Shown piece by piece: positions 1 through 64,000 of a DNA stretch of 64,000 bases (positions are counted from its first letter, which is position 1; every line of letters starts with the position of its first letter). The notes under the pieces were generated by a model. That model did no database searches. It was not told the origin of the DNA and saw nothing but the letters and a program-made list of their open reading frames with translations. Made by a program: the position numbers and the translations under genes. Source of the stretch: Dermacoccus abyssi (GTDB taxonomy: Bacteria; Actinomycetota; Actinomycetes; Actinomycetales; Dermatophilaceae); assembly GCF_003515945.1 (NCBI RefSeq), contig NZ_QWLM01000010.1, positions 1 through 64,000 on the forward strand, written 5' to 3'.

Positions 1-442
1 GCGTCAGCGCAATCTCTGAGGTGGCCCATGAGTGCTGGGGTGTTGTGTGCGTTCGCTCTCGATCGCCCGCGTGATGTGCAGGTGGGCGGCTTGGATGATC
101 CGGAGTCGAATATGCAGTGGTTGGAGCGTTCGGTGAATCGTAGTGTTGGTGCGCAGTTGCGTAATCAGGGGCGGCGAAATGTCCAATCCCCTTCTTCAGG
201 AGAAGAGAGTACCGAGGGCGGGGGAGAGGACCCGTTCAGCGAACGGCATTCGAGGTGGAGGTGAACGCTCGTGCGACGAGTGGCCGGCTCAACGCGGGAA
301 AGATCCGATTGCTTCCTTGGTCCGGTCGGGCGGCGAATCTGTCCCGGCGTGTGGGTGCCACCCTGCTAGTGTCGGCTTTCCGGCCCAGCGGCGTTCCGAG
401 TGCGCCCGGCCGACCCAACTGCCCGCAACACGAGAGGTTCTC
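1..442. other. Window edge, no confident gene
   Basis: A frame open from the left edge runs on the plus strand to a stop at about 264, but it matches nothing I recognise and its third codon positions are less G/C-rich than those of the genes that follow. It could be the tail of a gene that starts outside the window or a decayed remnant. Positions 265-442 hold no credible gene. A TAGTGT hexamer at 367-372 could be the -10 element for the gene at 443, giving a leader of about 64 nt. Confidence 0.25.
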
Positions 443-1021
443 ATGTCGTTGACACTCACGGCTACCGACGCCGACACGCGACCTTACGAGGCGACTCTCC
501 TCGACGGGGTTCTCTCCGAACGCAACGTTGCTGGAGCGACGTTCAACAACGGGTTGCTCCGCTTCCACAACGCGGCGTCTGCCGAACTCGCGCAGCAGAA
601 CCTGTACGAATTCTTCGGCGATCGCGCGAGTGAGCTCACCCCCTTCGCCTTCGACTGGCGCGGCCGTCACTTCTGCCGGGTGCAGCTCGACGGCGAAGAC
701 ATGGCGCTGCGGGCGGACAGTGCGTTCAATGAAGCGAGCCCCCTCACCGACTACGCCGGTACCGTCGCTTTCCTCCTCGACGACCCCGGGGCCGTCGAAT
801 TCCTTGAAGAAGCAGTGATGCAAGAAGCCTTCGCAGCCCTGCAGATCTTCGGCCTGCGATTCACCGACTGCATCGGCCTGAAGGTTCCTGCGTTCCTCGG
901 AGGCGAAGAAACCATCGCCAACATGGAGGTCAACGACATGGACGTCTACTGGAGCTTCAACGCCCAGGTGTACAACCAAGTGAAAGACACGCCTCCCGGA
1001 ACGCCGATCCGCCTCGGGTGA
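443..1021 (+). CDS. DUF1851 / Tdi1-like immunity protein
   Basis: A 192-aa soluble protein with no signal peptide or membrane segment. The central and C-terminal part resembles the DUF1851 (T6SS immunity Tdi1-type) domain: a 'FAFDWRGRHF' block, an acidic middle region, then 'CIGLKVPAFLGGEE' followed by 'NMEVNDMDVYWSF', the usual closing signature. The ATG at 443 is chosen because GAGAGG lies just upstream; the same frame stays open further upstream but without a ribosome site. It is followed 47 bp later by an SMI1/KNR4 gene. Known members are cytoplasmic antitoxins neutralising secreted toxins; the cognate toxin is not in this window, so the role is inferred from family and context. Confidence 0.6.
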   Translation: MSLTLTATDADTRPYEATLLDGVLSERNVAGATFNNGLLRFHNAASAELAQQNLYEFFGDRASELTPFAFDWRGRHFCRVQLDGEDMALRADSAFNEASPLTDYAGTVAFLLDDPGAVEFLEEAVMQEAFAALQIFGLRFTDCIGLKVPAFLGGEETIANMEVNDMDVYWSFNAQVYNQVKDTPPGTPIRLG

Positions 1022-1068
1022 CCGGCGCTCCAAATGCCCACACATCACGTCGACGAGGAGATACCAGC

Positions 1069-1560
1069 ATGACCGACGACCAGCAGCTCCTGGCCAACCT
1101 TGAGCGGATCGCGACGCGCGAGGAGCTCGTCTGGAACGATGCTGCCGATCCGGATGAGCTCGAGAGCCTGGAGGCATCCCTCGGAATCGAGGTTCCGAGC
1201 GCGTACCGAAGGGTTCTGGAGTGGCACGACGGCACCGACGATCGTGAATTCTGCTCGATCGAGGAGTCCGTGGAGGCAGCCGAAGAACTCCTCGAGTTGT
1301 GGGAAGACGTCGTCGAGGAGGGCAACCTCGACCCGAGCGAGCGCAACATCGAACCCGGCACCGGACGCGTCAAGGACGGTGACTTCGTCAAGGGGTGGGT
1401 GCCGTTCTACGACTACGGGACCGGAGCGTTCGACCTGCTCGACTGCAACCCCGGCCCGAACGGCTCACACGGTCAGGTCATCCACTACGACCCGGATGGC
1501 ACGAACGCTGTCACTCACCCTACGCTCGCAGCCTGGGCAGCTGAGCGCGCCGCACACTGA
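1069..1560 (+). CDS. SMI1/KNR4 family protein, probable immunity protein
   Basis: A 163-aa acidic cytoplasmic protein. The pattern 'ELESLEASLGIEVPSAYRRVL' (residues about 24-44), a hydrophobic-acidic middle and a 'WVPFYDYGTGAFDLLD' block are typical of the SMI1/KNR4 (SUKH) fold, where the protein first lists a helix that senses the ligand and then an aspartate-rich sheet. GAGGAG at 1055-1060 fixes the ATG. SUKH proteins in bacteria mostly serve as immunity proteins for nuclease and other polymorphic toxins. The neighbouring DUF1851 gene and the type VII-like genes downstream support that role here, but no toxin is visible in the window. Confidence 0.65.
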   Translation: MTDDQQLLANLERIATREELVWNDAADPDELESLEASLGIEVPSAYRRVLEWHDGTDDREFCSIEESVEAAEELLELWEDVVEEGNLDPSERNIEPGTGRVKDGDFVKGWVPFYDYGTGAFDLLDCNPGPNGSHGQVIHYDPDGTNAVTHPTLAAWAAERAAH

Positions 1561-1628
1561 CGGCGACCCCCACCTGCGCATCGCCCGTGCTTCGTGGCGA
1601 TGCCGTCACCACACTGGAGAACTGCACC

Positions 1629-3131
1629 ATGGCGTCGCACCACCTAACCGTCTTCGGTAACGAGGTTGCCCTCGACGGCCGCTCCATCGATGTTCCCGCG
1701 GGAGCCAACCCGCACACCATCGCCGTGCGAGCCGCCAAGGAGATGGCGAGTGCTGAATCGAAACCCGGCGAGAGCGTGCACATCGAAGTACGCAACGATC
1801 AGGGAGTGTTTCCCCTCGTCATCACGGATGGTGAAGTGAGCGCAGGCCGCGTCGAACCGACCGCGTCCGACGCAGGGTCCGCGGACACGGGCGAACCTGC
1901 CAACTCGCGCGGGATCGAATCTGCCATCGAGCCTTCCCGAGCAGAGCCAGCCGCCGGCACTATGCAGAGTCTCCACTCGGCCGAGGGCGCGAGTACGCCA
2001 AGAGCACCAGAACCGGCGGATGATGACGCGCCGGCGGCCACTGGCTGGAAGGACGGTGGCGACATCGTGACGTCCCTGCGCTCGGCGTGGGCGGCCAACG
2101 CCGAAGTCCGCCCCCTGCCAGGCCCGCAGCCGGCCGCGAAGGCGTCCGACGTATCTCAAGCGACACCTGTGTTCGCTCCGCCAGAGCCGCGCGCGCCTGA
2201 GGCACACCAGCCCTTTGAGCACACGTTCATCGAGAAGCACCGCACCGAGACGCCCACCCCAGCCCCCGTCGGCGGATTCGCGGGCGTGCTCGCCCAGTTC
2301 GGCATTGGTGGCCCGAGCCAGGCACAGCAGGCCGAGGAAGCGGACAAGATCGCCGTCTCGAAGGTGTGGACCCGACCCAAGGGCATTGCCGTCGCCAACG
2401 GTAAGGGCGGCTCAGGCAAGACGCCGACATCGCTGTACCTTGCTGCGATGTTTGCTCGCCTCGGGGGCGGCATGGTGTTGGTCGACGACAACAACACCTT
2501 CCGCGGTGCCGCCGGCTGGCAGACGGAGAACGCCGCGCACGGTGCCACGAAGGAAGACCTCATCGCCGCGCTACCCACCTTTGACGGGTCGGAGCGCGCG
2601 GCTGACATGGCGCGCTTCACCCACCACCAGACGACGGACCGTTACGACGTTCTGCAGTCCCGCCCGCAGAAGCTGGCGCGCGACCAGGCGCTCGACGACG
2701 CTGAGTTTGATGCGATCCAGGAGTTGCTTCGTCGTTTTCATCGGGTTGTCGTGTTCGACTCCGGCAACGACGAGTCGGCACCGAACTGGCTGCGCATGAT
2801 CCATCACAGCGACGCGCTCGTCGTGCCGACTGCCACCACGCCGAAGCACTGCGAATCAGCGAAGCTGCTGCTCGAGGCGCTCACGGCCGCCGGCGGGCAC
2901 GGAGCCGAACTGGCGCGAAACGCGGTCATCGTCGTGTCGCACGCCTCGACGAACGACCCAGCACCCGAGCAGGTCGCCCCGCGGTTCGAGGGCATGGCCC
3001 GTGAGGTGCTGACCATCCCGCACGACCCGGCGATGGCGCGCGAATGGTTGAGGTGGGACGACCTGGCTCCGCGCACGCAACGCGCGTGGCTCGCCGTTGG
3101 TGCAGCAATTGCCCGTGGCCTCGAGGATTGA
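1629..3131 (+). CDS. MinD/ParA-like ATPase, type VII secretion-associated
   Basis: A 500-aa protein in three parts: an N-terminal domain of about 75 residues, a low-complexity Ala/Pro-rich linker to about residue 230, and a C-terminal SIMIBI P-loop ATPase. The Walker A is GKGGSGKT at residues 258-265, with Pro after the Thr; Walker B-like 'VVVFDSGND' follows. This layout (disordered N-terminus plus MinD-like domain) is that of EspI-type ATPases near type VII secretion genes. ATG 1629 is preferred over an upstream in-frame ATG (1587) because GGAGA lies 9 nt before it and the shared N-terminal domain begins there. Three bases separate it from the next gene, whose first 75 residues are a diverged copy of this protein's N-terminus. 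Confidence 0.65.
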   Translation: MASHHLTVFGNEVALDGRSIDVPAGANPHTIAVRAAKEMASAESKPGESVHIEVRNDQGVFPLVITDGEVSAGRVEPTASDAGSADTGEPANSRGIESAIEPSRAEPAAGTMQSLHSAEGASTPRAPEPADDDAPAATGWKDGGDIVTSLRSAWAANAEVRPLPGPQPAAKASDVSQATPVFAPPEPRAPEAHQPFEHTFIEKHRTETPTPAPVGGFAGVLAQFGIGGPSQAQQAEEADKIAVSKVWTRPKGIAVANGKGGSGKTPTSLYLAAMFARLGGGMVLVDDNNTFRGAAGWQTENAAHGATKEDLIAALPTFDGSERAADMARFTHHQTTDRYDVLQSRPQKLARDQALDDAEFDAIQELLRRFHRVVVFDSGNDESAPNWLRMIHHSDALVVPTATTPKHCESAKLLLEALTAAGGHGAELARNAVIVVSHASTNDPAPEQVAPRFEGMAREVLTIPHDPAMAREWLRWDDLAPRTQRAWLAVGAAIARGLED

Positions 3132-3134
3132 CCT

Positions 3135-4643
3135 GTGACGCGTCTCGACCTGGTCGTCGAGGGCGGGCGAGCCCTCGTTGACGGAACACCGCTTGAGCTT
3201 CCTCCCGGCGCGGATCCAGCCGCGGCCCTCGTGGCTCACGCGCAGGACCGAGCTCGAATCGAGGGGCCGGTGTTGGCGCACCTGCGCGACGGAGCGGGCA
3301 CGGATGTGTGGGTGAACGTGGGTGCGGACGGTGCAGTGACTCCGGCGGAGGAGCCGAACCTGGACTCTGACCCGGTGTCGGCACCCCCGACAGCCCTGAG
3401 TGCGTGGAGCACCGAGCCGCGGCAGCCGGGCGGGCGTGGCTGGAGCAATCGGTTCAAGCGCGATGACGTGGCACCTTCGCGGCGCGCCCTGCTCGTCGGC
3501 GGCAGCGCGATCGGTGCGCTTGCACTGGCAGGCGGTGGGTGGGCACTCGCCACTGCAGGCGATGACGAGCGGCCCCCGGAACCAGCCTCGTCGACACCCT
3601 CTCGCTCGGTGGTACTTCCTAACGGGCAGAACGCACCTGCGGGATGGCTGGAGCAGGCAGTTTGGTCGGTCGAAGATGTCGCCGATCCGAAGCCGCAGGT
3701 CGATGTGCGTGACGGCATGTTCGCCGTGCTCACCCAACCTCCGGGCACCGGAGCCGTCGAGGTCGTGGTGGCAGGTGCGCGCGATGGCCGCAGACGGTGG
3801 AGCAAAACGCTCGAAGTAGGCGAGATCGTCACGGACGGCCCGTTCATCCTGAACCGGGACGGCAAGCTCATCGTCTTCGTGGCGACGCCGAAGCGCCTTC
3901 TCGGCTGGGAGCTTCGAACCGGTGTTTCCTTCGCGGATCACGCCTTCACCACGGAGGACGCGAGTGTCGGTTTCGGCTTGTTGGGTGCCTGGATCGGCAC
4001 CGGCGGACGGCGGTTCTACGGGTTGACGAAGAAAGGCCTGGCTCCGTTCGACATCCCGGACAAGGCATCGTGCTTCGGCACAATCGGTGACCGCATGTTG
4101 GTGGTCGATTCCGGGGCGCAGGCATGGAAGCTCGAGTCCGGGAAGCCAGAGCCCGAGCCCGTCAAGTTGCAGGGCCCCAAGGACGCCACGCCCGGCGGGG
4201 TGGTCGCTGTCACGGACGAAGTGCTCGTTCTGGCGTGGAACACGTGGCGGAACGTAGCGCTGCGGGCGTACGACCTCGAGACGCTCAAGCCCCGCTGGAC
4301 GACGCCGTCGGAGCCGCGCTGGGAGGCATACCTCGGTACGGCTCGGATTGCGCCTGACCAGACTTGGGCCACTGTGGGAAACCGCCGTGTTGATCTCACC
4401 TCGGGCAAGGCATCCGTCATCGCAGCCAAGTGGACGCCTGTCGCCATCTCGGACGGCTTCGCGTGGGGTGACGATGGTTCATACATCCTCGCCTGTGACA
4501 GATCGGGCGAGCTCGTGTCGGGGAAGCCGACACACCGGTCCAACGAGACCGTCATCGTTGTGGCCGGGTACGGCGATCAGGCGTTCGCCACGTCCGCTGC
4601 ATACGGAACGCCGACGTTGTATTCGTTGAACCGCGCTGTGTGA
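3135..4643 (+). CDS. Membrane-anchored beta-propeller (PQQ-like) protein
   Basis: A 502-aa protein starting with GTG. Residues 1-75 resemble the N-terminus of the preceding ATPase. A polar linker leads to an arginine-flanked hydrophobic segment at about 117-138 ('RRALLVGGSAIGALALAGG'), then a Pro/Ser-rich hinge and about 340 residues of repeated Trp/Gly beta-strand motifs ('RRRWSKTL', 'LLGWELRTG', 'RAYDLETLKPRW') typical of PQQ-like or WD-type propellers. Topology is probably N-in, C-out. Translational coupling to the ATPase (3-bp gap) suggests they act together, perhaps the shared domain bringing an extracytoplasmic sensor and a cytoplasmic ATPase to the same complex. No specific function is known to me. 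Confidence 0.55.
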   Translation: MTRLDLVVEGGRALVDGTPLELPPGADPAAALVAHAQDRARIEGPVLAHLRDGAGTDVWVNVGADGAVTPAEEPNLDSDPVSAPPTALSAWSTEPRQPGGRGWSNRFKRDDVAPSRRALLVGGSAIGALALAGGGWALATAGDDERPPEPASSTPSRSVVLPNGQNAPAGWLEQAVWSVEDVADPKPQVDVRDGMFAVLTQPPGTGAVEVVVAGARDGRRRWSKTLEVGEIVTDGPFILNRDGKLIVFVATPKRLLGWELRTGVSFADHAFTTEDASVGFGLLGAWIGTGGRRFYGLTKKGLAPFDIPDKASCFGTIGDRMLVVDSGAQAWKLESGKPEPEPVKLQGPKDATPGGVVAVTDEVLVLAWNTWRNVALRAYDLETLKPRWTTPSEPRWEAYLGTARIAPDQTWATVGNRRVDLTSGKASVIAAKWTPVAISDGFAWGDDGSYILACDRSGELVSGKPTHRSNETVIVVAGYGDQAFATSAAYGTPTLYSLNRAV

Positions 4644-5035
4644 CGGGTCGATGCGTGCGTCGGCCGACTGATGGCGCAGACAAGTTTCCAGCTCCCGAGT
4701 CCATCGATGGGTTCACGAGAGCTGGGACGGACCCGGCGTTGGAGACGTCTCCATGCGGCGAAAGGTAACTCGGTCGTCGCGTGCACCAAGCCACCGAGAC
4801 GTAATTGACCGACGCGAGGGGCGTGTCCGGCACCGATCGGTTCGTCAGCTTACGTTTGGTGGTGAACAAGCACGGCTCGACGTGAGCAGCATCTGTGCCA
4901 CACCGCAGCATCGCTCAAGGGAACCCCGCCGCGAGCGACGACGTCGTAGGTCGAGACCGCAAGGAGAATCACAGCTGCGCTGCACGCCCGCGCCCGTGAT
5001 CCGTATCCTTGACTCGACGCAGGGGAGGAGTAGGC
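4644..5035. other. Noncoding region upstream of the kinase gene
   Basis: About 390 bp without a credible gene: the open frames here have poor codon bias. No clear hairpin terminator is visible after 4643. The only structure I can support is the promoter of the downstream kinase near its 3' end. Confidence 0.5.
5004..5009 (+). promoter_or_regulatory. -10 element of the kinase gene
   Basis: TATCCT, predicted start of transcription near 5016. This leaves a leader of about 20 nt containing the strong ribosome site GGGGAGGAG at 5022-5030. No good -35 match is visible. Confidence 0.4.
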
Positions 5036-6220
<1,185 letters not shown>

Positions 6221-6264
6221 TCGCGCGCACCGCACGCATCACGGGACCCCATCGACCACACGGA

Positions 6265-6305
6265 AACGGCGCCCGGGGTGAGGACTCACCCTGGGCGCCG
6301 CCGTT
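6265..6305. terminator. Bidirectional terminator
   Basis: An inverted repeat with a 3-nt loop between the converging kinase gene and the gene ending at 6320. Arms begin AACGGCGCCC and read GGGTGAG towards the loop; the matching arm is CTCACCCTGGGCGCC. There is one wobble pair and a 2-nt bulge near the base. No T-run follows, as is common in actinobacteria. Confidence 0.7.
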
Positions 6306-6319
6306 CGTGAGGGACGTCG

Positions 6320-7636
6320 TCAGGCGCGCTCGCGACGCCACAGGACGTAGGCCAACCCGGCCACCGCGCCGAGGCCGAGCACCAGCGCTCCACCCCACAG
6401 CAGGGGATTCGAGCCGGATGTTCCCTCGGTGCTCAGCGTCGCTGGATCAGGCTGCGCGACGTCCATCGCCGGCCCCTGGTTCGCGGTGCCCTGCACACGT
6501 ACCGAGACCGCCGACGGAATCGTCTTGGAGTCGTCGAGCTTGTCCGACGACGACGATGGCGTGATGTCGAGTGCCACGTAGTACCAGCCCGGCATGGCCT
6601 GCCACTGGACGCCGTCATCGCCGCTCGTCTCCCGATCGGCGTTGCCGTAGTCGATGGGGGCCGTGTACGCGCCGAGCTGCTTCGGGTCGGTGCCCGAGGA
6701 GGTCGACTTGAACAGGTACCCGGTGTTCGAACCGGAGCCCGAGACCGTCACCTCGGTGAGCGCGGGGTTGTAGACCTGCAGATCGAGGTTCATGTCCTGC
6801 GTCGGGTTGTAGCCGCTGCCGTTCTTCGGCACTTCCCAGACCACGGACATGCGCTGGCCCCAGCTGAGGTGAACGCGGAAGAACATGCGCCGCCCGGGCT
6901 GCGCCTCCACCGTGTACCCGCCGTCGGAGCTGGGAAGCGTCGTGGCGTTCGCGAAACCGGCGCCCGGTTCCATCGCCTGCGAGGCGTCGAGCGGCTGGGT
7001 GGAGAGGGCCTCGACGTCACCGCTCGGTGTCTTGACCTCGCCGTTCACCTTCGGGGTGCGAACGACCGCGATCTGCACCGGCATCGGGGTGGAGTTGTCG
7101 CCGCTGTTGGTGCGCTTCACCTCGAGCCGGTAGGACGTGGCCTTGCGGCACGCGTCGGCCGAATCGCCCGAGTCCGTGATGCGCTTCGTGGCCTTGGGGT
7201 CGACGGCGACGTTCGTCTTGAGCAGGCCCGGGGCGCCAGTGGTGGAAAGGGAGTCGGCGGACGTGGCGCAGGTCGTCTCGCCGTCCGGCGTCGTCAGCTT
7301 GATCTCGAGGCCCTGCGAACCGTCGGAAACGCTCCACGCGTCGTTCTTCCAGGTGGCCGAGCCGAGCACGCCGATCTCAAGCCGCTCGCCCTCGCCGCGG
7401 GAAATGGCCGCGTAACGCGAGGTCTCGTCGACGGGCAACGTCGTCTGGTACATGCCCGGGTCGAGGGGAGTGCCGTCGCCGGAGGCCACTCGGAGGTCGA
7501 TGCTCTTGCCGCCCGTGGCAAAGCCGTTGCCGTCGGCCAGCTTCGGCGCGCTCCACGCCGGTGCGGCGCTCGTCGTGGCGAGCCCGACGGTGACGGCGGT
7601 CGCTGCGAGCGCCTTCCTCGCGCGTGATGTCGTCAT
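6320..7636 (-). CDS. Secreted, membrane-anchored protein of unknown function
   Basis: A 438-aa exported protein. The start at 7636 is chosen because GGAGGACGAGG lies directly upstream; a longer frame upstream would read into the maf gene. A Sec signal peptide covers about residues 1-30 (basic start, Ala-rich core, APAWSA cleavage region). Two similar beta-rich domains with 'YQTTLPVDETSRYAAISRG' and 'FFRVHLSWGQRMSVVWEVP' follow, resembling pre-peptidase C-type sandwich domains, then a C-terminal span 'LLWGGALVLGLGAVAGL' with an RRER tail. It sits convergent to the kinase gene. The architecture fits an extracytoplasmic partner of a secretion or cell-wall system; I do not recognise a specific family. 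Confidence 0.6.
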   Translation of the reverse strand: MTTSRARKALAATAVTVGLATTSAAPAWSAPKLADGNGFATGGKSIDLRVASGDGTPLDPGMYQTTLPVDETSRYAAISRGEGERLEIGVLGSATWKNDAWSVSDGSQGLEIKLTTPDGETTCATSADSLSTTGAPGLLKTNVAVDPKATKRITDSGDSADACRKATSYRLEVKRTNSGDNSTPMPVQIAVVRTPKVNGEVKTPSGDVEALSTQPLDASQAMEPGAGFANATTLPSSDGGYTVEAQPGRRMFFRVHLSWGQRMSVVWEVPKNGSGYNPTQDMNLDLQVYNPALTEVTVSGSGSNTGYLFKSTSSGTDPKQLGAYTAPIDYGNADRETSGDDGVQWQAMPGWYYVALDITPSSSSDKLDDSKTIPSAVSVRVQGTANQGPAMDVAQPDPATLSTEGTSGSNPLLWGGALVLGLGAVAGLAYVLWRRERA

Positions 7637-7698
7637 CCTCGTCCTCCCCGAATGTGCTGGTGACAGTGTGCCAAACCGGCGGGCCCGCCTGGGACGTT

Positions 7699-8361
7699 TC
7701 AGCCGCGCGGTCGGTTCCACAGGGTGTGCCACTCGACGCCGATCTCGGCGAACATCTCACGAAGCAGCGGCAGACCGATGCCGACCACGGTGTGCGGGTC
7801 GCCCTCGATGCGTTCGATGTACGGGCCGGCGAGGCCGTCGATGGTGAAGGCGCCGGCGACGAACAGCGGCTCACCTGTCGCGACGTACGCCTCGATCTCT
7901 GCGTCGGTGATCTCCGCGAAGTGCACCCCGGTGCCGGAGACCGCCCCGAACGTGGCGCCCGTGCCATCGGCTCGGTCGTCGATGACCCAGTGCCCCGTGT
8001 AGAGGGTTGCGCTCTTGCCGCGCATCGCGCGCCAGCGGGCCGTGGCGTCATCCGCGTCGAGGGGCTTGCCGAGCGTTTGCCCGTCGAACTCGAGCACGGA
8101 GTCACAGCCCAGCACGAGCGCGTCGTCGGGGGCGTCGTCCGGCACCTCGCCGGCGGCCAGCCGGGAGGCCACCGCCTGAGCTTTCGCGTTGGCGAGCAGA
8201 AGGGCGACGTCCTCGGGCGCCAACTCACCGTGAGCCTCGCATGCCGCGGCGAGGGCAGCGTCCTCGTCCACCTCGGAGACGAGGACGTACGGCTCGACAC
8301 CGGCCGACCTCAGGGTGGCGAGACGGGCGGGCGACTGCGAAGCGAGGACGAGTTGGGTCAT
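7699..8361 (-). CDS. maf: Maf-like nucleoside triphosphate pyrophosphatase
   Basis: A 220-aa protein with the Maf signature: N-terminal 'LVLASQSPARLATLRSAG' (the P-loop-like SxSPRR site, here SQSPAR), 'ANAKAQAV', the 'LGCDSVL' catalytic acid block, 'GKSATLYTGHWV' and 'IDGLAGPYIERIEGDPHTVVGIGLPLL' at the C-terminus. It hydrolyses non-canonical or methylated nucleotides in the cytoplasm. In actinobacteria maf commonly sits near acyl-CoA carboxylase genes, and here it lies 6 kb from accD. The ATG follows a TAGCCT element by 7 nt, so translation is probably leaderless. Confidence 0.9.
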   Translation of the reverse strand: MTQLVLASQSPARLATLRSAGVEPYVLVSEVDEDAALAAACEAHGELAPEDVALLLANAKAQAVASRLAAGEVPDDAPDDALVLGCDSVLEFDGQTLGKPLDADDATARWRAMRGKSATLYTGHWVIDDRADGTGATFGAVSGTGVHFAEITDAEIEAYVATGEPLFVAGAFTIDGLAGPYIERIEGDPHTVVGIGLPLLREMFAEIGVEWHTLWNRPRG

Positions 8362-8368
8362 GCGGCCA

Positions 8369-8374
8369 AGGCTA
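8369..8374 (-). promoter_or_regulatory. -10 element of maf (leaderless)
   Basis: TAGCCT on the minus strand, 7 nt before the maf ATG. Transcription would start at or within a base or two of the start codon. Confidence 0.5.
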
Positions 8375-8382
8375 TCGGGCGC

Positions 8383-10262
8383 TCAGCCGGGCAGGTTGTC
8401 GACGAAGCACCAGCGCCACTCCTCGCCAGGTTCGAACGAGCGCATCACGGGGTGGCCCGTCTCGCGGTAGTGGGCGCTCGCGTGTGCTCCGGGGGAGGAA
8501 TCACAGCAGCCGACGAACCCGCAGGCAGTGCACATGCGCAGGTGCAGCCAGGCCATGCCCTCCTCGAGGCAGGCCTGACAGCCCTCGTGGGACTGGGGGG
8601 CAGCGCAGGAGTTGTCGGCCTCGACGAGGTGCTCGCACCCGCCACGGCGGGCCTCCGGGGTAAGGAGGGGCTTGGCCTCGCCGAGAGCTGCGTCGCGATC
8701 GTCCGCCGTGAGAAGCATTGACTCCTCGATGTCGAGCTGGTACAGGATGTTGTCGATCACCTCGTGGTCGACGAGGCCGTGGTCGCGCATCTCGAGCACC
8801 TTGTTGCGCTCCGCGGCGAGCATCTGCTGACGGATCTCGCGGTACTGCTGCGTCGGGCCGAGAACATCGCTGCTGCCCAGGCGCTCCCACATGAGGTTGG
8901 CGCGGCGCATGCCTTGCTTCTCGAGCGACTTCACGATCGGCTCAGGGGTGTCGGCGAGTCGCGGATCCTCGAGTGCCTTGCGCATCGCCACCTCACCGGC
9001 GTCGATGGAGGCCTGGACGACCTGGGCCGCGGCGAGGGCGTCCTCGCGAGGATCGGGGGCGTGCAGCTTCATGGCCTTCGCCACCGTGCCGAGCGTGAAG
9101 CCCTGGAGGACGAGGGTGCCGATCGTCACGGTGAGCGCGATGAAGATGAGCGTCTCGCGATGCGGGGTGGCGCCCTCGGGGAGCAGGAACGCGGCGGCGA
9201 GCGTCACGACGCCGCGCATGCCGGCCCAACCGGCGACCGCACCCTCACGCAGGGAGAGGGGACGCGAATCCCATCTCGCCACGCGGCCCAGCCACGCCGC
9301 GAAGATGATGAAGACCGGCCGGATGAACATGACCGTCGCGAGAACGGTGAGCGCGTAGGCGCTCGTACGGGCCAGGCCGATGTCGGACTCGATGACGTCG
9401 GTGATGATCGTCGCCGCCTGCAGACCGATGAGCAGGAAGACCATGTTCTCGAGGATGAACTGAACCGAATCCCAGTTCATCCGCTCGGAGACGCGAGCCT
9501 GCGCCGTCTGGATGTAGGGCGCCTTGTAACCCAGCAGGACGGCCATGACGACGACGGCGATGACGCCCGAGCTGTGGATCTCCTCGGCGGGCAGGAAGGC
9601 CACCCACGGAGAGATGAAGCTCAGCGCGACGCTCGTCGGGGTGTCCTTGACGTGCTTTTGGATGAACGCCATGACGAGGAACGCGACGACGCCGATCGCG
9701 ATGCCGCCCACCGTCGCGACGAGGAAGTCGACCCCGACGCTCAGCGGCGTGACGGACTGCTGCAGCGCGAGCGTGGCCGTGGACACGGTGACGAGGGCCG
9801 TCGCGTCGTTGAAGAGGGACTCACCCTCGAGGACGGCGACGAGCCTGCGTGGCAACCCGATGCGACGCGCGACGGCGGTGGCCGCGACGGCGTCCGGGGG
9901 AGCGACGACACCGCCCAGGGCCAGTGCCGCCGCGAAACCGATGGGCATGAGCCACCAGGAGACGAGCCCGACGACGATCGCGGTGAAGAGTACGAGCAGC
10001 ACCGACAGCTGGATGATCTGGTACACGTCGCGCCGCAGATCGACGAGCGAGATGCGCAACGCCGTCGCATACAGCAGCGGCGGCAGGAAACCGAGGAGAA
10101 CGACCTCGGAGTCGAGGTGGACCTCGCCCACGCCGGGGCGTAGGAGAGCGCGACCCCGACCGCCGTCAGCAGCAGAGGACCGGAGAGCCCGACCCGCCGC
10201 GCCACGAGGCTTCCGAGAATCGTCGTGGCGACGAGGAGGACGATGGGGAGGGCGACATGCAC
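8383..10262 (-). pseudogene. Na+/H+ antiporter fused to UBP zinc finger, frameshifted
   Basis: Reading from ATG 10262, the first 44 residues (MHVALPIVLL... SYAP) are the first helix of an NhaP/CPA1 antiporter; the rest (GEVHLDSEV onward) lies in another frame that runs to 8383. Adding one base to the run of four G at 10135-10138 restores one protein of 626 residues, so a base is missing there. It has about 12 membrane spans with the conserved 'LEGESLFNDATALV' ion-binding block and 'AGWAGMRGVVTLA', a cytoplasmic helical linker, and at the C-terminus a zinc-finger UBP domain (CEH, CQACL, CTACG, CC, H-x3-H pattern). Such fusions occur in other actinobacteria; the finger's partner is unknown. Confidence 0.75.
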
Positions 10263-10293
10263 CCGGTCATTATGACGGCTGGACGCGACCCGT

Positions 10294-10312
10294 CCCGCCG
10301 GTGTCCGGCGGG
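10294..10312 (-). terminator. Hairpin after the ATP-grasp gene
   Basis: A perfect 8-bp stem (CCCGCCGG / CCGGCGGG) with a 3-nt loop between the end of the ATP-grasp gene and the antiporter start. Confidence 0.5.
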
Positions 10313-10336
10313 GGAGTCACGCGCCGGTGCGGCCGG

Positions 10337-11716
10337 TCAGCCGCCGATGACGCGCGGTGCACCGCGGTAAGCACGGGCGTGGTGCCAGGCCGCGGCGTGT
10401 GCATACGCCTTGTGCTTCGGGTTTCGCTCGCCGCCGTACTTGAGCGGGTCGGCCCAGTGGCCGGCCTTGACGAGACACTCGACGAGGCTGCGGTCGCTGC
10501 CCTCGGGCAGCAGGCGCTGCAGGGCACGCGGCGGAAGCACGGTGTAGACGAGTTCGTTCTCGAGTGCAGGTGCCGCCATCGGTCGGCCCTCGACGAGATC
10601 GGTCACGAGCTGCTCGGCGATGTTCGCGCCCGATCCCGTGGCGTAGTAGCAGTTGCGTCCGTAGCGCGGGTTGACCTCGAAGAACTTGACCGAGCCGTCA
10701 CGTGGATCACGGATGGCGTCGAGGTTCGCGAAGCCGTAGTAGTCGGCCGTCTCGAGGATGCGGACGGAGGCGTCGACGACGTCGGGCATGTCCTGCACGA
10801 CCTGGACGTCCGGGATTCCGAGGTACGCCGGACGCGGATCCTGCAGGAGCACCTTGGAGGTGCGCGCGAGCGTCACCTCACCGTTGCGTGCGCGGTAGAT
10901 CGTGACGGAGAGGATGTCGTCACCGGGGATGCGGTCCTGCGCCAACATCTCGCCGCTGAAGCCGGCGGCGTGAAGCCGGTCGATGAGGTCCTCGAGGGCC
11001 GCGGAGTCGTCGATCTCGTAGAGCTTGCGCTTGCCCTGCATCGTCAGCTTGTTGTGCAGCGCGGAGTCAGCAGGCTTGACGATGATCGGGAACGGGAACG
11101 TCACCTCAGCTGCGCTGGGACGCCCCGCACCGAAGTCGAGCACAGCCGTGCCGGGGGTGAGGACGCCGGCCTCGGCGCAGACAGCGTTGAAGTGGTTCTT
11201 GTCCGAGATGCGCACGAGCATCTCCGGGGACTCGTGCGGGACGACGACGTTCGCGCCGAGCGAGTCGCGCTGGGCGGAGAGCATCTGCACGTAGCTGTCG
11301 TTGTTCGTCAAAGGGATGACGGTGAGGTTCGGGTGCGCTGCGGCCACACGAACGAGCTCGTCCATGACGAGCTGATGGTTCGTCAGAGCCTCGTGACCGA
11401 GCACCCGCATCTCGTGGAAGAGGCTCGAGTCACCGACAGCCGGGGTGTGGAGCGGCACGATGGCGACACTCGTCAGGTCGTAACGCTCGTGCAAGGCCCG
11501 CGCCAGCGCGTACCCCGAGAGCGTGAAGTCGAGCACCACCGGCAGGACGGGCGGTGTGCCACCTTCACCCGGGGTGCGTCCGCGCGCCGGGGCGACCTTC
11601 GCCGCAGCCGTCGAACTCACCCGCTCTGCCATCGACATCGCCGAACGCAGACCACCCTTCACGAGGGAGACGGGCGACGTCGACGAGGTCGAACCGGACG
11701 TGGGTGCAGGCGACAT
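10337..11716 (-). CDS. ATP-grasp carboxylate-amine ligase
   Basis: A 459-aa protein. After an unstructured 50-residue start comes a pre-ATP-grasp region (VVLDFTLSGYALARALHERY) and an ATP-grasp domain with 'FPIIVKPADSA', 'LAQDRIPGDDIL', and the metal-binding 'VKFFEVNPRYGRN' (Glu and Asn). The order resembles carboxylate-amine ligases including the D-aspartate ligases that build peptidoglycan cross-bridges. ATG 11716 follows AAGGAGG by a good distance. The gene stands alone between the antiporter and a peptidase. The substrate cannot be told from the sequence; a D-Asp or D-Glu bridge ligase is one option in a genus with A4-type peptidoglycan. Confidence 0.7.
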   Translation of the reverse strand: MSPAPTSGSTSSTSPVSLVKGGLRSAMSMAERVSSTAAAKVAPARGRTPGEGGTPPVLPVVLDFTLSGYALARALHERYDLTSVAIVPLHTPAVGDSSLFHEMRVLGHEALTNHQLVMDELVRVAAAHPNLTVIPLTNNDSYVQMLSAQRDSLGANVVVPHESPEMLVRISDKNHFNAVCAEAGVLTPGTAVLDFGAGRPSAAEVTFPFPIIVKPADSALHNKLTMQGKRKLYEIDDSAALEDLIDRLHAAGFSGEMLAQDRIPGDDILSVTIYRARNGEVTLARTSKVLLQDPRPAYLGIPDVQVVQDMPDVVDASVRILETADYYGFANLDAIRDPRDGSVKFFEVNPRYGRNCYYATGSGANIAEQLVTDLVEGRPMAAPALENELVYTVLPPRALQRLLPEGSDRSLVECLVKAGHWADPLKYGGERNPKHKAYAHAAAWHHARAYRGAPRVIGG

Positions 11717-11782
11717 GCAGTCGTCCTCCTTGGCCGAATGGTGAGGGAAGCCGATTGACCGGCGCTTCTCGAGATCCGGTTC

Positions 11783-11788
11783 AGTTTA
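11783..11788 (-). promoter_or_regulatory. -10 element of the ATP-grasp gene
   Basis: TAAACT on the minus strand, about 65 nt upstream of the ATG; the leader carries AAGGAGG. Confidence 0.35.
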
Positions 11789-11870
11789 CCCGCGGCGCTC
11801 CGCTTGGTATCGAGGGCGCGCGGGCGTGCTGAGCTGCGGGCGACGGTTGACGCAGCCGTGCGAACGAGCC

Positions 11871-13556
11871 TCAGGCAGGGGGCAGGAGCGCATCGCGCAG
11901 GACATCGAGGCCGACACTTCCGACGTCGAGCGCGCGACGGTGGAAGGCCCTGAGGTCGAAGTCGGCTCCCTCGCGTTCGCGGGTCTTCTCGCGCAGGTCG
12001 AACCACAGGCGCTCGCCGACCTTGTACGACGGCGCCTGCCCCGGCCAACCGAGGTAACGATCCAGTTCGAAGCGCAGGAAGCCCTCGGCCATGTCCGCGT
12101 GGGCACTGAGGAAACTCCATGCCTTGTCGTAGGTCCACTCGCCGCCGCCGACCTCGGCCGGCGCCTCGAAACCGCAGTGCACACCGATGTCGAGCACGAC
12201 GCGGGCCGCGCGCAACGACTGCCCGTCGAGCATGCCGAGACGGTTGCCGTCGTCGTCGAGGTAGCCGAGCTCGGCCATGAGGCGTTCGGCGTACAGCGCC
12301 CAGCCCTCGCCGTGCCCGGACGTCCAGGCGCCAAGGCGCCGCCAGCGGTTGAGCAGCCCCGAGCGGTACATCGTCTGCCCGATCTGCAGGTGATGGCCGG
12401 GTACGCCCTCGTGGTAGACCGTCGTCAGTTCGCGCCACGTGCCGAACTTCTCGACGTCTCGCGGTACGGCCCACCACATGCGGCCGGGGCGCGAGAAGTC
12501 CGCACTCGGACCCGTGTAGTAGATGCCGCCCGAGTTCGTCGGCGCGATCATGCATTCGATGCGGCGCACCGGATCCGGCACGTCGAAGTGGGTGTCGGCG
12601 AGGGCGGTGACGGCCTCGTCGGCCCTCTGCTGCATCCACTCCTGCAGCGCGTCGGTACCGTGCAGCGTGTAGGCGGCACTCTCGTCGAGCGCCGCGATGG
12701 CGCCCTTGACGCCGGCCCCCGGGGCGACGCGCTCTGCGACCTCCTCCATCTCCGCCGTGATGCGCGCCAGTTCCTCCTGGCCCCAGCGGTAGGTCTCTTC
12801 GAGGTCGATGCGCGCACCGAGGAACTGCCGGCTGTGCAGCGCGTATCGCTCGGCGCCGACGGCGTCGGCCTCGCGAGAGTCAACGAGCACCTCCTCGCGC
12901 AGCTTCTCGGCCGTCTCCTCATAAGCCCGGGCGGCCTCGTCGATGGCGTGACGCAGCTCGTCGGCGAGTGCCTCGTCCTCGGTTCCGTCGACGGTCTGCT
13001 GTGTCAGCGCGTGGAAGTAGCCCTCGGAGCTGATGTGGTCAGCGCACTGCTCGATGCAGCGCTCCACCTGACGGCGCGCGGGGCGGTTGCCGGCGTCCGC
13101 TGCGACGCGCAGCGACTGCAGCCACCCGGTGAGGGCCTCCGGCACCGCGCGCATGCGCGTGACGATGACGGCCCAGTCCTCGTCACTGTCGGTGGGCATG
13201 AGGTCGAACACGTCGCGCACGTTCTGCAGGGGCGAGGCGATGACGTTGAGGTCGGCCAGGTCGTACCCGGCCTCGTGGATCTCCTCGGCGAGCTCGAGCC
13301 GCTCCGTCATGGCGGCAATCGTGACCTCGTCGACGTCGTCCTCGGCCGTGACCGTGCGCAGCGCGGACAGCGTCGTGCGACGCAGTTCGCTGATGCGCTC
13401 ATAGCCCTCGGGGGAGAAGTCGTCGAGCATTTCGTCCTGGCCCGGAACTCCCAGGCTGGTGGCTTCGATGGGAGACAGCTCCACCGCGGAGTCGAAGTAC
13501 GAGTCGGCCAGTTCGTCGACACGGGTCGTGGCGCGAGGGGACGCGGAGGTGTTCAT
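11871..13556 (-). CDS. DUF885 family metallopeptidase-like protein
   Basis: A 561-aa protein, the usual length for DUF885. The zinc-binding signature 'YHEGVPGHHLQIGQ' and, further on, 'SGHGEGWALYAE' and 'RAARVVLDIGVHCG' are present, so a catalytic site of the M32-like alpha-helical type is intact. No signal peptide: it should act in the cytoplasm, probably on peptides. ATG 13556 is chosen because TACAGT ends 6 nt upstream (leaderless start); an in-frame codon 42 nt earlier has no support. It is transcribed away from the MOSC gene across a 60-bp spacer. Confidence 0.85.
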   Translation of the reverse strand: MNTSASPRATTRVDELADSYFDSAVELSPIEATSLGVPGQDEMLDDFSPEGYERISELRRTTLSALRTVTAEDDVDEVTIAAMTERLELAEEIHEAGYDLADLNVIASPLQNVRDVFDLMPTDSDEDWAVIVTRMRAVPEALTGWLQSLRVAADAGNRPARRQVERCIEQCADHISSEGYFHALTQQTVDGTEDEALADELRHAIDEAARAYEETAEKLREEVLVDSREADAVGAERYALHSRQFLGARIDLEETYRWGQEELARITAEMEEVAERVAPGAGVKGAIAALDESAAYTLHGTDALQEWMQQRADEAVTALADTHFDVPDPVRRIECMIAPTNSGGIYYTGPSADFSRPGRMWWAVPRDVEKFGTWRELTTVYHEGVPGHHLQIGQTMYRSGLLNRWRRLGAWTSGHGEGWALYAERLMAELGYLDDDGNRLGMLDGQSLRAARVVLDIGVHCGFEAPAEVGGGEWTYDKAWSFLSAHADMAEGFLRFELDRYLGWPGQAPSYKVGERLWFDLREKTREREGADFDLRAFHRRALDVGSVGLDVLRDALLPPA

Positions 13557-13562
13557 GCCACG

Positions 13563-13568
13563 ACTGTA
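13563..13568 (-). promoter_or_regulatory. -10 element of the DUF885 gene (leaderless)
   Basis: TACAGT on the minus strand, 6 nt before the start codon. Confidence 0.45.
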
Positions 13569-13604
13569 GGCGAGAGGTTCGACCTTGGGCCCGATCACCT
13601 TCGG

Positions 13605-13610
13605 TAGTCT
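13605..13610 (+). promoter_or_regulatory. -10 element of the MOSC gene (leaderless)
   Basis: TAGTCT followed by 6 nt and the ATG. No ribosome site precedes the start. Confidence 0.45.
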
Positions 13611-13616
13611 CGCGCC

Positions 13617-14303
13617 ATGGCTGATGACGGGGTGCGTGAAACCTCAGCGGCGGGGCCGAACGTGCTCTCGGTGAACGTGGGGCGCCCGGAGGAGTGGGAT
13701 CCGAAGCAGCACCGGACGGGCATCCACAAACAGCCCGTCGGGTACCTCGAGGTGAGCGACCCCGGCCCGCGCGAGGGCGGCGGGCGCAGTGGTGTCGCGG
13801 GCGATTTCGTCGGCGACGAGAAGCATCACGGAGGCAGCGACAAGGCCGTCTATCTCGTCTCACGTGAGGAACTCGACCACTGGGAGCGCGAACTCGGCCG
13901 CTCCCTACCGAACGCCTCCTTCGGTGAGAACGTCACCACCTCGGGCATCGACCTCGACGGGGCCCTCGTGGGCACACGCTGGCGCGTCGGTACCGCAGTG
14001 CTCGAGGCGAGCCTGCCGCGTATTCCGTGCCGCACGTTCGCCTGGGCCATGGACGTTCCGGGGTGGCTCAAGCGCTTCACCCAGCACGGGCGGGCGGGGA
14101 CGTACACGCGCGTCATCGAACCCGGGCGCATCAGCGCCGGCGACGACATCGTCGAGGTGTACCGGCCTGCCCACGGCATCACGGTGGCCGACGTGTTCAG
14201 CGCCCGCACCACCGGTGGGCGAGACGTCCTTGCGCGGGTCGTCGAAGCCGGTGTTCTTCCGAGCGTCTATCAGCGTGACTACGAGGCCCGCCTGCGTAAG
14301 TGA
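13617..14303 (+). CDS. MOSC domain-containing protein
   Basis: A 228-aa protein of the YiiM-like MOSC type. It shows 'LSVNVGRPEEW', 'GDFVGDEKHHGGSDKAVYLV', the 'GENVTTSGIDLD' block, 'RIPCRTFAWAM' with the conserved cysteine that may bind molybdenum cofactor or sulfur, and 'RVIEPGRISAGDDIVEV'. The domain is the C-terminal sulfur-carrier part of Moco sulfurases; stand-alone members probably detoxify or transfer sulfur to metal centres. ATG 13617 follows TAGTCT. It faces accE across a terminator. Confidence 0.85.
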   Translation: MADDGVRETSAAGPNVLSVNVGRPEEWDPKQHRTGIHKQPVGYLEVSDPGPREGGGRSGVAGDFVGDEKHHGGSDKAVYLVSREELDHWERELGRSLPNASFGENVTTSGIDLDGALVGTRWRVGTAVLEASLPRIPCRTFAWAMDVPGWLKRFTQHGRAGTYTRVIEPGRISAGDDIVEVYRPAHGITVADVFSARTTGGRDVLARVVEAGVLPSVYQRDYEARLRK

Positions 14304-14332
14304 CGGTCCGCCCGACGCTCGTCCGGGCCGAC

Positions 14333-14375
14333 GCCAAGGGGGGCTGTCACCGGCCTCGGTGACAGCCCCCTTGGC
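14333..14375. terminator. Bidirectional terminator between MOSC and accE
   Basis: An inverted repeat of about 17 bp, arms GCCAAGGGGGGCTGTCAC and GTGACAGCCCCCTTGGC with one bulged G and an 8-nt loop. Confidence 0.75.
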
Positions 14376-14390
14376 ACTGTTGACGTGCGC

Positions 14391-14662
14391 TCAGCGCGGC
14401 AGCGTCGATTCGGCCCAACTGCGCGGACGGCCGTGACGCACGTGCGCCGGGCGACCCCAGTAGGCGACCTCGCGGGGTGGTTCGACGGAGGCTGCTGCAG
14501 CCGCGGCGCGAGCGGTGAGCACAGCGACCACGGCGGCCAACTCCTCATCCGTCGGTGCACCCGAGACGACGCGGATCGTCGGCGCGGCAGCAAGGGTTGC
14601 GTCCGGGGTTTCGGAGGCAGGAGCCTCGTCGGTGCCCGGCGTGGGTTCGGTGTTCTCGGCGC

Positions 14663-14666
<4 letters not shown>
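14391..14666 (-). CDS. accE: Acyl-CoA carboxylase epsilon subunit
   Basis: A 91-aa protein with the pattern of AccE/PccE subunits: an unstructured acidic-Ala start, then '[24 protein letters not shown]' and a basic tail with '[13 protein letters not shown]'. It stabilises the alpha-beta carboxylase complex and can tune its substrate preference. It starts with GTG and overlaps the accD stop by 4 bp (GTGA), so translation is coupled. No biotin-carrying alpha subunit gene lies in the window, so the complex must use one encoded elsewhere. Confidence 0.85.
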
Positions 14667-16291
<1,625 letters not shown>

Positions 16292-16298
16292 GGGCCAC

Positions 16299-16308
16299 AC
16301 CCTAACCT
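16299..16308. promoter_or_regulatory. Overlapping divergent -10 elements of accD and birA
   Basis: The 10-bp run ACCCTAACCT reads TAGGGT on the minus strand (7 nt before the accD ATG) and TAACCT on the plus strand (6 nt before the birA GTG). The two hexamers share a TA pair at 16303-16304, so two polymerases cannot occupy both at once. Both transcripts would be leaderless. Confidence 0.5.
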
Positions 16309-16314
16309 GGGGTC

Positions 16315-17181
16315 GTGACCTCGGAAGAGAACTTGTCAGTAGGCTTTTCACCCCGCCTGGCGCGGAATTTGAGTCGCGCGGGGTGGGCCGTCGAGTTGCT
16401 CGACGAGGTCGACTCGACGAACGCCCGAGCCATGGGGAAACCGCAGCCGTGGGCCCTCGTCGCGGCCCATCTGCAGACCTCCGGCCGGGGCCGTCTGACC
16501 CGTTCGTGGCAGGCGCCGGCGGGTTCCGCCGTCACGATGTCGATGACGCTGCCGCTCCCGGCCGACGTCGCCACCTGGGGGTGGGCTCCGCTGTTCGTGG
16601 GTGACGCCGTGCGCGAGGCCCTCGTCGACCTCCTGGGGGACAAGGGCGTCGGGCGCGTCGGAACGAAGTGGCCCAACGACCTGCTCGTGCGCGACCCCGA
16701 CGGCACCTGGCGCAAGGTCGGCGGCATCCTGTGTCAGATGACGCGTTCGGCGGACGGTACGCCGCTCGTCGTCGCGGGCGTCGGACTCAACGTCAGCCAG
16801 GAGCGTGAGGAACTGCCCGTCGAGACGGCCACGTCGCTGCGCTGTGCCGGGTACGACATCGGGCGCGAAGCCGTCATCGCGGCCGTGGCCGCCCACGTCA
16901 TGGCGTCGGCTGTGACGTGGGGGAGGGCTTCTGGCCACGAAGTCGCCGCGCTGCGGAAGCGGATGCGGGATCACTGCCTCACCATCGGTGCCGACGTCGA
17001 CATCCACACCCCCGACGGGGCGGTGCATCGCCGGTGCGCCACCGGCATCGACGACGAGGGCCGGCTCGAGGCCGTGCCGCTCGGCGAGCAGGCCGACTCG
17101 CCGAATAGGATGGCGTACTCGGTGGCCGACATCGTCCATGCGCGGCTGCACCGCAGCGACGATCTGAGAACGGGCCAGTGA
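16315..17181 (+). CDS. birA: Biotin--[acetyl-CoA-carboxylase] ligase
   Basis: A 288-aa group I biotin protein ligase without the DNA-binding domain. Motifs: '[13 protein letters not shown]', the adenylate-forming '[14 protein letters not shown]' (GRGR), '[13 protein letters not shown]', 'KVGGILCQM' and a short SH3-like C-terminal domain. It attaches biotin to acyl-CoA carboxylase in the cytoplasm. It starts with GTG following TAACCT and is transcribed away from accD; it overlaps the next gene's start by 1-4 bp. Confidence 0.93.
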
Positions 17182-18182
17182 TGAGCGAGATCCCCCACCA
17201 GTTCACCGCCGATGACTCCACGTTCATCGACGGCATCGAGCGCATCCTCATGGGAAGCTCGCGTCGTTACCGACGTCGTGAACTCTCCGAACACGCGGGC
17301 GTCGACCCAGAGGAGACACGCCGCGTCTGGCGCGCGCTCGGCTTCGTCAACTCCCGCGAGGGTGACGTGGCCTTCAGCGACACCGACCTTCGCGCCTTGC
17401 GCGCCGCGATGTCCCTGACGGCGACGCATGACCTCGATGTCGACACGCTGCTCGGCCTGGCGCGGGCCCTCGGCCGCACGACCGATCGCCTCGCGATGTG
17501 GCAGACGCAGCTCGTCGCCGACATGATCTCCCAGCGTCAGGACGCCCCACCGGAGGGCAAGGAGCTGGCCAAGGCGACCGCGCGCACGATGGCCGACCTC
17601 GCCGACGACCTCGAACCGATCATGAACTACGTGTGGCGGCGCAACCTCTCGGTGGCGCTGTCGCGACTGCTGGCCGACGCGCAGCCCGAGAGTCACCTCG
17701 GCGTCGTGCGCACCGTCGGGTTCGCGGACCTCGTGTCCTTCACCCGCTTGGCGCGCAGCCTGAGCGAGAGCGACCTCGCGGCCCTCGTGACGCGGTTCGA
17801 GGCCATGGCCTCCGACATCGTGAGCGAGCACTCTGGCGCCGTCGTCAAGATGGTCGGCGACGAGGTGCTCTTCTCCCACCAGGATCCGGCAGGCGCGTCC
17901 CGCATCGCTCGGGCACTCAAGGAGGCCTCGGAAACCGACGACGTCATCCCACGCATGCGCGTCGGGCTGTCGACCGGGCGCGTGCTCGCGCGCCTCGGCG
18001 ACGTTTACGGCACGACGGTGAACCGCGCCGCCCGCCTGACCAACGCCGCGGAGGCCGGGCAGATTCTCATCGACGAAACGACGGCGGACGCGTTGCGTCA
18101 CGACCCCCAGTCGACGCTTCGGGCGCACGAGGCACTCGACCTCGCAGGGATCGGAACGTCGCCGACGTGGGTACTCTTGTAG
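17181..18182 (+). CDS. Class III adenylate cyclase with regulatory N-domain
   Basis: A 333-aa soluble cyclase of the Rv1264 type. Residues 1-150 form an all-helical regulatory domain; the catalytic domain begins at about 175. Metal-binding Asp183 in 'GFADLVSFT' and Asp227 in 'VVKMVGDEVLF', the purine-selecting Lys223 and the 'VNRAARLTNAAEAG' transition-state Asn/Arg block are all present, so it should make cAMP as a homodimer. In Rv1264 the N-domain inhibits at neutral pH; whether this one does is unknown. Its GTG/ATG start overlaps the birA stop. Confidence 0.9.
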   Translation: MSEIPHQFTADDSTFIDGIERILMGSSRRYRRRELSEHAGVDPEETRRVWRALGFVNSREGDVAFSDTDLRALRAAMSLTATHDLDVDTLLGLARALGRTTDRLAMWQTQLVADMISQRQDAPPEGKELAKATARTMADLADDLEPIMNYVWRRNLSVALSRLLADAQPESHLGVVRTVGFADLVSFTRLARSLSESDLAALVTRFEAMASDIVSEHSGAVVKMVGDEVLFSHQDPAGASRIARALKEASETDDVIPRMRVGLSTGRVLARLGDVYGTTVNRAARLTNAAEAGQILIDETTADALRHDPQSTLRAHEALDLAGIGTSPTWVLL

Positions 18183-18257
18183 CACATAAGTGAACAGGCC
18201 GCTTGGTTGTTGAGAAATCAACCGGTTTCTTTCACCCCGCTGCGCCGGAAAGGTCCA

Positions 18258-18263
18258 TATTCT
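18258..18263 (+). promoter_or_regulatory. -10 element of the response regulator gene
   Basis: TATTCT, 8 nt before the ATG at 18272; suggests a leaderless transcript. Confidence 0.4.
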
Positions 18264-18271
18264 CGGTCGAC

Positions 18272-19042
18272 ATGACCGATGTTCTCCTCGCGCGCGGCGG
18301 ATTTGGCGACGATACGACGCTGTTACGGCTCCATCAGGCCGCCGACCTGTCGGTTCGGACGGTCGCCGGTTCGCTCGTCGACATCCGCTCCGACCACGTG
18401 GCGCCCACGCATCGCAGTGCTCCCGCGTGTGTGCTCTTCGCCGCAGGCCGTGCCGATGAGCCCCTCGATGCCGACGTCGTCGAGGCTCTCTGCCGTCTCG
18501 CCGAACGGCACCCGGAGACGGCCTTCGTTGCCGCCGTCGCGTTCGGTGACGCTACGGCGCAACGCTCCGGTGTCGTGGCACAACTCCTGCTCGCGGGAGC
18601 CGACGACGTCGTCCTGCTCGACGGTGACCCAGCCGAACTCGGGGCACGCGTTGCCGCGCGGGTACGCCGGGTCACGCGTGAGCGTGGCGAAGCGCTCACC
18701 GCCTCCGCGCGCCCGTGGGTCGACGTGCGGCGTCGGGAGGCCGTAGGAGGCCGCGGCCGCGTCGAGCTCACCGCCAAGGAGGCCATGGTCCTCGAGATGC
18801 TGACAGCGTCCGACGGCGTGGTCCTGCGCGACGACATCGGGGCGGCGCTGTGGACCGGGCACTGGAGCGGTACGCCGAAGGCCATCGACATGCACGTGGC
18901 AAACCTGCGCCGCAAGTTGCCGCAGGTATGTGGTGAGGCCTGGCGCATCGAGACCGTCAGGGGTGCGGGCTTCGTCCTGGCGCCCGGCGATGCCGACGCC
19001 GACCACGGCGGTGGCGCGACGGTGTGGTCCGTGACGGGCTGA
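18272..19042 (+). CDS. Orphan OmpR-type regulator with atypical receiver
   Basis: A 256-aa protein. The C-terminal winged helix is clear: 'VELTAKEAMVLEMLTASDGVVLRDDIG', 'PKAIDMHVANLRRKL', 'IETVRGAGFVL'. The N-terminal 120 residues fold like a receiver in outline but lack the aspartate pocket and the usual Lys, so phosphorylation is unlikely. No kinase gene is adjacent. GlnR-type regulators of actinobacteria are built the same way, so a nutrient-responsive role is possible; I would not name it. ATG 18272 is taken over a longer frame because of the -10 element at 18258. Confidence 0.7.
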   Translation: MTDVLLARGGFGDDTTLLRLHQAADLSVRTVAGSLVDIRSDHVAPTHRSAPACVLFAAGRADEPLDADVVEALCRLAERHPETAFVAAVAFGDATAQRSGVVAQLLLAGADDVVLLDGDPAELGARVAARVRRVTRERGEALTASARPWVDVRRREAVGGRGRVELTAKEAMVLEMLTASDGVVLRDDIGAALWTGHWSGTPKAIDMHVANLRRKLPQVCGEAWRIETVRGAGFVLAPGDADADHGGGATVWSVTG

Positions 19043-19067
19043 AGGCTGATTCCTGCGAGCCGCCACG

Positions 19068-19073
19068 TACCCT
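19068..19073 (+). promoter_or_regulatory. -10 element of purK (leaderless)
   Basis: TACCCT ending 7 nt before the GTG at 19081. Confidence 0.4.
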
Positions 19074-19080
19074 TGGGGCC

Positions 19081-20277
19081 GTGACGCGCTCCACGACCCA
19101 AGCCCCCACCGCGCCCGGCGGATTCCCCGTCGTCGGCATCATCGGAGCGGGCCAGTTGGCCCGCATGTGCACCGCTCCGGCGGTCGAGCTGGCCCTGACG
19201 CTCTCGATCTTCGCCGAGTCCGAGGACGCGGCCGCAGCCCTCGTCGTACCGCACTCGCCGGTCGGCGACTACACCGACGCCGAGGCCGTGCGCGAGTGGG
19301 CCCGGGGCTGCGACGTCGTCACGTTCGATCACGAACACGTGCCGGCCGACGTCCTCTCGGCCCTCGAGGCGGACGGTGTGCCGATGCATCCCAAGCCCAG
19401 CGCCCTGCGCTTCGCCCAGGACAAGCTCGCGATGCGTGAGCGGCTCGAAGGTCTCGGCGTGCCGTGCCCGGCTTGGCGCGCGGTCGTCGACGTCGACGAG
19501 CTGGCAGCCTTCGGTGACGAGCACGGCTGGCCGGTCGTGCTCAAGACGCCGACGGGCGGCTACGACGGCAAGGGCGTTCGCGTCGTGAAAGCGGCCGAGG
19601 ACGCCGCGGATTGGTTCGCCAAGGCCGAAGGCGCTCCGCTGCTCGTCGAGGAGGCCGTCGACTTCACACGCGAACTGTCGGTCATGATCGGTCGCAGCCC
19701 CAGCGGCCAGGTGGCGGTTTGGCCCGTCGTCGAGACCGTGCAAACCGACGGCATCTGCACCGAGGTGCTGGCCCCTGCACCGAACCTGGACGACGCACTC
19801 GCCGGCCGCATCGCCGAAGCCGCGGTGACGATCGCCCGGGAGCTCGACGTCACCGGTGTCATGGCCGTCGAACTCTTCGAACGTGTCGCCGAGAACGGTT
19901 CGGGTCAGAGCGATTTCGTCGTCAACGAGCTGGCGATGCGTCCGCACAACTCGGGCCACTGGTCGATGGACGGTGCCGTCACCGGTCAGTTCGAACAGCA
20001 CCTGCGCGCCGTACTCGACCTGCCGCTCGGCGACGTCACCGCGCGGGCTCCGTGGACCGTCATGGGCAACGTTCTAGGCGGTTCCTACGAGGAGCTGTAC
20101 CCCACGTACAAGCACCTCATGGCGCGCGACCCCGCACTCAAGATCCACCTGTACGGCAAGGGCGTGCGCCCCGGCCGCAAGATCGGGCACGTCAACGTCA
20201 GCGGCACCGATCTCGTCGGTCTGCGCGGGCGTGCCCGCCACGCATGCGACTACCTCGAGGGAGTGGTGACGGAATGA
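19081..20277 (+). CDS. purK: 5-(carboxyamino)imidazole ribonucleotide synthase
   Basis: A 398-aa ATP-grasp enzyme of purine synthesis, converting AIR plus bicarbonate to N5-CAIR. Motifs: '[13 protein letters not shown]', '[16 protein letters not shown]', '[19 protein letters not shown]', '[16 protein letters not shown]', '[14 protein letters not shown]' (metal site) and 'GRKIGHVNV'. GTG 19081 is chosen after TACCCT; 19 in-frame codons upstream are unlikely to be translated. It overlaps purE by 4 bp (ATGA), so the two are translated together and feed consecutive steps. Confidence 0.95.
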
Positions 20278-20813
20278 GCAACGACATCGACACGAAGCAG
20301 CCCGTCGTCGGGCTCGTCATGGGCAGCAACTCGGACTGGCCGACGATGTCGGCCGCCGCCGACGTCCTTGACGAATTCGGCATCGCCTACGAGGCCGACG
20401 TCGTCTCGGCGCACCGGATGGCCCACGAGATGGTGGAGTACGGCGCGAGCGCTGCGAAGCGCGGGCTCAAGGTCGTCATCGCCGGAGCCGGGGGAGCGGC
20501 GCACCTTCCGGGCATGCTGGCGTCGGTCACGACGCTGCCCGTCATTGGTGTTCCGGTGCCGCTGAAGTATCTCGACGGCATGGATTCACTGCTGTCCATC
20601 GTCCAGATGCCTGGCGGCGTGCCCGTGGCGACCGTGTCGATCGGCGGCGCCCGCAACGCCGGCCTGCTCGCCGTACGCATCCTCGCCTCGGGTGACGGGG
20701 AGGAAGCAACGCGCCTCGCGGCGGCGATGGAGCGTTTCCAGGTCAGCCTTCGCGACGAGGCCCACGCCAAGGGCGAGGCGCTGCGCGAGGACGTCGCCCG
20801 CCGCCAGGGCTGA
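20274..20813 (+). CDS. purE: N5-CAIR mutase
   Basis: A 179-aa class I PurE, rearranging N5-CAIR to CAIR. Conserved parts: '[12 protein letters not shown]', '[11 protein letters not shown]', '[17 protein letters not shown]', 'GVPVPL', '[16 protein letters not shown]' and '[10 protein letters not shown]'. His in SAHR is the proton shuttle. The ATG lies inside the end of purK. Confidence 0.95.
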
Positions 20814-20938
20814 CGCTCAAAGGACGCTGGCAGCAGGGCAAGCGCCGCCCGCCTCGAGAATTCTCCTCGAGAACCCGAGTCCGCTCCCTTCGCCGCGGTA
20901 ACTTCCGGCCGGGCCCACCTCGACGGCGTACCGACGCG

Positions 20939-20944
20939 TAGCAT
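20939..20944 (+). promoter_or_regulatory. -10 element of the acyl-CoA dehydrogenase gene (leaderless)
   Basis: TAGCAT followed by 6 nt and the ATG. Confidence 0.45.
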
Positions 20945-20950
20945 GCGGCT

Positions 20951-22120
20951 ATGGCTGGTAACCCTGACTTCGACCTGTACACGATCTCCGAGGAGCACGA
21001 GGCTCTTCGTGAGGCGATCCGCCCGGTGTGCGAGAACAAGATCGCTCCGCACGCGGCCGACGTCGACGAGGAATCCCGTTTCCCGAGCGAGGCCCTCGAC
21101 GCCCTCGTCGAGGCCGGTCTGGCCGCCCCACACGTCCCCGAGGAGTACGGCGGCGCCGGCATCGACGCGCTCGGTACGTGCATCGTCATCGAGGAAGTGG
21201 CGCGCGTGTGCGCGAGCTCCTCGCTCATCCCCGCCGTGAACAAGCTCGGCTCACTGCCCGTCATCCTCGGCGGCGGCGAGGAGATCAAGAAGAAGTACCT
21301 GCCGAAGCTCGGCGCTGGCGAGGCGATGTTCTCCTACGGCCTGTCCGAGCGCGAGGCCGGCTCGGACACCGCGTCCATGCGTACCAAGGCCAAGAAGGAC
21401 GGCGACAGCTACGTCCTCACGGGTCAGAAGTCGTGGATCACGAACGCCGGCGAGTCGGAGTTCTACACGGTTCTCGCCGTCACCGACCCCGACGGCGAGC
21501 GCGGCCGCAACATCTCGGCGTTCGTCGTCGAGAAGGGTGACGAGGGCTTCAACTTCGGCGAGAAGGAGCGCAAGCTCGGTATCAAGGGTTCGCCCACGCG
21601 TGAGCTCCACTTCGACAACTGCCGCATCCCCGCCGACCGGCTCATCGGCGCCGAGGGCGAGGGCCTCAAGATCGCTCTGCGCACGCTCGACCACACGCGC
21701 GTCACGATCGGCGCCCAGGCTGTCGGTATCGCCCAGGGCGCACTCGACTTCGCCGTCGGCTACGTCAAGGAGCGCAAGCAGTTCGGCAAGGCCATTGCCG
21801 ACAACCAGGCCATCCAGTTCATGCTCGCCGACATGGCGATGAAGGTGGAGACGGCCCGTCAGATGGTCTACGTCGCCGCCGCCAAGTCCGAGCGCGAGGA
21901 CAAGGACCTCACGTTCTTCGGCGCGGCAGCCAAGTGCTACGCCTCCGACATCGCGATGGAGGTCACGACCGACGCCGTCCAGCTGCTCGGCGGCGCCGGT
22001 TACGTGCGCGACTTCCCAGTCGAGCGCATGATGCGCGACGCCAAGATCACGCAGATCTACGAGGGCACCAACCAGATCCAGCGCCTCGTCATGGGGCGTC
22101 AGGTGCTCAAGGGCTACTGA
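20951..22120 (+). CDS. Acyl-CoA dehydrogenase
   Basis: A 389-aa FAD enzyme with the full-length short/medium-chain dehydrogenase build: N-terminal helical domain, 'MFSYGLSEREAGSDTASMRT' FAD/substrate block, 'KSWITNAGESEFYTVLA', then C-terminal helices with 'QFGKAIADNQAIQFMLADM', 'AKCYASDIAMEVTTDAVQLLGG' and 'YEGTNQIQRLVMGRQ' carrying the catalytic Glu region. It removes two hydrogens from an acyl-CoA and passes electrons to ETF. The chain length cannot be read from the sequence. It stands alone, with its own promoter and terminator. Confidence 0.93.
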   Translation: MAGNPDFDLYTISEEHEALREAIRPVCENKIAPHAADVDEESRFPSEALDALVEAGLAAPHVPEEYGGAGIDALGTCIVIEEVARVCASSSLIPAVNKLGSLPVILGGGEEIKKKYLPKLGAGEAMFSYGLSEREAGSDTASMRTKAKKDGDSYVLTGQKSWITNAGESEFYTVLAVTDPDGERGRNISAFVVEKGDEGFNFGEKERKLGIKGSPTRELHFDNCRIPADRLIGAEGEGLKIALRTLDHTRVTIGAQAVGIAQGALDFAVGYVKERKQFGKAIADNQAIQFMLADMAMKVETARQMVYVAAAKSEREDKDLTFFGAAAKCYASDIAMEVTTDAVQLLGGAGYVRDFPVERMMRDAKITQIYEGTNQIQRLVMGRQVLKGY

Positions 22121-22137
22121 GGTTCGAGGCAGACGAG

Positions 22138-22168
22138 AAAGGGCCCCGGCGTCATGCCGGGGCCCTTC
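22138..22168. terminator. Terminator after the acyl-CoA dehydrogenase gene
   Basis: Arms AAGGGCCCCGGC and GCCGGGGCCCTT with a 5-nt loop; it may serve the converging LCP gene as well. Confidence 0.8.
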
Positions 22169-22244
22169 GCCGTGTCCACGGGCAGGGCCGGGACGTCAGC
22201 TGCGGTGAGTGCGCTCGGGCACCTCGTCGCCGACCTGTTGTGGA

Positions 22245-23804
22245 TCAGTTGGTCGCCGCGGGCGTCTTGACGACGAACTTCGATGTGTCGCCGCTCTCGC
22301 GGATCGCCTTGAACAGCTCCCGGGACTTTTGCTGATCCCACTCGACAGCCTCACCGACGGCAGTCGGCAGCGCGTTGTTGCTGATGGGCACGACCACCGA
22401 GTTCCCGCCGTCACCGGAGAGCTTCTTGAGCGTCAGCATGACGCGGGCCGCCGTGATCATCCCCATGTCCTTGTCGACGGCGAGCCCCTGCGCACTGGAC
22501 TCTCCGAGACCCTTGAGGCGCCACGGCACGAGGATGTTCGCGGGCGAGGAAACCTTGCCCATGAGGGCACCGAGGAACTGACGCTGACGCTTCGCGCGCC
22601 CGATGTCGCCCTCGGGGTCGGAGTAACGCGCTCGGACGTAACCGAGCGCCGTCGCGCCGTCCATGTCCTGGCAGCCCTTCTTGAGGTTGATGTGTGCCTT
22701 CGGGTCGTCCATGTCGTTCTTGACGCAGATGTTGACGCCACCGACGGTGTCGACGACCGACGCGAAGCCGCCGAAGCCGATCTCCATGTAGTTGTCGATG
22801 TGGATGCCCGTGTTCTGCTCGATCGTCTTGACGAGCAGCGGCGCGTCACCGAAGGAGAACGCCGCGTTGATCTTGTTCTTGCCGTAGCCGGGGATGTCGA
22901 CGTAGCTGTCCCGGGGGATCGACATGAGGGTCGGCTTGTCGCCGCCCATGTGCAACACCATGATCGAGTCCGTGCGCTTGCCCTCGGCGGTGCCGGTGCC
23001 GAGCTTCTTGCGCTGCTCCGGCGTCAGACCTGTGCGGGCGTCGGAACCGACGAGCAGGATGTTCCTGCCCTTGCCGTCTTCCGCGAGATGCTGCGCGGGG
23101 ACGGCGTCGAGCTTCTTCACCTTGCTCCAGGCCGAGTTGCCGGCCCAGACGAGAGTGCCGACCCAGAGGATGAGCAGGGCCAGGACACCGGCGAGAATCT
23201 TCTTCCCCCGACGCCGCGGGCGGCGCGGGGGCTGCCCTGAGCCGTCACCGTCGAACCGGTCACCCGGGCGCGGGCCGCGGGGCGGACGCCCGCCGTTGCC
23301 GTCGTGGGCGTCGAAACCGTCACGCCCGGCGTCAGCGCCGTACCCACCCGCGGCGCCGGCGGACGCGTAGGCCGCGTCCGTGGAGCGGCCCCGGACGGGC
23401 CGCTCGGGGCGTCCCGAGGTGGGTATGACGCGTGTGCTGTCGTCACGCGGCGCGGCAGCCGTAGGTCGCGCCCCGTCCTGCGGTCGCTGAGGACGCCCGC
23501 CTTGCGGCGCGCCCTGGAGCGGACGAGACGTCCGTCCGTCGCGCGGGGCGTCCGGAGGGACCTCGCCCTGCTTACGACGCTTGCCCTGGCGGGGAGCGTC
23601 CCCCTCGCCTCGAACCGGAATGGCCTGCGCGCTGCCCTCGTCGGGGCGGCGGGGACGCTGGGGCAGGGCCCGGCGGTTTCCCTTGGAGCGGCGGGTGTCG
23701 ATGACGAACGCGTCATCGTCCGCGGGCACTCCGGACGGCCCGGCGCCAGGCTCCTCGGGACGCGGCGTGCCGGACGGGCGGCGGGGGTCATTCGGGTGAG
23801 GCAC
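22245..23804 (-). CDS. LytR-CpsA-Psr (LCP) family wall-polymer ligase
   Basis: A 519-aa protein. Residues 1-200 form a Pro/Arg/Gly-rich disordered cytoplasmic region; a single span lies at about 203-222; the outer LCP domain starts near 247 with 'NILLVGSDARTG', then 'RTDSIMVLHMGGDKPTLMSIPRDSYVDI', 'KINAAFSFGD' and 'GYVRARYSDPEGDIGR', holding the Arg and Asp residues that bind the polyprenyl pyrophosphate. LCP enzymes attach glycopolymers to peptidoglycan. GTG 23804 is chosen because TACCCT ends 6 nt before it; the upstream in-frame part crosses the next promoter. It borders the glycan locus. Confidence 0.85.
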   Translation of the reverse strand: MPHPNDPRRPSGTPRPEEPGAGPSGVPADDDAFVIDTRRSKGNRRALPQRPRRPDEGSAQAIPVRGEGDAPRQGKRRKQGEVPPDAPRDGRTSRPLQGAPQGGRPQRPQDGARPTAAAPRDDSTRVIPTSGRPERPVRGRSTDAAYASAGAAGGYGADAGRDGFDAHDGNGGRPPRGPRPGDRFDGDGSGQPPRRPRRRGKKILAGVLALLILWVGTLVWAGNSAWSKVKKLDAVPAQHLAEDGKGRNILLVGSDARTGLTPEQRKKLGTGTAEGKRTDSIMVLHMGGDKPTLMSIPRDSYVDIPGYGKNKINAAFSFGDAPLLVKTIEQNTGIHIDNYMEIGFGGFASVVDTVGGVNICVKNDMDDPKAHINLKKGCQDMDGATALGYVRARYSDPEGDIGRAKRQRQFLGALMGKVSSPANILVPWRLKGLGESSAQGLAVDKDMGMITAARVMLTLKKLSGDGGNSVVVPISNNALPTAVGEAVEWDQQKSRELFKAIRESGDTSKFVVKTPAATN

Positions 23805-23810
23805 CCTCCG

Positions 23811-23816
23811 AGGGTA
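23811..23816 (-). promoter_or_regulatory. -10 element of the LCP gene (leaderless)
   Basis: TACCCT on the minus strand, 6 nt before the GTG. Confidence 0.45.
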
Positions 23817-23925
23817 GGGGGTCGCTTCCGGGATTGGGCTGACATCGCATTCGCGCGGCGTGTTAGCACGAGCGTCATGGAATGGGCGTCGGTGTGAGGC
23901 GCGTGAGGTGTCTTCTGCGCGAGGG

Positions 23926-23931
23926 TAGGCT
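23926..23931 (+). promoter_or_regulatory. -10 element of the ExoA-like gene
   Basis: TAGGCT, with a short leader carrying AGGAG at 23960-23964. Confidence 0.4.
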
Positions 23932-23975
23932 GGGGCGACGTTCACGAGCCCACGACTTCAGGAGCGATCATCACC

Positions 23976-25016
23976 GTGACGAGCGAGCCCGTGTCGAGCG
24001 CCCCGACGCCGCCGATCGACCCGAGCATGCGCCGCGGAATCTCGGTGTTCATGCCGATCCTCAACGAGGAGAAGCACCTCGAGGAAGCCGTCACCGCGAT
24101 CCTGGCCCAACGCTACGACGGCCCCGTCGAGGTCGTGCTCGCCATCGGCCCCTGCACCGACCGCACATGGGACGTGGCCCGTGCGCTCACCGAACGTGAC
24201 GAACGCATCACTCTCGTCGAGAACCCGACCGGACGAACCCCCGACGGACTCAACGCGGCCCTGGCCGCCACCCACCACGACGTCCTGGTCCGCGTGGACG
24301 GGCACGGCATCCTCTCGCCCGGGTACTTCGCCACCGTCGAGCGTCTTCTGCGCGAGACCGGTGCGGCCAACGTCGGCGGCATCATGGACGCCGAGGGCAC
24401 GACGCCCTTCGAGGAGGCCGTCGAGTGCGCCATGAAGTCCAAGATCGGCGTCGGTGGAGTGAAGTTCAAGCAGGGCGGGGAGGCCGGCCCGGTCGAGAGC
24501 GTCTACCTCGGCAACTTCGCGCGGGAGTGGATCGAGAAGGTCGGCATGTACGACCCGCGCTACACCCGTGCCCAGGACTGGGAACTCAACTTTCGGATCC
24601 GCAAGGGCGGCGGAACGGTGTGGTTCACCCCTGACCTGCGCGTCACCTACCGCCCGCGCGCCACGCTCAAGGCGCTCGCCAAGCAGTACTTCGAATACGG
24701 CACCTGGCGGCGGGTCGTGGCTCGTCAACACAAGGGTTCGATCAACCTGCGCTATCTCGCCCCGCCGGTCGCCGTCGCGGGTGTCGTGGCGGGCAGCCTG
24801 ATCGGTCTGAAGTGGCGGCCCGCGCTCGTTGCGCCGCTCGGTTACGCGGCCCTGGTCACAGCAGGCGGTGTCCGTGCGGCCTCGGGACGTTCGCCGCAGG
24901 TCATCGTCCGGATGCCTTTCGTCCTCGCCACGATGCACATGGCCTGGGGCACGGGGTTCATCACCTCGAACGTCGAGCTCGAACCGGCCGAACCAGGCGA
25001 AGCGCCGCGAGCCTGA
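23976..25016 (+). CDS. GT2 glycosyltransferase, ExoA-like
   Basis: A 346-aa protein. The GT-A fold begins 'ISVFMPILNEEKHLEEAVTAIL'; 'VRVDGHGILSPGYF' supplies the DxD-type metal site and 'TRAQDWELNFRIRKGGGTVWF' the acceptor-side acid. Two or three hydrophobic segments close the C-terminus (from about 265). This is the arrangement of succinoglycan ExoA enzymes that extend lipid-linked sugars at the inner membrane face. GTG 23976 follows AGGAG. It lies between the LCP gene and the exporter and probably builds part of the exported polymer. Confidence 0.85.
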   Translation: MTSEPVSSAPTPPIDPSMRRGISVFMPILNEEKHLEEAVTAILAQRYDGPVEVVLAIGPCTDRTWDVARALTERDERITLVENPTGRTPDGLNAALAATHHDVLVRVDGHGILSPGYFATVERLLRETGAANVGGIMDAEGTTPFEEAVECAMKSKIGVGGVKFKQGGEAGPVESVYLGNFAREWIEKVGMYDPRYTRAQDWELNFRIRKGGGTVWFTPDLRVTYRPRATLKALAKQYFEYGTWRRVVARQHKGSINLRYLAPPVAVAGVVAGSLIGLKWRPALVAPLGYAALVTAGGVRAASGRSPQVIVRMPFVLATMHMAWGTGFITSNVELEPAEPGEAPRA

Positions 25017-25039
25017 CGGAACTCCCAGGATGTGCTCGC

Positions 25040-25045
25040 TAGGCT
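25040..25045 (+). promoter_or_regulatory. -10 element of the exporter operon
   Basis: TAGGCT, about 60 nt upstream of the permease ATG. Confidence 0.35.
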
Positions 25046-25104
25046 GAGGTGCCGCGTAGCGCGCGGCAAGGTTCGCGGGCGAACGCAGGAGCACGAAGGA
25101 AACC

Positions 25105-25971
25105 ATGAACTCACACAACCGTCTTGCGCGGATCTGGGCGCATCGAGCCACGCTCGACACGCTCGTCCGACGTGATCTTCGCGTGCGGTACGCGCGTTCC
25201 GTGCTCGGCTATCTGTGGACGCTCATCGATCCGCTGGCCATGGCGCTCGTCTACGCGTTCGTCTTCGGCTTCATCTACGGCGGCCACGGCAAGCCCGGTC
25301 TGTCCTCGTCGTCCGACCAGAAGTGGGCGAGCACCGACGGTGTTCCGATCGTGCTGTTCCTCGTCGCGGGTCTGCTCGCCTACAACTGGTTCAGCAACGT
25401 GATCAACGAGAGTTCGCGCGCGCTCTACGCCGAACGCCTCCTCGTGCGCTCGACCAACCTGCCCCGCGAGCTGTGGGTCATGCGCGTCGTCATCTCGAAG
25501 GGCATCGAGCATCTGCTCTCCCTGCCGATCCTGTTGGGCTTCCTCGTCTTCTACATGCTCCGGGGGGAGGTGAGCCTGAGTTGGGAAATCGTGTTCTGGA
25601 TCCCTGCCCTCATCGTCCAGTTCATCCTGCTCACGGGTATCGGCCTCGTCATGGCGCCCGTGACCGCGCTCGTCGACGACTTCGCCCGCATTACGCGCAT
25701 CGGCCTGCGCGTGCTGTTCTACGTCACCCCGATCGTGTATTCACTGCACTTCCTCGAAGCGAAGCTGCCCGAGGGCTGGGGCTGGGCCAAGGTCCTCATC
25801 CAGCTCAACCCCCTCACGGGTATCGCCGACATGTACCGGGCCGGCTTCGTCACCGAGTACGGCCCCGACTGGATGGCGTGGCTGTATGCCCTCATCGTGT
25901 CGCTCGCGTGGCTCGCGTTCGGTTCGTGGGTGTTCCGCAAGCTCGAACCGGCCATCCTCAAGGAGATCTGA
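25105..25971 (+). CDS. ABC-2 type polysaccharide export permease
   Basis: A 288-aa membrane protein of the Wzm/TagG type with six predicted spans: 'DLRVRYARSVLGYLWTLIDPLAMALVYAFVFGF', 'IVLFLVAGLLAYNWFSNVI', 'VISKGIEHLLSLPILLGFLVFY', two helices at about 170-200, a loop with 'FYVTPIVYSL' and a last span near 265. It forms the channel for a lipid-linked glycan together with the following ATPase, one base downstream of its stop. Confidence 0.9.
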   Translation: MNSHNRLARIWAHRATLDTLVRRDLRVRYARSVLGYLWTLIDPLAMALVYAFVFGFIYGGHGKPGLSSSSDQKWASTDGVPIVLFLVAGLLAYNWFSNVINESSRALYAERLLVRSTNLPRELWVMRVVISKGIEHLLSLPILLGFLVFYMLRGEVSLSWEIVFWIPALIVQFILLTGIGLVMAPVTALVDDFARITRIGLRVLFYVTPIVYSLHFLEAKLPEGWGWAKVLIQLNPLTGIADMYRAGFVTEYGPDWMAWLYALIVSLAWLAFGSWVFRKLEPAILKEI

Positions 25972-25972
25972 C

Positions 25973-26749
25973 ATGGCAGTGGAGTGGAAGACCCCCGAGG
26001 GTGAACCCGTCATCCAGGTCCATGACCTCGGCATCGAGTTCCTCAAGGGACGCAAGCGCAACCTGTCGCTGCGCGAGCTCGTGTACCGCCGACGCACGAC
26101 CTACGAGAAGGAGACGTTCTGGGCGCTGCGCAACGTCAGCTTCGACGTCGGGCGCGCGGAAGCGGTCGGCCTCGTCGGGGCGAACGGTGGCGGCAAGTCG
26201 ACGCTGCTCAAGATGATCGCCGGCACGCTCCTGCCCGATGAGGGCTATGCGGAGGTCACCGAGGGCGTCGCCCCGATGATCGAGCTCACCGGTGGATTCA
26301 TCGGCGAGCTGTCCGCGCGCGAGAACATCTACCTCATGGCTGGACTTCACGGCATGAAGAAGGAAACCGTCGACGCGCGGTTCGACGACATCGTGAAGTT
26401 CGCGGGCCCCCAGGTGGAACGAGGGCTCGACCTGCCGTTCCGTCACTTCAGTTCGGGTATGCAGGTGCGCCTGGGCTTCTCCGTCATCACCCAGCTCGAC
26501 GAACCGATCATCCTCGTCGACGAGGTGCTCGCCGTCGGCGACCGAGCCTTCCGCGAGCAGTGCTACAAGCGCATGGAGGAGTTGCTCGCCGAGGGGCGCA
26601 GCATGTTCCTCGTGAGCCACTCCGAGGGCGACCTCAAGCGTTTCTGCACGCGCGGGCTGTATCTCTCGGGCGGCACACTCGTCGACGACGGACCGATGAA
26701 GGACGTCCTCGACCACTACAACAAGGACCTCGACGCCGGCATCTCCTGA
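25973..26749 (+). CDS. ABC transporter ATP-binding protein, Wzt/TagH type
   Basis: A 258-aa ATPase. Walker A is GANGGGKST, signature 'HFSSGMQVRLGFSV', Walker B 'IILVDEVLAVGD' and the switch 'FLVSHSE'. The opening 'IEFLKGRKRNLSLRELVYRRR' is typical of teichoic-acid and O-antigen exporters. It lacks the C-terminal carbohydrate-binding domain of some Wzt proteins. One base separates it from the permease gene, and it powers export of the wall glycan. Confidence 0.92.
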   Translation: MAVEWKTPEGEPVIQVHDLGIEFLKGRKRNLSLRELVYRRRTTYEKETFWALRNVSFDVGRAEAVGLVGANGGGKSTLLKMIAGTLLPDEGYAEVTEGVAPMIELTGGFIGELSARENIYLMAGLHGMKKETVDARFDDIVKFAGPQVERGLDLPFRHFSSGMQVRLGFSVITQLDEPIILVDEVLAVGDRAFREQCYKRMEELLAEGRSMFLVSHSEGDLKRFCTRGLYLSGGTLVDDGPMKDVLDHYNKDLDAGIS

Positions 26750-26761
26750 TCCCGGAACGAC

Positions 26762-26800
26762 GAAGCCGCTGCCACTCCCGATGAGGGGGGCAGCGGCTTC
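26762..26800. terminator. Bidirectional terminator after the exporter
   Basis: Arms GAAGCCGCTGCC and GGCAGCGGCTTC, 12 bp perfect, loop 15 nt, between two converging genes. Confidence 0.75.
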
Positions 26801-26808
26801 GGTCGTCG

Positions 26809-27561
26809 TCAGGGGGCGTGCACGCCCTCCTGGGCGAGGAGGGCGTCGAGTTCGCCCGGGGCGGCATGGCCTCGGACGACGACGACGCTTCCGCCTCGCG
26901 CCCAGCAGCGCAGCATCTGCGCCGGGTCGGGTGCCGGAAGGTAATGGCGTGCCGCCTCAGAGCTACCGGTGTCGTCCGATTCGCTCGCAGCGCCCGATCC
27001 GCTGGGGGAGACGAGATCGCGGAAGGTGACCTCGTCACCCGCCCTGATCCAGGCCACGTCGCTGCCCGAGGGGACGTCGAACGGCTCGAAGTGGTCGGGG
27101 TAAGTGCTCAGCTCACGGGCGTCGTCGAGGGCGCCGGCAGGCACCGCAACGGACGCGCCGCGGGCGAGCATCTCGAGGGTGACGACGACCTGGCCCCCCG
27201 CGAAGTCGGGGGAGGGGACGTTCGTCACGAGGACGTCGAAGCCCGCCTCGTCGCGGACCTCATCGGTGTCGCTGTCGGTGAAGACGACGCACGCGCCGAG
27301 TGACCAGGCGGCCAGACACCAGTACGCCGTGCGCCAGTGAGCGGCAGGCAGATCGATGCCGACCCGCGTGCCGATCTCGACGTCGAACTCCTCCGCGAGC
27401 AGGCCCGCTCCCTTGCTCACCCAGTTCGTCAGCACCTTGGCCGAGAGCTCGATGCGCTCGCCGCGCGTCTCCTCGTCGCTGCGGTCGTAGAACGTCAGCC
27501 GCGGCGCCGTGGCGTCGCGGCGGGTCATCGTCTCGAGCACCTGCCAGGGAGTCGTGGTCAT
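26809..27561 (-). CDS. TIGR03089 family protein
   Basis: A 250-aa actinobacterial protein of unknown role. Its start 'WQVLETMTRRDATAPRLTFYD' and 'AYWCLAAWSLGACVVFTDSD' resemble the N-terminal part of AMP-forming acyl ligases, but the ATP-binding and C-terminal parts are missing, so it is not an active ligase. The ATG overlaps the stop of the SpsF-AKR gene by 4 bp (ATGA). In related bacteria it is also found beside LCP genes. Confidence 0.75.
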   Translation of the reverse strand: MTTTPWQVLETMTRRDATAPRLTFYDRSDEETRGERIELSAKVLTNWVSKGAGLLAEEFDVEIGTRVGIDLPAAHWRTAYWCLAAWSLGACVVFTDSDTDEVRDEAGFDVLVTNVPSPDFAGGQVVVTLEMLARGASVAVPAGALDDARELSTYPDHFEPFDVPSGSDVAWIRAGDEVTFRDLVSPSGSGAASESDDTGSSEAARHYLPAPDPAQMLRCWARGGSVVVVRGHAAPGELDALLAQEGVHAP

Positions 27562-29092
27562 GACGTGAGCACCGAGGCGAGGCGGTCGTCGACGAGCGCG
27601 ACCTCGTCCGCCGTCAACGGCGCATTGAGGCAGTAGGCCAGGTCGTCGATCATCTGCTGGTTGCTGCGCGTGCCCACGGCGATCGAGTCGACGAAGGGGT
27701 GGCCGAGGCTGTACGCGACGCACAGGTCGGCGACGTTCGCGCGACCGAGTTCGTGCGCGAGCAGGACGAGCTGCCGGTTGAGTTCGGTGGGTTCGAAGAC
27801 GGTACCGCCCGCGAACGTCGCGTGCGTGGTGACGACGACGTCGCGATCGGCCAGCACCTCTCGCGCGCCGCTGAGGGCACGGTCGGCGACACCGAGCGGG
27901 AACTGCACGTAGCCGAGATCCGTCAACTCCAGAGCGCGGCGCAACTCTTCGAGGGACTCGACGTTGACCCCGATCCGGCCCACCTCTCCCGACTCGCGGT
28001 AGTCGCGCAGTCGTGCCAGCCCGTGCCGTCGGCGCTGTGCGCCTCATCGACGTTGGCCATGAGCACGGCCGAGGCCTTGCGCCGTCCGAGTTCGGCGAAC
28101 GAGCGCTCGAGCTGGGCCTCCACCGTCGCGGCGGCCAGACGCGGGTCGTTCGTGCGGATCTCGCGCAGCCGAGAGATGAAGTGCAGACGCTGGGTGAGCT
28201 GCGGTTCACCGCACTTGTGCAGGATCTCCTCGGCGTTGTGATCGCCGCGGCCCACCTCGACGTGGTTGACGCCGCGGTTGACGGCCGTGGCGAGCATCGC
28301 GCGGATCTCGGTGGAGGAGGGGGCCTGCGGGCCGGCGAAGGCCTGACCGCCGAGGATCATGACCGACTGGTCGAGTTCGCTGTCGTCACGGCGCGGCACG
28401 CTGGGGCCGGCGGTGAAGGCGCTGCCGCCGATCTCGTTGATGAGATCGACCCACGGCACGCTCACCGGGTCGCTCTTGTCGGCGAACAGGCGACAGACGC
28501 GGTCGTAGTCGGACAGGACGTCGACCGTGCAGCGGAATCGCTCGGGATCGCCCGGGTTGTCCTTCGGCACGTAGTCGAGTGTGCTGACGTTGCGTCGCAG
28601 CCACGGGGTGACGTGCTCGCGGTCGTAGAGCTCGTCGGTCTGGGCTGCGGCGCGACGCAGGTCGCGCACGCGGAAGACTTCGCACCCGAGCCCCTCCGGC
28701 ATGCGGGAGACGTCGTTGCGCCCGTACTCGAAGCCGCCTTCGTCCATCGCCTCGATGAGCTCGTCGATGAGGCTCGAGTCGCCGACGGGGTTGTCGCCGG
28801 TGAGGCGCACGACGCGGTCGTCGTCGTCGAGATCCTGCGTCGCCGCGACGAAGCGTCCGAGTACGTCGTCGAGCGATCCACGCATCGCGGGGATGCCCAC
28901 GCGGTGCAGGTGGTCGACGATGCGCGTGTCGTACTGCTCCTCGCTCGTGGCGACGATGACCTCGTGTCCGTCACGCGAAGCGCGTCGGGCGACGAGTTCG
29001 ATGAGCGGCATCCCGGCGATCGTCATGAGGGCCTTGCCCGGCAGACGACTCGAGTTGAGCCGGGACTGGACGACGACACGGGTGCGGGTCAC
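27558..29092 (-). pseudogene. SpsF-like cytidylyltransferase fused to aldo/keto reductase, frameshifted
   Basis: From GTG 29092 (GGAGG upstream) the first 240 residues are an SpsF-like nucleotidyltransferase: 'VVVQSRLNSSRLPGKAL', 'VVRLTGDNPVGDSSL', 'DYVPKDNPGDPERFRCTVD'. An aldo/keto reductase domain follows ('ILGGQAFAG', 'VNRGVNHVEVGRG', then 'GRIGVNVESLEEL'). The frame breaks at the CCC at 28020-28022 (plus strand); one extra base rejoins the parts into one protein of 511 residues. It would make the CMP-activated nonulosonate; PseF itself is absent in the window, so this is the likely CMP-sugar synthetase. The fused reductase is unusual. Confidence 0.7.
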
Positions 29093-29139
29093 GGGGACCT
29101 CCGGGAGAAAGCAGGGACGAGAGCACGTGCGCTCTCACC

Positions 29140-30222
29140 CTAGCGACGAAGCGCCTCGATGGCGTCAGCGACGCGGCGGCGGCCGTCACCGTCGAGCAAC
29201 TCCCGCCCCCGCTGCGCGCGGGCCTCCCGGGCGAGGGGGTCGCCAAGAGCACTCGCCAGTCGGCGTGTCGCGTCCTCACGGCTCGTGTCCACCGCGTGCA
29301 GTTCGTCGAGGTGGCCCACGCCGAGCGCGAGGTCGGCTTCGATCACCATGTCGTAACCGAGCCGTTGGTTGTCGATGACACACACGACCGCCGTGGGCAC
29401 CCCCAGACACAGGAGTTCCCACACGGACGAGCCGCTGGCGGTGACGACGAGATCGCTGCGTGCAGCACGGGCCGCCAGATCGGTGACGGGGCCCGTTGTC
29501 GTCAACGTGACGTCGACGGGCAGGTCGTCCCGCAACGGCGCGGCCCAGGCGTCGTCGGGCGTGACGACGGTGAGATCCATCCCGACTCCGGCGGCCGCAG
29601 CGGCCCGCAGGATGATCGGAGCGACGAGCGGAGCGGCGCCCATGGGGTCGCTTCCGCCGAACACGGCGAGGACGCTGAGTCGCTCCTGCGCTCCGGGCCG
29701 TGCCCGCCCGGCGACGTCCTCGCGCAGGGCGAGGACGTCGTCGCGAAAGAGCGTGTAGGGCGCGCCGGCCAGGGCATGCCGCCCCGCCTCGACCTTCCTC
29801 GGAGTGGCCCCGGGATTCTGGTCGACGTACAGGTCGGCGTCCTGATCGGCGCCGAAGCGACCGTCGACCATGGCCGTGACGGGCAGCCCGTGCCGCCTGA
29901 GATGAGCGCCCCACGAAGGGCCGAAGTGGTACCCGTCGATGACGACGAAGGACGCGGCGAGCCCGTCGGCGAGATCCCCCAGGGCCGCCGGGTCGTCGGG
30001 CCGCGTGTGCAACGTCACTCCGGCGTCACGGTAGGAACGTTCGACCCAGTCCAGGGCCAGTTCGCCCGCGAGGTGGACGGATCGGCCGCGAGCGATGAAC
30101 TCCTGCGCCAGCGCGAGCAACCGCATGGCGTGACCCACTCCGATGGACGCAGTGGCATCGGTGCGAAGGACGATGGCCGAGGTTGCCCGATCGGCGCCGG
30201 TGGGGGAGGGCTGCGTCGTCAT
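29140..30222 (-). CDS. pseG: PseG-like UDP-sugar hydrolase
   Basis: A 360-aa GT-B-fold protein. Motifs: 'VLRTDATASIGVGHAMRLLALAQ' (the glycine-rich UDP site with GHxMR), 'FVVIDGYHFGPSWGAHLR', 'VLAVFGGSDPMGAAP', 'DLVVTASGSSVWELLCLGVPTAVV' and 'NQRLGYDMVIEADLALGVG'. PseG removes UDP from the 2,4-diacetamido-trideoxy-altrose, the fourth step to pseudaminic acid. ATG 30222 is preferred to the longer frame because the family begins at 'AIVLRTDAT'. It is the first gene of an operon with the SpsF-AKR and TIGR03089 genes. Confidence 0.85.
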   Translation of the reverse strand: MTTQPSPTGADRATSAIVLRTDATASIGVGHAMRLLALAQEFIARGRSVHLAGELALDWVERSYRDAGVTLHTRPDDPAALGDLADGLAASFVVIDGYHFGPSWGAHLRRHGLPVTAMVDGRFGADQDADLYVDQNPGATPRKVEAGRHALAGAPYTLFRDDVLALREDVAGRARPGAQERLSVLAVFGGSDPMGAAPLVAPIILRAAAAAGVGMDLTVVTPDDAWAAPLRDDLPVDVTLTTTGPVTDLAARAARSDLVVTASGSSVWELLCLGVPTAVVCVIDNQRLGYDMVIEADLALGVGHLDELHAVDTSREDATRRLASALGDPLAREARAQRGRELLDGDGRRRVADAIEALRR

Positions 30223-30300
30223 GGCGCCATGGTGGCACGAGCGCCACGGGAGGTGACCCGCCGCGACGTGTCGAGTCCCTGAAGCCTCGCGCGCTGGTGC

Positions 30301-30306
30301 TAGCCT
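30301..30306 (+). promoter_or_regulatory. -10 element of pseB
   Basis: TAGCCT, about 90 nt before the GTG of pseB; the leader contains GGGAG at 30384-30388. Confidence 0.4.
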
Positions 30307-30394
30307 TTCGGGGAATGTCAAGAATCGGGCAGAGTTCCGCCGACGTGCCGAACGTCAGCCGCCCGATGCACGAACAACGCAATGGGAGCCCCGA

Positions 30395-31384
30395 GTGAGC
30401 ATTCTTGAAGGATCGTCCATCCTCGTGACCGGTGGTACCGGTTCTTTCGGTAAGGCCTTCATCTCGAAGCTGCTCGCAGAGCACAACCCGAAGCGCGTCG
30501 TCATCTACTCACGTGACGAACTCAAGCAGTGGGAGTGCCGATCGCTCTTCAAGGACGACCCGCGTCTGCGCTGGTTCATCGGCGACATCCGTGACCTCGA
30601 CCGCCTGCGCCGCGCCATGCACGGCATCGACTACGTCGTGCATGCGGCGGCGCTCAAGCAGGTCGACACGGCGGAGTACAACCCGTACGAGTTCGTCAAG
30701 ACCAACGTCATCGGCTCTCAGAACGTCATCGAGGCGTGCATCGACGCCGGCGTCAAGAAGGTCGTCGCCCTGTCCACGGACAAGGCCTCGAGCCCGATCA
30801 ACCTCTACGGCGCGACGAAGCTGACAGCCGACAAGCTGTTCATCCTCGGCAACCACTACGCCGCCGCCTACCCGACGCGCTTCGCCGTCGTGCGCTACGG
30901 CAACGTCATGGGCTCGCGTGGTTCGATCATCCCGAAGTTCAAGGCGATGCACGAGGCCGGCGAGTCGCTGCCGATCACCGATCTGCGCTGCACCCGCTTC
31001 TTCATCACCCTCGACGACGCCGTGCAGATGGTGCTCGACACGTTCGACCTCATGCAGGGCGGCGAGCTGCTCGTGCCGCGCATCCCGTCGATGAAGGTCA
31101 CCGACCTCGCGCAGGCCATCGCGCCCGGCGCGCAGATGCACGACGTCGGCCTGCGCCCCGGCGAGAAGCTGCACGAGGAGATGATCTCCCCGGAGGAGGG
31201 CCGCCGCGCGGTGATCGTCAAGGACGGCAAGTACTTCGTCCTGCAGCCCGACTTCGCGACTTGGGGCTACGAGCCGCCGAAGGACGGCAAGCCCGTCGAG
31301 GACGGCTTCCACTACTCCTCGGGCGACAACGACCAGTGGTACACGATCGAGCAGCTGCAGCAGATGCTCGCCTCGGGCATCTGA
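30395..31384 (+). CDS. pseB: UDP-GlcNAc 4,6-dehydratase (inverting)
   Basis: A 329-aa SDR enzyme starting with GTG. NADP site 'LVTGGTGSFGKAF', then 'HAAALKQVDTAEYNPYEFVKTNVIG', 'STDKASSPINLYGATKLTADKLF' (Thr-Asp-Lys of the inverting dehydratases and the YxxxK), 'VRYGNVMGSRGSIIP' and 'CTRFFITLDDAVQMV'. It is the first pathway enzyme, making the UDP-4-keto-arabino sugar from UDP-GlcNAc. It is followed 10 bp later by pseC. Confidence 0.93.
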   Translation: MSILEGSSILVTGGTGSFGKAFISKLLAEHNPKRVVIYSRDELKQWECRSLFKDDPRLRWFIGDIRDLDRLRRAMHGIDYVVHAAALKQVDTAEYNPYEFVKTNVIGSQNVIEACIDAGVKKVVALSTDKASSPINLYGATKLTADKLFILGNHYAAAYPTRFAVVRYGNVMGSRGSIIPKFKAMHEAGESLPITDLRCTRFFITLDDAVQMVLDTFDLMQGGELLVPRIPSMKVTDLAQAIAPGAQMHDVGLRPGEKLHEEMISPEEGRRAVIVKDGKYFVLQPDFATWGYEPPKDGKPVEDGFHYSSGDNDQWYTIEQLQQMLASGI

Positions 31385-31394
31385 GGGCGCGCGG

Positions 31395-32525
31395 ATGCTG
31401 CCCTACGGCCGTCAGTCCATCAACGACGCCGACATCGCCGCCGTGCAGGAGGTGCTGTCGGGTGACTGGCTGACCACCGGCCCGTACGTCGAGTCGTTCG
31501 AGAAGCAGATCGGCGAACTGGCCGGCGTCGCCGAGCCGGCGGTCTCCGTCACCTCCGGCACGGCTGCGCTGCACGTCGCGTACGCCGCGGCCGAGGTCGG
31601 CCCGGGGGACGAGGTCATCACGACCCCGCTGACGTTCCTCGCAACGGCGACGACGGCGGCGCTGCTGGGCGCCAAGATCGTCTTCGCCGACATCAGCGAG
31701 GACACGGGCAACCTCGACCCCGAGGCCGCCGCCGCCGAGGTCACCGCCTCGACGAAGGTGATCGCGGGCGTCGACTACGGCGGCCACCCCATCGACGCCC
31801 CCGCGCTGTCGAAGGTCGCGAAGGATGCGGGCGCGTACCTGCTCGAGGACGCGGCGCACTCCGTCGGCGGCTCGCTGGACGGCGTGCCGGTCGGTTCCCT
31901 CGCGGACATCACGACGTTCTCGTTCTTCCCGACGAAGAACCTCACGACCGGTGAGGGCGGTGCCGTCGTGGCCAAGGACGCCGACGTCGTCGAACGTGCT
32001 CGCCGTTTCAAGGGCATCGGCATGGTCCGTGAACCCGAGCAGCTGCGCACCACGGACGAGGGCGCGTGGTGGTACGAGATGCCCGAGCTCGGGCTGAACT
32101 ACCGCCTCAACGATCTGCAGGCTGCGCTGGGCACGAGTCAGCTGACGCGCCTCGCTCAGTTCAAGGCGCGGCGTCAGGAGATCACCGACCGCTACAACGA
32201 GGGGCTCGCCGGCATCAAGCAGCTGCGCCTGCCCGCTCACCGTGACGGTGCGGAGCCGGTGTGGCACCTCTACCCGTTGCGTATCACCGACGGCCGCCGT
32301 CGCGAGCTGTTCGACCACCTGCGCGGGCAGGGGATCGGCGTGCAGGTCAACTACATCCCCGTCTACTGGCAGCCGTACTACGCCGATCTGGGCTACAAGC
32401 GCGGCATGTGCCCCACGGCGGAGGCCTACTACGAGCAGGAGATCAGCCTGCCGATGTTCCCCGACCTCACCGACGGCGACGTCGACCGGGTCGTGGAGCT
32501 CATCAGGAGCTTCTGCGGAGCCTGA
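31395..32525 (+). CDS. pseC: UDP-4-amino-4,6-dideoxy-altrose transaminase
   Basis: A 376-aa PLP enzyme of the DegT/DnrJ family. 'LPYGRQSINDADIAAVQEVLSGDWLTTGP' opens the family pattern, 'TSGTAALHVAYAAAEVGPGDEVITTPLTF', 'LEDAAHSVGG', and PLP Lys181 in 'FFPTKNLTTGEGG'. It aminates the keto sugar made by PseB, using glutamate. A terminator at 32553-32586 follows. Confidence 0.93.
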   Translation: MLPYGRQSINDADIAAVQEVLSGDWLTTGPYVESFEKQIGELAGVAEPAVSVTSGTAALHVAYAAAEVGPGDEVITTPLTFLATATTAALLGAKIVFADISEDTGNLDPEAAAAEVTASTKVIAGVDYGGHPIDAPALSKVAKDAGAYLLEDAAHSVGGSLDGVPVGSLADITTFSFFPTKNLTTGEGGAVVAKDADVVERARRFKGIGMVREPEQLRTTDEGAWWYEMPELGLNYRLNDLQAALGTSQLTRLAQFKARRQEITDRYNEGLAGIKQLRLPAHRDGAEPVWHLYPLRITDGRRRELFDHLRGQGIGVQVNYIPVYWQPYYADLGYKRGMCPTAEAYYEQEISLPMFPDLTDGDVDRVVELIRSFCGA

Positions 32526-32552
32526 TCCGTCACTGTGACTGCTCCGTGCCAC

Positions 32553-32586
32553 GACGGTCGCGCCCCAGATCGGGGGCGCGGCCGTC
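32553..32586. terminator. Terminator after pseC
   Basis: Arms GACGGTCGCGCCCC and GGGGGCGCGGCCGTC with one bulge and a 4-nt loop, between converging genes. Confidence 0.65.
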
Positions 32587-32600
32587 GCGTCATGTCGAGG

Positions 32601-34493
32601 TCAGTCCGCCAGTCGGCGCAGCACGGCCCGGGCGTCCTCGTTGCGGCCGATCTCGACGCGACGCCCGTCCGCGAGGGCGCTCGCAAGTGGTGGGCCCGTG
32701 AACACGACGGCGGTGGGACCGCCGGGGGTGAGCGCCATGATCTCCCGCTCGAAGACACCGCTGATCGGATCGTCGGGCACATCGTCCGGGAGAACGATGG
32801 CGGGGTCGAGCGCGGCTCTTGCACCAGGTGCCTCGTTCGCGTCGACGGGCACGTCAACGTCGGGTGTGGGGTGTGGGCGCAGCACCCTGAGCGCCGTGAC
32901 GTCGCGTGGCAGGTCGAACTCGAACAGCGGCCCTCGCGTCGTGACCTCAGCCATGACGAAATCGGCGCGATCGAGCGTCGCGACGGCCAGATCGGGTGCT
33001 GCTGTCACGACGAACGCCGTGGCGGTTGCGAGGTATGGCGCGGGAAGGTCGTTCGGGTCGCCGGCGACGGGCCCCTGCCACCGCAGGGGAGTGCCCGGCA
33101 CGGCCAGCGAGAGCGTGATGACGGCGGGCTGCGGCGTCGACGGCAGACCGCCCGGGGCCAGTGCGACGTCGGCCGTGAGGCCCCACGGCTGCGACGTGAC
33201 CCGCTCCACCGCCACGGGGTGACGCTCGCCGGCGATCTCGACACACGCCTCGAGCCGTGCACGTCGGGCGAGTGAGCCGCGCAGGCGCGTCTCGATCGTG
33301 AGGCGCAGGGTGGCGTCGTGCCACGTGGCGTCGACGAACGTGGAGCGCAGCCGGCGCGGGCGCAGAGGGTGCTGAGGTGCCTTTGCCACGACCACGGCGC
33401 GCGCGACGGCGGCGAGGGACAGCGGATTGCGTGTGGCAGCGACCTCGCGGATGAGCTGCGCGTTCGACCCGCCGGTCCGCCAGCGCGCCATCGCGCGGGC
33501 GAGGGGGAGATCGCCGTCGCGAAGAGCCCGGTGCATCAGCCGTGACGACTCGATCTGCTCGGTCGCCTCACGCGGGTCGATGATGCGGGCCAGCTCACGA
33601 GCCATCGCTTCGACGCCGTCGCGATCCTCCGGCGCCGCCGCAACGGCCGTCCCCATGAGAGAACCGAGATCGACGCGGGCGAAATAGCTGGCGACTCTGC
33701 GCGTCACCTCAGCGGGAGCGTCGTGGCTGTGCAGCACGTCCATGACCATGCGGGCCGATTCGAAGCGCTCCGCAGCGTTGCGGACGTCGGCCGTCTGCTG
33801 GGTGATCGAGGTGCCGGACTCGCGGTCACGCCAGAAGTAGACGTGCTCGCTCAGGATGTCGACGCTCGTCGCCTCGAGGTACGCCCGCAACGTCACCGGG
33901 TAGTCCTCGTAGCGGATGGGGGGAAAGGCGAAGGAGCCCTCCTGCCAGAACGAGCGACGGTAGAGCTTGTTCCAGACCATGCGGTCCCGAATGAGATCCG
34001 GTCGGGCGGCCAGGGTCGTGCGTCGTACGGTCGTCGCGAAGGGCTCCTCGTGGGTCCACGACTGATAGGAACCCCGCTCCCGGTTGAAGCGCTTGGCGTT
34101 CCCGGCCGCGAACTGCGAACCGGTCTCCTCGAGGGAGTCGACCATCGCGACGAAGCCGCGCGGCGCGACGACGTCGTCACTGTCGACGAACGTGATGTAG
34201 CGCCCACGAGCGTGCTGCGCCCCCAGGTTGCGGGCCGGGCCGAGGCCGGCGTTCTCCTGACGCAGAAGGCGGAAGCGAGGGTCCTCCTGGACGAATCGCT
34301 CGGCGATGTCCACGCAGCCGTCGGGGGAGCCGTCGTCGACGAGAAGGAACTCCACGTCCTGGAGGAGTTGGTCGCGCAGGGAGACCAGACACTCCTCGAG
34401 GTAGTCCTCGACGCCGTAGAAGGGCACGACGACACTCAGTGTCGGCGCGGACGCGTCGTCACGATCCGGGCGGGGGGAGAGGGCTGTGGCCAT
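32601..34493 (-). CDS. GT2 glycosyltransferase with large C-terminal extension (copy A)
   Basis: A 630-aa protein. The GT-A domain begins 'LSVVVPFYGVEDYLEECLVSLRDQ', with 'LLVDDGSPDGCVDIAERF', 'LGPARNLGAQHARGRYITFVDSDD' (DxD) and 'RMVWNKLYRRSFWQEGSFAFPPIRYEDYPVTLRA' (acceptor acid). Residues about 270-400 are helical and the last 230 residues are beta-rich, without recognised family. AGGAG precedes ATG 34493. It is closely similar in the first 260 residues to the copy at 39532-41883. It runs alone in its direction, divergent from the next gene. Confidence 0.8.
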   Translation of the reverse strand: MATALSPRPDRDDASAPTLSVVVPFYGVEDYLEECLVSLRDQLLQDVEFLLVDDGSPDGCVDIAERFVQEDPRFRLLRQENAGLGPARNLGAQHARGRYITFVDSDDVVAPRGFVAMVDSLEETGSQFAAGNAKRFNRERGSYQSWTHEEPFATTVRRTTLAARPDLIRDRMVWNKLYRRSFWQEGSFAFPPIRYEDYPVTLRAYLEATSVDILSEHVYFWRDRESGTSITQQTADVRNAAERFESARMVMDVLHSHDAPAEVTRRVASYFARVDLGSLMGTAVAAAPEDRDGVEAMARELARIIDPREATEQIESSRLMHRALRDGDLPLARAMARWRTGGSNAQLIREVAATRNPLSLAAVARAVVVAKAPQHPLRPRRLRSTFVDATWHDATLRLTIETRLRGSLARRARLEACVEIAGERHPVAVERVTSQPWGLTADVALAPGGLPSTPQPAVITLSLAVPGTPLRWQGPVAGDPNDLPAPYLATATAFVVTAAPDLAVATLDRADFVMAEVTTRGPLFEFDLPRDVTALRVLRPHPTPDVDVPVDANEAPGARAALDPAIVLPDDVPDDPISGVFEREIMALTPGGPTAVVFTGPPLASALADGRRVEIGRNEDARAVLRRLAD

Positions 34494-34686
34494 GATCGCT
34501 CCTGGGCAGGGGTGGCGAGGACGCCGGGGCGCCGATGAGTCTATCGACGCCCTGGGGCGCCTACCTTGGGCCGCCGGTCGCAGTGTGGCACGATGACGTG
34601 TCGGACTGCGGTGCCCCGGCGGGGCGCCCACGCCCTCTCGGTGCGAGTGCCGACGTCGACGACATCACCCACGAGGAGTTGCCACA

Positions 34687-35526
34687 GTGGATTCGAGCAA
34701 CCACTGGTACGGGCACGCGCACGTGCTCGCCGAGTACTGCGGACTCGACGCCGAGCACCCGCCACGCATCAACGGCGTCATCCAGCACGGATGGACGTTC
34801 GTGCACGGTTTTGGGTACGGCCACAACCCGCCCGGGGGTTTCGCCAAGTACGTGTGGGGTGACGTCAACCGCCGTCGCGGCCAGGCGATCGGATGGCGCG
34901 ACTACGTCACGATCGGTGCGCCCTTCCTCTACCTCGACCGGCTGCGTCCCCGAGCTGAGGACGCACCCGAACCCGAGGGGACGATCTGGTTCCCCTTCCA
35001 CGGCACCGTCGACTGGGAGTCCGTGCACGGCGACCACGACCGGCTCATCCGTGAAATCCAGGAGGTCGAGGACGGCCCCGTCACGATGTGCCTGTACTAC
35101 GTGGAGTACGAGCAGGACGAGATCCGTGAGCGCTACGAGGAGGCGGGCTTCCGCGTCATCACGCTGGGTCAGCGCGGAACCTTCTACCAGGGTGGCACGA
35201 CGAACTTCCTCGAACGCCAGCTCGACGAGCTGCGCAAGCACAAGCGGGTCGCCTCGAACCGGCTGTCCACCGCCATGTTCTACGGCATCGCCTCCGGCCT
35301 CGACCCGGCCGTCTACGGAGACCCCATGGACATCCCCGGCATCAAGCAGGGATTCGACGGCACCCATCTGCTCGAGAAGACCTTCCCCGAACTTCACGGT
35401 GTCCATCTCGACCTCGAGCAGGCGCGCGCGGTGTGCGACGAAGAACTGGGCCGCGACTACCTCATGTCCCCGACCGAACTCGGCCTCGCACTGGGCTGGG
35501 CAGACGAGATGGAACTGCTGCGATGA
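34687..35526 (+). CDS. Unknown glycan-locus protein (copy A)
   Basis: A 279-aa soluble protein starting with GTG after GAGGAG. I do not recognise a family by name. 'HWYGHAHVLAEYCGLDAEHPPRINGVIQHGWT' and 'PFLYLDRLRP' with 'IWFPFHGTVDWESVHGDHDRL' resemble GT-B-type or capsule-associated proteins, with regularly placed Gly/His/Trp. A diverged relative sits at 38777-39532 (both start with a Y-G-x-A/N-VLA-GLD pattern). The gene overlaps the following methyltransferase-like gene by 4 bp. Probably a transferase for the wall glycan, but unproven. Confidence 0.5.
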   Translation: MDSSNHWYGHAHVLAEYCGLDAEHPPRINGVIQHGWTFVHGFGYGHNPPGGFAKYVWGDVNRRRGQAIGWRDYVTIGAPFLYLDRLRPRAEDAPEPEGTIWFPFHGTVDWESVHGDHDRLIREIQEVEDGPVTMCLYYVEYEQDEIRERYEEAGFRVITLGQRGTFYQGGTTNFLERQLDELRKHKRVASNRLSTAMFYGIASGLDPAVYGDPMDIPGIKQGFDGTHLLEKTFPELHGVHLDLEQARAVCDEELGRDYLMSPTELGLALGWADEMELLR

Positions 35527-37163
35527 TGATTGACCTCGAAAACACCGGCCTCATGCGTCTCGACCGGGGCGCCATGCAGAACTGGTCGGACCTCGACGAG
35601 GCGGGCGCCCCTGCGGCTCCTGCGGTGCGAGACGTCGTCGTCTCCCTCGTCGATGCCGGTGACCGGGTGCTCGTCGTCGGCCCCACGGGAATCGACGTCG
35701 TCACCGAGCTGGCCGACATCGCGGGTCACCTCAGCGTTCTCACCCGCTCCATCCCGGACGGCTCACGCTACGCGCACGCCGTGGTGAATCGCACGAACGT
35801 CGACGTCGTGTGCGGCGATGTGCTCAATCTCGAGACGCCTCTCGGCACCTACGACATCGTTCTGGTCCTCGACGACCTGGCCCGCGTGCCCTCGCTCGAG
35901 GACGTGACGCCGAGCTGGCGCTCCGTCTTCGACGCTGTCGTCGCGTGCGTCGCCCCAGGAGGCCGTCTGGCGCTCGCGGTGGAGAACGAACTGGGGCTGC
36001 ATCGCATCACGAGCCTGCGCTCGCGCTACACGAAGAACGACAACGGAGCGTGGGACGTCGTGGCCACCTACGACGCGTCACGGCCGCGGACGAGCGAAGC
36101 GCTCGACGAGGTGCTGCGCTCGACCTGCCTTGTGGCCCCCCGCGTGGCGGGCGCCTACCCGACGTGGGACGAGCACACCCTGCTCGCCTGGAACCTCGAG
36201 CGCGCCTCGGCGTCCGCCGGTCGCGTCCTCGACGCGCTCACCCTGTCGTCTCCGGCCCTTCGTCGACTCGGCGCGGACCCGACACGCGTCACGCGTGCTG
36301 CGGTACTGGCCGGACGGATCCGCGACCTGCCCGCGGGTTGGTTCGTCGTGGCGGGCCGTGACGTCGTCGCCGACGACGCGATGACGATCGTGGCGTCGGT
36401 CGACGGGTCCGTCATGACGTTCGCGGACACGCCGGAGGGTGTGCTCACGGACGACGGCCGAACCCTCACGGGCCCGGAGCACGGTGAGCTGTTTGGGGAG
36501 CTTGCCCTCGACGCCTGCGCTTCCGGCGACGCCGCACGCTTCCGCGCTCTGGTCCAGCAGTGGTGGCGCCACACTCAGGAGCAGGCCGTGGGTGACGAGC
36601 TTCCGGGGGTGTCCGCCGACCTGCGACTGGACAATCTCCTCCTCGTCGATGACGTGCTCGTCCCAGTCGCTGCAGGTCGCGCCTCCAGCCGGCTCGACGT
36701 CGCCGCCTGGACGGCGATCGTCGACTTCGTCGCCGTCCTGCGGGCACGTGGTGCGCGTCATCTGTGGCCCGCGGCCATGGACGACCGGACGATGGCCGCC
36801 ACGATCGGCGCGATGGCCGGGCTGCCCCTGAGCGTCGATCTGAACGCCCTCATCGGCGAGCGTGCGACGCAGCTCGATCTGCCCGCGCATGACGTGGCCG
36901 GCCTGCTCGCCGTCATCGAGAGGCTCGAGGAGAAGAACGCTGCCCTCGCGTCGCGAGCGAACTGGTTCGAGAGCCGACTCAACATGCGCGAGAGGGAGCT
37001 GCGTGGACGCGCCAAGCGGCAGGCCGCGGAGCTCGCACTCGCGGCGCGTCAGCAGGAAACGCTGCGCAAGTCGGCCGAAGACGTGCGCAGGTCGCTGTCC
37101 TACCGCCTCGGCAACGCCGCTCTCGGCCCCCTCAAGGAGGCCAAGAAGCGCGTCATGCGCTGA
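35523..37163 (+). CDS. Methyltransferase-like protein with coiled-coil tail (copy A)
   Basis: A 546-aa protein. Residues about 40-180 form a Rossmann fold like SAM methyltransferases: 'DRVLVVGPTGIDVVTEL' (replacing the usual GxGxG), then 'DVVCGDVLNLETPLGTYDIVLVLDDLARVPSLE' and 'GGRLALAVENELGL'. A middle region of about 250 residues is unrecognised. The end is a coiled coil (about 460-546) 'LEEKNAALASRANWFESRLNMRERELRGRAKRQ' closing 'SYRLGNAALGPLKEAKKRVMR', a tail often found on wall-glycan glycosyltransferases. It converges on its paralogue at 37237. Confidence 0.55.
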   Translation: MMIDLENTGLMRLDRGAMQNWSDLDEAGAPAAPAVRDVVVSLVDAGDRVLVVGPTGIDVVTELADIAGHLSVLTRSIPDGSRYAHAVVNRTNVDVVCGDVLNLETPLGTYDIVLVLDDLARVPSLEDVTPSWRSVFDAVVACVAPGGRLALAVENELGLHRITSLRSRYTKNDNGAWDVVATYDASRPRTSEALDEVLRSTCLVAPRVAGAYPTWDEHTLLAWNLERASASAGRVLDALTLSSPALRRLGADPTRVTRAAVLAGRIRDLPAGWFVVAGRDVVADDAMTIVASVDGSVMTFADTPEGVLTDDGRTLTGPEHGELFGELALDACASGDAARFRALVQQWWRHTQEQAVGDELPGVSADLRLDNLLLVDDVLVPVAAGRASSRLDVAAWTAIVDFVAVLRARGARHLWPAAMDDRTMAATIGAMAGLPLSVDLNALIGERATQLDLPAHDVAGLLAVIERLEEKNAALASRANWFESRLNMRERELRGRAKRQAAELALAARQQETLRKSAEDVRRSLSYRLGNAALGPLKEAKKRVMR

Positions 37164-37184
37164 CGATTTTCCTTTCCACGTCTC

Positions 37185-37223
37185 GAGAACGACGCCGGAG
37201 CGAGTGCCTCCGCCGTCGTTCTC
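37185..37223. terminator. Bidirectional terminator between the two cassettes
   Basis: Arms GAGAACGACGCCGGAG and CTCCGCCGTCGTTCTC (one mismatch), loop 7 nt. Confidence 0.7.
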
Positions 37224-37236
37224 GTCATGGTGAGGA

Positions 37237-38784
37237 TCAGCGGAGACGGCGCAGGCTGCGCACGCGCTTGTCGGCCGCCTTGCCCACCTCACGCACGAGC
37301 GTCTTGGGGCGCGTGACGAGGGCTGCCTTGCGGAACTGAGCGGCCAGCTTGAACGATGCGGAACTCTTGATGTCGGCGTTCGCCTTCACCATGAGGTCAC
37401 GGTTTCTCGAGGCGGACAGAACCTGCCCTCGCAGGGAACGGATCGCCTTGGCGCGCACGGCCAATTCACCGTCACGTCGACGCAGGGTCTCGTGCAGAGC
37501 CGCCACCTCGTGTTCGAGGGCGACGATCCGGTCGGAGGCCTCCTCGAGCGCATAGCGCTGGGTCCAGGCGTCCGTTGCGGGTGCGGGGGAGTCCTCGCTC
37601 GTCAGCTCGATCAATTCGGGGGCCCGCTCGTCGGGGACGCCGCTCATCGACAGCCACAGGCGCAGGAGCTCGTCGTCGCTCAGGGTGGCCGGCCACGGCA
37701 TGGTCGGCTCGAGCACACGCACACGCGCGGCGAAGCGGCGCCATCCCCGGGCGAGCAGCACGTCGCGCTCGATGCCCTCCTGCCCGCTCTCGTCGATGCC
37801 CGTCGTCCAGAGTGCGGCCACGCGCTCACCGTCCCACGCGATGTCGCGCCAGTCGATGTCGCGTCGCCCGTTCAGCGAGGACGACTCCATGACCCACGTC
37901 CCGATGCGTTGCGCGGTGAGGCGGAAGTCCGCCGTGTCGGCCGCAGCGATGTCGCGCAGCAGCTGGGCTTCCAGGCTGCGCGCCACGGGCACGTTGAAGG
38001 GGCGTTCGCGGGCGTCGATAGCGTCGCTTCCGCCGCCGACAGCCCACGACGCGTCGTGGATCGAACCGTCGAGCCACTGCACGTGGCCGGCGCCGTCCTC
38101 GGCGTAGAGTGCCCGGCCACGCCCACCGCAGACGGCGACGAACGACGTCGCGGCGGTGGAGAGCGCGTCGGCCGCGGCGAGACGCCCGACGAACTGCTCG
38201 ACGGGGACGACCGGTTCGAGCCTCAGGTCGGCTTCGATCGCCCGGCTGACGAAGCGGCGCAGCACGTCGATCTCACGCGTCATCGTGGCCGCTTCGGGCC
38301 CCAGAACGCACCAGCGTTCCTCGCCGCCGTAGATCTCGTGGACGTTGACCACGGCGTGCCCGAGCTGTTCGAGGGCGACCCGTAGCGCCGACGCGGAAGC
38401 GGGCCGGGACGTGTCGTAGGAGACGCCGTCGGCGTCGAACACACCACGACCCGCCGGGGCTGGAGTGAGCAGCTCGGCGCTCGAGTGGACGTTGGCCACC
38501 GACACGACGAGGGTGCCGCCCGGGCGAAGGGCGACGTCGAGGCGAGCGAGCCGATCAGTGAACGTCGTCGAGTCGAAGCCCGTGAACGCCGCCTCCCACG
38601 CGGGGCCGGCGAGGACGACGTCGAGCGCGTCGCCGAGTGCCTCCGCGTCGTCGAGGAAGGTGAGGTGGGCGGCGCCGGCGAGGCGCATGAGGTTCTCGCG
38701 CTCGGCGGCGTCGAACCCGATGGCGTACGCGGTGGCGTTACGCGGGAGGACATCGCTGAGGACCGCGCTGAGAGCGTCAGACAT
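37237..38784 (-). CDS. Methyltransferase-like protein with coiled-coil tail (copy B)
   Basis: A 515-aa relative of the protein at 35523-37163. It opens with a Rossmann region ('AIGFDAAERENLMRLAGAAHLTFLDD', 'LRPGGTLVVSVANVHS'), has a 250-residue central part, and ends with 'LEHEVAALHETLRRRDGELAVRAKAIRSLRGQ' coiled coil and a basic tail. The SAM-binding glycines are even less typical, so enzyme activity is doubtful. ATG 38784 overlaps the stop of the upstream gene by 8 bp. It is last in the pseH-pseI operon. Confidence 0.55.
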   Translation of the reverse strand: MSDALSAVLSDVLPRNATAYAIGFDAAERENLMRLAGAAHLTFLDDAEALGDALDVVLAGPAWEAAFTGFDSTTFTDRLARLDVALRPGGTLVVSVANVHSSAELLTPAPAGRGVFDADGVSYDTSRPASASALRVALEQLGHAVVNVHEIYGGEERWCVLGPEAATMTREIDVLRRFVSRAIEADLRLEPVVPVEQFVGRLAAADALSTAATSFVAVCGGRGRALYAEDGAGHVQWLDGSIHDASWAVGGGSDAIDARERPFNVPVARSLEAQLLRDIAAADTADFRLTAQRIGTWVMESSSLNGRRDIDWRDIAWDGERVAALWTTGIDESGQEGIERDVLLARGWRRFAARVRVLEPTMPWPATLSDDELLRLWLSMSGVPDERAPELIELTSEDSPAPATDAWTQRYALEEASDRIVALEHEVAALHETLRRRDGELAVRAKAIRSLRGQVLSASRNRDLMVKANADIKSSASFKLAAQFRKAALVTRPKTLVREVGKAADKRVRSLRRLR

Positions 38785-39532
38785 AGGAGCTCCAATCGAA
38801 GAGGGCGCGAAGTTCGGCGGGCGGGACGACGGCGCCGGTGCCGAGATCCGCGCGGACGTGGCGGCTGAGGACAGGCTCCGCGACACCGTCGACCGGCAGC
38901 CCGGCCGCACGGGCGTAGAGCGCGAAGACGGACAGGGCATCGGCACGCACGCCGCGATGAGCGCGCATGAGCAGCAGCAGGCGTTCGAGGTAGAACGGCT
39001 CCGTGGACCCGACCTCCTCGATTGCCGAACCGAGGTCGACGACGCGGGCGCCGACCTCCTCGTAGGGGCGCACCGTGCCGGGCGACGCGGCCTGCTCGTG
39101 GGTGAGTGCCACGGTCACGCCGCCGCGTTCCACCTCGGGGCGAAGAGCCAGCGCCCGTTCCCGGGCGACGAGGTCACCGCCGAGGCCGTGGTGGGGGAAG
39201 TAGAGGAGCCGTCCGGGCTCGGGCAGGGGCGTGCGCAGATGCTCGGCCAGCGGGGGCTGGGGGATCTGGTCGCGCTTCTCGAGGTCGAGAAGATAGAGCC
39301 ACGGCGCGCCCAGAGGCGTGTGATCCCGCAGGCCCGCCCGGTGGCGGTTGATCCGCGCCGACGGTCCCCAGACGAAGGCGGGAACGCCCACGAGGGCGTC
39401 GGAGGTCGGGATCTCGGCGCCGATCCAGGGCTGGACATAACCGGGAACGGTGGGGGGGAAGAGCGGCTCGTCGAGTCCGGCGTAGGCCGCCAGGACGATC
39501 GCGTTCCCGTAGTAGGCATTCGTGGGGTACAT
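38777..39532 (-). CDS. Unknown glycan-locus protein (copy B)
   Basis: A 251-aa protein similar in layout to that at 34687-35526 ('YPTNAYYGNAIVLAAYAGLDEPLFPPTVPGYVQPWIG', 'APWLYLLDLEKRD', 'RLLYFPHHGLGGDL'). The ATG overlaps the stop of the upstream glycosyltransferase gene (TGATG). Function unknown. Confidence 0.5.
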   Translation of the reverse strand: MYPTNAYYGNAIVLAAYAGLDEPLFPPTVPGYVQPWIGAEIPTSDALVGVPAFVWGPSARINRHRAGLRDHTPLGAPWLYLLDLEKRDQIPQPPLAEHLRTPLPEPGRLLYFPHHGLGGDLVARERALALRPEVERGGVTVALTHEQAASPGTVRPYEEVGARVVDLGSAIEEVGSTEPFYLERLLLLMRAHRGVRADALSVFALYARAAGLPVDGVAEPVLSRHVRADLGTGAVVPPAELRALFDWSSYV

Positions 39533-41883
39533 CAGCGCACCTGCACTCGGGTTCCACCCGCGACGCTGGTCGCGAGGATCGTCCGCCCACCGGTGAGGTG
39601 CTCGATGGGCAGGTCTGCGATGGCCGCGGGCTGTGCGGCCACCGGGTTCTCGTGCTCCTCGTCGACGAAGAACAGCGTGTAGTCGGCGGCGGGGGCGCCG
39701 GGCTGGGTGGGAAGATCCTCGGTCGGCACGAGATCGACGAGTGTCGTCGTGGCGACGAAGTCGGTGCCTTGGCGCGTCACCTCGACCGGGAGGTCGACGT
39801 GATCGTCGGAGCCGGGAAGGTATTTGCGCCACACCAGATGGTCGACGACGGGCAGACCCAGGTGCTCGCCGCGCAGGGTGAGGACGCCGTCGGCCTCGCT
39901 CACACGGCGAACGCTGGGCAGGACCGGCCCGGAGATGAGGGTGGCGTTGCCGAATCGGGATCGGGTGATGGCGACAGCCACGTCGTCCTGTCTCGTGATG
40001 ACGTCGCCCGCGTGATCGACCCACGTCAGGTCGAAGTCGCCGAACTCGGTGCGCAACGCCAGCCGGCGCGTGGCGGAGTGCAGGAAGGGGTCGTCGGGGG
40101 AGTCTCCGGCGAGCACGGCGGCCGCGTCGAGAGTGGCTTCGAAGTGAGCGAAACCGTCCTCACCCTCGCTCACCGTGGCGCGGAACTCCACCTCGCCCCC
40201 GGGGCGGAAGACGACGATCGACACCTTGCGCGCAGGGTCGGAGAGAGAGCCCCGCAGCGTCAGAGACGAATCGTCGGCCGTGACATCCGTCAGGACGGTG
40301 GGGAAGGCCACACGGTGCAGGCAGTAGACGTTGCCGGCCGTCAGCCCGGGCTGCATGTACTGCTCCCGGGTGAGGAAGCGGCCGCGGGGGAACTGGGGGG
40401 AACCGGCGCCCGCGCCCGTGAGCATCGTGGTGCGCCGGACCCCGGCGGTCGTGCGCGAGACCTCGAAGCGCAGGGGCCACACCGTGGCACCGAGCGACGC
40501 GATCTGCTCGCGCTCCACGCGGAAGCGCAGGCCGACCGGCCCGCGGTGGCGCGACGCGTCGATCGTGTGGAACGTCTCGACGTCGAGCGGTACGCGCTCG
40601 ATGCCGTTGACGAGGGACACGGTGACCGCGTCCCCGTCGGTGGCCTCGAGGTGCCCGATCTCGGCCGTGGCTTCGATCTCGAGGGCGTCGTGCGCAGCGT
40701 GATCCTCGCGGGCACCGTGAGCGTCGCTGACACCGTCGACCCACCGCACGGACGTGACGAGGGAGCGGAGCGTGAGCGAGGTGAACGGCAGCTCGTACAG
40801 CTTTGAGGGCGTGGCCGCGTTCTTGCGCCCCGGGTAGTTGAGCGTCCAGCGCCAGGGCTTGACGCGGTTGCGGCTGACGGTGGTGCCACCGACGAGGCCA
40901 CCCTCGTCACGGAAGCGGGCCAGGTCGCGCAGGAGATCGGCGTCCCCGCTGCGCAGGGCGTGGTACTGCAACTGGTTGTAGCGGGTCTCCCCGGCGTGCG
41001 GGGGTTCGAGCCGGTCGACGAAGCGCTTGGACAGGGCGAGGAGCCGTTCGACGTCGTCGTCGTGGGCGACGGCGAAGGCTTGCGCGACGGCGACCATGTC
41101 GATCTCCATGAGGTGGCGGTTGGCCATGGAGCGCACCGCGGACGAGGCCTGGCGGTCGAGGACGTCGAACACCATCTCCGCGCTCACGACGCGGTCGAGG
41201 AGGTTGTCGTACTTGAAGACCTGCTGGGTGATCGAGTCACCCGATTCTCGCTCGCGCCAGTAGTACGTGGGCGTCTTGAGGACGTCCACGGTGAGGGCGT
41301 CGAGGTGGGCCCGCATCGTGACCGGCCAGTCCTCGTACTTGATCGGCGGGAACGCGTAGGCGTGATCGGTGTAGAAGTCGCGGCGATACACCTTGTTCCA
41401 CACCATGCGGTCGTACGCGAGGACGGGGCGCTCGAGGATGTGGGTGGCCACGGCGTCGCGCGCACAGGGCCGGGCGTGGGCCCAGGACTGGCGGACTCCG
41501 GAGGTGCGCGAGAAGCGTCGAGCGTTACCGACGGCGAAACTCGATCCCGTGCGTTCCAGGGAATCCACCATGGACTGGAACGCGCGGTGCGGCACGATGT
41601 CGTCGGAGTCGACGAACGTCAGATAGGTGCCGACGGCGTGCTCGAAGCCGGTGTTCCGGGCGGGTCCGAGACCTGCGTTCTTCTGCCGGATGACCTGGAA
41701 GCGCGCATCGTTCGCGGCGACCCGCTCGGCGATCTCGATGCTGTTGTCCGGGGATCCGTCGTCCACGAGGACCACCTGCATGTCTCGCAGCGTCTGGCTC
41801 TGGATCGACTCGAGACATTCGAGGAGGTAGTCCTCGACGCCGTAGAAGGGCACGACGACGGACAGGATCGGGGTCGAGCTCAC
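39532..41883 (-). CDS. GT2 glycosyltransferase with large C-terminal extension (copy B)
   Basis: A 783-aa protein, longer than copy A. GT-A motifs: 'ILSVVVPFYGVEDYLLECLESIQSQ', 'VLVDDGSPDNSIEIAERV', 'LGPARNTGFEHAVGTYLTFVDSDD', 'RMVWNKVYRRDFYTDHAYAFPPIKYEDWPVTMRAHLDAL'. After about residue 400 come several beta-rich repeats of about 90 residues, without recognised family; they may hold a second domain or bind the growing polymer. GTG 41883 is preferred because the upstream in-frame part overlaps pseI. It is translated with its neighbours in the pseH-pseI operon. Confidence 0.8.
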   Translation of the reverse strand: MSSTPILSVVVPFYGVEDYLLECLESIQSQTLRDMQVVLVDDGSPDNSIEIAERVAANDARFQVIRQKNAGLGPARNTGFEHAVGTYLTFVDSDDIVPHRAFQSMVDSLERTGSSFAVGNARRFSRTSGVRQSWAHARPCARDAVATHILERPVLAYDRMVWNKVYRRDFYTDHAYAFPPIKYEDWPVTMRAHLDALTVDVLKTPTYYWRERESGDSITQQVFKYDNLLDRVVSAEMVFDVLDRQASSAVRSMANRHLMEIDMVAVAQAFAVAHDDDVERLLALSKRFVDRLEPPHAGETRYNQLQYHALRSGDADLLRDLARFRDEGGLVGGTTVSRNRVKPWRWTLNYPGRKNAATPSKLYELPFTSLTLRSLVTSVRWVDGVSDAHGAREDHAAHDALEIEATAEIGHLEATDGDAVTVSLVNGIERVPLDVETFHTIDASRHRGPVGLRFRVEREQIASLGATVWPLRFEVSRTTAGVRRTTMLTGAGAGSPQFPRGRFLTREQYMQPGLTAGNVYCLHRVAFPTVLTDVTADDSSLTLRGSLSDPARKVSIVVFRPGGEVEFRATVSEGEDGFAHFEATLDAAAVLAGDSPDDPFLHSATRRLALRTEFGDFDLTWVDHAGDVITRQDDVAVAITRSRFGNATLISGPVLPSVRRVSEADGVLTLRGEHLGLPVVDHLVWRKYLPGSDDHVDLPVEVTRQGTDFVATTTLVDLVPTEDLPTQPGAPAADYTLFFVDEEHENPVAAQPAAIADLPIEHLTGGRTILATSVAGGTRVQVR

Positions 41884-41902
41884 GATGGGCGCTTTCCGTC
41901 GT

Positions 41903-42967
41903 TCAGACCAGGTCCCAGGACACGGCCGTGCCCTTGGCGGCGTCCCGGGTGAAGGTGCGTCCTTCGAGGGTGGAGAACGCATCGGGTGACAGGCCGTTCG
42001 CCGGGCGGATCGAGCGGACGTTCGCGGACGTGACGGTGTCGCCGGCCTTGACGTCCTCGACGACGTAGAGGCTGCGGCGGAAGCGCAGGCCCTCCTTCTC
42101 CTGGGCGCGCGCCCCGATACGCGGTTCGCCGAGGCACTGCCAGGCGACCTTCGTCTGGGTGACGAGCTGGTTCAGCTCGTCGGGCTCCGACGAGAACGCC
42201 GAGTCGACCCCTCCACCCTCACGGCTGAGCGTGACGTGCTTCTCGACGAGCACGGCACCGAGGGCGACCGAGGCGACGGCGGCGCCGATGCCCATCGTGT
42301 GGTCGGAGTAACCGATGAGGGTGCCGAGCGCGTCCCGCATGACGGGAATGCCACGCAGGTTGGACTCGCTCGGGTCGGCCGGGTAGTTCGCGGTGCACGC
42401 CAGCACGACGATCTTGTCGTTGCCGACGCTGCGGGCCGCCTCGACCGCGGCGTTGATCTCGCCGAGCGAGGCCATACCCGTGGAGATGATGATCGGCTTG
42501 CCCTTGCTCGCCGCGTGCCGGATGAGGGGGAGGTAGACGATCTCACTGCTCGCGATCTTGTACGCGGGCACGTCGAACTGCTCAAGGAAGTCGACCGCGG
42601 TCGGGTCGAAGGGGGAGGAGAAGGCATGGATGCCGAGCTCCTTGGCGAGCGCGAAGATCGGCTCGTGCCACTCCCACGGCGTGTGCGCCTCCTCGTACAG
42701 GTCGTACAGGTAGCGGTCGGCCCACAGTTCGTGACCGGAGGAGATCTTGAAGTCGTCGGTCTTGACGTCGATCGTGATCGTGTCGGCCGTGTACGTCTGC
42801 AGCTTGATGGCGTGGGCGCCCTGCTCAGCGGCCATGCGCACGATGTCGAGGGCCTTCTCGAGGCTGCCGTCGTGGTTGCCCGACATCTCGGCGATGATGT
42901 ACGGCTCGGCGTTCGGGCCGACCTCGAGGTCACCGATGCGGATGTTCTCGTGCGGGTTCTGGCTCAT
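41903..42967 (-). CDS. pseI: Pseudaminic acid synthase
   Basis: A 354-aa NeuB/PseI enzyme that condenses PEP with the free 2,4-diacetamido sugar. TIM-barrel motifs: 'YIIAEMSGNHDGSLEKALDIV', 'AIKLQTYTADTITID', 'IHAFSSPFDPTAVDFLEQF', 'YKIASSEIVYLPLIR', 'IISTGMASLGEI', 'IGYSDHTMGIGAAVASVALGA' and 'EKHVTL'. Residues about 290-354 form the SAF (antifreeze-like) domain. The pattern 'FKISSGHELWADRYLYDLYEEAHTPWEWH' favours the pseudaminic rather than sialic acid subgroup. It lies between pseH and the copy-B glycosyltransferase. Confidence 0.92.
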   Translation of the reverse strand: MSQNPHENIRIGDLEVGPNAEPYIIAEMSGNHDGSLEKALDIVRMAAEQGAHAIKLQTYTADTITIDVKTDDFKISSGHELWADRYLYDLYEEAHTPWEWHEPIFALAKELGIHAFSSPFDPTAVDFLEQFDVPAYKIASSEIVYLPLIRHAASKGKPIIISTGMASLGEINAAVEAARSVGNDKIVVLACTANYPADPSESNLRGIPVMRDALGTLIGYSDHTMGIGAAVASVALGAVLVEKHVTLSREGGGVDSAFSSEPDELNQLVTQTKVAWQCLGEPRIGARAQEKEGLRFRRSLYVVEDVKAGDTVTSANVRSIRPANGLSPDAFSTLEGRTFTRDAAKGTAVSWDLV

Positions 42968-43014
42968 GCTTGGGGCTCCTCGCTCGTCTGCGATTGGCTG
43001 GGTGACGCTCTGCG

Positions 43015-43509
43015 TCAGGACGTGCGCTCGCGGCGCACGTGGATGACCTGCGTCGGCTTGCCGCCGATCTCGCGCGTCTCGGTCTCCATCTCGACGAAAC
43101 CGTTGCGCTTGTTGAAGCGACGAACGCCCTCGTTCACCTCGAGCACCTCGGCGTCCAAGGTGTCGATATCGAGCTGCGCGTCAGCGTACTTGACCGCCTC
43201 GCGCTGGATCTGGATCCACGCAGGCAGCAGCTCGCCTCGCTCCGTGAGGCCGTCGTTGTCGAGGTAGTAACCCCACCAGGAGGTCTTCGCCTCGGCGTCG
43301 TAGTCGAAGAACGTGACGACACCGGCGGGCACTCCGCCGCGCTCGTACATGAGCACGCGTCGGCTCGGGTTGTCCTTCGTGTTCGCCCACCACGCCGCAT
43401 GCTCGTCGGGCGAGATGACGTGCTGGGTGAGAGAGACGGCGCGTACCTCGTCGTGATTGCGCCAGGTGCGCACGTTTTCCTGGTCGGCGTCCGTGGCGGG
43501 GCGAAGCAT
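43015..43509 (-). CDS. pseH: PseH-like N-acetyltransferase
   Basis: A 164-aa GNAT protein: 'LRPATDADQENVRTWRN', 'ISPDEHAAWW', 'VGVVTFFDYD' like strand ('AGVVTFFDYDAEAKTSWWGYYLD'), 'EVLEVNEGVRRFNKRNGFVEME'. PseH acetylates the 4-amino group of the UDP-altrose intermediate with acetyl-CoA. ATG 43509 has CGGGAG 9 nt upstream; the longer frame would read into the divergent promoter region. First gene of the pse operon, 47 bp from pseI. Confidence 0.82.
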   Translation of the reverse strand: MLRPATDADQENVRTWRNHDEVRAVSLTQHVISPDEHAAWWANTKDNPSRRVLMYERGGVPAGVVTFFDYDAEAKTSWWGYYLDNDGLTERGELLPAWIQIQREAVKYADAQLDIDTLDAEVLEVNEGVRRFNKRNGFVEMETETREIGGKPTQVIHVRRERTS

Positions 43510-43690
43510 GCGAACTCCCGTTCTCAACTCGGTGACTCGGACCGTCAGGGCCCGACTCACCACGATACCGGCCGCAGGTGTGGCCACGCGACGCTGACGC
43601 GTTCCCGCGCGTCTCGGCGACGAAGAGCGTGTGGGCGCACCGCAGCGCACCCTTCGTGCGTCGCGCGATCTCACAGGTGAGGCGAAGCCC

Positions 43691-43696
43691 TAGACT
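43691..43696 (+). promoter_or_regulatory. -10 element of the ACP operon
   Basis: TAGACT, leader about 75 nt, AAGGAGAG before the ATG. Confidence 0.4.
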
Positions 43697-43775
43697 GTCG
43701 TCAGCACACGTGTCTGCGTCGACGGCGGTCGCCCCACCGAAGGCGCGGGTCATTTCGCACGATGAAGGAGAGTCC

Positions 43776-44030
43776 ATGAGCACGCTCAGCCGCGAGCAGG
43801 TCCGCACGATGATGGGTGAGGTTCTCACCGCGCAGGGCAAGGAGCTGCCGTCCGAGGACTCGGCTCGTCTCGACGCCATCGGCTTCCGCTCGCTCGACTT
43901 CTCCGAACTCGCCCTTCAGGTCGAGGACGAGCTCGACACCGAGCTCAACTTCGACGCGCCCGGCCTGCGTTCCATCGAGACCGTCGGCGACGTGCTCGAC
44001 TTCATCGACGAACTGCAGAAGGCCTCCTGA
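43776..44030 (+). CDS. Acyl carrier protein
   Basis: An 84-aa carrier protein. The phosphopantetheine Ser is Ser39 in 'IGFRSLDFSELALQVEDELD'; the residue before it is Arg rather than the usual Asp (DSL). The fold is otherwise standard, with an acidic recognition helix. It is 2 bp upstream of an acyl-AMP ligase gene and should carry a dedicated acyl group. ATG 43776 follows AAGGAGAG. Confidence 0.85.
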   Translation: MSTLSREQVRTMMGEVLTAQGKELPSEDSARLDAIGFRSLDFSELALQVEDELDTELNFDAPGLRSIETVGDVLDFIDELQKAS

Positions 44031-44032
44031 TC

Positions 44033-45319
44033 TTGGCGTCACAGGCCAACGGCGCTCCAGCGGGCGCGAACAACCGCGTCGTCGTCGGAGACTTCGACGG
44101 CACGTGGGCCGAGCTCGCCGAGTCGAGCTTCGGTGCGAGCAACGACACGCTCTCGGCACCTCTCGCCGCAGCGTTCCTCGTGAGCGGCCACCGCGGCGCA
44201 GCGCAGGCCGCGTGGCTCGCCGCCACGGAGGCGAACCGCGAGACCCTCATCGCCACCGCGGCACGCATCGACGACGAGCAGGCCGAGGGCTTCCGCGAGT
44301 TCGGTCTGTCCCTCGTGCGCGACGGCGCGGGCGGCGTGGACGTCGCTCCCGCCACCAACGAGCGCGACGCCGAGGACGGTCGCGTCTGGCTGCTGACGTC
44401 CGGTTCGACCGGGCGCCCCAAGCAGGTGGCGCACACCCTTGCCTCCCTCACGACCGTCGCCGGCGACCAACCCGCGCGCACCTGGCTGTGCCCCTACACG
44501 CCGGGCGCCTACGCGTGGTGGCAGGTCGTCACCCTCTCGATCGCGCTGCCAGGTCAGGACATCGTCTTCGTCGACCCCGCGCAGCTCGCCGAATGGCCCG
44601 AGCAGGCGCTCGCCGCCGGCGTCACTGCCGCCTCGGGTACGCCGACGTTCTGGCGTCAGGCCCTGTGGCGCAGCGGCGACGTGCTCGCGCAGCTGAAACT
44701 CGAGCAGGTCACCCTCGGCGGCGAACCCGTCGACCAGGCCATCCTCGACCGCCTGCGTGAGGTGTTCCCGAACGCCCGCATCTCGTGGATCTACGCGAGC
44801 TCCGAAGCGGGCGCCGCCATCGCCGTCCACGACGGCCTGGCCGGCTTCCCCGAAGCCTGGCTCGAACGTGACGTGCCCGGTCGTCCGCGCCTGTCCGTGG
44901 AGGACGGTGAGTTGCTCATCGCCTCGCCCAAGGCCGCCGAGGGCATGGACGCCGTCATCCGCACCGGCGACACCGTCGACATTGCCGACGGCCGCGTCGT
45001 CATCACCGGCCGGGCCGCGAGCGACGAGATCAACGTCGGCGGGTCCAAGGCCTCCGCCGGCAAGGTGCGCGCCGCGCTCCTGGCCCACCCCGACGTCGCC
45101 TGGGCCGCCGTCCGCGGCCGCAAGGCGCCCCTCGTCGGCAACGTCGTCGCAGCCGACGTCGTCCTGCGTGACGGCCTCGACAAGGCCTCCGACGACGCGC
45201 CCACCCAAGCCGATCTGCAGGCATGGTGCGGCGAACGACTCCCCGAATACGCGGTACCCCGCCGCATCCGATACCTCAGTGAAATCCCGATCAAGGAGAG
45301 CTTGAAGAGCGATGTCTGA
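44033..45319 (+). CDS. AMP-dependent acyl-ACP ligase-like enzyme
   Basis: A 428-aa adenylating protein, shorter than the usual 500 residues. The ATP loop is 'LLTSGSTGRPKQVAHT', then 'GTPTFWRQALWRSGD', 'TLGGEPVDQAILDRL', 'RTGDTVDIADGRVVITGRAASDEINVGGSKAS' and C-terminal 'EIPIKESLKSDV' with the catalytic Lys. It probably loads an acyl group onto the ACP encoded just upstream. It starts with TTG and overlaps the next gene by 8 bp. Confidence 0.75.
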   Translation: MASQANGAPAGANNRVVVGDFDGTWAELAESSFGASNDTLSAPLAAAFLVSGHRGAAQAAWLAATEANRETLIATAARIDDEQAEGFREFGLSLVRDGAGGVDVAPATNERDAEDGRVWLLTSGSTGRPKQVAHTLASLTTVAGDQPARTWLCPYTPGAYAWWQVVTLSIALPGQDIVFVDPAQLAEWPEQALAAGVTAASGTPTFWRQALWRSGDVLAQLKLEQVTLGGEPVDQAILDRLREVFPNARISWIYASSEAGAAIAVHDGLAGFPEAWLERDVPGRPRLSVEDGELLIASPKAAEGMDAVIRTGDTVDIADGRVVITGRAASDEINVGGSKASAGKVRAALLAHPDVAWAAVRGRKAPLVGNVVAADVVLRDGLDKASDDAPTQADLQAWCGERLPEYAVPRRIRYLSEIPIKESLKSDV

Positions 45320-46064
45320 AACCACCAAGACGCCGATCCCGGCCGCCACGTGCGTCCTCATCTCCGGCGGCTCGCGCGGCCTCGGCCTTGCCTTCGTCGA
45401 AGACGTGCTCGCCCAGGGCGCCAAGGTGGCCGCGTTCGCGCGCAGCGTCACGCCTGAGCTGCAGAAGCTCATGGACGAGCAGCCCGAGCGCGTCTACGTC
45501 GGCTCCGTCGACATCACCGACCCCAAGGCCGTCACCACGTTCATCAAGGACGCCTCCAAGGTGCTCGGCCCCATCGACGCGCTCGTCAACAACGCCGCCA
45601 TCGGGCAGGACTCGCTCCACCTCCACACGACGCCCGAGCGCATCGAAGACATCATCTCGACGAACCTCACCTCCACGCTGCTCGTGACGCGCGCCTTCAT
45701 GCGCCACGCCATGGCCAAGGTCGGCAAGGGGCGCATCGTCAACGTCACCAGCGTCTGTGCCCAGCGCGGCTACGCCGGCCTCGTCGCCTACTCCGCCACC
45801 AAGGGCGGCCTCGACGCCGCCACCCGCTCCCTCGCCCGCGAAATGCACGGACGCTTCCTCGTCAACTCGATCGCGCCCGGCTTCTTCGCCTCCGAAATGA
45901 GCTCCGTGCTCGGCACCGAACAGCTCTCCACCATCACCCGACGCACGCCCACCGGCCAGCTCGTCGAACCGGAGAACATCACGCCCACCCTGCGCATGCT
46001 GCTCTTCGAAGACACCAACATCAACGGCATGGTGCTGACGATCGACGGTGGCGGGAGCATCTGA
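45312..46064 (+). CDS. SDR family 3-oxoacyl-ACP reductase-like
   Basis: A 250-aa reductase with 'CVLISGGSRGLGLAFV' (NADP loop), 'LVNNAAIGQDSLHL', 'IVNVTSVCAQRGYAGLVAYSATKGG' (Ser-Tyr-Lys) and 'NGMVLTIDGGGSI'. It is FabG-like and may reduce a 3-oxoacyl group on the neighbouring ACP, or act on a sugar. Translationally coupled to the ligase. It ends just before the hairpin modules. Confidence 0.8.
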   Translation: MSETTKTPIPAATCVLISGGSRGLGLAFVEDVLAQGAKVAAFARSVTPELQKLMDEQPERVYVGSVDITDPKAVTTFIKDASKVLGPIDALVNNAAIGQDSLHLHTTPERIEDIISTNLTSTLLVTRAFMRHAMAKVGKGRIVNVTSVCAQRGYAGLVAYSATKGGLDAATRSLAREMHGRFLVNSIAPGFFASEMSSVLGTEQLSTITRRTPTGQLVEPENITPTLRMLLFEDTNINGMVLTIDGGGSI

Positions 46065-46074
46065 TCCGTCCCTA

Positions 46075-46150
46075 GCTGCGTCTTCCGGCGAATGACTTCA
46101 GGGCGCGAGCTCGCTCGCGCCCTGAAGTCATTCGCTCGGTGCGACACAGC
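46075..46150. repeat. Structured module 1: hairpin in repeated flanks
   Basis: Outer sequences GCTGCGTCTTCCGGCGA (46075-46091) and TCGCTCGGTGCGACACAGC (46132-46150) enclose a 21-bp perfect hairpin, arms 46088-46108 and 46115-46135, loop 6 nt (GCTCGC). The flanks recur around module 2, but the inner arm sequence is different. It could be a strong terminator for the ACP operon, or an RNA element. Confidence 0.6.
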
Positions 46151-46160
46151 GATTTCCCTT

Positions 46161-46236
46161 GCTGCATCTTCCGGCGACGGGCTTGACGCCACGAGCAAGC
46201 TCGCGACGTCAAGCCCGTCGCTCGGTGCGACACAGC
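46161..46236. repeat. Structured module 2: hairpin in repeated flanks
   Basis: Same outer sequences as module 1 (46161-46177, one base different; 46218-46236, identical) around another hairpin: arms 46174-46188 and 46207-46221 (15 bp perfect), continued by 6 more pairs with 2 mismatches, ending in a 2-nt centre. The arms have changed together, so base pairing, not sequence, has been kept. Confidence 0.6.
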
Positions 46237-46256
46237 TGCGGGCGCTCGACCTTCAC

Positions 46257-46301
46257 GCGGCATGTCCCACGGCTTCGCAAGCTCAGCCGGGGACATGCCG
46301 C
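46257..46301. repeat. Third hairpin
   Basis: Arms GCGGCATGTCCC and GGGACATGCCGC (12 bp perfect, 46257-46268 and 46290-46301) with an inner 5-bp stem (46270-46274 / 46285-46289). It lacks the repeated flanks of the two modules. The rest of the 46302-46488 stretch shows no gene. Confidence 0.55.
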
Positions 46302-46488
46302 GTTTCGGTCTCGCGGCGTCCACTTCCAGCGTTGTTGCGTTGGGACAAGAGGGCGCGGCTCGTTCGCGTGGCGGGGGAGCCGCCGCGGGCACGGTTGGTC
46401 TGCGTCGTGGGTACCGGCCTGTCTCGACGATCGAGGGTACTCATCTGAGACGCTGTGTTGAGGCTCGCTGTTGGGAAGGAACGGCACG

Positions 46489-46971
46489 GTGAACGCTGCT
46501 GATCTGCTGGCCGCCGCGGTGCGGGACGGGCAGCTCGAACGGTCGTCCGGGGTCTCGCCTCACGAGCACCCCCTCGCGGCGCGCAGCTACCTGTCCGACG
46601 GCACCGGGCTCGCGTGGCACGTTCCCTCCGCGCTGCGCAGCCACGGCACCTTCGTCCTCGACGCCGAAATCCCACGGCCCGTGCGTTCAACTCTCGTGCG
46701 GCGCTACGGCGTCGACGACCCCGACACCTTCGCCGAACGCTGGACCCGCGCAGAGGCTCTCGCCAAACTCGCCGACCTGCCCATCATCACCTGGCTCAGC
46801 CGCCACGGACTCACCGTGCCCGAACACGTCGGCGCACTGCGCGATGTCGGCGAGACCGACTGGAGCACCGAGCGGTTCGGCGACGTCATCGTGACCTTTG
46901 CCGTCACCGCACACGCTCAGCGGGCCGACACGAGCGAGGAGCGTTCTCCGGCTGTCGGTGGCACCGTCTAG
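46489..46971 (+). CDS. 4'-phosphopantetheinyl transferase-like protein
   Basis: A 160-aa protein starting with GTG after GGAAGGA. 'ERWTRAEALAKLADLPI' matches the W-x-K-E-A-x-x-K motif of phosphopantetheinyl transferases except that Lys before Glu is Ala, and 'FVLDAEIPRPVR' occupies the place of the usual GxDxE. It is shorter than typical (about 200-240 residues), lacking much of the first half. It may be a minimal or inactive relative that serves the ACP gene 2.5 kb upstream. A low-confidence assignment. Confidence 0.4.
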   Translation: MNAADLLAAAVRDGQLERSSGVSPHEHPLAARSYLSDGTGLAWHVPSALRSHGTFVLDAEIPRPVRSTLVRRYGVDDPDTFAERWTRAEALAKLADLPIITWLSRHGLTVPEHVGALRDVGETDWSTERFGDVIVTFAVTAHAQRADTSEERSPAVGGTV

Positions 46972-46974
46972 CCT
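46969..46974 (+). promoter_or_regulatory. -10 element of the GT2 gene at 47041
   Basis: TAGCCT, overlapping the stop codon of the previous gene; leader about 60 nt with AAGGAGAAGG before the ATG. Confidence 0.45.
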
Positions 46975-47040
46975 GGGACGCATTCCAAAAAATCGAGCAG
47001 TGCCATCGAAGGCGCGGCAACGGACGACGAAGGAGAAGGC

Positions 47041-47943
47041 ATGACGCAGGAGCCGCAGACGGGTGCCACCCCGCCTCGCGTCGGCGTCGTCCTCATGACG
47101 ATGGGCAACCGCCCCGACGACCTCGAACGGGCCATCTCGTCCCTGAACCAGCAGCGCGGAGTCGAACTCGACATCGTGCTGCTCGGCAACGGCTGGAACC
47201 CGGCCGAGAACCCGTGGCCGTTCCCGGCGAACGTGCGCACCATCCACTCGCCGGAGAACCTCGGCATCCCCGAAGGCCGAAACGTCGGTGCGCGGGAAGC
47301 CCGCGGCGACTACCTGTTCTTCTACGACGACGACGCCACCCTCCCCACTGACCACGTCCTCGCCGACATGGTGGCCGAGCTGGAGAAACGGGCCGACAAC
47401 GCCGTCATCGGCCCGCTCGGGCAGGACCCCACGGGAAAGCCGACGCCACGCCGCTGGATTCCGCGCCTCAACGTCAAGAACAACGGAAAGCCCGGCCCGG
47501 CCACCTGGTTCCTCGAAGGCATCCACCTCTCGCGCCGCACCGCATTCGATCAGGTCGGCGGCTGGCCGGGGCACTTCTTCTACGGTCACGAAGGCATCGA
47601 CCTCGCCTGGCGACTCATCGATGCGGGCTGGGTCATCCAGTACGTACCCAGCATCACTGTGAACCACCCGGCCACGTCTCCGGCACGGCACGCCGTCTAT
47701 TACCGGATGAACGCGCGAAACCGCGTGTGGGTGGCCAAGCGCAACCTACCGGCGCCCCTCGTGCCGCTGTACATCGGTAACTGGGCGGCCATCACCCTGC
47801 TTCGCGTCAAGGACAAGACCGCACTCAAGGTCTGGTTCGCCGGCCTTGCCGAGGGCCTGCGCACCGACGCGGGGGAGCGGCACGTCATGTCGTGGCGCAC
47901 GGTCGCGAAGCTCACCCGCCTCGGCCGGCCCCCGGTGATCTGA
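47041..47943 (+). CDS. GT2 glycosyltransferase
   Basis: A 300-aa GT-A enzyme: 'VGVVLMTMGNRPDDLERAISSL', 'NLGIPEGRNVGAREARGDYLFFYDDDATL' (DDD metal site), 'FLEGIHLSRRTAFDQVGGWPGHFFYGHEGIDLAWRLIDAG' (acceptor acids) and a basic tail. No membrane spans. It resembles rhamnosyl- and galactofuranosyl-type transferases of wall glycans; the sugar is unknown. It precedes the sialyltransferase-like gene by 1 bp. Confidence 0.85.
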   Translation: MTQEPQTGATPPRVGVVLMTMGNRPDDLERAISSLNQQRGVELDIVLLGNGWNPAENPWPFPANVRTIHSPENLGIPEGRNVGAREARGDYLFFYDDDATLPTDHVLADMVAELEKRADNAVIGPLGQDPTGKPTPRRWIPRLNVKNNGKPGPATWFLEGIHLSRRTAFDQVGGWPGHFFYGHEGIDLAWRLIDAGWVIQYVPSITVNHPATSPARHAVYYRMNARNRVWVAKRNLPAPLVPLYIGNWAAITLLRVKDKTALKVWFAGLAEGLRTDAGERHVMSWRTVAKLTRLGRPPVI

Positions 47944-47944
47944 C

Positions 47945-48949
47945 ATGAGCGAAACCCACAACGACCACGTCCACGCCGTCGTCACCGGGGCCAAGAGTCG
48001 CTCGCACGTGCTCTACATCGCCTCCTACCTTCGCCGCGTCCTGCAGGATCTTTCGGACGCCGGCCGCCTGCGCGTCTCGTTCGTCCCGGCAGCCGCGTTC
48101 CTCACCGCGCCCGCGGTCGGTGTCGAGGACGCGCGAGCCCTGCTGCCGGACGACCCACGCCTCTCGCTCGAGGAAGGCATGGCGGGATGGCGTTTCGCCG
48201 AGGGCGCGCGGGCCCTCTACGTCAGCGTGGGAACGCCCGGCCTGAAGGCTCTCGTCGCGCTTCGTCGCGCGAACGGCGTGCGCCCCATCCACGTCGTCGT
48301 CACCGACGAAGGCATCGGCACCTACGGTTCGTGGACGACTCGCCGTGACGCCATCCGCCGGCAGGGCGCCACGCTTGTCACGGCCACGCTCAAGGCAGGT
48401 CTCATCGCCGCGACGGGCAAGGCGTTGACGTCCGAGCGGTGGCCCGCGTATCGGCGCACCTCCCACGGCTGGGAGGTCACCGAGGCCGTGCGTGCGGAGT
48501 TCCGCGCCCACACCGAAGGTGCCTCCCGATCGGTGCGTCGCAGCGCCGTCATCCTCACTCAGCCCTTCGTCGATCTGGGGCTCATCGACGAGAAGCGGTA
48601 CGTCGACTACGTCCGCGGCCTGGTCGCGAGTTGCGCGGACGCGGGACTCGAACCACTGGTGCGCGCGCACCCTGCTGAGGACGTGCGCCGCTACGACGAG
48701 TTCGAGGTCATGCGCTCGCGCGGCACCGCCGAGCTCGATCCGCTCGTCGTCGGCGCCGACGCCGTCCTCGGAGGCCCCAGCACGGCCCTCGTCAACCTCA
48801 GCGCGATGTTCGGCGCCAACGTCGTCTGGGTGAGCGAACCCTCTCTCACCTTCCTCGACACCGATGTCTCCGAGGCTCAGCGGCATATCTTCGCGGCGTT
48901 CCTCGGCCGACCCGTCCGTCCGGTCGACGTGGCAACGCGACTCGCGTGA
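47945..48949 (+). CDS. GT-B sialyltransferase-like (nonulosonate transferase) protein
   Basis: A 334-aa protein. It has the three short motifs of bacterial GT38/GT52-type sialyltransferases in order and at fitting distance: D/E-D/E-G as Asp121-Glu122-Gly123 ('VVVTDEGIGTYGSW'), HP as His242-Pro243 ('LVRAHPAED') and the S/T motif as Pro-Ser-Thr at 278-280 ('VLGGPSTALVNLSAMFG'). Those motifs bind the CMP-sugar donor and base. Beside a complete pse pathway it is the best candidate to transfer pseudaminic acid. No membrane span; it acts in the cytoplasm on a lipid-linked acceptor. The next gene overlaps by 4 bp. Confidence 0.65.
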   Translation: MSETHNDHVHAVVTGAKSRSHVLYIASYLRRVLQDLSDAGRLRVSFVPAAAFLTAPAVGVEDARALLPDDPRLSLEEGMAGWRFAEGARALYVSVGTPGLKALVALRRANGVRPIHVVVTDEGIGTYGSWTTRRDAIRRQGATLVTATLKAGLIAATGKALTSERWPAYRRTSHGWEVTEAVRAEFRAHTEGASRSVRRSAVILTQPFVDLGLIDEKRYVDYVRGLVASCADAGLEPLVRAHPAEDVRRYDEFEVMRSRGTAELDPLVVGADAVLGGPSTALVNLSAMFGANVVWVSEPSLTFLDTDVSEAQRHIFAAFLGRPVRPVDVATRLA

Positions 48950-49926
48950 GTACCCGGCCCGACCTCGTCGAACAGTGGGAGCCCGGACGCAGCGTTCCGG
49001 TGGCTTCGATCCTCGGCGCTCTTCGTCGGGGATCGGGCGATCCGACGATGGTCGTGCGTCCCAACGCCGTGTGGTGGGGCGTGCACACGCCCGCAGGCCC
49101 GGCGGCCACCTGGTGGCAGGTCGAGCTCGCGGAGGGGGGCGAGCGCGTCATCCTGCGGGCATACGGAGCGGGCGCGGCGTGGTTCGCGGGCCGTTTGCCC
49201 ACCATCCTCGGTGAGGCGGACAGCCTCGACGGCTTCGCTGCCCATCACGAGCCCGTGAAGGCCGCCCTTCGCGTGCGTCAGCTCGCCGATTGGCGCATCC
49301 CGCGCACGGGCCTCGTCATCACCTCGCTCGTCCCGAGCATCCTCGAGCAGAAGGTCACCGGTCGTCAGGCCTTCGCAGGCTTCCGCCACCTCGTGCGCAT
49401 GTACGGCACCCCTGTCACGTTCGACCCGGAGGCGCTGCGGGCGGCGGGCCCTCAGGCACCGGCCGTCGCTCGCCTCATGGCCGCACCCTCTGCTGCACAG
49501 TGGCGACGTATTCCGTCCTGGGAATGGCTGCAAGCCGGTGTCGAGCCGCCGCAGTCACGCACCGTCATGCGTGCCCTCGAGCACGCGGACCGTCTCGAGC
49601 AGACGAGCGAGCTGCCGATTGCGGAGGCCCACGCGAGGCTGCGCCTCGTGCCCGGAATCGGTGTCTGGACGGCGGCAAAAGTTGCACAGAGCGCGTGGGG
49701 CGACCCCGACGCCCCCACCTTCGCCGACTACCACGTGGCCAAGGAGATCGGGCACGCGCTGCTCGGGCGTGACATCGACGACGTGGGTATGGCCGGCCTT
49801 CTCGAGCCCTACCGCGGACACCGCTATCGAGCCGAGCGCCTCATCCTCGCGGCCGCTCCGCGGCGCGAACGTCATGGTGCCCGTATGACGTTGCCCTCAC
49901 ACCTGCCCCAGCGCGCGTGGCGCTGA
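48946..49926 (+). CDS. DNA-3-methyladenine glycosylase II-like protein
   Basis: A 326-aa HhH-GPD glycosylase. 'LVPSILEQKVTGRQAFAGFRHLV', 'LRLVPGIGVWTAAKV' (helix-hairpin-helix) and 'DAPTFADYHVAKEIGHAL' (catalytic Asp in the ADYH block) are present. It removes alkylated bases. It starts with GTG overlapping the preceding stop by 4 bp, though its function is unrelated to the glycan genes. A weak inverted repeat follows at 49939-49978. Confidence 0.85.
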   Translation: MSTRPDLVEQWEPGRSVPVASILGALRRGSGDPTMVVRPNAVWWGVHTPAGPAATWWQVELAEGGERVILRAYGAGAAWFAGRLPTILGEADSLDGFAAHHEPVKAALRVRQLADWRIPRTGLVITSLVPSILEQKVTGRQAFAGFRHLVRMYGTPVTFDPEALRAAGPQAPAVARLMAAPSAAQWRRIPSWEWLQAGVEPPQSRTVMRALEHADRLEQTSELPIAEAHARLRLVPGIGVWTAAKVAQSAWGDPDAPTFADYHVAKEIGHALLGRDIDDVGMAGLLEPYRGHRYRAERLILAAAPRRERHGARMTLPSHLPQRAWR

Positions 49927-49938
49927 GGCGCAGCGAGA

Positions 49939-49978
49939 GACCTGCACGGGTGTCCCCGGTGTCGGGTGGGAGCAGGTC
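49939..49978. terminator. Possible terminator between converging genes
   Basis: Arms GACCTGC and GCAGGTC with a partly paired 26-nt interior. Weak. Confidence 0.35.
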
Positions 49979-49987
49979 GCCGATCGA

Positions 49988-50917
49988 TCAGGCTCCGAGA
50001 ACCGTGGTGCGTACCTCGCGCGCAGCTTCGACGTCGCCGACCAGCGCTCGCGCGAGCGGCGCACGCGTCACACTGAGACGCCCGGGGTAGCTGCCCTGAG
50101 CCTCGTCCTCGTCGATGAGAAGCACGTCGGCGAAGTCCGCGTAGAGCTTGGCCACCTGCGCCGACGTCATCTCGAGGCCCGCCTGCGACCAGGCGCTGCG
50201 CTCGGCGTCACCGTTGCGGCTCGTCGGCAGGCCGACCGGACTCATGACGACGACGCGGGCCGCTGTGCCGCGCAGGGCGTCGCGCACGCCGGGCACCCCG
50301 AGCAGCCCCGGCCCGTCGAGCACGGGTGACATCGGGGTGAGCACGACGACGTCGCTGCTGCGCAGCGCGTCGAGCACGCCGGGGGAGGGCGTCGACTGTT
50401 CGAGCCCGGCGACTCCGAAGCCCTGCGGTTCGCCCCGGTCGGCATCCCCGAGCCACCGGGCGACGGGGCGGCTGCTGCGCTCTCCGGCCTCGTTCTCCTC
50501 GATGACGTGAAGTTCGACGGGCTCGTTCGTCGCGGGAATGACGCGAGCCTCCGCTGCGGGGCTCTGGAGCTGGGCACACGTGGCCGCGGTCTCACCTCGA
50601 GCGCGCCAGTAGTTGCGGGCGACGGCGAAGGCGACACTCTCGTCGTTGAGAATCGGCCACTCGCCGGGTGCCAGGCCCAGTTCTGCGAGCGTCGAGGAGA
50701 CGGTCGACGTGGAGGGGCGCGCGGGTGAGGGCGTGAAAGCGCGCAGTGCGGCGTCCGTGTCCGGGGTGAAGCGCAGACCCGCAACACTGAGGTCCCCCGA
50801 AGTATTTGTGATGCAGATCACATCATCCATCGGCGTGTCGATGGTCGAACCCGGCGCGAACAGCCCATGTAGTGCTGCAGCTGACTGGGGACCACTAGAT
50901 AGGAGCGTGAGTTGCAT
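49988..50917 (-). CDS. Diverged CofD/FbiA-like 2-phospho-L-lactate transferase
   Basis: A 309-aa protein of the length and general layout of CofD: 'DDVICITNTSGDLSVAGLRFTPDTDAAL', 'EWPILNDESVAFAVARNYWRARGETAATC', 'SPGVLDALRSSDVVVLTPMSPVLDGPGLLGVPGVRDALRG' and 'VYADFADVLLIDEDEA'-like end are recognisable. The N-terminal glycine-rich loop (usually GGxGGA) is replaced by 'LLSSGPQSAAALHGLF'. FbiA makes the F420 precursor and in mycobacteria lies beside whiB2 and fbiB; fbiB is absent here. Activity is uncertain. The promoter region holds a 13-bp palindrome at 50920-50932. Confidence 0.65.
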   Translation of the reverse strand: MQLTLLSSGPQSAAALHGLFAPGSTIDTPMDDVICITNTSGDLSVAGLRFTPDTDAALRAFTPSPARPSTSTVSSTLAELGLAPGEWPILNDESVAFAVARNYWRARGETAATCAQLQSPAAEARVIPATNEPVELHVIEENEAGERSSRPVARWLGDADRGEPQGFGVAGLEQSTPSPGVLDALRSSDVVVLTPMSPVLDGPGLLGVPGVRDALRGTAARVVVMSPVGLPTSRNGDAERSAWSQAGLEMTSAQVAKLYADFADVLLIDEDEAQGSYPGRLSVTRAPLARALVGDVEAAREVRTTVLGA

Positions 50918-50919
50918 AT

Positions 50920-50932
50920 TGTCAGTGTGACA
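50920..50932. promoter_or_regulatory. Palindrome in the CofD-like gene promoter
   Basis: TGTCA-GTG-TGACA, directly upstream of the start codon; could be an operator or coincidence. Confidence 0.3.
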
Positions 50933-50993
50933 GGCGAGGTGGTGGAGGCGCCATTCACCCCCGGGGAGGGGGTTACGAGCATTCCCGTTCGGC

Positions 50994-51022
50994 TTGACTC
51001 ACTCGAATGACATCGATGTAAT
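50994..51022 (+). promoter_or_regulatory. Promoter of whiB
   Basis: TTGACT at 50994-50999 and TGTAAT at 51017-51022, spacing 17 bp, the best -35/-10 pair in the window. Predicted leader about 128 nt with AAAGGA before the ATG. Confidence 0.55.
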
Positions 51023-51156
51023 TGCCATGTCGCGCTTCGCCGTCCCCCTTGTTGTCGTCCCGCTCCGGTGGGGTTGTCACCGCCGGGTGGTATTGGGCCG
51101 AAGTTCGCCGAAGTACACCGACGCCTGACCATGGCACCGACGACGAAAGGACGGAC

Positions 51157-51429
51157 ATGCAGGAATTCATGCAGTTGATCAGCCTGCACGACGCCCTGGA
51201 CGACACGGAGGAAATGTCGTGGCAGGAGCGCGCACTGTGCGCGCAGACCGACCCCGAAGCGTTCTTCCCCGAGAAGGGCGGCTCCACCCGCGAGGCCAAG
51301 CGTGTCTGCGTCGGGTGTGAGGTTCGCTCCGAGTGCCTCGAGTACGCGCTGGAGAACGACGAGCGCTTCGGCATCTGGGGTGGCCTTTCCGAGCGTGAGC
51401 GCCGCAAGCTGAAGAAGCGCGCGGTCTGA
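51157..51429 (+). CDS. whiB2: WhiB family transcriptional regulator (WhiB2/WhmD-like)
   Basis: A 90-aa redox-sensing regulator. The [4Fe-4S] cysteines are in 'ALCAQTDPEAFFPEKGG' and 'CVGCEVRSECLEYAL' (C, CxxC, C spacing), followed by 'FGIWGGLSERERRKL', the G(I/V)WGG turn and basic helix. WhiB2 proteins control cell division and septation. The gene lies in the conserved order next to a CofD-like gene and wall glycosyltransferase. GAAAGGA supports ATG 51157. Confidence 0.93.
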   Translation: MQEFMQLISLHDALDDTEEMSWQERALCAQTDPEAFFPEKGGSTREAKRVCVGCEVRSECLEYALENDERFGIWGGLSERERRKLKKRAV

Positions 51430-51433
51430 TCAG

Positions 51434-54400
51434 GTGACGGCGAGCGCTCGACTCGGCGTCCACGAGCCCCGCGAGGGCACACCCGAGCATCCTTTCGTCA
51501 CCGCCGTCCTCGTGGCGCGGGACGGACACCTACCGTGGCTTCGCGCCACGGTCGATGCATTTCTCGACCAGTCGCGACAGGCGGACCGCCTCGTCGTCGT
51601 CGACGGCACTCCCGATCAGGACATGCGCGAGGTCCTCGCGCGTGAGTTCCCGGAACTGCGTGAGGTCGACCTCACTGTCGTCAAGGCGAACCACGAGGAA
51701 GCCTTCGCCGGTCTCGTCGACCGGGCCGTGCAGGCCATTCCCGCGCGTGGCAGCGACCACGTCGTCGCGCTGCGCGATCGCCGCCGCGCCCGCCGACGCC
51801 CCACCCACCCGAGCGACCGCTACCACTGGTTGTGGCTGCTCCACGAGGACTCCGCTCCGACGCCCGACTCCCTGAAGGCGCTCATGCGCTCGGTGGGTCG
51901 AAGCGAGCGCATCGGTATCGCGGGCTGCAAGATCAACGAGCTCGACCGTCCATCCCGTCTGATCAACATCGGTATCGACGTCACGCGCAGCGGGCGTCAC
52001 GTCGCCCGCACCGTCGAGGGCGAACTCGACCAGGGCCAGCACGACGGGCGCCGTGACGTGCTCGCCGTGTCGAGTGCCGGCATGCTCGTGCGCCAGGACG
52101 TCTACCTCGATCTGGGCGGCTTCGATCCCGCGTTCGACGGCGACGGTGACGGTCTCGATCTGTGCTGGCGAGCCCACCTCGCCGACCACGCGGTCGTCGT
52201 CGTGCCCGAGGCCACCGCACACCAGGACATCGACTCCGCGCACCTGTTGCGCGTCATGGAGGGCCGCGGGACGCGTCTGACGCGTCGCCAGCGCCGCAGC
52301 ATGACGCGCCGCTCGGGTGACCCCGATCGTCCGGCCGCGCACTCGGGCAGCACACTGCGCCGCCACCGTCAGGTCGCCCTCGCGCGGACCTCCACGCTCC
52401 GTTTCCCCTTCGCGCTCGCGTGGGCAACGATCTCGTCTGCGCTGCTGGGTGTCGTGCTGCTCCTGCTCAAGCGCCCGCGCTCGGCCGCGTCGGAGTTCGG
52501 TCAGGCCAGTGCAGGTCTCGGACTCGGCCGCATCATGGGCGCGCGACGCCGCTTCCGTGGACGTGCCAGCGTGAGCAACGCCCAACTCTCGTCCCTCTTC
52601 GTCCCGGCCGAAGCGGGGCGTGCCGCGGCCTGGGACGCCGCGGTCGCCGCGCTGACACCTGGTGGCTCGAAGCCGGTGCACCAGCCGATCTCCACCGAGA
52701 CGGGCCCGCAGTCCGAAGAGGCCGAGGAAATGCGGACCCGCGGCGGCGTGCTCAAGCGCATCGTGCGCCACCCCGGTCTCTGGGCCGTACTCGTGCTGTT
52801 CGGCATGAGCCTGTTCATCTTCCGTGACGCCTTGAGTGACGGCGCTCTTCGCGGCGGTCACGGCCTCGCGGGTGGCGAACTCCTGCCGTACTTCACCTCG
52901 CCCGGCGGTGTCTGGCACGCCTGGCGCGACGCCTGGCAGGGCCCCGGTTTCGGGCACGCCGCCTCGTCGGTGCCCTATCTGCCGTTCATCGCCATCGGTT
53001 CCTGGTTCGTCTCGCTCCTGCCGGGTGTGGCCGATTCCACCGCGACCGCGACAGCCATCACATGGCTCTTCCTGGCCGCTCCGGCACTCGCAGGGTGGTC
53101 GGCCTACCTCGCGGGGCGCGCGGCGACGAAGCTCGCGTGGCCACGAGCTCTGGCAGCCCTCGCGTGGGGCTCTCTCGCCCCGCTCACGACGGCGCTGCTC
53201 GGCGGGCGCCTCGGCCCCGTCATCGCGCATATCGTGCTCCCGCTGGCCCTGGCGGGCATTCTGCGGCTCGGCCGCTCCGGCGCCACCGTCGCAGGCACGG
53301 CAGCCACTGCGCTCTCCGTCACGGTGCTCGGTGCCTACACACCGATCCTCCTTCCCGTCCTGGCGATTGCCCTGCTCGTCGTCGCGGTGCTGGGGTCGAG
53401 CGCCGCGAAAATCCGCGCGCTCGCCGTGGTCGTGCTCGTACCGCTGTTGCTCGGGCACTGGAGCGTCGAGGCCTTCTCCGACCCGAGCAAGTTCGTCGGC
53501 GGCCCCGGGGTCCTGACGGACGGTGACGGCGGCGCGCCGTTGTCCGCGCTCCTGTTCCACCCGGGCGGCCCGGGCTCGACGCCGTTGCTCCTGGCGGTAC
53601 CTGTCCTCTTCTTCGGCCTGTGGGGCGCGCTGCGCGGCCGGGGTCACGAACTCGCGCGCTGGGCACTCGTGGTCCTCGCGCTCGTCGCTCTCGCTGCCGC
53701 GCTGCTCGCGCCGCGTCACTCCCTTGGCGCGCCCACCGGACTGCACGTGTGGACGGGTGTCCCGGAGCAGGTCGCGGCGCTGTCGATGCTCGCGCTCGCG
53801 CTCATCGGCGCAGATCGTGTCCACGGTTCTTCCGAACCCGGAACCCGTTCGGCCACCTCGCGCCTCGGGCGCCTCAGCGTCGTCACGATCGCGCTCGTCA
53901 TGGGTGGGGTCATCGGTCTGACGGCGTGGAACGCCTCGGCCGGCAAGAACGGCGTCCAAGCCATGCGCAACCCGGCTCCTGCCATCACCGTGCACGAGGC
54001 TGAGTCGGCGCGAGCCGGCATGCTGCTCGACCTCCAGCCACGTTCGGGGGCCGTGACGTTCACCGTTCGCAGCCGCGAGGCCGGCCTGCCCTCGGTCGAC
54101 CCGACCCAGCCGGCGATGCAGACGCCGACGTCCGTGACCAAGGCCATTGCCGCGCTCGTCGACTCGGGCGCCGGTGAGCGGGCCCAGGCCGCCCAGACCC
54201 TGCGGGACGCCGGAATCGCCTTCGTCGCGGCCGACCGTCGCGCGCAGGAGTCCGACACGCTGTTCGCTGCCCTCGACTCCGCTGACGGACTCGTGCCGAT
54301 GGCGACGGACTCGACGGCGTCCCTGTACCGCATCGACGGTGCCGGGGGCGGGCGTGCCGCACGGGTCGTCGTGCGTGACGGCGACGAGCGTCACATCGTC

Positions 54401-54706
54401 CCCGTGCGCGGCCCGCACGCGCGGGTCTCGACGACGTTGCCGAGCGGTGACGCGCAGCGCAGGCTCGTCGTGAGCGCCGGCAACGACTTCGCTCGTGAGG
54501 CCGAGGTGACCCTCGACGGACGCGCGCTCGAGGCGGTGGCCGGCACCCAGATGCCCACCTACAGGGTCGGCGCGGACGGCGGCAAACTCGTCATCGAACC
54601 CGGCACGGCGTGGCCGGCCTGGCGCGCGGCCCAGCTCGTGCTGCTCGGGCTCGTCGTGTTCCTGGCCGTTCCGTTCGGGTCCGCGCGCGGACGCGGGCGT
54701 CAGTGA
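51434..54706 (+). CDS. Large multi-pass GT2 glycosyltransferase
   Basis: A 1090-aa protein starting with GTG 4 bp after whiB. Residues 15-300 are a GT-A domain ('FVTAVLVARDGHLPWLRATVDAFLDQ', 'WLWLLHEDSAPTPDSLKALM' and 'FDPAFDGDGDGLDLCWRAHLADHAVVVVPEA'); a hydrophobic segment lies near 325-345; after a loop come roughly 10-12 membrane spans (about 450-820) and a 240-residue extracytoplasmic end. Related proteins in the whiB2 neighbourhood probably build or transfer a wall polysaccharide. Translationally linked to the DUF5719 gene by a 13-bp gap. Confidence 0.8.
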   Translation: MTASARLGVHEPREGTPEHPFVTAVLVARDGHLPWLRATVDAFLDQSRQADRLVVVDGTPDQDMREVLAREFPELREVDLTVVKANHEEAFAGLVDRAVQAIPARGSDHVVALRDRRRARRRPTHPSDRYHWLWLLHEDSAPTPDSLKALMRSVGRSERIGIAGCKINELDRPSRLINIGIDVTRSGRHVARTVEGELDQGQHDGRRDVLAVSSAGMLVRQDVYLDLGGFDPAFDGDGDGLDLCWRAHLADHAVVVVPEATAHQDIDSAHLLRVMEGRGTRLTRRQRRSMTRRSGDPDRPAAHSGSTLRRHRQVALARTSTLRFPFALAWATISSALLGVVLLLLKRPRSAASEFGQASAGLGLGRIMGARRRFRGRASVSNAQLSSLFVPAEAGRAAAWDAAVAALTPGGSKPVHQPISTETGPQSEEAEEMRTRGGVLKRIVRHPGLWAVLVLFGMSLFIFRDALSDGALRGGHGLAGGELLPYFTSPGGVWHAWRDAWQGPGFGHAASSVPYLPFIAIGSWFVSLLPGVADSTATATAITWLFLAAPALAGWSAYLAGRAATKLAWPRALAALAWGSLAPLTTALLGGRLGPVIAHIVLPLALAGILRLGRSGATVAGTAATALSVTVLGAYTPILLPVLAIALLVVAVLGSSAAKIRALAVVVLVPLLLGHWSVEAFSDPSKFVGGPGVLTDGDGGAPLSALLFHPGGPGSTPLLLAVPVLFFGLWGALRGRGHELARWALVVLALVALAAALLAPRHSLGAPTGLHVWTGVPEQVAALSMLALALIGADRVHGSSEPGTRSATSRLGRLSVVTIALVMGGVIGLTAWNASAGKNGVQAMRNPAPAITVHEAESARAGMLLDLQPRSGAVTFTVRSREAGLPSVDPTQPAMQTPTSVTKAIAALVDSGAGERAQAAQTLRDAGIAFVAADRRAQESDTLFAALDSADGLVPMATDSTASLYRIDGAGGGRAARVVVRDGDERHIVPVRGPHARVSTTLPSGDAQRRLVVSAGNDFAREAEVTLDGRALEAVAGTQMPTYRVGADGGKLVIEPGTAWPAWRAAQLVLLGLVVFLAVPFGSARGRGRQ

Positions 54707-54719
54707 GGCAGGGGAGGAC

Positions 54720-56120
54720 ATGAGCGCACAAGGAATCGCGCGCGGGGTCGTGCTCGCCGCCGCAGCAGCGGGCATGGTGTGGACGGCTCACGCGGCTCCG
54801 GTTCGCACGAGCACGGGCGAGCGCCTCGCGACGACGACGAGTGCCGTCGAAGCGGCCTCGCTCGTCTGCCCCGGGGGCGCCGGATCGAACGGCTCGACCG
54901 AGGTCAACGCGACGTCGTCGCCTGAGCTCCTCACGCCGTTCGCGCGGGAGGGCGGCGGAGCGAGTGCACGCCTCGAGTCGTCGTCCGACCCGAAGGCGAT
55001 GTCCCTCGAGCGAGGCGGCGCGACCGTCACCGAGATGAAGGGTGGGCCCCTCGTCGTCGAGGCAACCGGCGGCATGGCTCCTGGTTTTGCCGCAGCGCAG
55101 ATCAGCGGCGGCGACGGGCAGTCGCCACTCGTCGCACGCACCTGTGCAGCTTCCCTCAACGAGGCGTGGATCCCGGTGGGGCAGAAGGGTTCCTCACGCC
55201 TGTCGACCCTCGTGCTCGTCAACAGCGGTTCGCACGGTGCCACGGTCGACATCGACGTCAGTTCACGCGACGGCGACGTAGCCGGTGCCGCCATCACGGA
55301 CAAGGCTGTCCCCGCGCACTCGCGCGTCGAGGTCAACCTGCCGACCGAGGCCAAGAACCACGACGGTGTCGTCGTCCACGTGCGTAGCGAGAGCGGTGCC
55401 GTACAGGCCAGCGTGCGGGACAGCGCGAGCTCGGGTTCGACCAAGGGTGAGGAACTGACGGCCCAGTACGCCGTGCCCGGCACGACTCAGATCGTCCCTG
55501 CGGCGCCCGTGACGGACGGCAAGACCAGCGTTCGTCTGGCGGCCCCGGCCGGGCGCGGCGCCGTCGTCAAGCTGTCGGCTCTGTCGACCCAGGGCGAAGC
55601 GTCGAAGGACCGTGTCGTCTCCGTGCCGCGCGGCCGGACCCTCGACGTGTCGCTGGAGGGTTTGAAGGGGTCGACCGTCGCGGTGCGAGCCACGTCTGAG
55701 GCTGAGATCGTCGCCGCAGCCACCGCTCCTGCGGCCTCGGGCGCCTCGGCGGACTTCGCGTGGGCCCAAGCCGCGCCGGACATCGGACCGGCGGCCGGCA
55801 CGTCTCTACGTGGCGCGGGGACCGGGGGAGATCTCGTGCTCGCAGCCAGCGCTCCGCAGGTGCGGGCGACCGTCGTCGTGACGACGAAGGACGGCAAGAG
55901 CACAACCCAGCACGTCGACGTGCGCGACAACGCGGCTCGACGTATCTCCGTCCCGAAGGACGCGAGCGTGTGGGTGACCGCGCCGACGAAGCAGGGCGAA
56001 TCGCACCTTCATGCGGGAATCGTGCTCCGCACCGGCGCCAAGTCCTCGGATCGCATCACGACGCTCACCCTCACGGCTGCGCCGTGGATGCGCGAGCAAA
56101 CCGCACTCGTCGCCCGCTGA
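54720..56120 (+). CDS. DUF5719 family exported protein
   Basis: A 466-aa protein with a weak signal sequence (residues 1-25, AAAAGMVWTAHA) and a beta-rich body with repeats such as 'RLSTLVLVNSGSHGATVDIDVSSRDG' and 'VTTKDGKSTTQHVDV'. The family is restricted to actinobacteria and always follows the large glycosyltransferase, so the two are likely partners at the outer membrane face or wall. Function unknown. GGGGAGG precedes ATG 54720. Confidence 0.75.
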   Translation: MSAQGIARGVVLAAAAAGMVWTAHAAPVRTSTGERLATTTSAVEAASLVCPGGAGSNGSTEVNATSSPELLTPFAREGGGASARLESSSDPKAMSLERGGATVTEMKGGPLVVEATGGMAPGFAAAQISGGDGQSPLVARTCAASLNEAWIPVGQKGSSRLSTLVLVNSGSHGATVDIDVSSRDGDVAGAAITDKAVPAHSRVEVNLPTEAKNHDGVVVHVRSESGAVQASVRDSASSGSTKGEELTAQYAVPGTTQIVPAAPVTDGKTSVRLAAPAGRGAVVKLSALSTQGEASKDRVVSVPRGRTLDVSLEGLKGSTVAVRATSEAEIVAAATAPAASGASADFAWAQAAPDIGPAAGTSLRGAGTGGDLVLAASAPQVRATVVVTTKDGKSTTQHVDVRDNAARRISVPKDASVWVTAPTKQGESHLHAGIVLRTGAKSSDRITTLTLTAAPWMREQTALVAR

Positions 56121-56172
56121 TCCGCTCATCCCGCCCGGCTGATCGCCGGTCGGACCTGTGGGCCGTCGTGCG

Positions 56173-56991
56173 TCAGCGAGCTGCGAGCCACTGAGCGTAG
56201 GTACGTCCACCGCGCTGGGCCTGTTCGCCCGGCAGATTCGTGCCACGGGCGAAGGAGCGCAGAACACCTCCGAGCGTTGGCACACGCACGGACCGAACGG
56301 GTCGGCGGCTCTCGAGGTGAGCTGTCAGTGTGGAGAGTTCACCTAGCGAGAAGGTCTCCGGTCCGGCCAACTCGAGCGGCGTCGCAAGACTCGTGCGAAT
56401 GAGGGCGACGTCCACGAGCTTGCGCGCCACCCATTCGGGGTCCACCGGGCTGACCCGGACGCGGGATTCGGCTCCCGTGAGCCGTGCCGCGGCGCCGCTC
56501 ACCACCTCGTGGGCGAGGGTGTGGAACTGGGTCGCTCGCACGATCGACGCGCGCCCCGACCAGGACTCGGCGAGGTTCTCGGTGTCTGCCTTCGTGCGGT
56601 AGTAGGCCAGCGGGTTGTTCCAGCACCCCACGATCGAGGGCAGGACGAGGTGGGCGCCGGGTGCCCAGGCATCGAGAGAACGCAGGAGGTTACGTGTTCC
56701 GTCGCGGTCGACTCGGGCATTCGACGGATCCGTGGCGCAGTGGATGACCGCCCCCACGCCCGGAAGTGCCTCGTCGAGGCCCGCCCCTGTCAGGATGTCA
56801 CCGACCGCGCAGGTCACGTCGGTGATCGGGGTACGGTGGACGAGCGCTCGCACCGGGATGGACGAGGCGCGTAGTTCCTCCACCACGGCGCGGCCGAGAA
56901 CGCCCGAAGCACCCGTCACGAGAACCGGTGCGCGTCCGACGCCGAGCACGTCGGGGGGCAGGATCGGGGCAGCGGTGGGGGTCGTCGTCAC
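56173..56991 (-). CDS. NAD(P)-dependent SDR, NmrA/epimerase-like
   Basis: A 272-aa extended SDR: 'PVLVTGASGVLGRAVVEEL' (GxxGxxG), 'TCAVGDILTGAGLDEALPGVGAVIHCATD', 'YYRTKADTENLAE'. The catalytic YxxxK is 'YRTKA'. A sugar epimerase or quinone-type reductase is possible. The GTG start overlaps the stop of the metallopeptidase-like gene by 4 bp. Confidence 0.75.
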   Translation of the reverse strand: MTTTPTAAPILPPDVLGVGRAPVLVTGASGVLGRAVVEELRASSIPVRALVHRTPITDVTCAVGDILTGAGLDEALPGVGAVIHCATDPSNARVDRDGTRNLLRSLDAWAPGAHLVLPSIVGCWNNPLAYYRTKADTENLAESWSGRASIVRATQFHTLAHEVVSGAAARLTGAESRVRVSPVDPEWVARKLVDVALIRTSLATPLELAGPETFSLGELSTLTAHLESRRPVRSVRVPTLGGVLRSFARGTNLPGEQAQRGGRTYAQWLAAR

Positions 56992-57443
56992 AGGTCGTCC
57001 TCGTCGTCCAGGGAGCGGCCCAGCAGGCCCGCGAGTTGGGTGCGCACGACGTGTTCGATGAGGGCCTCACGCTCGACCCGGTCGCGTGCGCGTGTCTGAA
57101 TGGGAAGGCGGTAGAGGACCATCCGCGCCCGATGGCGACCGTCAGCGGGGAAGGCGCGCCCGAGGGGCACCGAGTCCTCCCACGAGCTCGGGTCGGACGG
57201 CGGAACCTCTTCGACGCCGATCTCGATGTCGGCGACGCTGACCGACCAGCGCGATTCGCACACCTCGACAGCACGCAGGACGGCGTCGTCGAACGCGGCC
57301 GAACGCGATCTCATGGACGGCGTCGCGGGCCAGGCCAGAGGCCCCCGGTAGCGGCGCTCGTGTCGGTCGCGACGGGGCGCGCCCGGGGCGGAGGAAGCGT
57401 CGAGGCCGGGCTGTCGGCCAGGGCGCGCTGCTTTGTTCCTCAC
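56988..57443 (-). CDS. Metallopeptidase family protein, zinc motif missing
   Basis: A 151-aa protein of the Rv3259-like group found beside whiB2 and DUF3499 genes. 'RYRGPLAWPATPSMRSRSAAFDDAVLRAV', 'ESRWSVSVADIEIGVEEVPP' and 'ARMVLYRLPIQTRARDR' match the family; where the HExxH should be it has 'IEHVVRTQLAGLLG', so zinc binding is probably lost. Related actinobacterial members also vary here. GTG 57443 follows a TACGCT element by 6 nt. Confidence 0.6.
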   Translation of the reverse strand: MRNKAARPGRQPGLDASSAPGAPRRDRHERRYRGPLAWPATPSMRSRSAAFDDAVLRAVEVCESRWSVSVADIEIGVEEVPPSDPSSWEDSVPLGRAFPADGRHRARMVLYRLPIQTRARDRVEREALIEHVVRTQLAGLLGRSLDDEDDL

Positions 57444-57449
57444 CGCGTC

Positions 57450-57455
57450 AGCGTA
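57450..57455 (-). promoter_or_regulatory. -10 element of the metallopeptidase-like gene (leaderless)
   Basis: TACGCT on the minus strand, 6 nt before the GTG. Confidence 0.4.
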
Positions 57456-57534
57456 TCGAAGGGCACCTGATCGCGGGCGGGGCTCGATCGGGCGTGTCCC
57501 GGTCGCGGCAGACGGGGGCAGCCACCCACTGGCG

Positions 57535-57540
57535 TAACCT
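57535..57540 (+). promoter_or_regulatory. -10 element of the DUF3499 gene (leaderless)
   Basis: TAACCT, 8 nt before GTG 57549. Confidence 0.4.
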
Positions 57541-57548
57541 TGTGCAAC

Positions 57549-57986
57549 GTGACGTTGACCAGACAGTGCTCGCGATCCGCCTGCTCGAAGCCCGCCGTGG
57601 CGACGCTCACGTATGTCTACGCGGATTCGACGGTCGTGCTCGGCCCCCTGGCCACCTACGCAGAGCCGCACACGTACGACCTGTGCGCCGATCACGCTCA
57701 GCGTCTCACCGCGCCGCGAGGTTGGGACATCGTGCGCCTGGCCGTCGACATGACCCCGCCGGAGCCCACACCGGACGACCTCGTGGCGCTCGCCGAGGCC
57801 GTGCGCCGCGCCGCGGCTCGCCCACCGGCCGAGCCCGAACCGGAGCCGGTGCGCAAGCCCGCCCGTGCCGCCCGGGCCGAGGACCCTGCCTTCCTCTCGA
57901 CGGCCTCACGCCGTCGTCACCTGCGCGCGCTGCCCGATGCCACGGACGACGACGCGTCCACGGAAGCGGGCGACGACGGCCGGTAG
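57549..57986 (+). CDS. DUF3499 family protein
   Basis: A 145-aa protein. 'RQCSRSACSKPAVATLTYVYADSTVVLGPLATYAEPHTYDLCADHAQRL' is the DUF3499 block, with cysteines and His likely forming a zinc ribbon; the rest is a Pro/Glu-rich tail. Function unknown; always next to the phosphomannomutase gene in actinobacteria. GTG 57549 is chosen from the TAACCT upstream; a TTG three codons earlier is possible. Its stop TAG is part of the next promoter's -10. Confidence 0.8.
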   Translation: MTLTRQCSRSACSKPAVATLTYVYADSTVVLGPLATYAEPHTYDLCADHAQRLTAPRGWDIVRLAVDMTPPEPTPDDLVALAEAVRRAAARPPAEPEPEPVRKPARAARAEDPAFLSTASRRRHLRALPDATDDDASTEAGDDGR

Positions 57987-57989
57987 GAT
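57984..57989 (+). promoter_or_regulatory. -10 element of the phosphomannomutase gene (leaderless)
   Basis: TAGGAT, 7 nt before the GTG; overlaps the DUF3499 stop codon. Confidence 0.45.
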
Positions 57990-57996
57990 CGTCGGC

Positions 57997-59445
57997 GTGA
58001 ACGCCCCCGTACTCAACGACTTCATCAAGGCCTACGACGTTCGCGGCCTCGTGCCCGAGCAGCTCTCGCCGGCCGTCGCGCGCGAACTCGGCGCCGCCTT
58101 CGCGCAGATCGTGGCCCGCCCCGAAGGAGCCGAGGGCGTCGTCGTCGGCCACGACATGCGCCCGAGCTCGCCGGAACTGTCTCGAGCCTTCGCCGAGGGC
58201 GCCGCCTCGTACGGCATCGACGTCACTCTCATCGGCCTGTGCTCGACCGACGGCCTGTACTACGCCTCCGGTGCTCTCGGCATCCCCGGCGCGATGTTCA
58301 CCGCGAGCCACAACCCCGCGCAGTACAACGGCATCAAGCTGTGCCGCGCCGGCGCGCGCCCCGTCTCGCTCGAGACCGGCCTCGCCGAGATGCGTGACCT
58401 CGCCCAGTGGGCACTCGATCGTGGCACGGCGGTTCCCTTCGACGGCGAACCCGGCACGATCGACGAGCGCAACATGCTCGGCGACTACGCCGCCTTCCTG
58501 CGTTCCCTCGTCGACCTGTCCGGCGGACGCCCGCTCAAGGTCGTCGTCGACGCCGGAAACGGCATGGGCGGCCACACCGTGCCCGCGGTCCTCGGCACGG
58601 ATGCGGGGCTCGACGAGCTTCCGCTCGAGATCGTCCCGCTCTACTTCGAACTCGACGGCACGTTCCCCAATCACGAGGCCAACCCGCTCGAGCCCGCCAA
58701 CCTCGTCGACCTGCAGAAGGGCGTCGTCGAGCACGGCGCCGACATCGGTCTGGCTTTCGACGGTGACGCCGACCGATGCTTCGTCATCGACGAGAACGGT
58801 GACGCGGTGACGCCGTCGGCCGTCACGGCGCTTGTTGCCCAGCGTGAGATCGCGAAGGAGGTCGCCAAGGGCACCCGCGCTTCGGACGTCTCGGTTGTCG
58901 CGAACCTCATCAGCTCGCGCGCCGTCACCGAGGTCATTACCGAGAACGGGGCGAAGCCGGTGCGCACGCGCGTCGGCCACTCCTTCATCAAGGCGCAGAT
59001 GGCCGAGCACGACGCCGTCTTCGGCGGGGAGCACAGCGCGCACTACTACTTCCGCGACTTCTGGTTCGCCGACACGGGCATGCTCGCGGCGATGCACGTG
59101 CTCGCCGCGCTCGGTGAGCAGGAGAGGACGCTCTCGCAGCTCGTCGCCGAGTACGCCCGCTACGAGGCCTCCGGCGAGATCAACTCGACCGTGAGTGACG
59201 CCACCGCCGCCACTGGCCGCGTTCGCGAGTGGGTGGCCTCCCAGGGCGAGTACACCGAGGACGGCATGGACGGCGTCACCTTCGTCCACGAAGGCGGTGA
59301 CAGCGATCCGATGTGGTGGCTCAACCTGCGCGCCTCGAACACAGAACCTCTGCTGCGCCTCAACGTCGAGGCAGCCGACCGTGCAACGATGGAGCGCGTG
59401 CGCGATGCCGCGCTCGCCGCCGTCCGAGAAGGAGAAGCACAGTGA
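57997..59445 (+). CDS. pmmA: Phosphomannomutase/phosphoglucomutase
   Basis: A 482-aa enzyme starting with GTG. Domains in order carry 'FTASHNPAQYNGIK' (phospho-Ser at the SHN, residue about 105), 'LAFDGDADRCFVIDENG' (metal loop), 'GGEHSAHYYFRDF' and 'LRASNTEPLLRLNVEA' (phosphate loop). It interconverts mannose 6- and 1-phosphate, feeding GDP-mannose for glycans. It is followed by a Trm112-like gene with a 4-bp overlap. Confidence 0.93.
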   Translation: MNAPVLNDFIKAYDVRGLVPEQLSPAVARELGAAFAQIVARPEGAEGVVVGHDMRPSSPELSRAFAEGAASYGIDVTLIGLCSTDGLYYASGALGIPGAMFTASHNPAQYNGIKLCRAGARPVSLETGLAEMRDLAQWALDRGTAVPFDGEPGTIDERNMLGDYAAFLRSLVDLSGGRPLKVVVDAGNGMGGHTVPAVLGTDAGLDELPLEIVPLYFELDGTFPNHEANPLEPANLVDLQKGVVEHGADIGLAFDGDADRCFVIDENGDAVTPSAVTALVAQREIAKEVAKGTRASDVSVVANLISSRAVTEVITENGAKPVRTRVGHSFIKAQMAEHDAVFGGEHSAHYYFRDFWFADTGMLAAMHVLAALGEQERTLSQLVAEYARYEASGEINSTVSDATAATGRVREWVASQGEYTEDGMDGVTFVHEGGDSDPMWWLNLRASNTEPLLRLNVEAADRATMERVRDAALAAVREGEAQ

Positions 59446-59660
59446 ACCGAGGCGTCACGATCGAACCGTGGCTGCGTGAGATCCTGCGCTGCCCGGTCAC
59501 GCACAGTGAGCTCGTCGACGGCGTCGACGACGGCGGCGAGCCCGTGCTCGTCGCCACCGAAGCCGATGCCGAGCGCGGTGGCCGGTTGCAGTACCCGATC
59601 CGCGACGGCATCCCCGTGTTCCTCGTCGACGAGGCCACAGTTCTGCCCACCGAGGCCTGA
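59442..59660 (+). CDS. Trm112-like small protein
   Basis: A 72-aa protein with 'WLREILRCPVTHSELVDG' and 'LQYPIRDGIPVFLVDEA', the Trm112 pattern with only one cysteine left of the usual zinc set. Bacterial members are of unknown role. The GTG start overlaps the previous stop (GTGA), with AAGGAGAAG upstream. Confidence 0.8.
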   Translation: MNRGVTIEPWLREILRCPVTHSELVDGVDDGGEPVLVATEADAERGGRLQYPIRDGIPVFLVDEATVLPTEA

Positions 59661-59682
59661 TCGGCCCACCTGGTACCTACGC

Positions 59683-59715
59683 CGAGGCCGCTTCCCGAAT
59701 CGGGAAGCGGCCTCG
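59683..59715. terminator. Bidirectional terminator after the Trm112-like gene
   Basis: A perfect 15-bp stem, arms CGAGGCCGCTTCCCG and CGGGAAGCGGCCTCG with a 3-nt loop, between converging genes. Confidence 0.8.
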
Positions 59716-59747
59716 CCGCGTGTTGTGCGTGGTGCCGGACGCGTGGC

Positions 59748-60947
59748 TCAGAGGCGGACGTCGTCCTCGGCGAGCCAGCGCTGCACGGTCGACTCCTCGG
59801 GTGCCGGAGCCTCGATGACGTGCGGGACGAAGCGCGCACCGCCGTCCGTGATCGGGCCGTCGGTCTCGCGGATGCCCATGCCGGCCGCGTGACCGTCGAC
59901 CACCCAGGCTCCGATGACGGGCCGGTTGCCGTCGAAGTCGGGCAGCGGCCACCACTGCTGGTAGCAGAACGACTCGTCGTGTTCCTGGCCGCCGTGCGTC
60001 CAGTCGCGACCCTCCGCGTGGACGCGGATCGAGGCACCCTCACGGCCGAAGAACGGCTTCGCGACGTACTCGCGCAGGTCACGCGGGGAGTCGAGGTAGG
60101 CCGGAAGCAGGTTGGGGTGACCCGGGTAGAGGTGCCACAGCGCCGCGAGCAGCGCCTTCGTCGAGAGGGCCGAACGCCACAGCGGCTCGATCCAGCGCAC
60201 GCCGGAAGTCTCGATGTGGGCGCCGAAAGGCTCGACGAGCAGGTCCTCCCACGGGTACAGCGCGTAGCAGACGTCGATCGGGCGCGACTGACCGTCGACG
60301 AAGCGACGCGAGTCGACGTCGAGGCCGACGTCGGACAGGTCGAACAGGCTCGTCGTCGCGCCGGCCTGATCTGCGGTGTCTGCGAGATAGGCGAGCGTGG
60401 AAGCCTCTTCGACGAGGTGGAGCAGCCCCGCGAAGTGAAGGTCGTCCTGCCCAGCGGCGACGCGCTTCTTCCACGCACCGACGAGCCTTTCGTGGATCGA
60501 GTTCCACTGGTCTAGTTCGGGGAAGTTCGCCTCGTGCCAGGACCACTGGGACACGGCCGACTCGACGAGCATCGTCGGGGTGTCGCCGTTGATCTCGAGC
60601 ATCTTGGGGGTGCCGTCGCCGGCGAGGCACAGGTCGAAACGGGCGTGTGAGCCCGGATCACCCTCCTCGAGACTCGCCAGGAGCCGCCGGGTCGAGCCCT
60701 CGGGCAGGCACAGACGCCGGTCGTCGTACGTCGTGAGCATCCACGTCGCGGCGCTCAGGCACATGCCCCACAGTTCGTCCGTGGCCGCCTCGAGCCGGTC
60801 GATCTCGGCGGGGGAGAAGGAGTAGTAGGCGCTGTCCGTCCAGTACGGCACGTCGTGGCCGTCGACGGTCTCGGACGCCCAGAGCATGCCCTCGGAATCG
60901 AGGATGTCGCGGAAGTTCGGGCGCGGCTCGCAGGCCAGGCGCCTCAT
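59748..60947 (-). CDS. Glutathionylspermidine synthase-like ATP-grasp protein
   Basis: A 399-aa protein of the GSP_synth family. 'PYWTDSAYYSFSPAEIDRLEAATDELW', 'KMLEINGDTPTMLVESAVSQWSWHEANF' (metal Glu/Asn), 'YALYPWEDLLVEPFGAHIE', 'KPFFGREGASIRVH' and 'QQWWPLPDFDGNRPVIGAWVVDGHAAGMGIRE' are typical. Bacterial members next to small lipoproteins probably form an amide bond on an unknown acceptor, not on spermidine. The ATG overlaps the lipoprotein stop by 4 bp. Confidence 0.8.
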   Translation of the reverse strand: MRRLACEPRPNFRDILDSEGMLWASETVDGHDVPYWTDSAYYSFSPAEIDRLEAATDELWGMCLSAATWMLTTYDDRRLCLPEGSTRRLLASLEEGDPGSHARFDLCLAGDGTPKMLEINGDTPTMLVESAVSQWSWHEANFPELDQWNSIHERLVGAWKKRVAAGQDDLHFAGLLHLVEEASTLAYLADTADQAGATTSLFDLSDVGLDVDSRRFVDGQSRPIDVCYALYPWEDLLVEPFGAHIETSGVRWIEPLWRSALSTKALLAALWHLYPGHPNLLPAYLDSPRDLREYVAKPFFGREGASIRVHAEGRDWTHGGQEHDESFCYQQWWPLPDFDGNRPVIGAWVVDGHAAGMGIRETDGPITDGGARFVPHVIEAPAPEESTVQRWLAEDDVRL

Positions 60948-61360
60948 CCGCCTCCGCCGCCGCCCTTGCCGAAGCCGCCACGCACGACGCTGCCCTTCGA
61001 CGAGCCGTCGGCGCCCTTGATCTGAGTGCCCTCGCGGACGGAGGACTTCGTCACCTTGCCGCCCTGGGCGTCGAACCCACCGGCGGCGTAGGTGGCGTTC
61101 TTCGGAATCGACGTGGCGTAGCTGTCGAGCTTTCCGCCCACCGGGGCGACGCGCTGGCCCGAGCGGTAGAAGACCCATGCGGCGCCGGCGTGATGTCCGG
61201 AGCGGCACTCGCTGTCCGGCAGCCGTTCACCCGTGGCCTTGTCGCGGCACACCCCGGCGTAGTCGGCGCCCTTGGACGACGAACATCCGGTGAGGAAACC
61301 GGCGGCGAGAACGGTGGTCGTGCCGAGGGCGAGCCCACCCTTGCGCCTGGTCGTCGGCAT
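60944..61360 (-). CDS. Lipoprotein with glycine-rich tail
   Basis: A 138-aa exported lipoprotein: signal 'GGLALGTTTVLAAGFLTGCSSS' with lipobox LTGC (Cys about 27), two further cysteines in 'DYAGVCRDKATGERLPDSECRSGHH', and a Gly/Lys-rich end finishing in six glycines. GGAGAGG supports ATG 61360. Its stop overlaps the start of the ATP-grasp gene, suggesting that enzyme modifies it or something it binds. Confidence 0.75.
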   Translation of the reverse strand: MPTTRRKGGLALGTTTVLAAGFLTGCSSSKGADYAGVCRDKATGERLPDSECRSGHHAGAAWVFYRSGQRVAPVGGKLDSYATSIPKNATYAAGGFDAQGGKVTKSSVREGTQIKGADGSSKGSVVRGGFGKGGGGGG

Positions 61361-61388
61361 CCGAATCCTCTCCTTCGAGTAGGACGTC

Positions 61389-61394
61389 AATGTA
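61389..61394 (-). promoter_or_regulatory. -10 element of the lipoprotein operon
   Basis: TACATT on the minus strand, leader about 22 nt with GGAGAGG. Confidence 0.35.
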
Positions 61395-61404
61395 TCGCGC
61401 GATC

Positions 61405-61410
61405 TAGGCT
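61405..61410 (+). promoter_or_regulatory. -10 element of the SIS gene
   Basis: TAGGCT, leader about 50 nt with GAAGG before the ATG. Confidence 0.35.
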
Positions 61411-61465
61411 GTGACGCGCGGATCCCCTCGGGCGTTCCGTCCCCCCGAGCGACAGAAGGTGTGAC

Positions 61466-62638
61466 ATGCCCTACCTCGACGAGAGCTGGCTGGACGACGC
61501 CCGTCACCTCGAACGCTGCGACTCGCGCGACTCCCTTCGGGCGCTGGCCACAGCCGGTGCCCAGGTGCGCGAAGCGATGACGCTGGCCCGTGAGGCGGGC
61601 GTGGAGCGCACGGCCGATGGTGAGCGGCCCCGCGCCGTCCTCGTGGGCGCGCTCGGTGGCAGCGCCGTCGTCGCCGACGTCCTCGAGACGTTCGCCCAGC
61701 CGGGGGCGCCCGTTCCCGTCATCACCCGACGCGACGTGCCGCTGCCGGGATGGGTCGGCCCCCTCGACCTCGTCGTCGCGGTGAGCCTTTCCGGGCGGGC
61801 CGCCGGGCCGCTCGCGCTCGCCTCGGAAGCCGCACGCCGTGGAGCGTCCCTGCTCACCGTCGGGGCAGCGGACTCACCCCTGGCGGATGTGTGTGCGCGG
61901 GCCCGCGGTACGCACATCCCGGTCGGGCGCGGGCGCACGTCGAGCCGGACGGCGATGTGGTCGCTGCTCACCCCGGTGCTCATGGCGGCGGGGCACCTCG
62001 GCCTCATCGACGTCACGGACAGCCACCTCGAGCAGGCGATCACCCACCTCGACCGTGAGGCTGAGGTGTGCCGCCCCAGCTCCGAGCACTTCGTCAACCC
62101 CGCGAAGCTCGCGGCGCTGCAGCTCGCCGGTACCGTGCCCATGGCGCTCGCGGACGGACCCGTCGCCGCTGTTGCGGCCCGCCGCGCCGCGTCGATGTTC
62201 GCCCGCACCGCTCGGGTGCCGATGACCTGGGGTGAACTGCCGGATGCGGCCGCGTCTGTCGTTGCGACGCTCGACGGTCCCTTCACGGCCGGTGGCGGTA
62301 GTGGCGCGGCCTCGGCCCCTGACGACATTTTCGCCGACCCCTTCCTCGACGCGCCCCGACAGCCCGGGCTCGGGCTGCTCAGCCTCCACAGCGACCCCGA
62401 AGGTGCCGTTTCGGACTTGGCCGACGTTGCTGCGGGCGTTCAGGACAGCGCGTTCGCGGCCGGCGCCACCGTCGTCGAGGTGCACCCCGGCGATGGCCCG
62501 CCCATAGCGCGACTGGCCGAACTCGTCCAGAGGGTCGACTTCACCGCCACCTACCTCGCGCTCGGCCAAGGTCTCGACCCGAATGTGTCGCGGCACGTGA
62601 CGCAGCTGCGCGACCATCTCGGCGACCGTCGGGCATGA
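61466..62638 (+). CDS. SIS domain protein, phosphomannose/glucose isomerase-like
   Basis: A 390-aa protein related to bifunctional phosphoglucose/phosphomannose isomerases (Rv3256c-like). It has two SIS sugar-phosphate folds: 'AVLVGALGGSAVVADVLETF' and 'DLVVAVSLSGRAAGPLALASEA', then a second with 'VEVHPGDGPPIARLAELVQRVDFTATYLALGQGLDPN'. It lies near pmmA and may supply mannose 6-phosphate. The catalytic residues are not clear to me, so activity is not certain. Confidence 0.75.
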   Translation: MPYLDESWLDDARHLERCDSRDSLRALATAGAQVREAMTLAREAGVERTADGERPRAVLVGALGGSAVVADVLETFAQPGAPVPVITRRDVPLPGWVGPLDLVVAVSLSGRAAGPLALASEAARRGASLLTVGAADSPLADVCARARGTHIPVGRGRTSSRTAMWSLLTPVLMAAGHLGLIDVTDSHLEQAITHLDREAEVCRPSSEHFVNPAKLAALQLAGTVPMALADGPVAAVAARRAASMFARTARVPMTWGELPDAAASVVATLDGPFTAGGGSGAASAPDDIFADPFLDAPRQPGLGLLSLHSDPEGAVSDLADVAAGVQDSAFAAGATVVEVHPGDGPPIARLAELVQRVDFTATYLALGQGLDPNVSRHVTQLRDHLGDRRA

Positions 62639-62703
62639 CGCCCGCGGTCGGCACGGGGCGGCGGGCGTGTCGTCTGCGTGAGGACGGGAACGTCTTCGCT
62701 GGT

Positions 62704-62709
62704 TAGGCT
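62704..62709 (+). promoter_or_regulatory. -10 element of deoC (leaderless)
   Basis: TAGGCT, 7 nt before the ATG at 62717. Confidence 0.45.
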
Positions 62710-62716
62710 TGGGCGC

Positions 62717-63417
62717 ATGACGAACTTCTCCCGGGCCGAGGTCGCGGCCATGGTCGACCACACCCTGCTCAAGCCCGAAGCGACGGCTGACGACGTCGCG
62801 GCGGTGGCCCGCGAGGCCGAGGAGCTGGGCGCCTACTCGATCTGTGTGTCGCCGAACATGCTGCCCGTCGAGACGAGCGTCAAGGTTGCCACCGTCTGCG
62901 GCTTCCCGAGCGGCAAGCACACGAGCACGGTCAAGGCCGCCGAGGCCGCCGAGTCGGTCGAGCGCGGCGCTGACGAGGTCGACATGGTCATCGACGTGGG
63001 CGCGGCCAAGATGGGCGACTTCGAGGCGGTCAAGCTCGACATCCGCACGGTGCGCGACGCCATCCCGAACGCCGTTCTCAAGGTCATCATCGAGTCCGCT
63101 GCCCTCACCGACGACGAGATCCGCGGCGTGTGCGAGGCGGCCGTCGACGCGGGTGCCGACTTCGTCAAGACCTCCACGGGCTTCCACCCGAGCGGTGCGC
63201 CAGCGCCCACGCCGTGCGCCTCATGCGTGAGTGCGTCGGCCCGAACCTGGGCGTCAAGGCCAGCGGCGGCATCCGTGACGCCGCTGCGGCCCGCGAGATG
63301 ATCGAGGCCGGCGCGTCGCGACTCGGGCTGTCCGGCACGCGCGCCGTGCTCGACGGTCTCGAGGGCGGCTCCGGCGACGCGTCGGCGGCTTCCGCCGAGG
63401 GCGCGGCGGGCTACTGA
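62717..63417 (+). pseudogene. deoC: Deoxyribose-phosphate aldolase, frameshifted
   Basis: The first 160 residues ('[19 protein letters not shown]', '[11 protein letters not shown]', '[17 protein letters not shown]', '[11 protein letters not shown]', '[14 protein letters not shown]', '[12 protein letters not shown]' with the Schiff-base Lys) are in one frame; the remaining 72 ('[14 protein letters not shown]', '[28 protein letters not shown]') are in another. One base is missing at 63197-63199; adding it gives 233 residues, normal DeoC length. The enzyme cleaves deoxyribose 5-phosphate. ATG 62717 follows TAGGCT. Confidence 0.85.
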
Positions 63418-63434
63418 TTTCGTATCTGAACGCA

Positions 63435-63467
63435 ACGAAGGGCACCGGCTGAGTCGGTGCCCTTCGT
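63435..63467. terminator. Terminator after deoC
   Basis: Perfect 13-bp stem, arms ACGAAGGGCACCG and CGGTGCCCTTCGT, loop 7 nt, between converging genes. Confidence 0.8.
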
Positions 63468-63518
63468 CGTCGGTACGTCGTTGTCCCGGGGTGGACGTGG
63501 GGCGGACGCGGGCCGTGT

Positions 63519-64000
63519 TCAGGCCTCGGTCGGCCGGCGACGCGGCACCCGCCACTCGACGGCCGTGCCGCCGCGCGGCCTCACCCGCACCGTGCACGAG
63601 CCGCCCCACCGCTCGGCGCGCGCGACGAGGTGGTCGAGCCCCGAGCGGCGCTCGACGTGCTCGGGCAGCCCGACGCCGTCGTCCGTCACCTTGAGGCGGA
63701 CGTCCTCGCCGACGTCGAGCGCCACCCGTACCGCCGACGCTCCGGCGTGCCGGGCGGCGTTGCTCAGTGCCTCGCGCACCACGGCGAGAATGTCCATGAC
63801 GAGGGCGTCGTCGAGCGTCCAGTAGTCGCCGCCCACGGCTACTGAGGGCATGAACCCGAGCGCGTCGCTGCCCTGCTGAGCCAGCTGGTCGATGCTGCGG
63901 GCCAGCGCGAGCGCGACGCCTCCCTGCTTGAGGTCGAAGATCGCGCGACGCACGTCCTTCACCGTCTCGTCGAGGTCGGTGACCACGGCGTCGAGCTTCT
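63519..64000 (-). CDS. Sensor histidine kinase, C-terminal part (cut by window edge)
   Basis: The gene continues beyond 64000, so only about 160 C-terminal residues are seen. 'DLDETVKDVRRAIFDLKQ' is the end of a HisKA_3 dimerisation helix; 'MDILAVVREALSNAARHAGASAVRV' (N box), 'LKVTDDGVGLPEHVERRSGLDHLVARAERWGG' (G1/G2) form the ATPase domain of NarL-linked kinases, like DevS/NreB types. The sensor domain lies outside the window. Confidence 0.85.
   Translation of the reverse strand, partial: KLDAVVTDLDETVKDVRRAIFDLKQGGVALALARSIDQLAQQGSDALGFMPSVAVGGDYWTLDDALVMDILAVVREALSNAARHAGASAVRVALDVGEDVRLKVTDDGVGLPEHVERRSGLDHLVARAERWGGSCTVRVRPRGGTAVEWRVPRRRPTEA

Follow-up and report, generated by a model that had tools for sequence, protein, structure and literature searches.

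The window analysed here is a stretch of 64,000 nucleotides from Dermacoccus abyssi (contig NZ_QWLM01000010.1, positions 1 to 64,000), in which a series of hairpins begins directly behind a gene that Pfam assigns to the short-chain dehydrogenases and whose stop codon occupies 46062..46064 on the plus strand. The first of these, unit A1 (46069..46150, plus strand), has the foot GCTGCGTCTTCCG / CGGTGCGACACAGC and inner arms that pair perfectly (46088-46110 and 46113-46135). It is followed head-to-tail by unit A2 (46155..46236, plus strand), which has the same foot and different arms. Next comes a plain hairpin, B (about 46243..46315, plus strand), which has arms of its own, is without the conserved foot, and was placed by arm complementarity and folding. 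A conserved tail with the consensus GTCCGCTTCCAGCGTGGT, here carrying two mismatches, closes the series (46318..46335, plus strand). Downstream lies an ORF of 166 aa (46471-46971), which has an ortholog in a congener and matched no family in Pfam or NCBIfam, so that its earlier description as PPTase-like finds no support.

An earlier note on this DNA had seen two tandem modules with near-identical flanks and differing arms that still pair, and both alignment and folding against shuffled sequences confirmed this. The 76-nt modules (46075-46150 and 46161-46236) differ by one base in their left 17 nt and are identical in their right 19 nt, and the 82-nt versions of units A1 and A2 share 79% identity. 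Unit A1 folds at -60.4 kcal/mol (z -10.8) and A2 at -48.5 (z -6.5), with none of 200 shuffles as good in either case. Taken with the adjoining foot, the arms are 23 nt long in both units and are 100% complementary in A1 and 91% complementary in A2. The third hairpin, given previously as 12 bp, is considerably larger, since B has 26-nt arms that are 81% complementary, with a folding z of -7.4. The loop motif CTCGCAAGCTCG or near variants of it (46190-46200 and 46271-46284 in the window, for example) recurs across hairpins with unrelated arms, and is also found in foot-less plain hairpins of the same genome. A search of the window region against Rfam gave microRNA models only, with scores far under their cut-offs. 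Inside the window alone, a search for the flanks gave no clear excess (10 matches versus 6.7 expected, and 2 versus 1.1), and the repeat family becomes visible solely at the scale of the genome.

To describe the family we built a covariance model from 15 seed units with their arms trimmed; A1 and A2, with E-values of 3e-12 and 2e-14, are both among the seeds, and L008, L015, L020, and one L003 row are excluded. In the seed alignment, 88.8% of cells are paired and the covariation score is 0.416, versus 0.144 after shuffling. The model gave 26 matches in the D. abyssi genome at E<=0.5, of which 25 pass E<=0.01, with E-values down to 4e-17. Two weak rows in or beside predicted ORFs (L055 and L056) were removed from the 26, leaving 24 units at 20 sites, of which 15 units are the seeds themselves. 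An exact two-sided pattern matched 13 times in this genome and its reversed control never. When up to 3 mismatches are allowed, the 17-nt flank matches 53 times and its reversed pattern 38 times, a recurrence above a high background. Reading the foot matches revealed a common design with other arms. The flank search across the genome had been named as a test in the earlier note, and the recurrence of the flanks with other arms makes a mobile REP-like element the best supported of the three readings suggested there.

The tail, searched with up to 3 mismatches, occurs at 18 places in the D. abyssi genome versus 4 for the control; 14 of the 18 lie directly behind an A unit and 1 behind a degenerate unit. 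By eye, the succession of A, plain hairpin B, and tail is present at 9 of the 20 sites, the window site included, and at five further sites a tail follows an A unit without B. Tandem arrangements comprise four head-to-tail cases and one inverted pair, which sits behind two convergent genes. A known Rfam RNA family was considered and rejected, as units matched none at the family gathering score in the 20 loci or in the window region; the sole match at the 20 loci lies elsewhere in L053. This is the L31-Actinobacteria leader RF03158, near the unit behind rho (L053 1105-1151, minus strand). Among the papers listed by literature searches, one of them made with the element's own letters, none was on such an element.

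The anatomy of the unit is well defined at its base and variable above it. The consensus reads GCNCYGTCTTC-arm-GTGCGACRGNGC, in which the foot is near-invariant and asymmetric, with CGTCTTC on the 5' side and GTGCGACA on the 3' side. Predicted folds place, in order, an outer stem (GCNC/GNGC), a C.A or T-A position, GTC/GAC, an internal loop of TT/TGC, and CCG/CGG, followed by a bulged T and then the variable arms. A combined alignment holds 49 units in 45 distinct rows; the core alignment omits L054, L070, L077, L080, L109, and one plus-strand match in L169. Across the 49 units, each of the CGTC columns is at least 90% conserved, TT follows CGTC with GTGC opposite, and the 3' side is GTGCGACA in most. 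In the canonical units that were read, 18 to 48 nt of arm sequence separate the two feet. Many loops in D. abyssi are 12-nt motifs, and in 15 of its 24 units the loop is CTCGC(A/G)(A/G)GCTCG or TTCGCAAGCTCA.

In the outer stem of the 49 units, 85.7% of cells are paired versus 73.0% in shuffled alignments, and the covariation score is 0.306 versus 0.114, a value reached by 0 of 500 shuffles. Two of the five covariation measures were not above the shuffles (pairs changed on both sides, 409/500; pair types, 224/500). The outer stem is a short covarying stem below the foot, and the arms may change provided they pair. GTC can pair with GAC in the predicted folds; because GTC/GAC hardly varies across the 49 units, this pairing is not demonstrated by covariation.

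In D. abyssi, most sites are close behind genes. At 15 of the 20 sites, a same-strand stop codon lies within 10 nt of the start of the unit; relative to the model start, the end of the stop falls at 14 of these anywhere from 1 nt upstream to 10 nt downstream, and at the fifteenth 10 nt upstream. Three more sites have a same-strand stop codon 65-110 nt upstream, one unit has no clear host gene, and one, half of which is duplicated, has a tRNA-Sec gene (L047 1611-1706, minus strand) 34 nt upstream. A family search with the 3' parts of the host genes identified, among others, adenylosuccinate synthetase, zinc dehydrogenase, EttA, IF-2, serine dehydratase, an Fe-S assembly protein, a chaperonin, a proB-like kinase, RNase J, Rho, and S-adenosylhomocysteine hydrolase. 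Another host is a TatB-like protein, by an NCBIfam match below the cut-off, and two scanned host genes matched no NCBIfam family.

One congener genome (G001) was compared and gave 13 covariance-model matches at E<=0.01. Orthologous gene ends were located there for four pairs by one comparison and for all 17 pieces of a joined query at 79-98% identity, some of the 17 being covered only partly. Visual inspection of 21 orthologous gene ends showed a unit at 5 of them and none at 13; at the remaining 3 it is degenerate or lies on the opposite strand. The window site itself measures 521 bp in D. abyssi versus 132 bp between the equivalent points in the congener. The family is multi-copy, with frequent head-to-tail tandems, and its units are only in part shared by the two congeners; absence of units from the congener could reflect loss there. 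A 13-nt repeat at 46037/46426 has a spacing of 389 bp, equal to the size difference at the window site; it is not significant and therefore is not used as evidence. Within the genus, target duplication was above the null at 0 of 26 loci. At L068, behind the chaperonin gene of the congener, hairpin B is succeeded by tandemly arrayed repeats, each of ~60 nt.

At four sites with a unit in both congeners, 31-35 of the 38 core positions agree, compared with 70-76% of four-fold sites and 48-68% of arm positions; the ahcY coding alignment in the four-fold-site comparison is ungapped and gives 71%, versus 90% in a separate comparison. Between different loci, arms agree on average at 44-54% of positions, with maxima of 67-90%, and the arms at shared sites fall within this between-locus range, although three of the four sites exceed its mean. 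Two different loci of the congener (L057 and L067) have almost identical arms, which is a sign of copying between loci. In D. abyssi, the left foot of L054 (G000:C4:84538-84617) reproduces the right foot exactly in reverse complement, producing a perfect palindrome, whereas its ortholog L109 in the congener has an ordinary left foot. We take this rewritten foot as a signature of template switching. A left foot of the L054 type is also present, without a hairpin, at L094. The previous inference that covariation of the arms points to selection on structure was too strong by itself, since template switching, with one arm as its source, can rewrite its partner; the asymmetric, mismatched foot, however, is kept in nearly all other copies, which argues for selection on the foot.

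We then considered the distribution of the units outside the genus. Few candidates were scored per genome, under strict filters, in the covariance-model searches of the bacterial family, where 10 of 149 genomes match at E<=0.01, and of the order, where 8 of 297 match at E<=0.001; the convincing three are D. abyssi, G001, and G005 in the former and D. abyssi, G001, and G185 in the latter. G005, a member of another genus in the same family, has a head-to-tail pair of units in which CCG/CGG of the foot has become CTG/CAG, a change on both sides. A relaxed pattern matched 89 of 396 genomes in the order, with 10 matches in D. abyssi, 9 in G185, and 6 in G200 (controls 0 for each), 4 in G001, and at most 3 in every other genome. 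In the phylum it matched 49 of 396 genomes, and D. abyssi alone exceeds 2. G185 and G200 belong to another bacterial family (f20), and as only 2 of its 18 sampled genomes have such counts, the distribution is patchy.

These two genomes contain 17 related units of the form GCCGCGTCTTC-arm-GTGCGACACGGC, with arms that vary and still pair, with tandem copies, and at several sites with a plain hairpin behind the unit. Head-to-tail arrays number three in G185, one in G200, and one in G005. Three G185/G200 sites have a solute-binding-protein gene on one side and a permease-like gene on the other, two of the permeases being below the Pfam cut-off, and several units are antisense to neighbouring ORFs. 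At L130 (G185:C63, ~1570-1680), three direct repeats of the type CCAAACCCTGGACTCGGTGAATTGGGGG stand after tandem units. A phage-borne element was also considered: two scans of viral contigs returned 3 and 4 stretches, none of which folds as a complete family unit, and these are taken as chance. A scan of genome contigs, in a collection that may omit records close to the genome of the window, returned three stretches with the exact two-sided pattern (L071, L072, and L073), of which only L072, from a Nocardiopsis MAG, folds like a unit, as a single copy with 22.3 bits.

Some of the units outside the genus are within genes. In G185, one unit lies in frame within galK, where the product has 64 residues (84-147) in place of the 11 found in 6tep; a second displayed alignment agrees, and the aligned galactokinases lack the stretch. 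Direct repeats of 12 bp are found there 153 bp (51 codons) apart. From the frame, the direct repeats, and the extra residues relative to homologs, we read this unit as an insertion, at one locus and by comparison with distant homologs. Two more units of G185, in tandem at a distance of 90 bp, are read in frame close to the end of a Y-polymerase-like ORF (L171, G185:C1:63563-63694), where their translation gives a repeated peptide; the ORF has no Pfam family and one NCBIfam match, below the cut-off. Among 12 G185/G200 stretches, 5 are flanked by direct repeats of 12-30 bp (null <=11, 8 shuffles each), and no flanking direct repeats were found in the other 7. Repeats of 30, 24, 19, and 16 bp may be local duplications around hairpins, since two or more of them form hairpins by themselves.

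Taken together, the element is most likely a dispersed palindrome of the REP/RPE kind that is often found at the 3' ends of mRNAs and whose arms turn over yet stay paired. We think it probable that the window locus is one site of a set of dispersed small palindromes in which the foot is near-invariant and the arms can change as long as they pair, and in which the following steps occur. Some activity would recognise the foot while the element is copied. Within the genus, copies behind stop codons would persist because, together with the plain hairpin that often follows, they serve as a 3'-end structure of the mRNA, in termination or protection, a role that would fit their location. Fast turnover of the arms may come about in part by template switching during replication, with one arm rewritten from the other and pairing kept. 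A bolder version, which we put forward tentatively and which may well prove wrong, is that of a mobile palindrome of Actinomycetota known by the shape and letters of its foot alone, the rest being free cargo rewritten by template switching, so that the element would go on folding and moving although nearly all of its sequence is replaced; some enzyme would move it, and it would have passed between bacterial families. The Y1 transposase family PF01797 is absent from the D. abyssi, G001, G005, and G185 genomes and present as a single copy in G200, with no unit beside it. That sole transposase (L172, G200:C16:102198-102530) adjoins tandem-repeated hairpins of its own, which are unrelated to the units. 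The favoured reading draws on the copy number, the covariation of the outer stem, the placement behind stop codons, the differences from the congener, the shared arms of L057 and L067, the galK locus, and L054. Against it stand the finding of no linked PF01797 transposase, the lack of target duplications in the genus and of flanking repeats at 7 of the 12 G185/G200 stretches, the near-invariance of GTC/GAC, the two covariation measures not above the shuffles, the dependence of the insertion on one locus and distant homologs, and possible loss in the congener.

An alternative that we consider unlikely, although it has a real chance of being correct, is that the units are lineage-specific terminators or 3'-end stabilisers, with A and B acting as a tandem terminator and the foot binding RNA polymerase or an RNA-binding protein, and that recombination spreads the copies on account of their usefulness, with no dedicated mobility. 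The proximity of a same-strand stop codon at 15 of 20 sites and the serial order of A, B, and tail at 9 of 20 agree with it, as do the three G185/G200 sites between solute-binding-protein and permease-like genes. PMC8355165 describes hairpin clusters near stop codons as terminators in which U-trails are unneeded. The in-frame unit in galK, the two in the Y-polymerase-like ORF, and the antisense orientation of several G185/G200 units are all at odds with such a role, and there is no U-tract behind the units that were read.

Another proposal, a folded single-strand recombination site like the integron attC, with matched boxes, an unpaired spacer, an extrahelical base, and a variable apical arm behind genes, is very improbable. 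The anatomy is indeed similar (GTC/GAC, a UU/UGC internal loop, CCG/CGG, a bulged U, and a variable top), and the units do stand behind stop codons, but the 20 D. abyssi sites are scattered behind housekeeping genes with no cassette array. The core letters of attC are RYYYAAC/GTTRRRY, and the conserved letters here differ from them. Finally, chance likeness among ordinary GC-rich terminator hairpins, for which plain hairpins do exist behind genes and the background of the 17-nt flank is high, is hardly credible and was rejected, being contradicted by the two-sided pattern (13 versus 0), the E-values down to 4e-17, and the tail beside units at 14 of 18 places.

It is informative to compare the dispersed palindrome that we favor with known repeat families. 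The CGTC-tagged REPs, which include dRS3 and Rickettsia RPE-4 and RPE-6, are described in Di Nocera et al. 2013 (PMC3733652) as having stems of 8-9 bp that start with a complementary A-T (first and second position), loops of 4-5, a CCA tail, unpaired CGTC, and dimers that are mostly head-to-head, with head-to-tail negligible; they had no known transposase in 2013. The main text of that paper does not contain the word Actinobacteria; for M. tuberculosis the paper notes REP-like sequences that carry no tag. Like these REPs, our units are small dispersed palindromes with CGTC at the 5' foot, and are near the 3' ends of genes and in some cases inside genes (15 of 20 sites; galK). A search for PF01797 found no transposase linked to the units. 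Unlike them, the units have arms that differ greatly in length and sequence (segments of 18-48 nt, with many 12-nt loops in D. abyssi), TT in place of an A-T start after CGTC, GTGCGACA on the 3' side of most units in place of a CCA tail, and a predominance of head-to-tail tandems. Because of these mismatches in stem length, stem start, tail, and dimer orientation, we do not file the units as CGTC-tagged REPs.

The same paper presents GTAG-tagged REPs with RAYT transposases as dispersed intergenic palindromes, often behind genes (PMC3733652). The present units resemble them in both respects but are without the GTAG tag, and the Y1 transposase is absent from four of the five genomes and unlinked in the fifth. 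Ordinary terminators are not known to have a conserved foot common to unrelated genes, whereas our units share one across unrelated genes. Clustering of hairpins close behind a stop codon is nonetheless a likeness to the tandem hairpin terminators without a U-tract in PMC8355165. Boxes at the foot, an unpaired spacer, and a variable apical arm are shared with integron attC sites (the subject of PMC2727003 and others), from which the units differ in lying outside cassette arrays and in their conserved letters. L054, where one side is rewritten from its partner, recalls the RNA hairpins shaped by template switching in PMC8794818, which concern a mutational process and not a family of elements.

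A dispersed palindrome is in itself a known kind of element, and what is new here is that little but the foot would be recognised, that the arms turn over, and that the spread over two bacterial families is patchy. In the REP families covered by PMC3733652, the stem sequence itself belongs to the family consensus; here conservation is nearly confined to the foot, and repeat finders that need copies to be alike would therefore miss the family. Such a family would reveal what portion of a hairpin is read by a copying activity, and to what extent covariation stems from template switching and not from selection. As a second kind of palindrome for which a search found no linked transposase, alongside the CGTC-tagged REPs, it makes the transposase question more testable.
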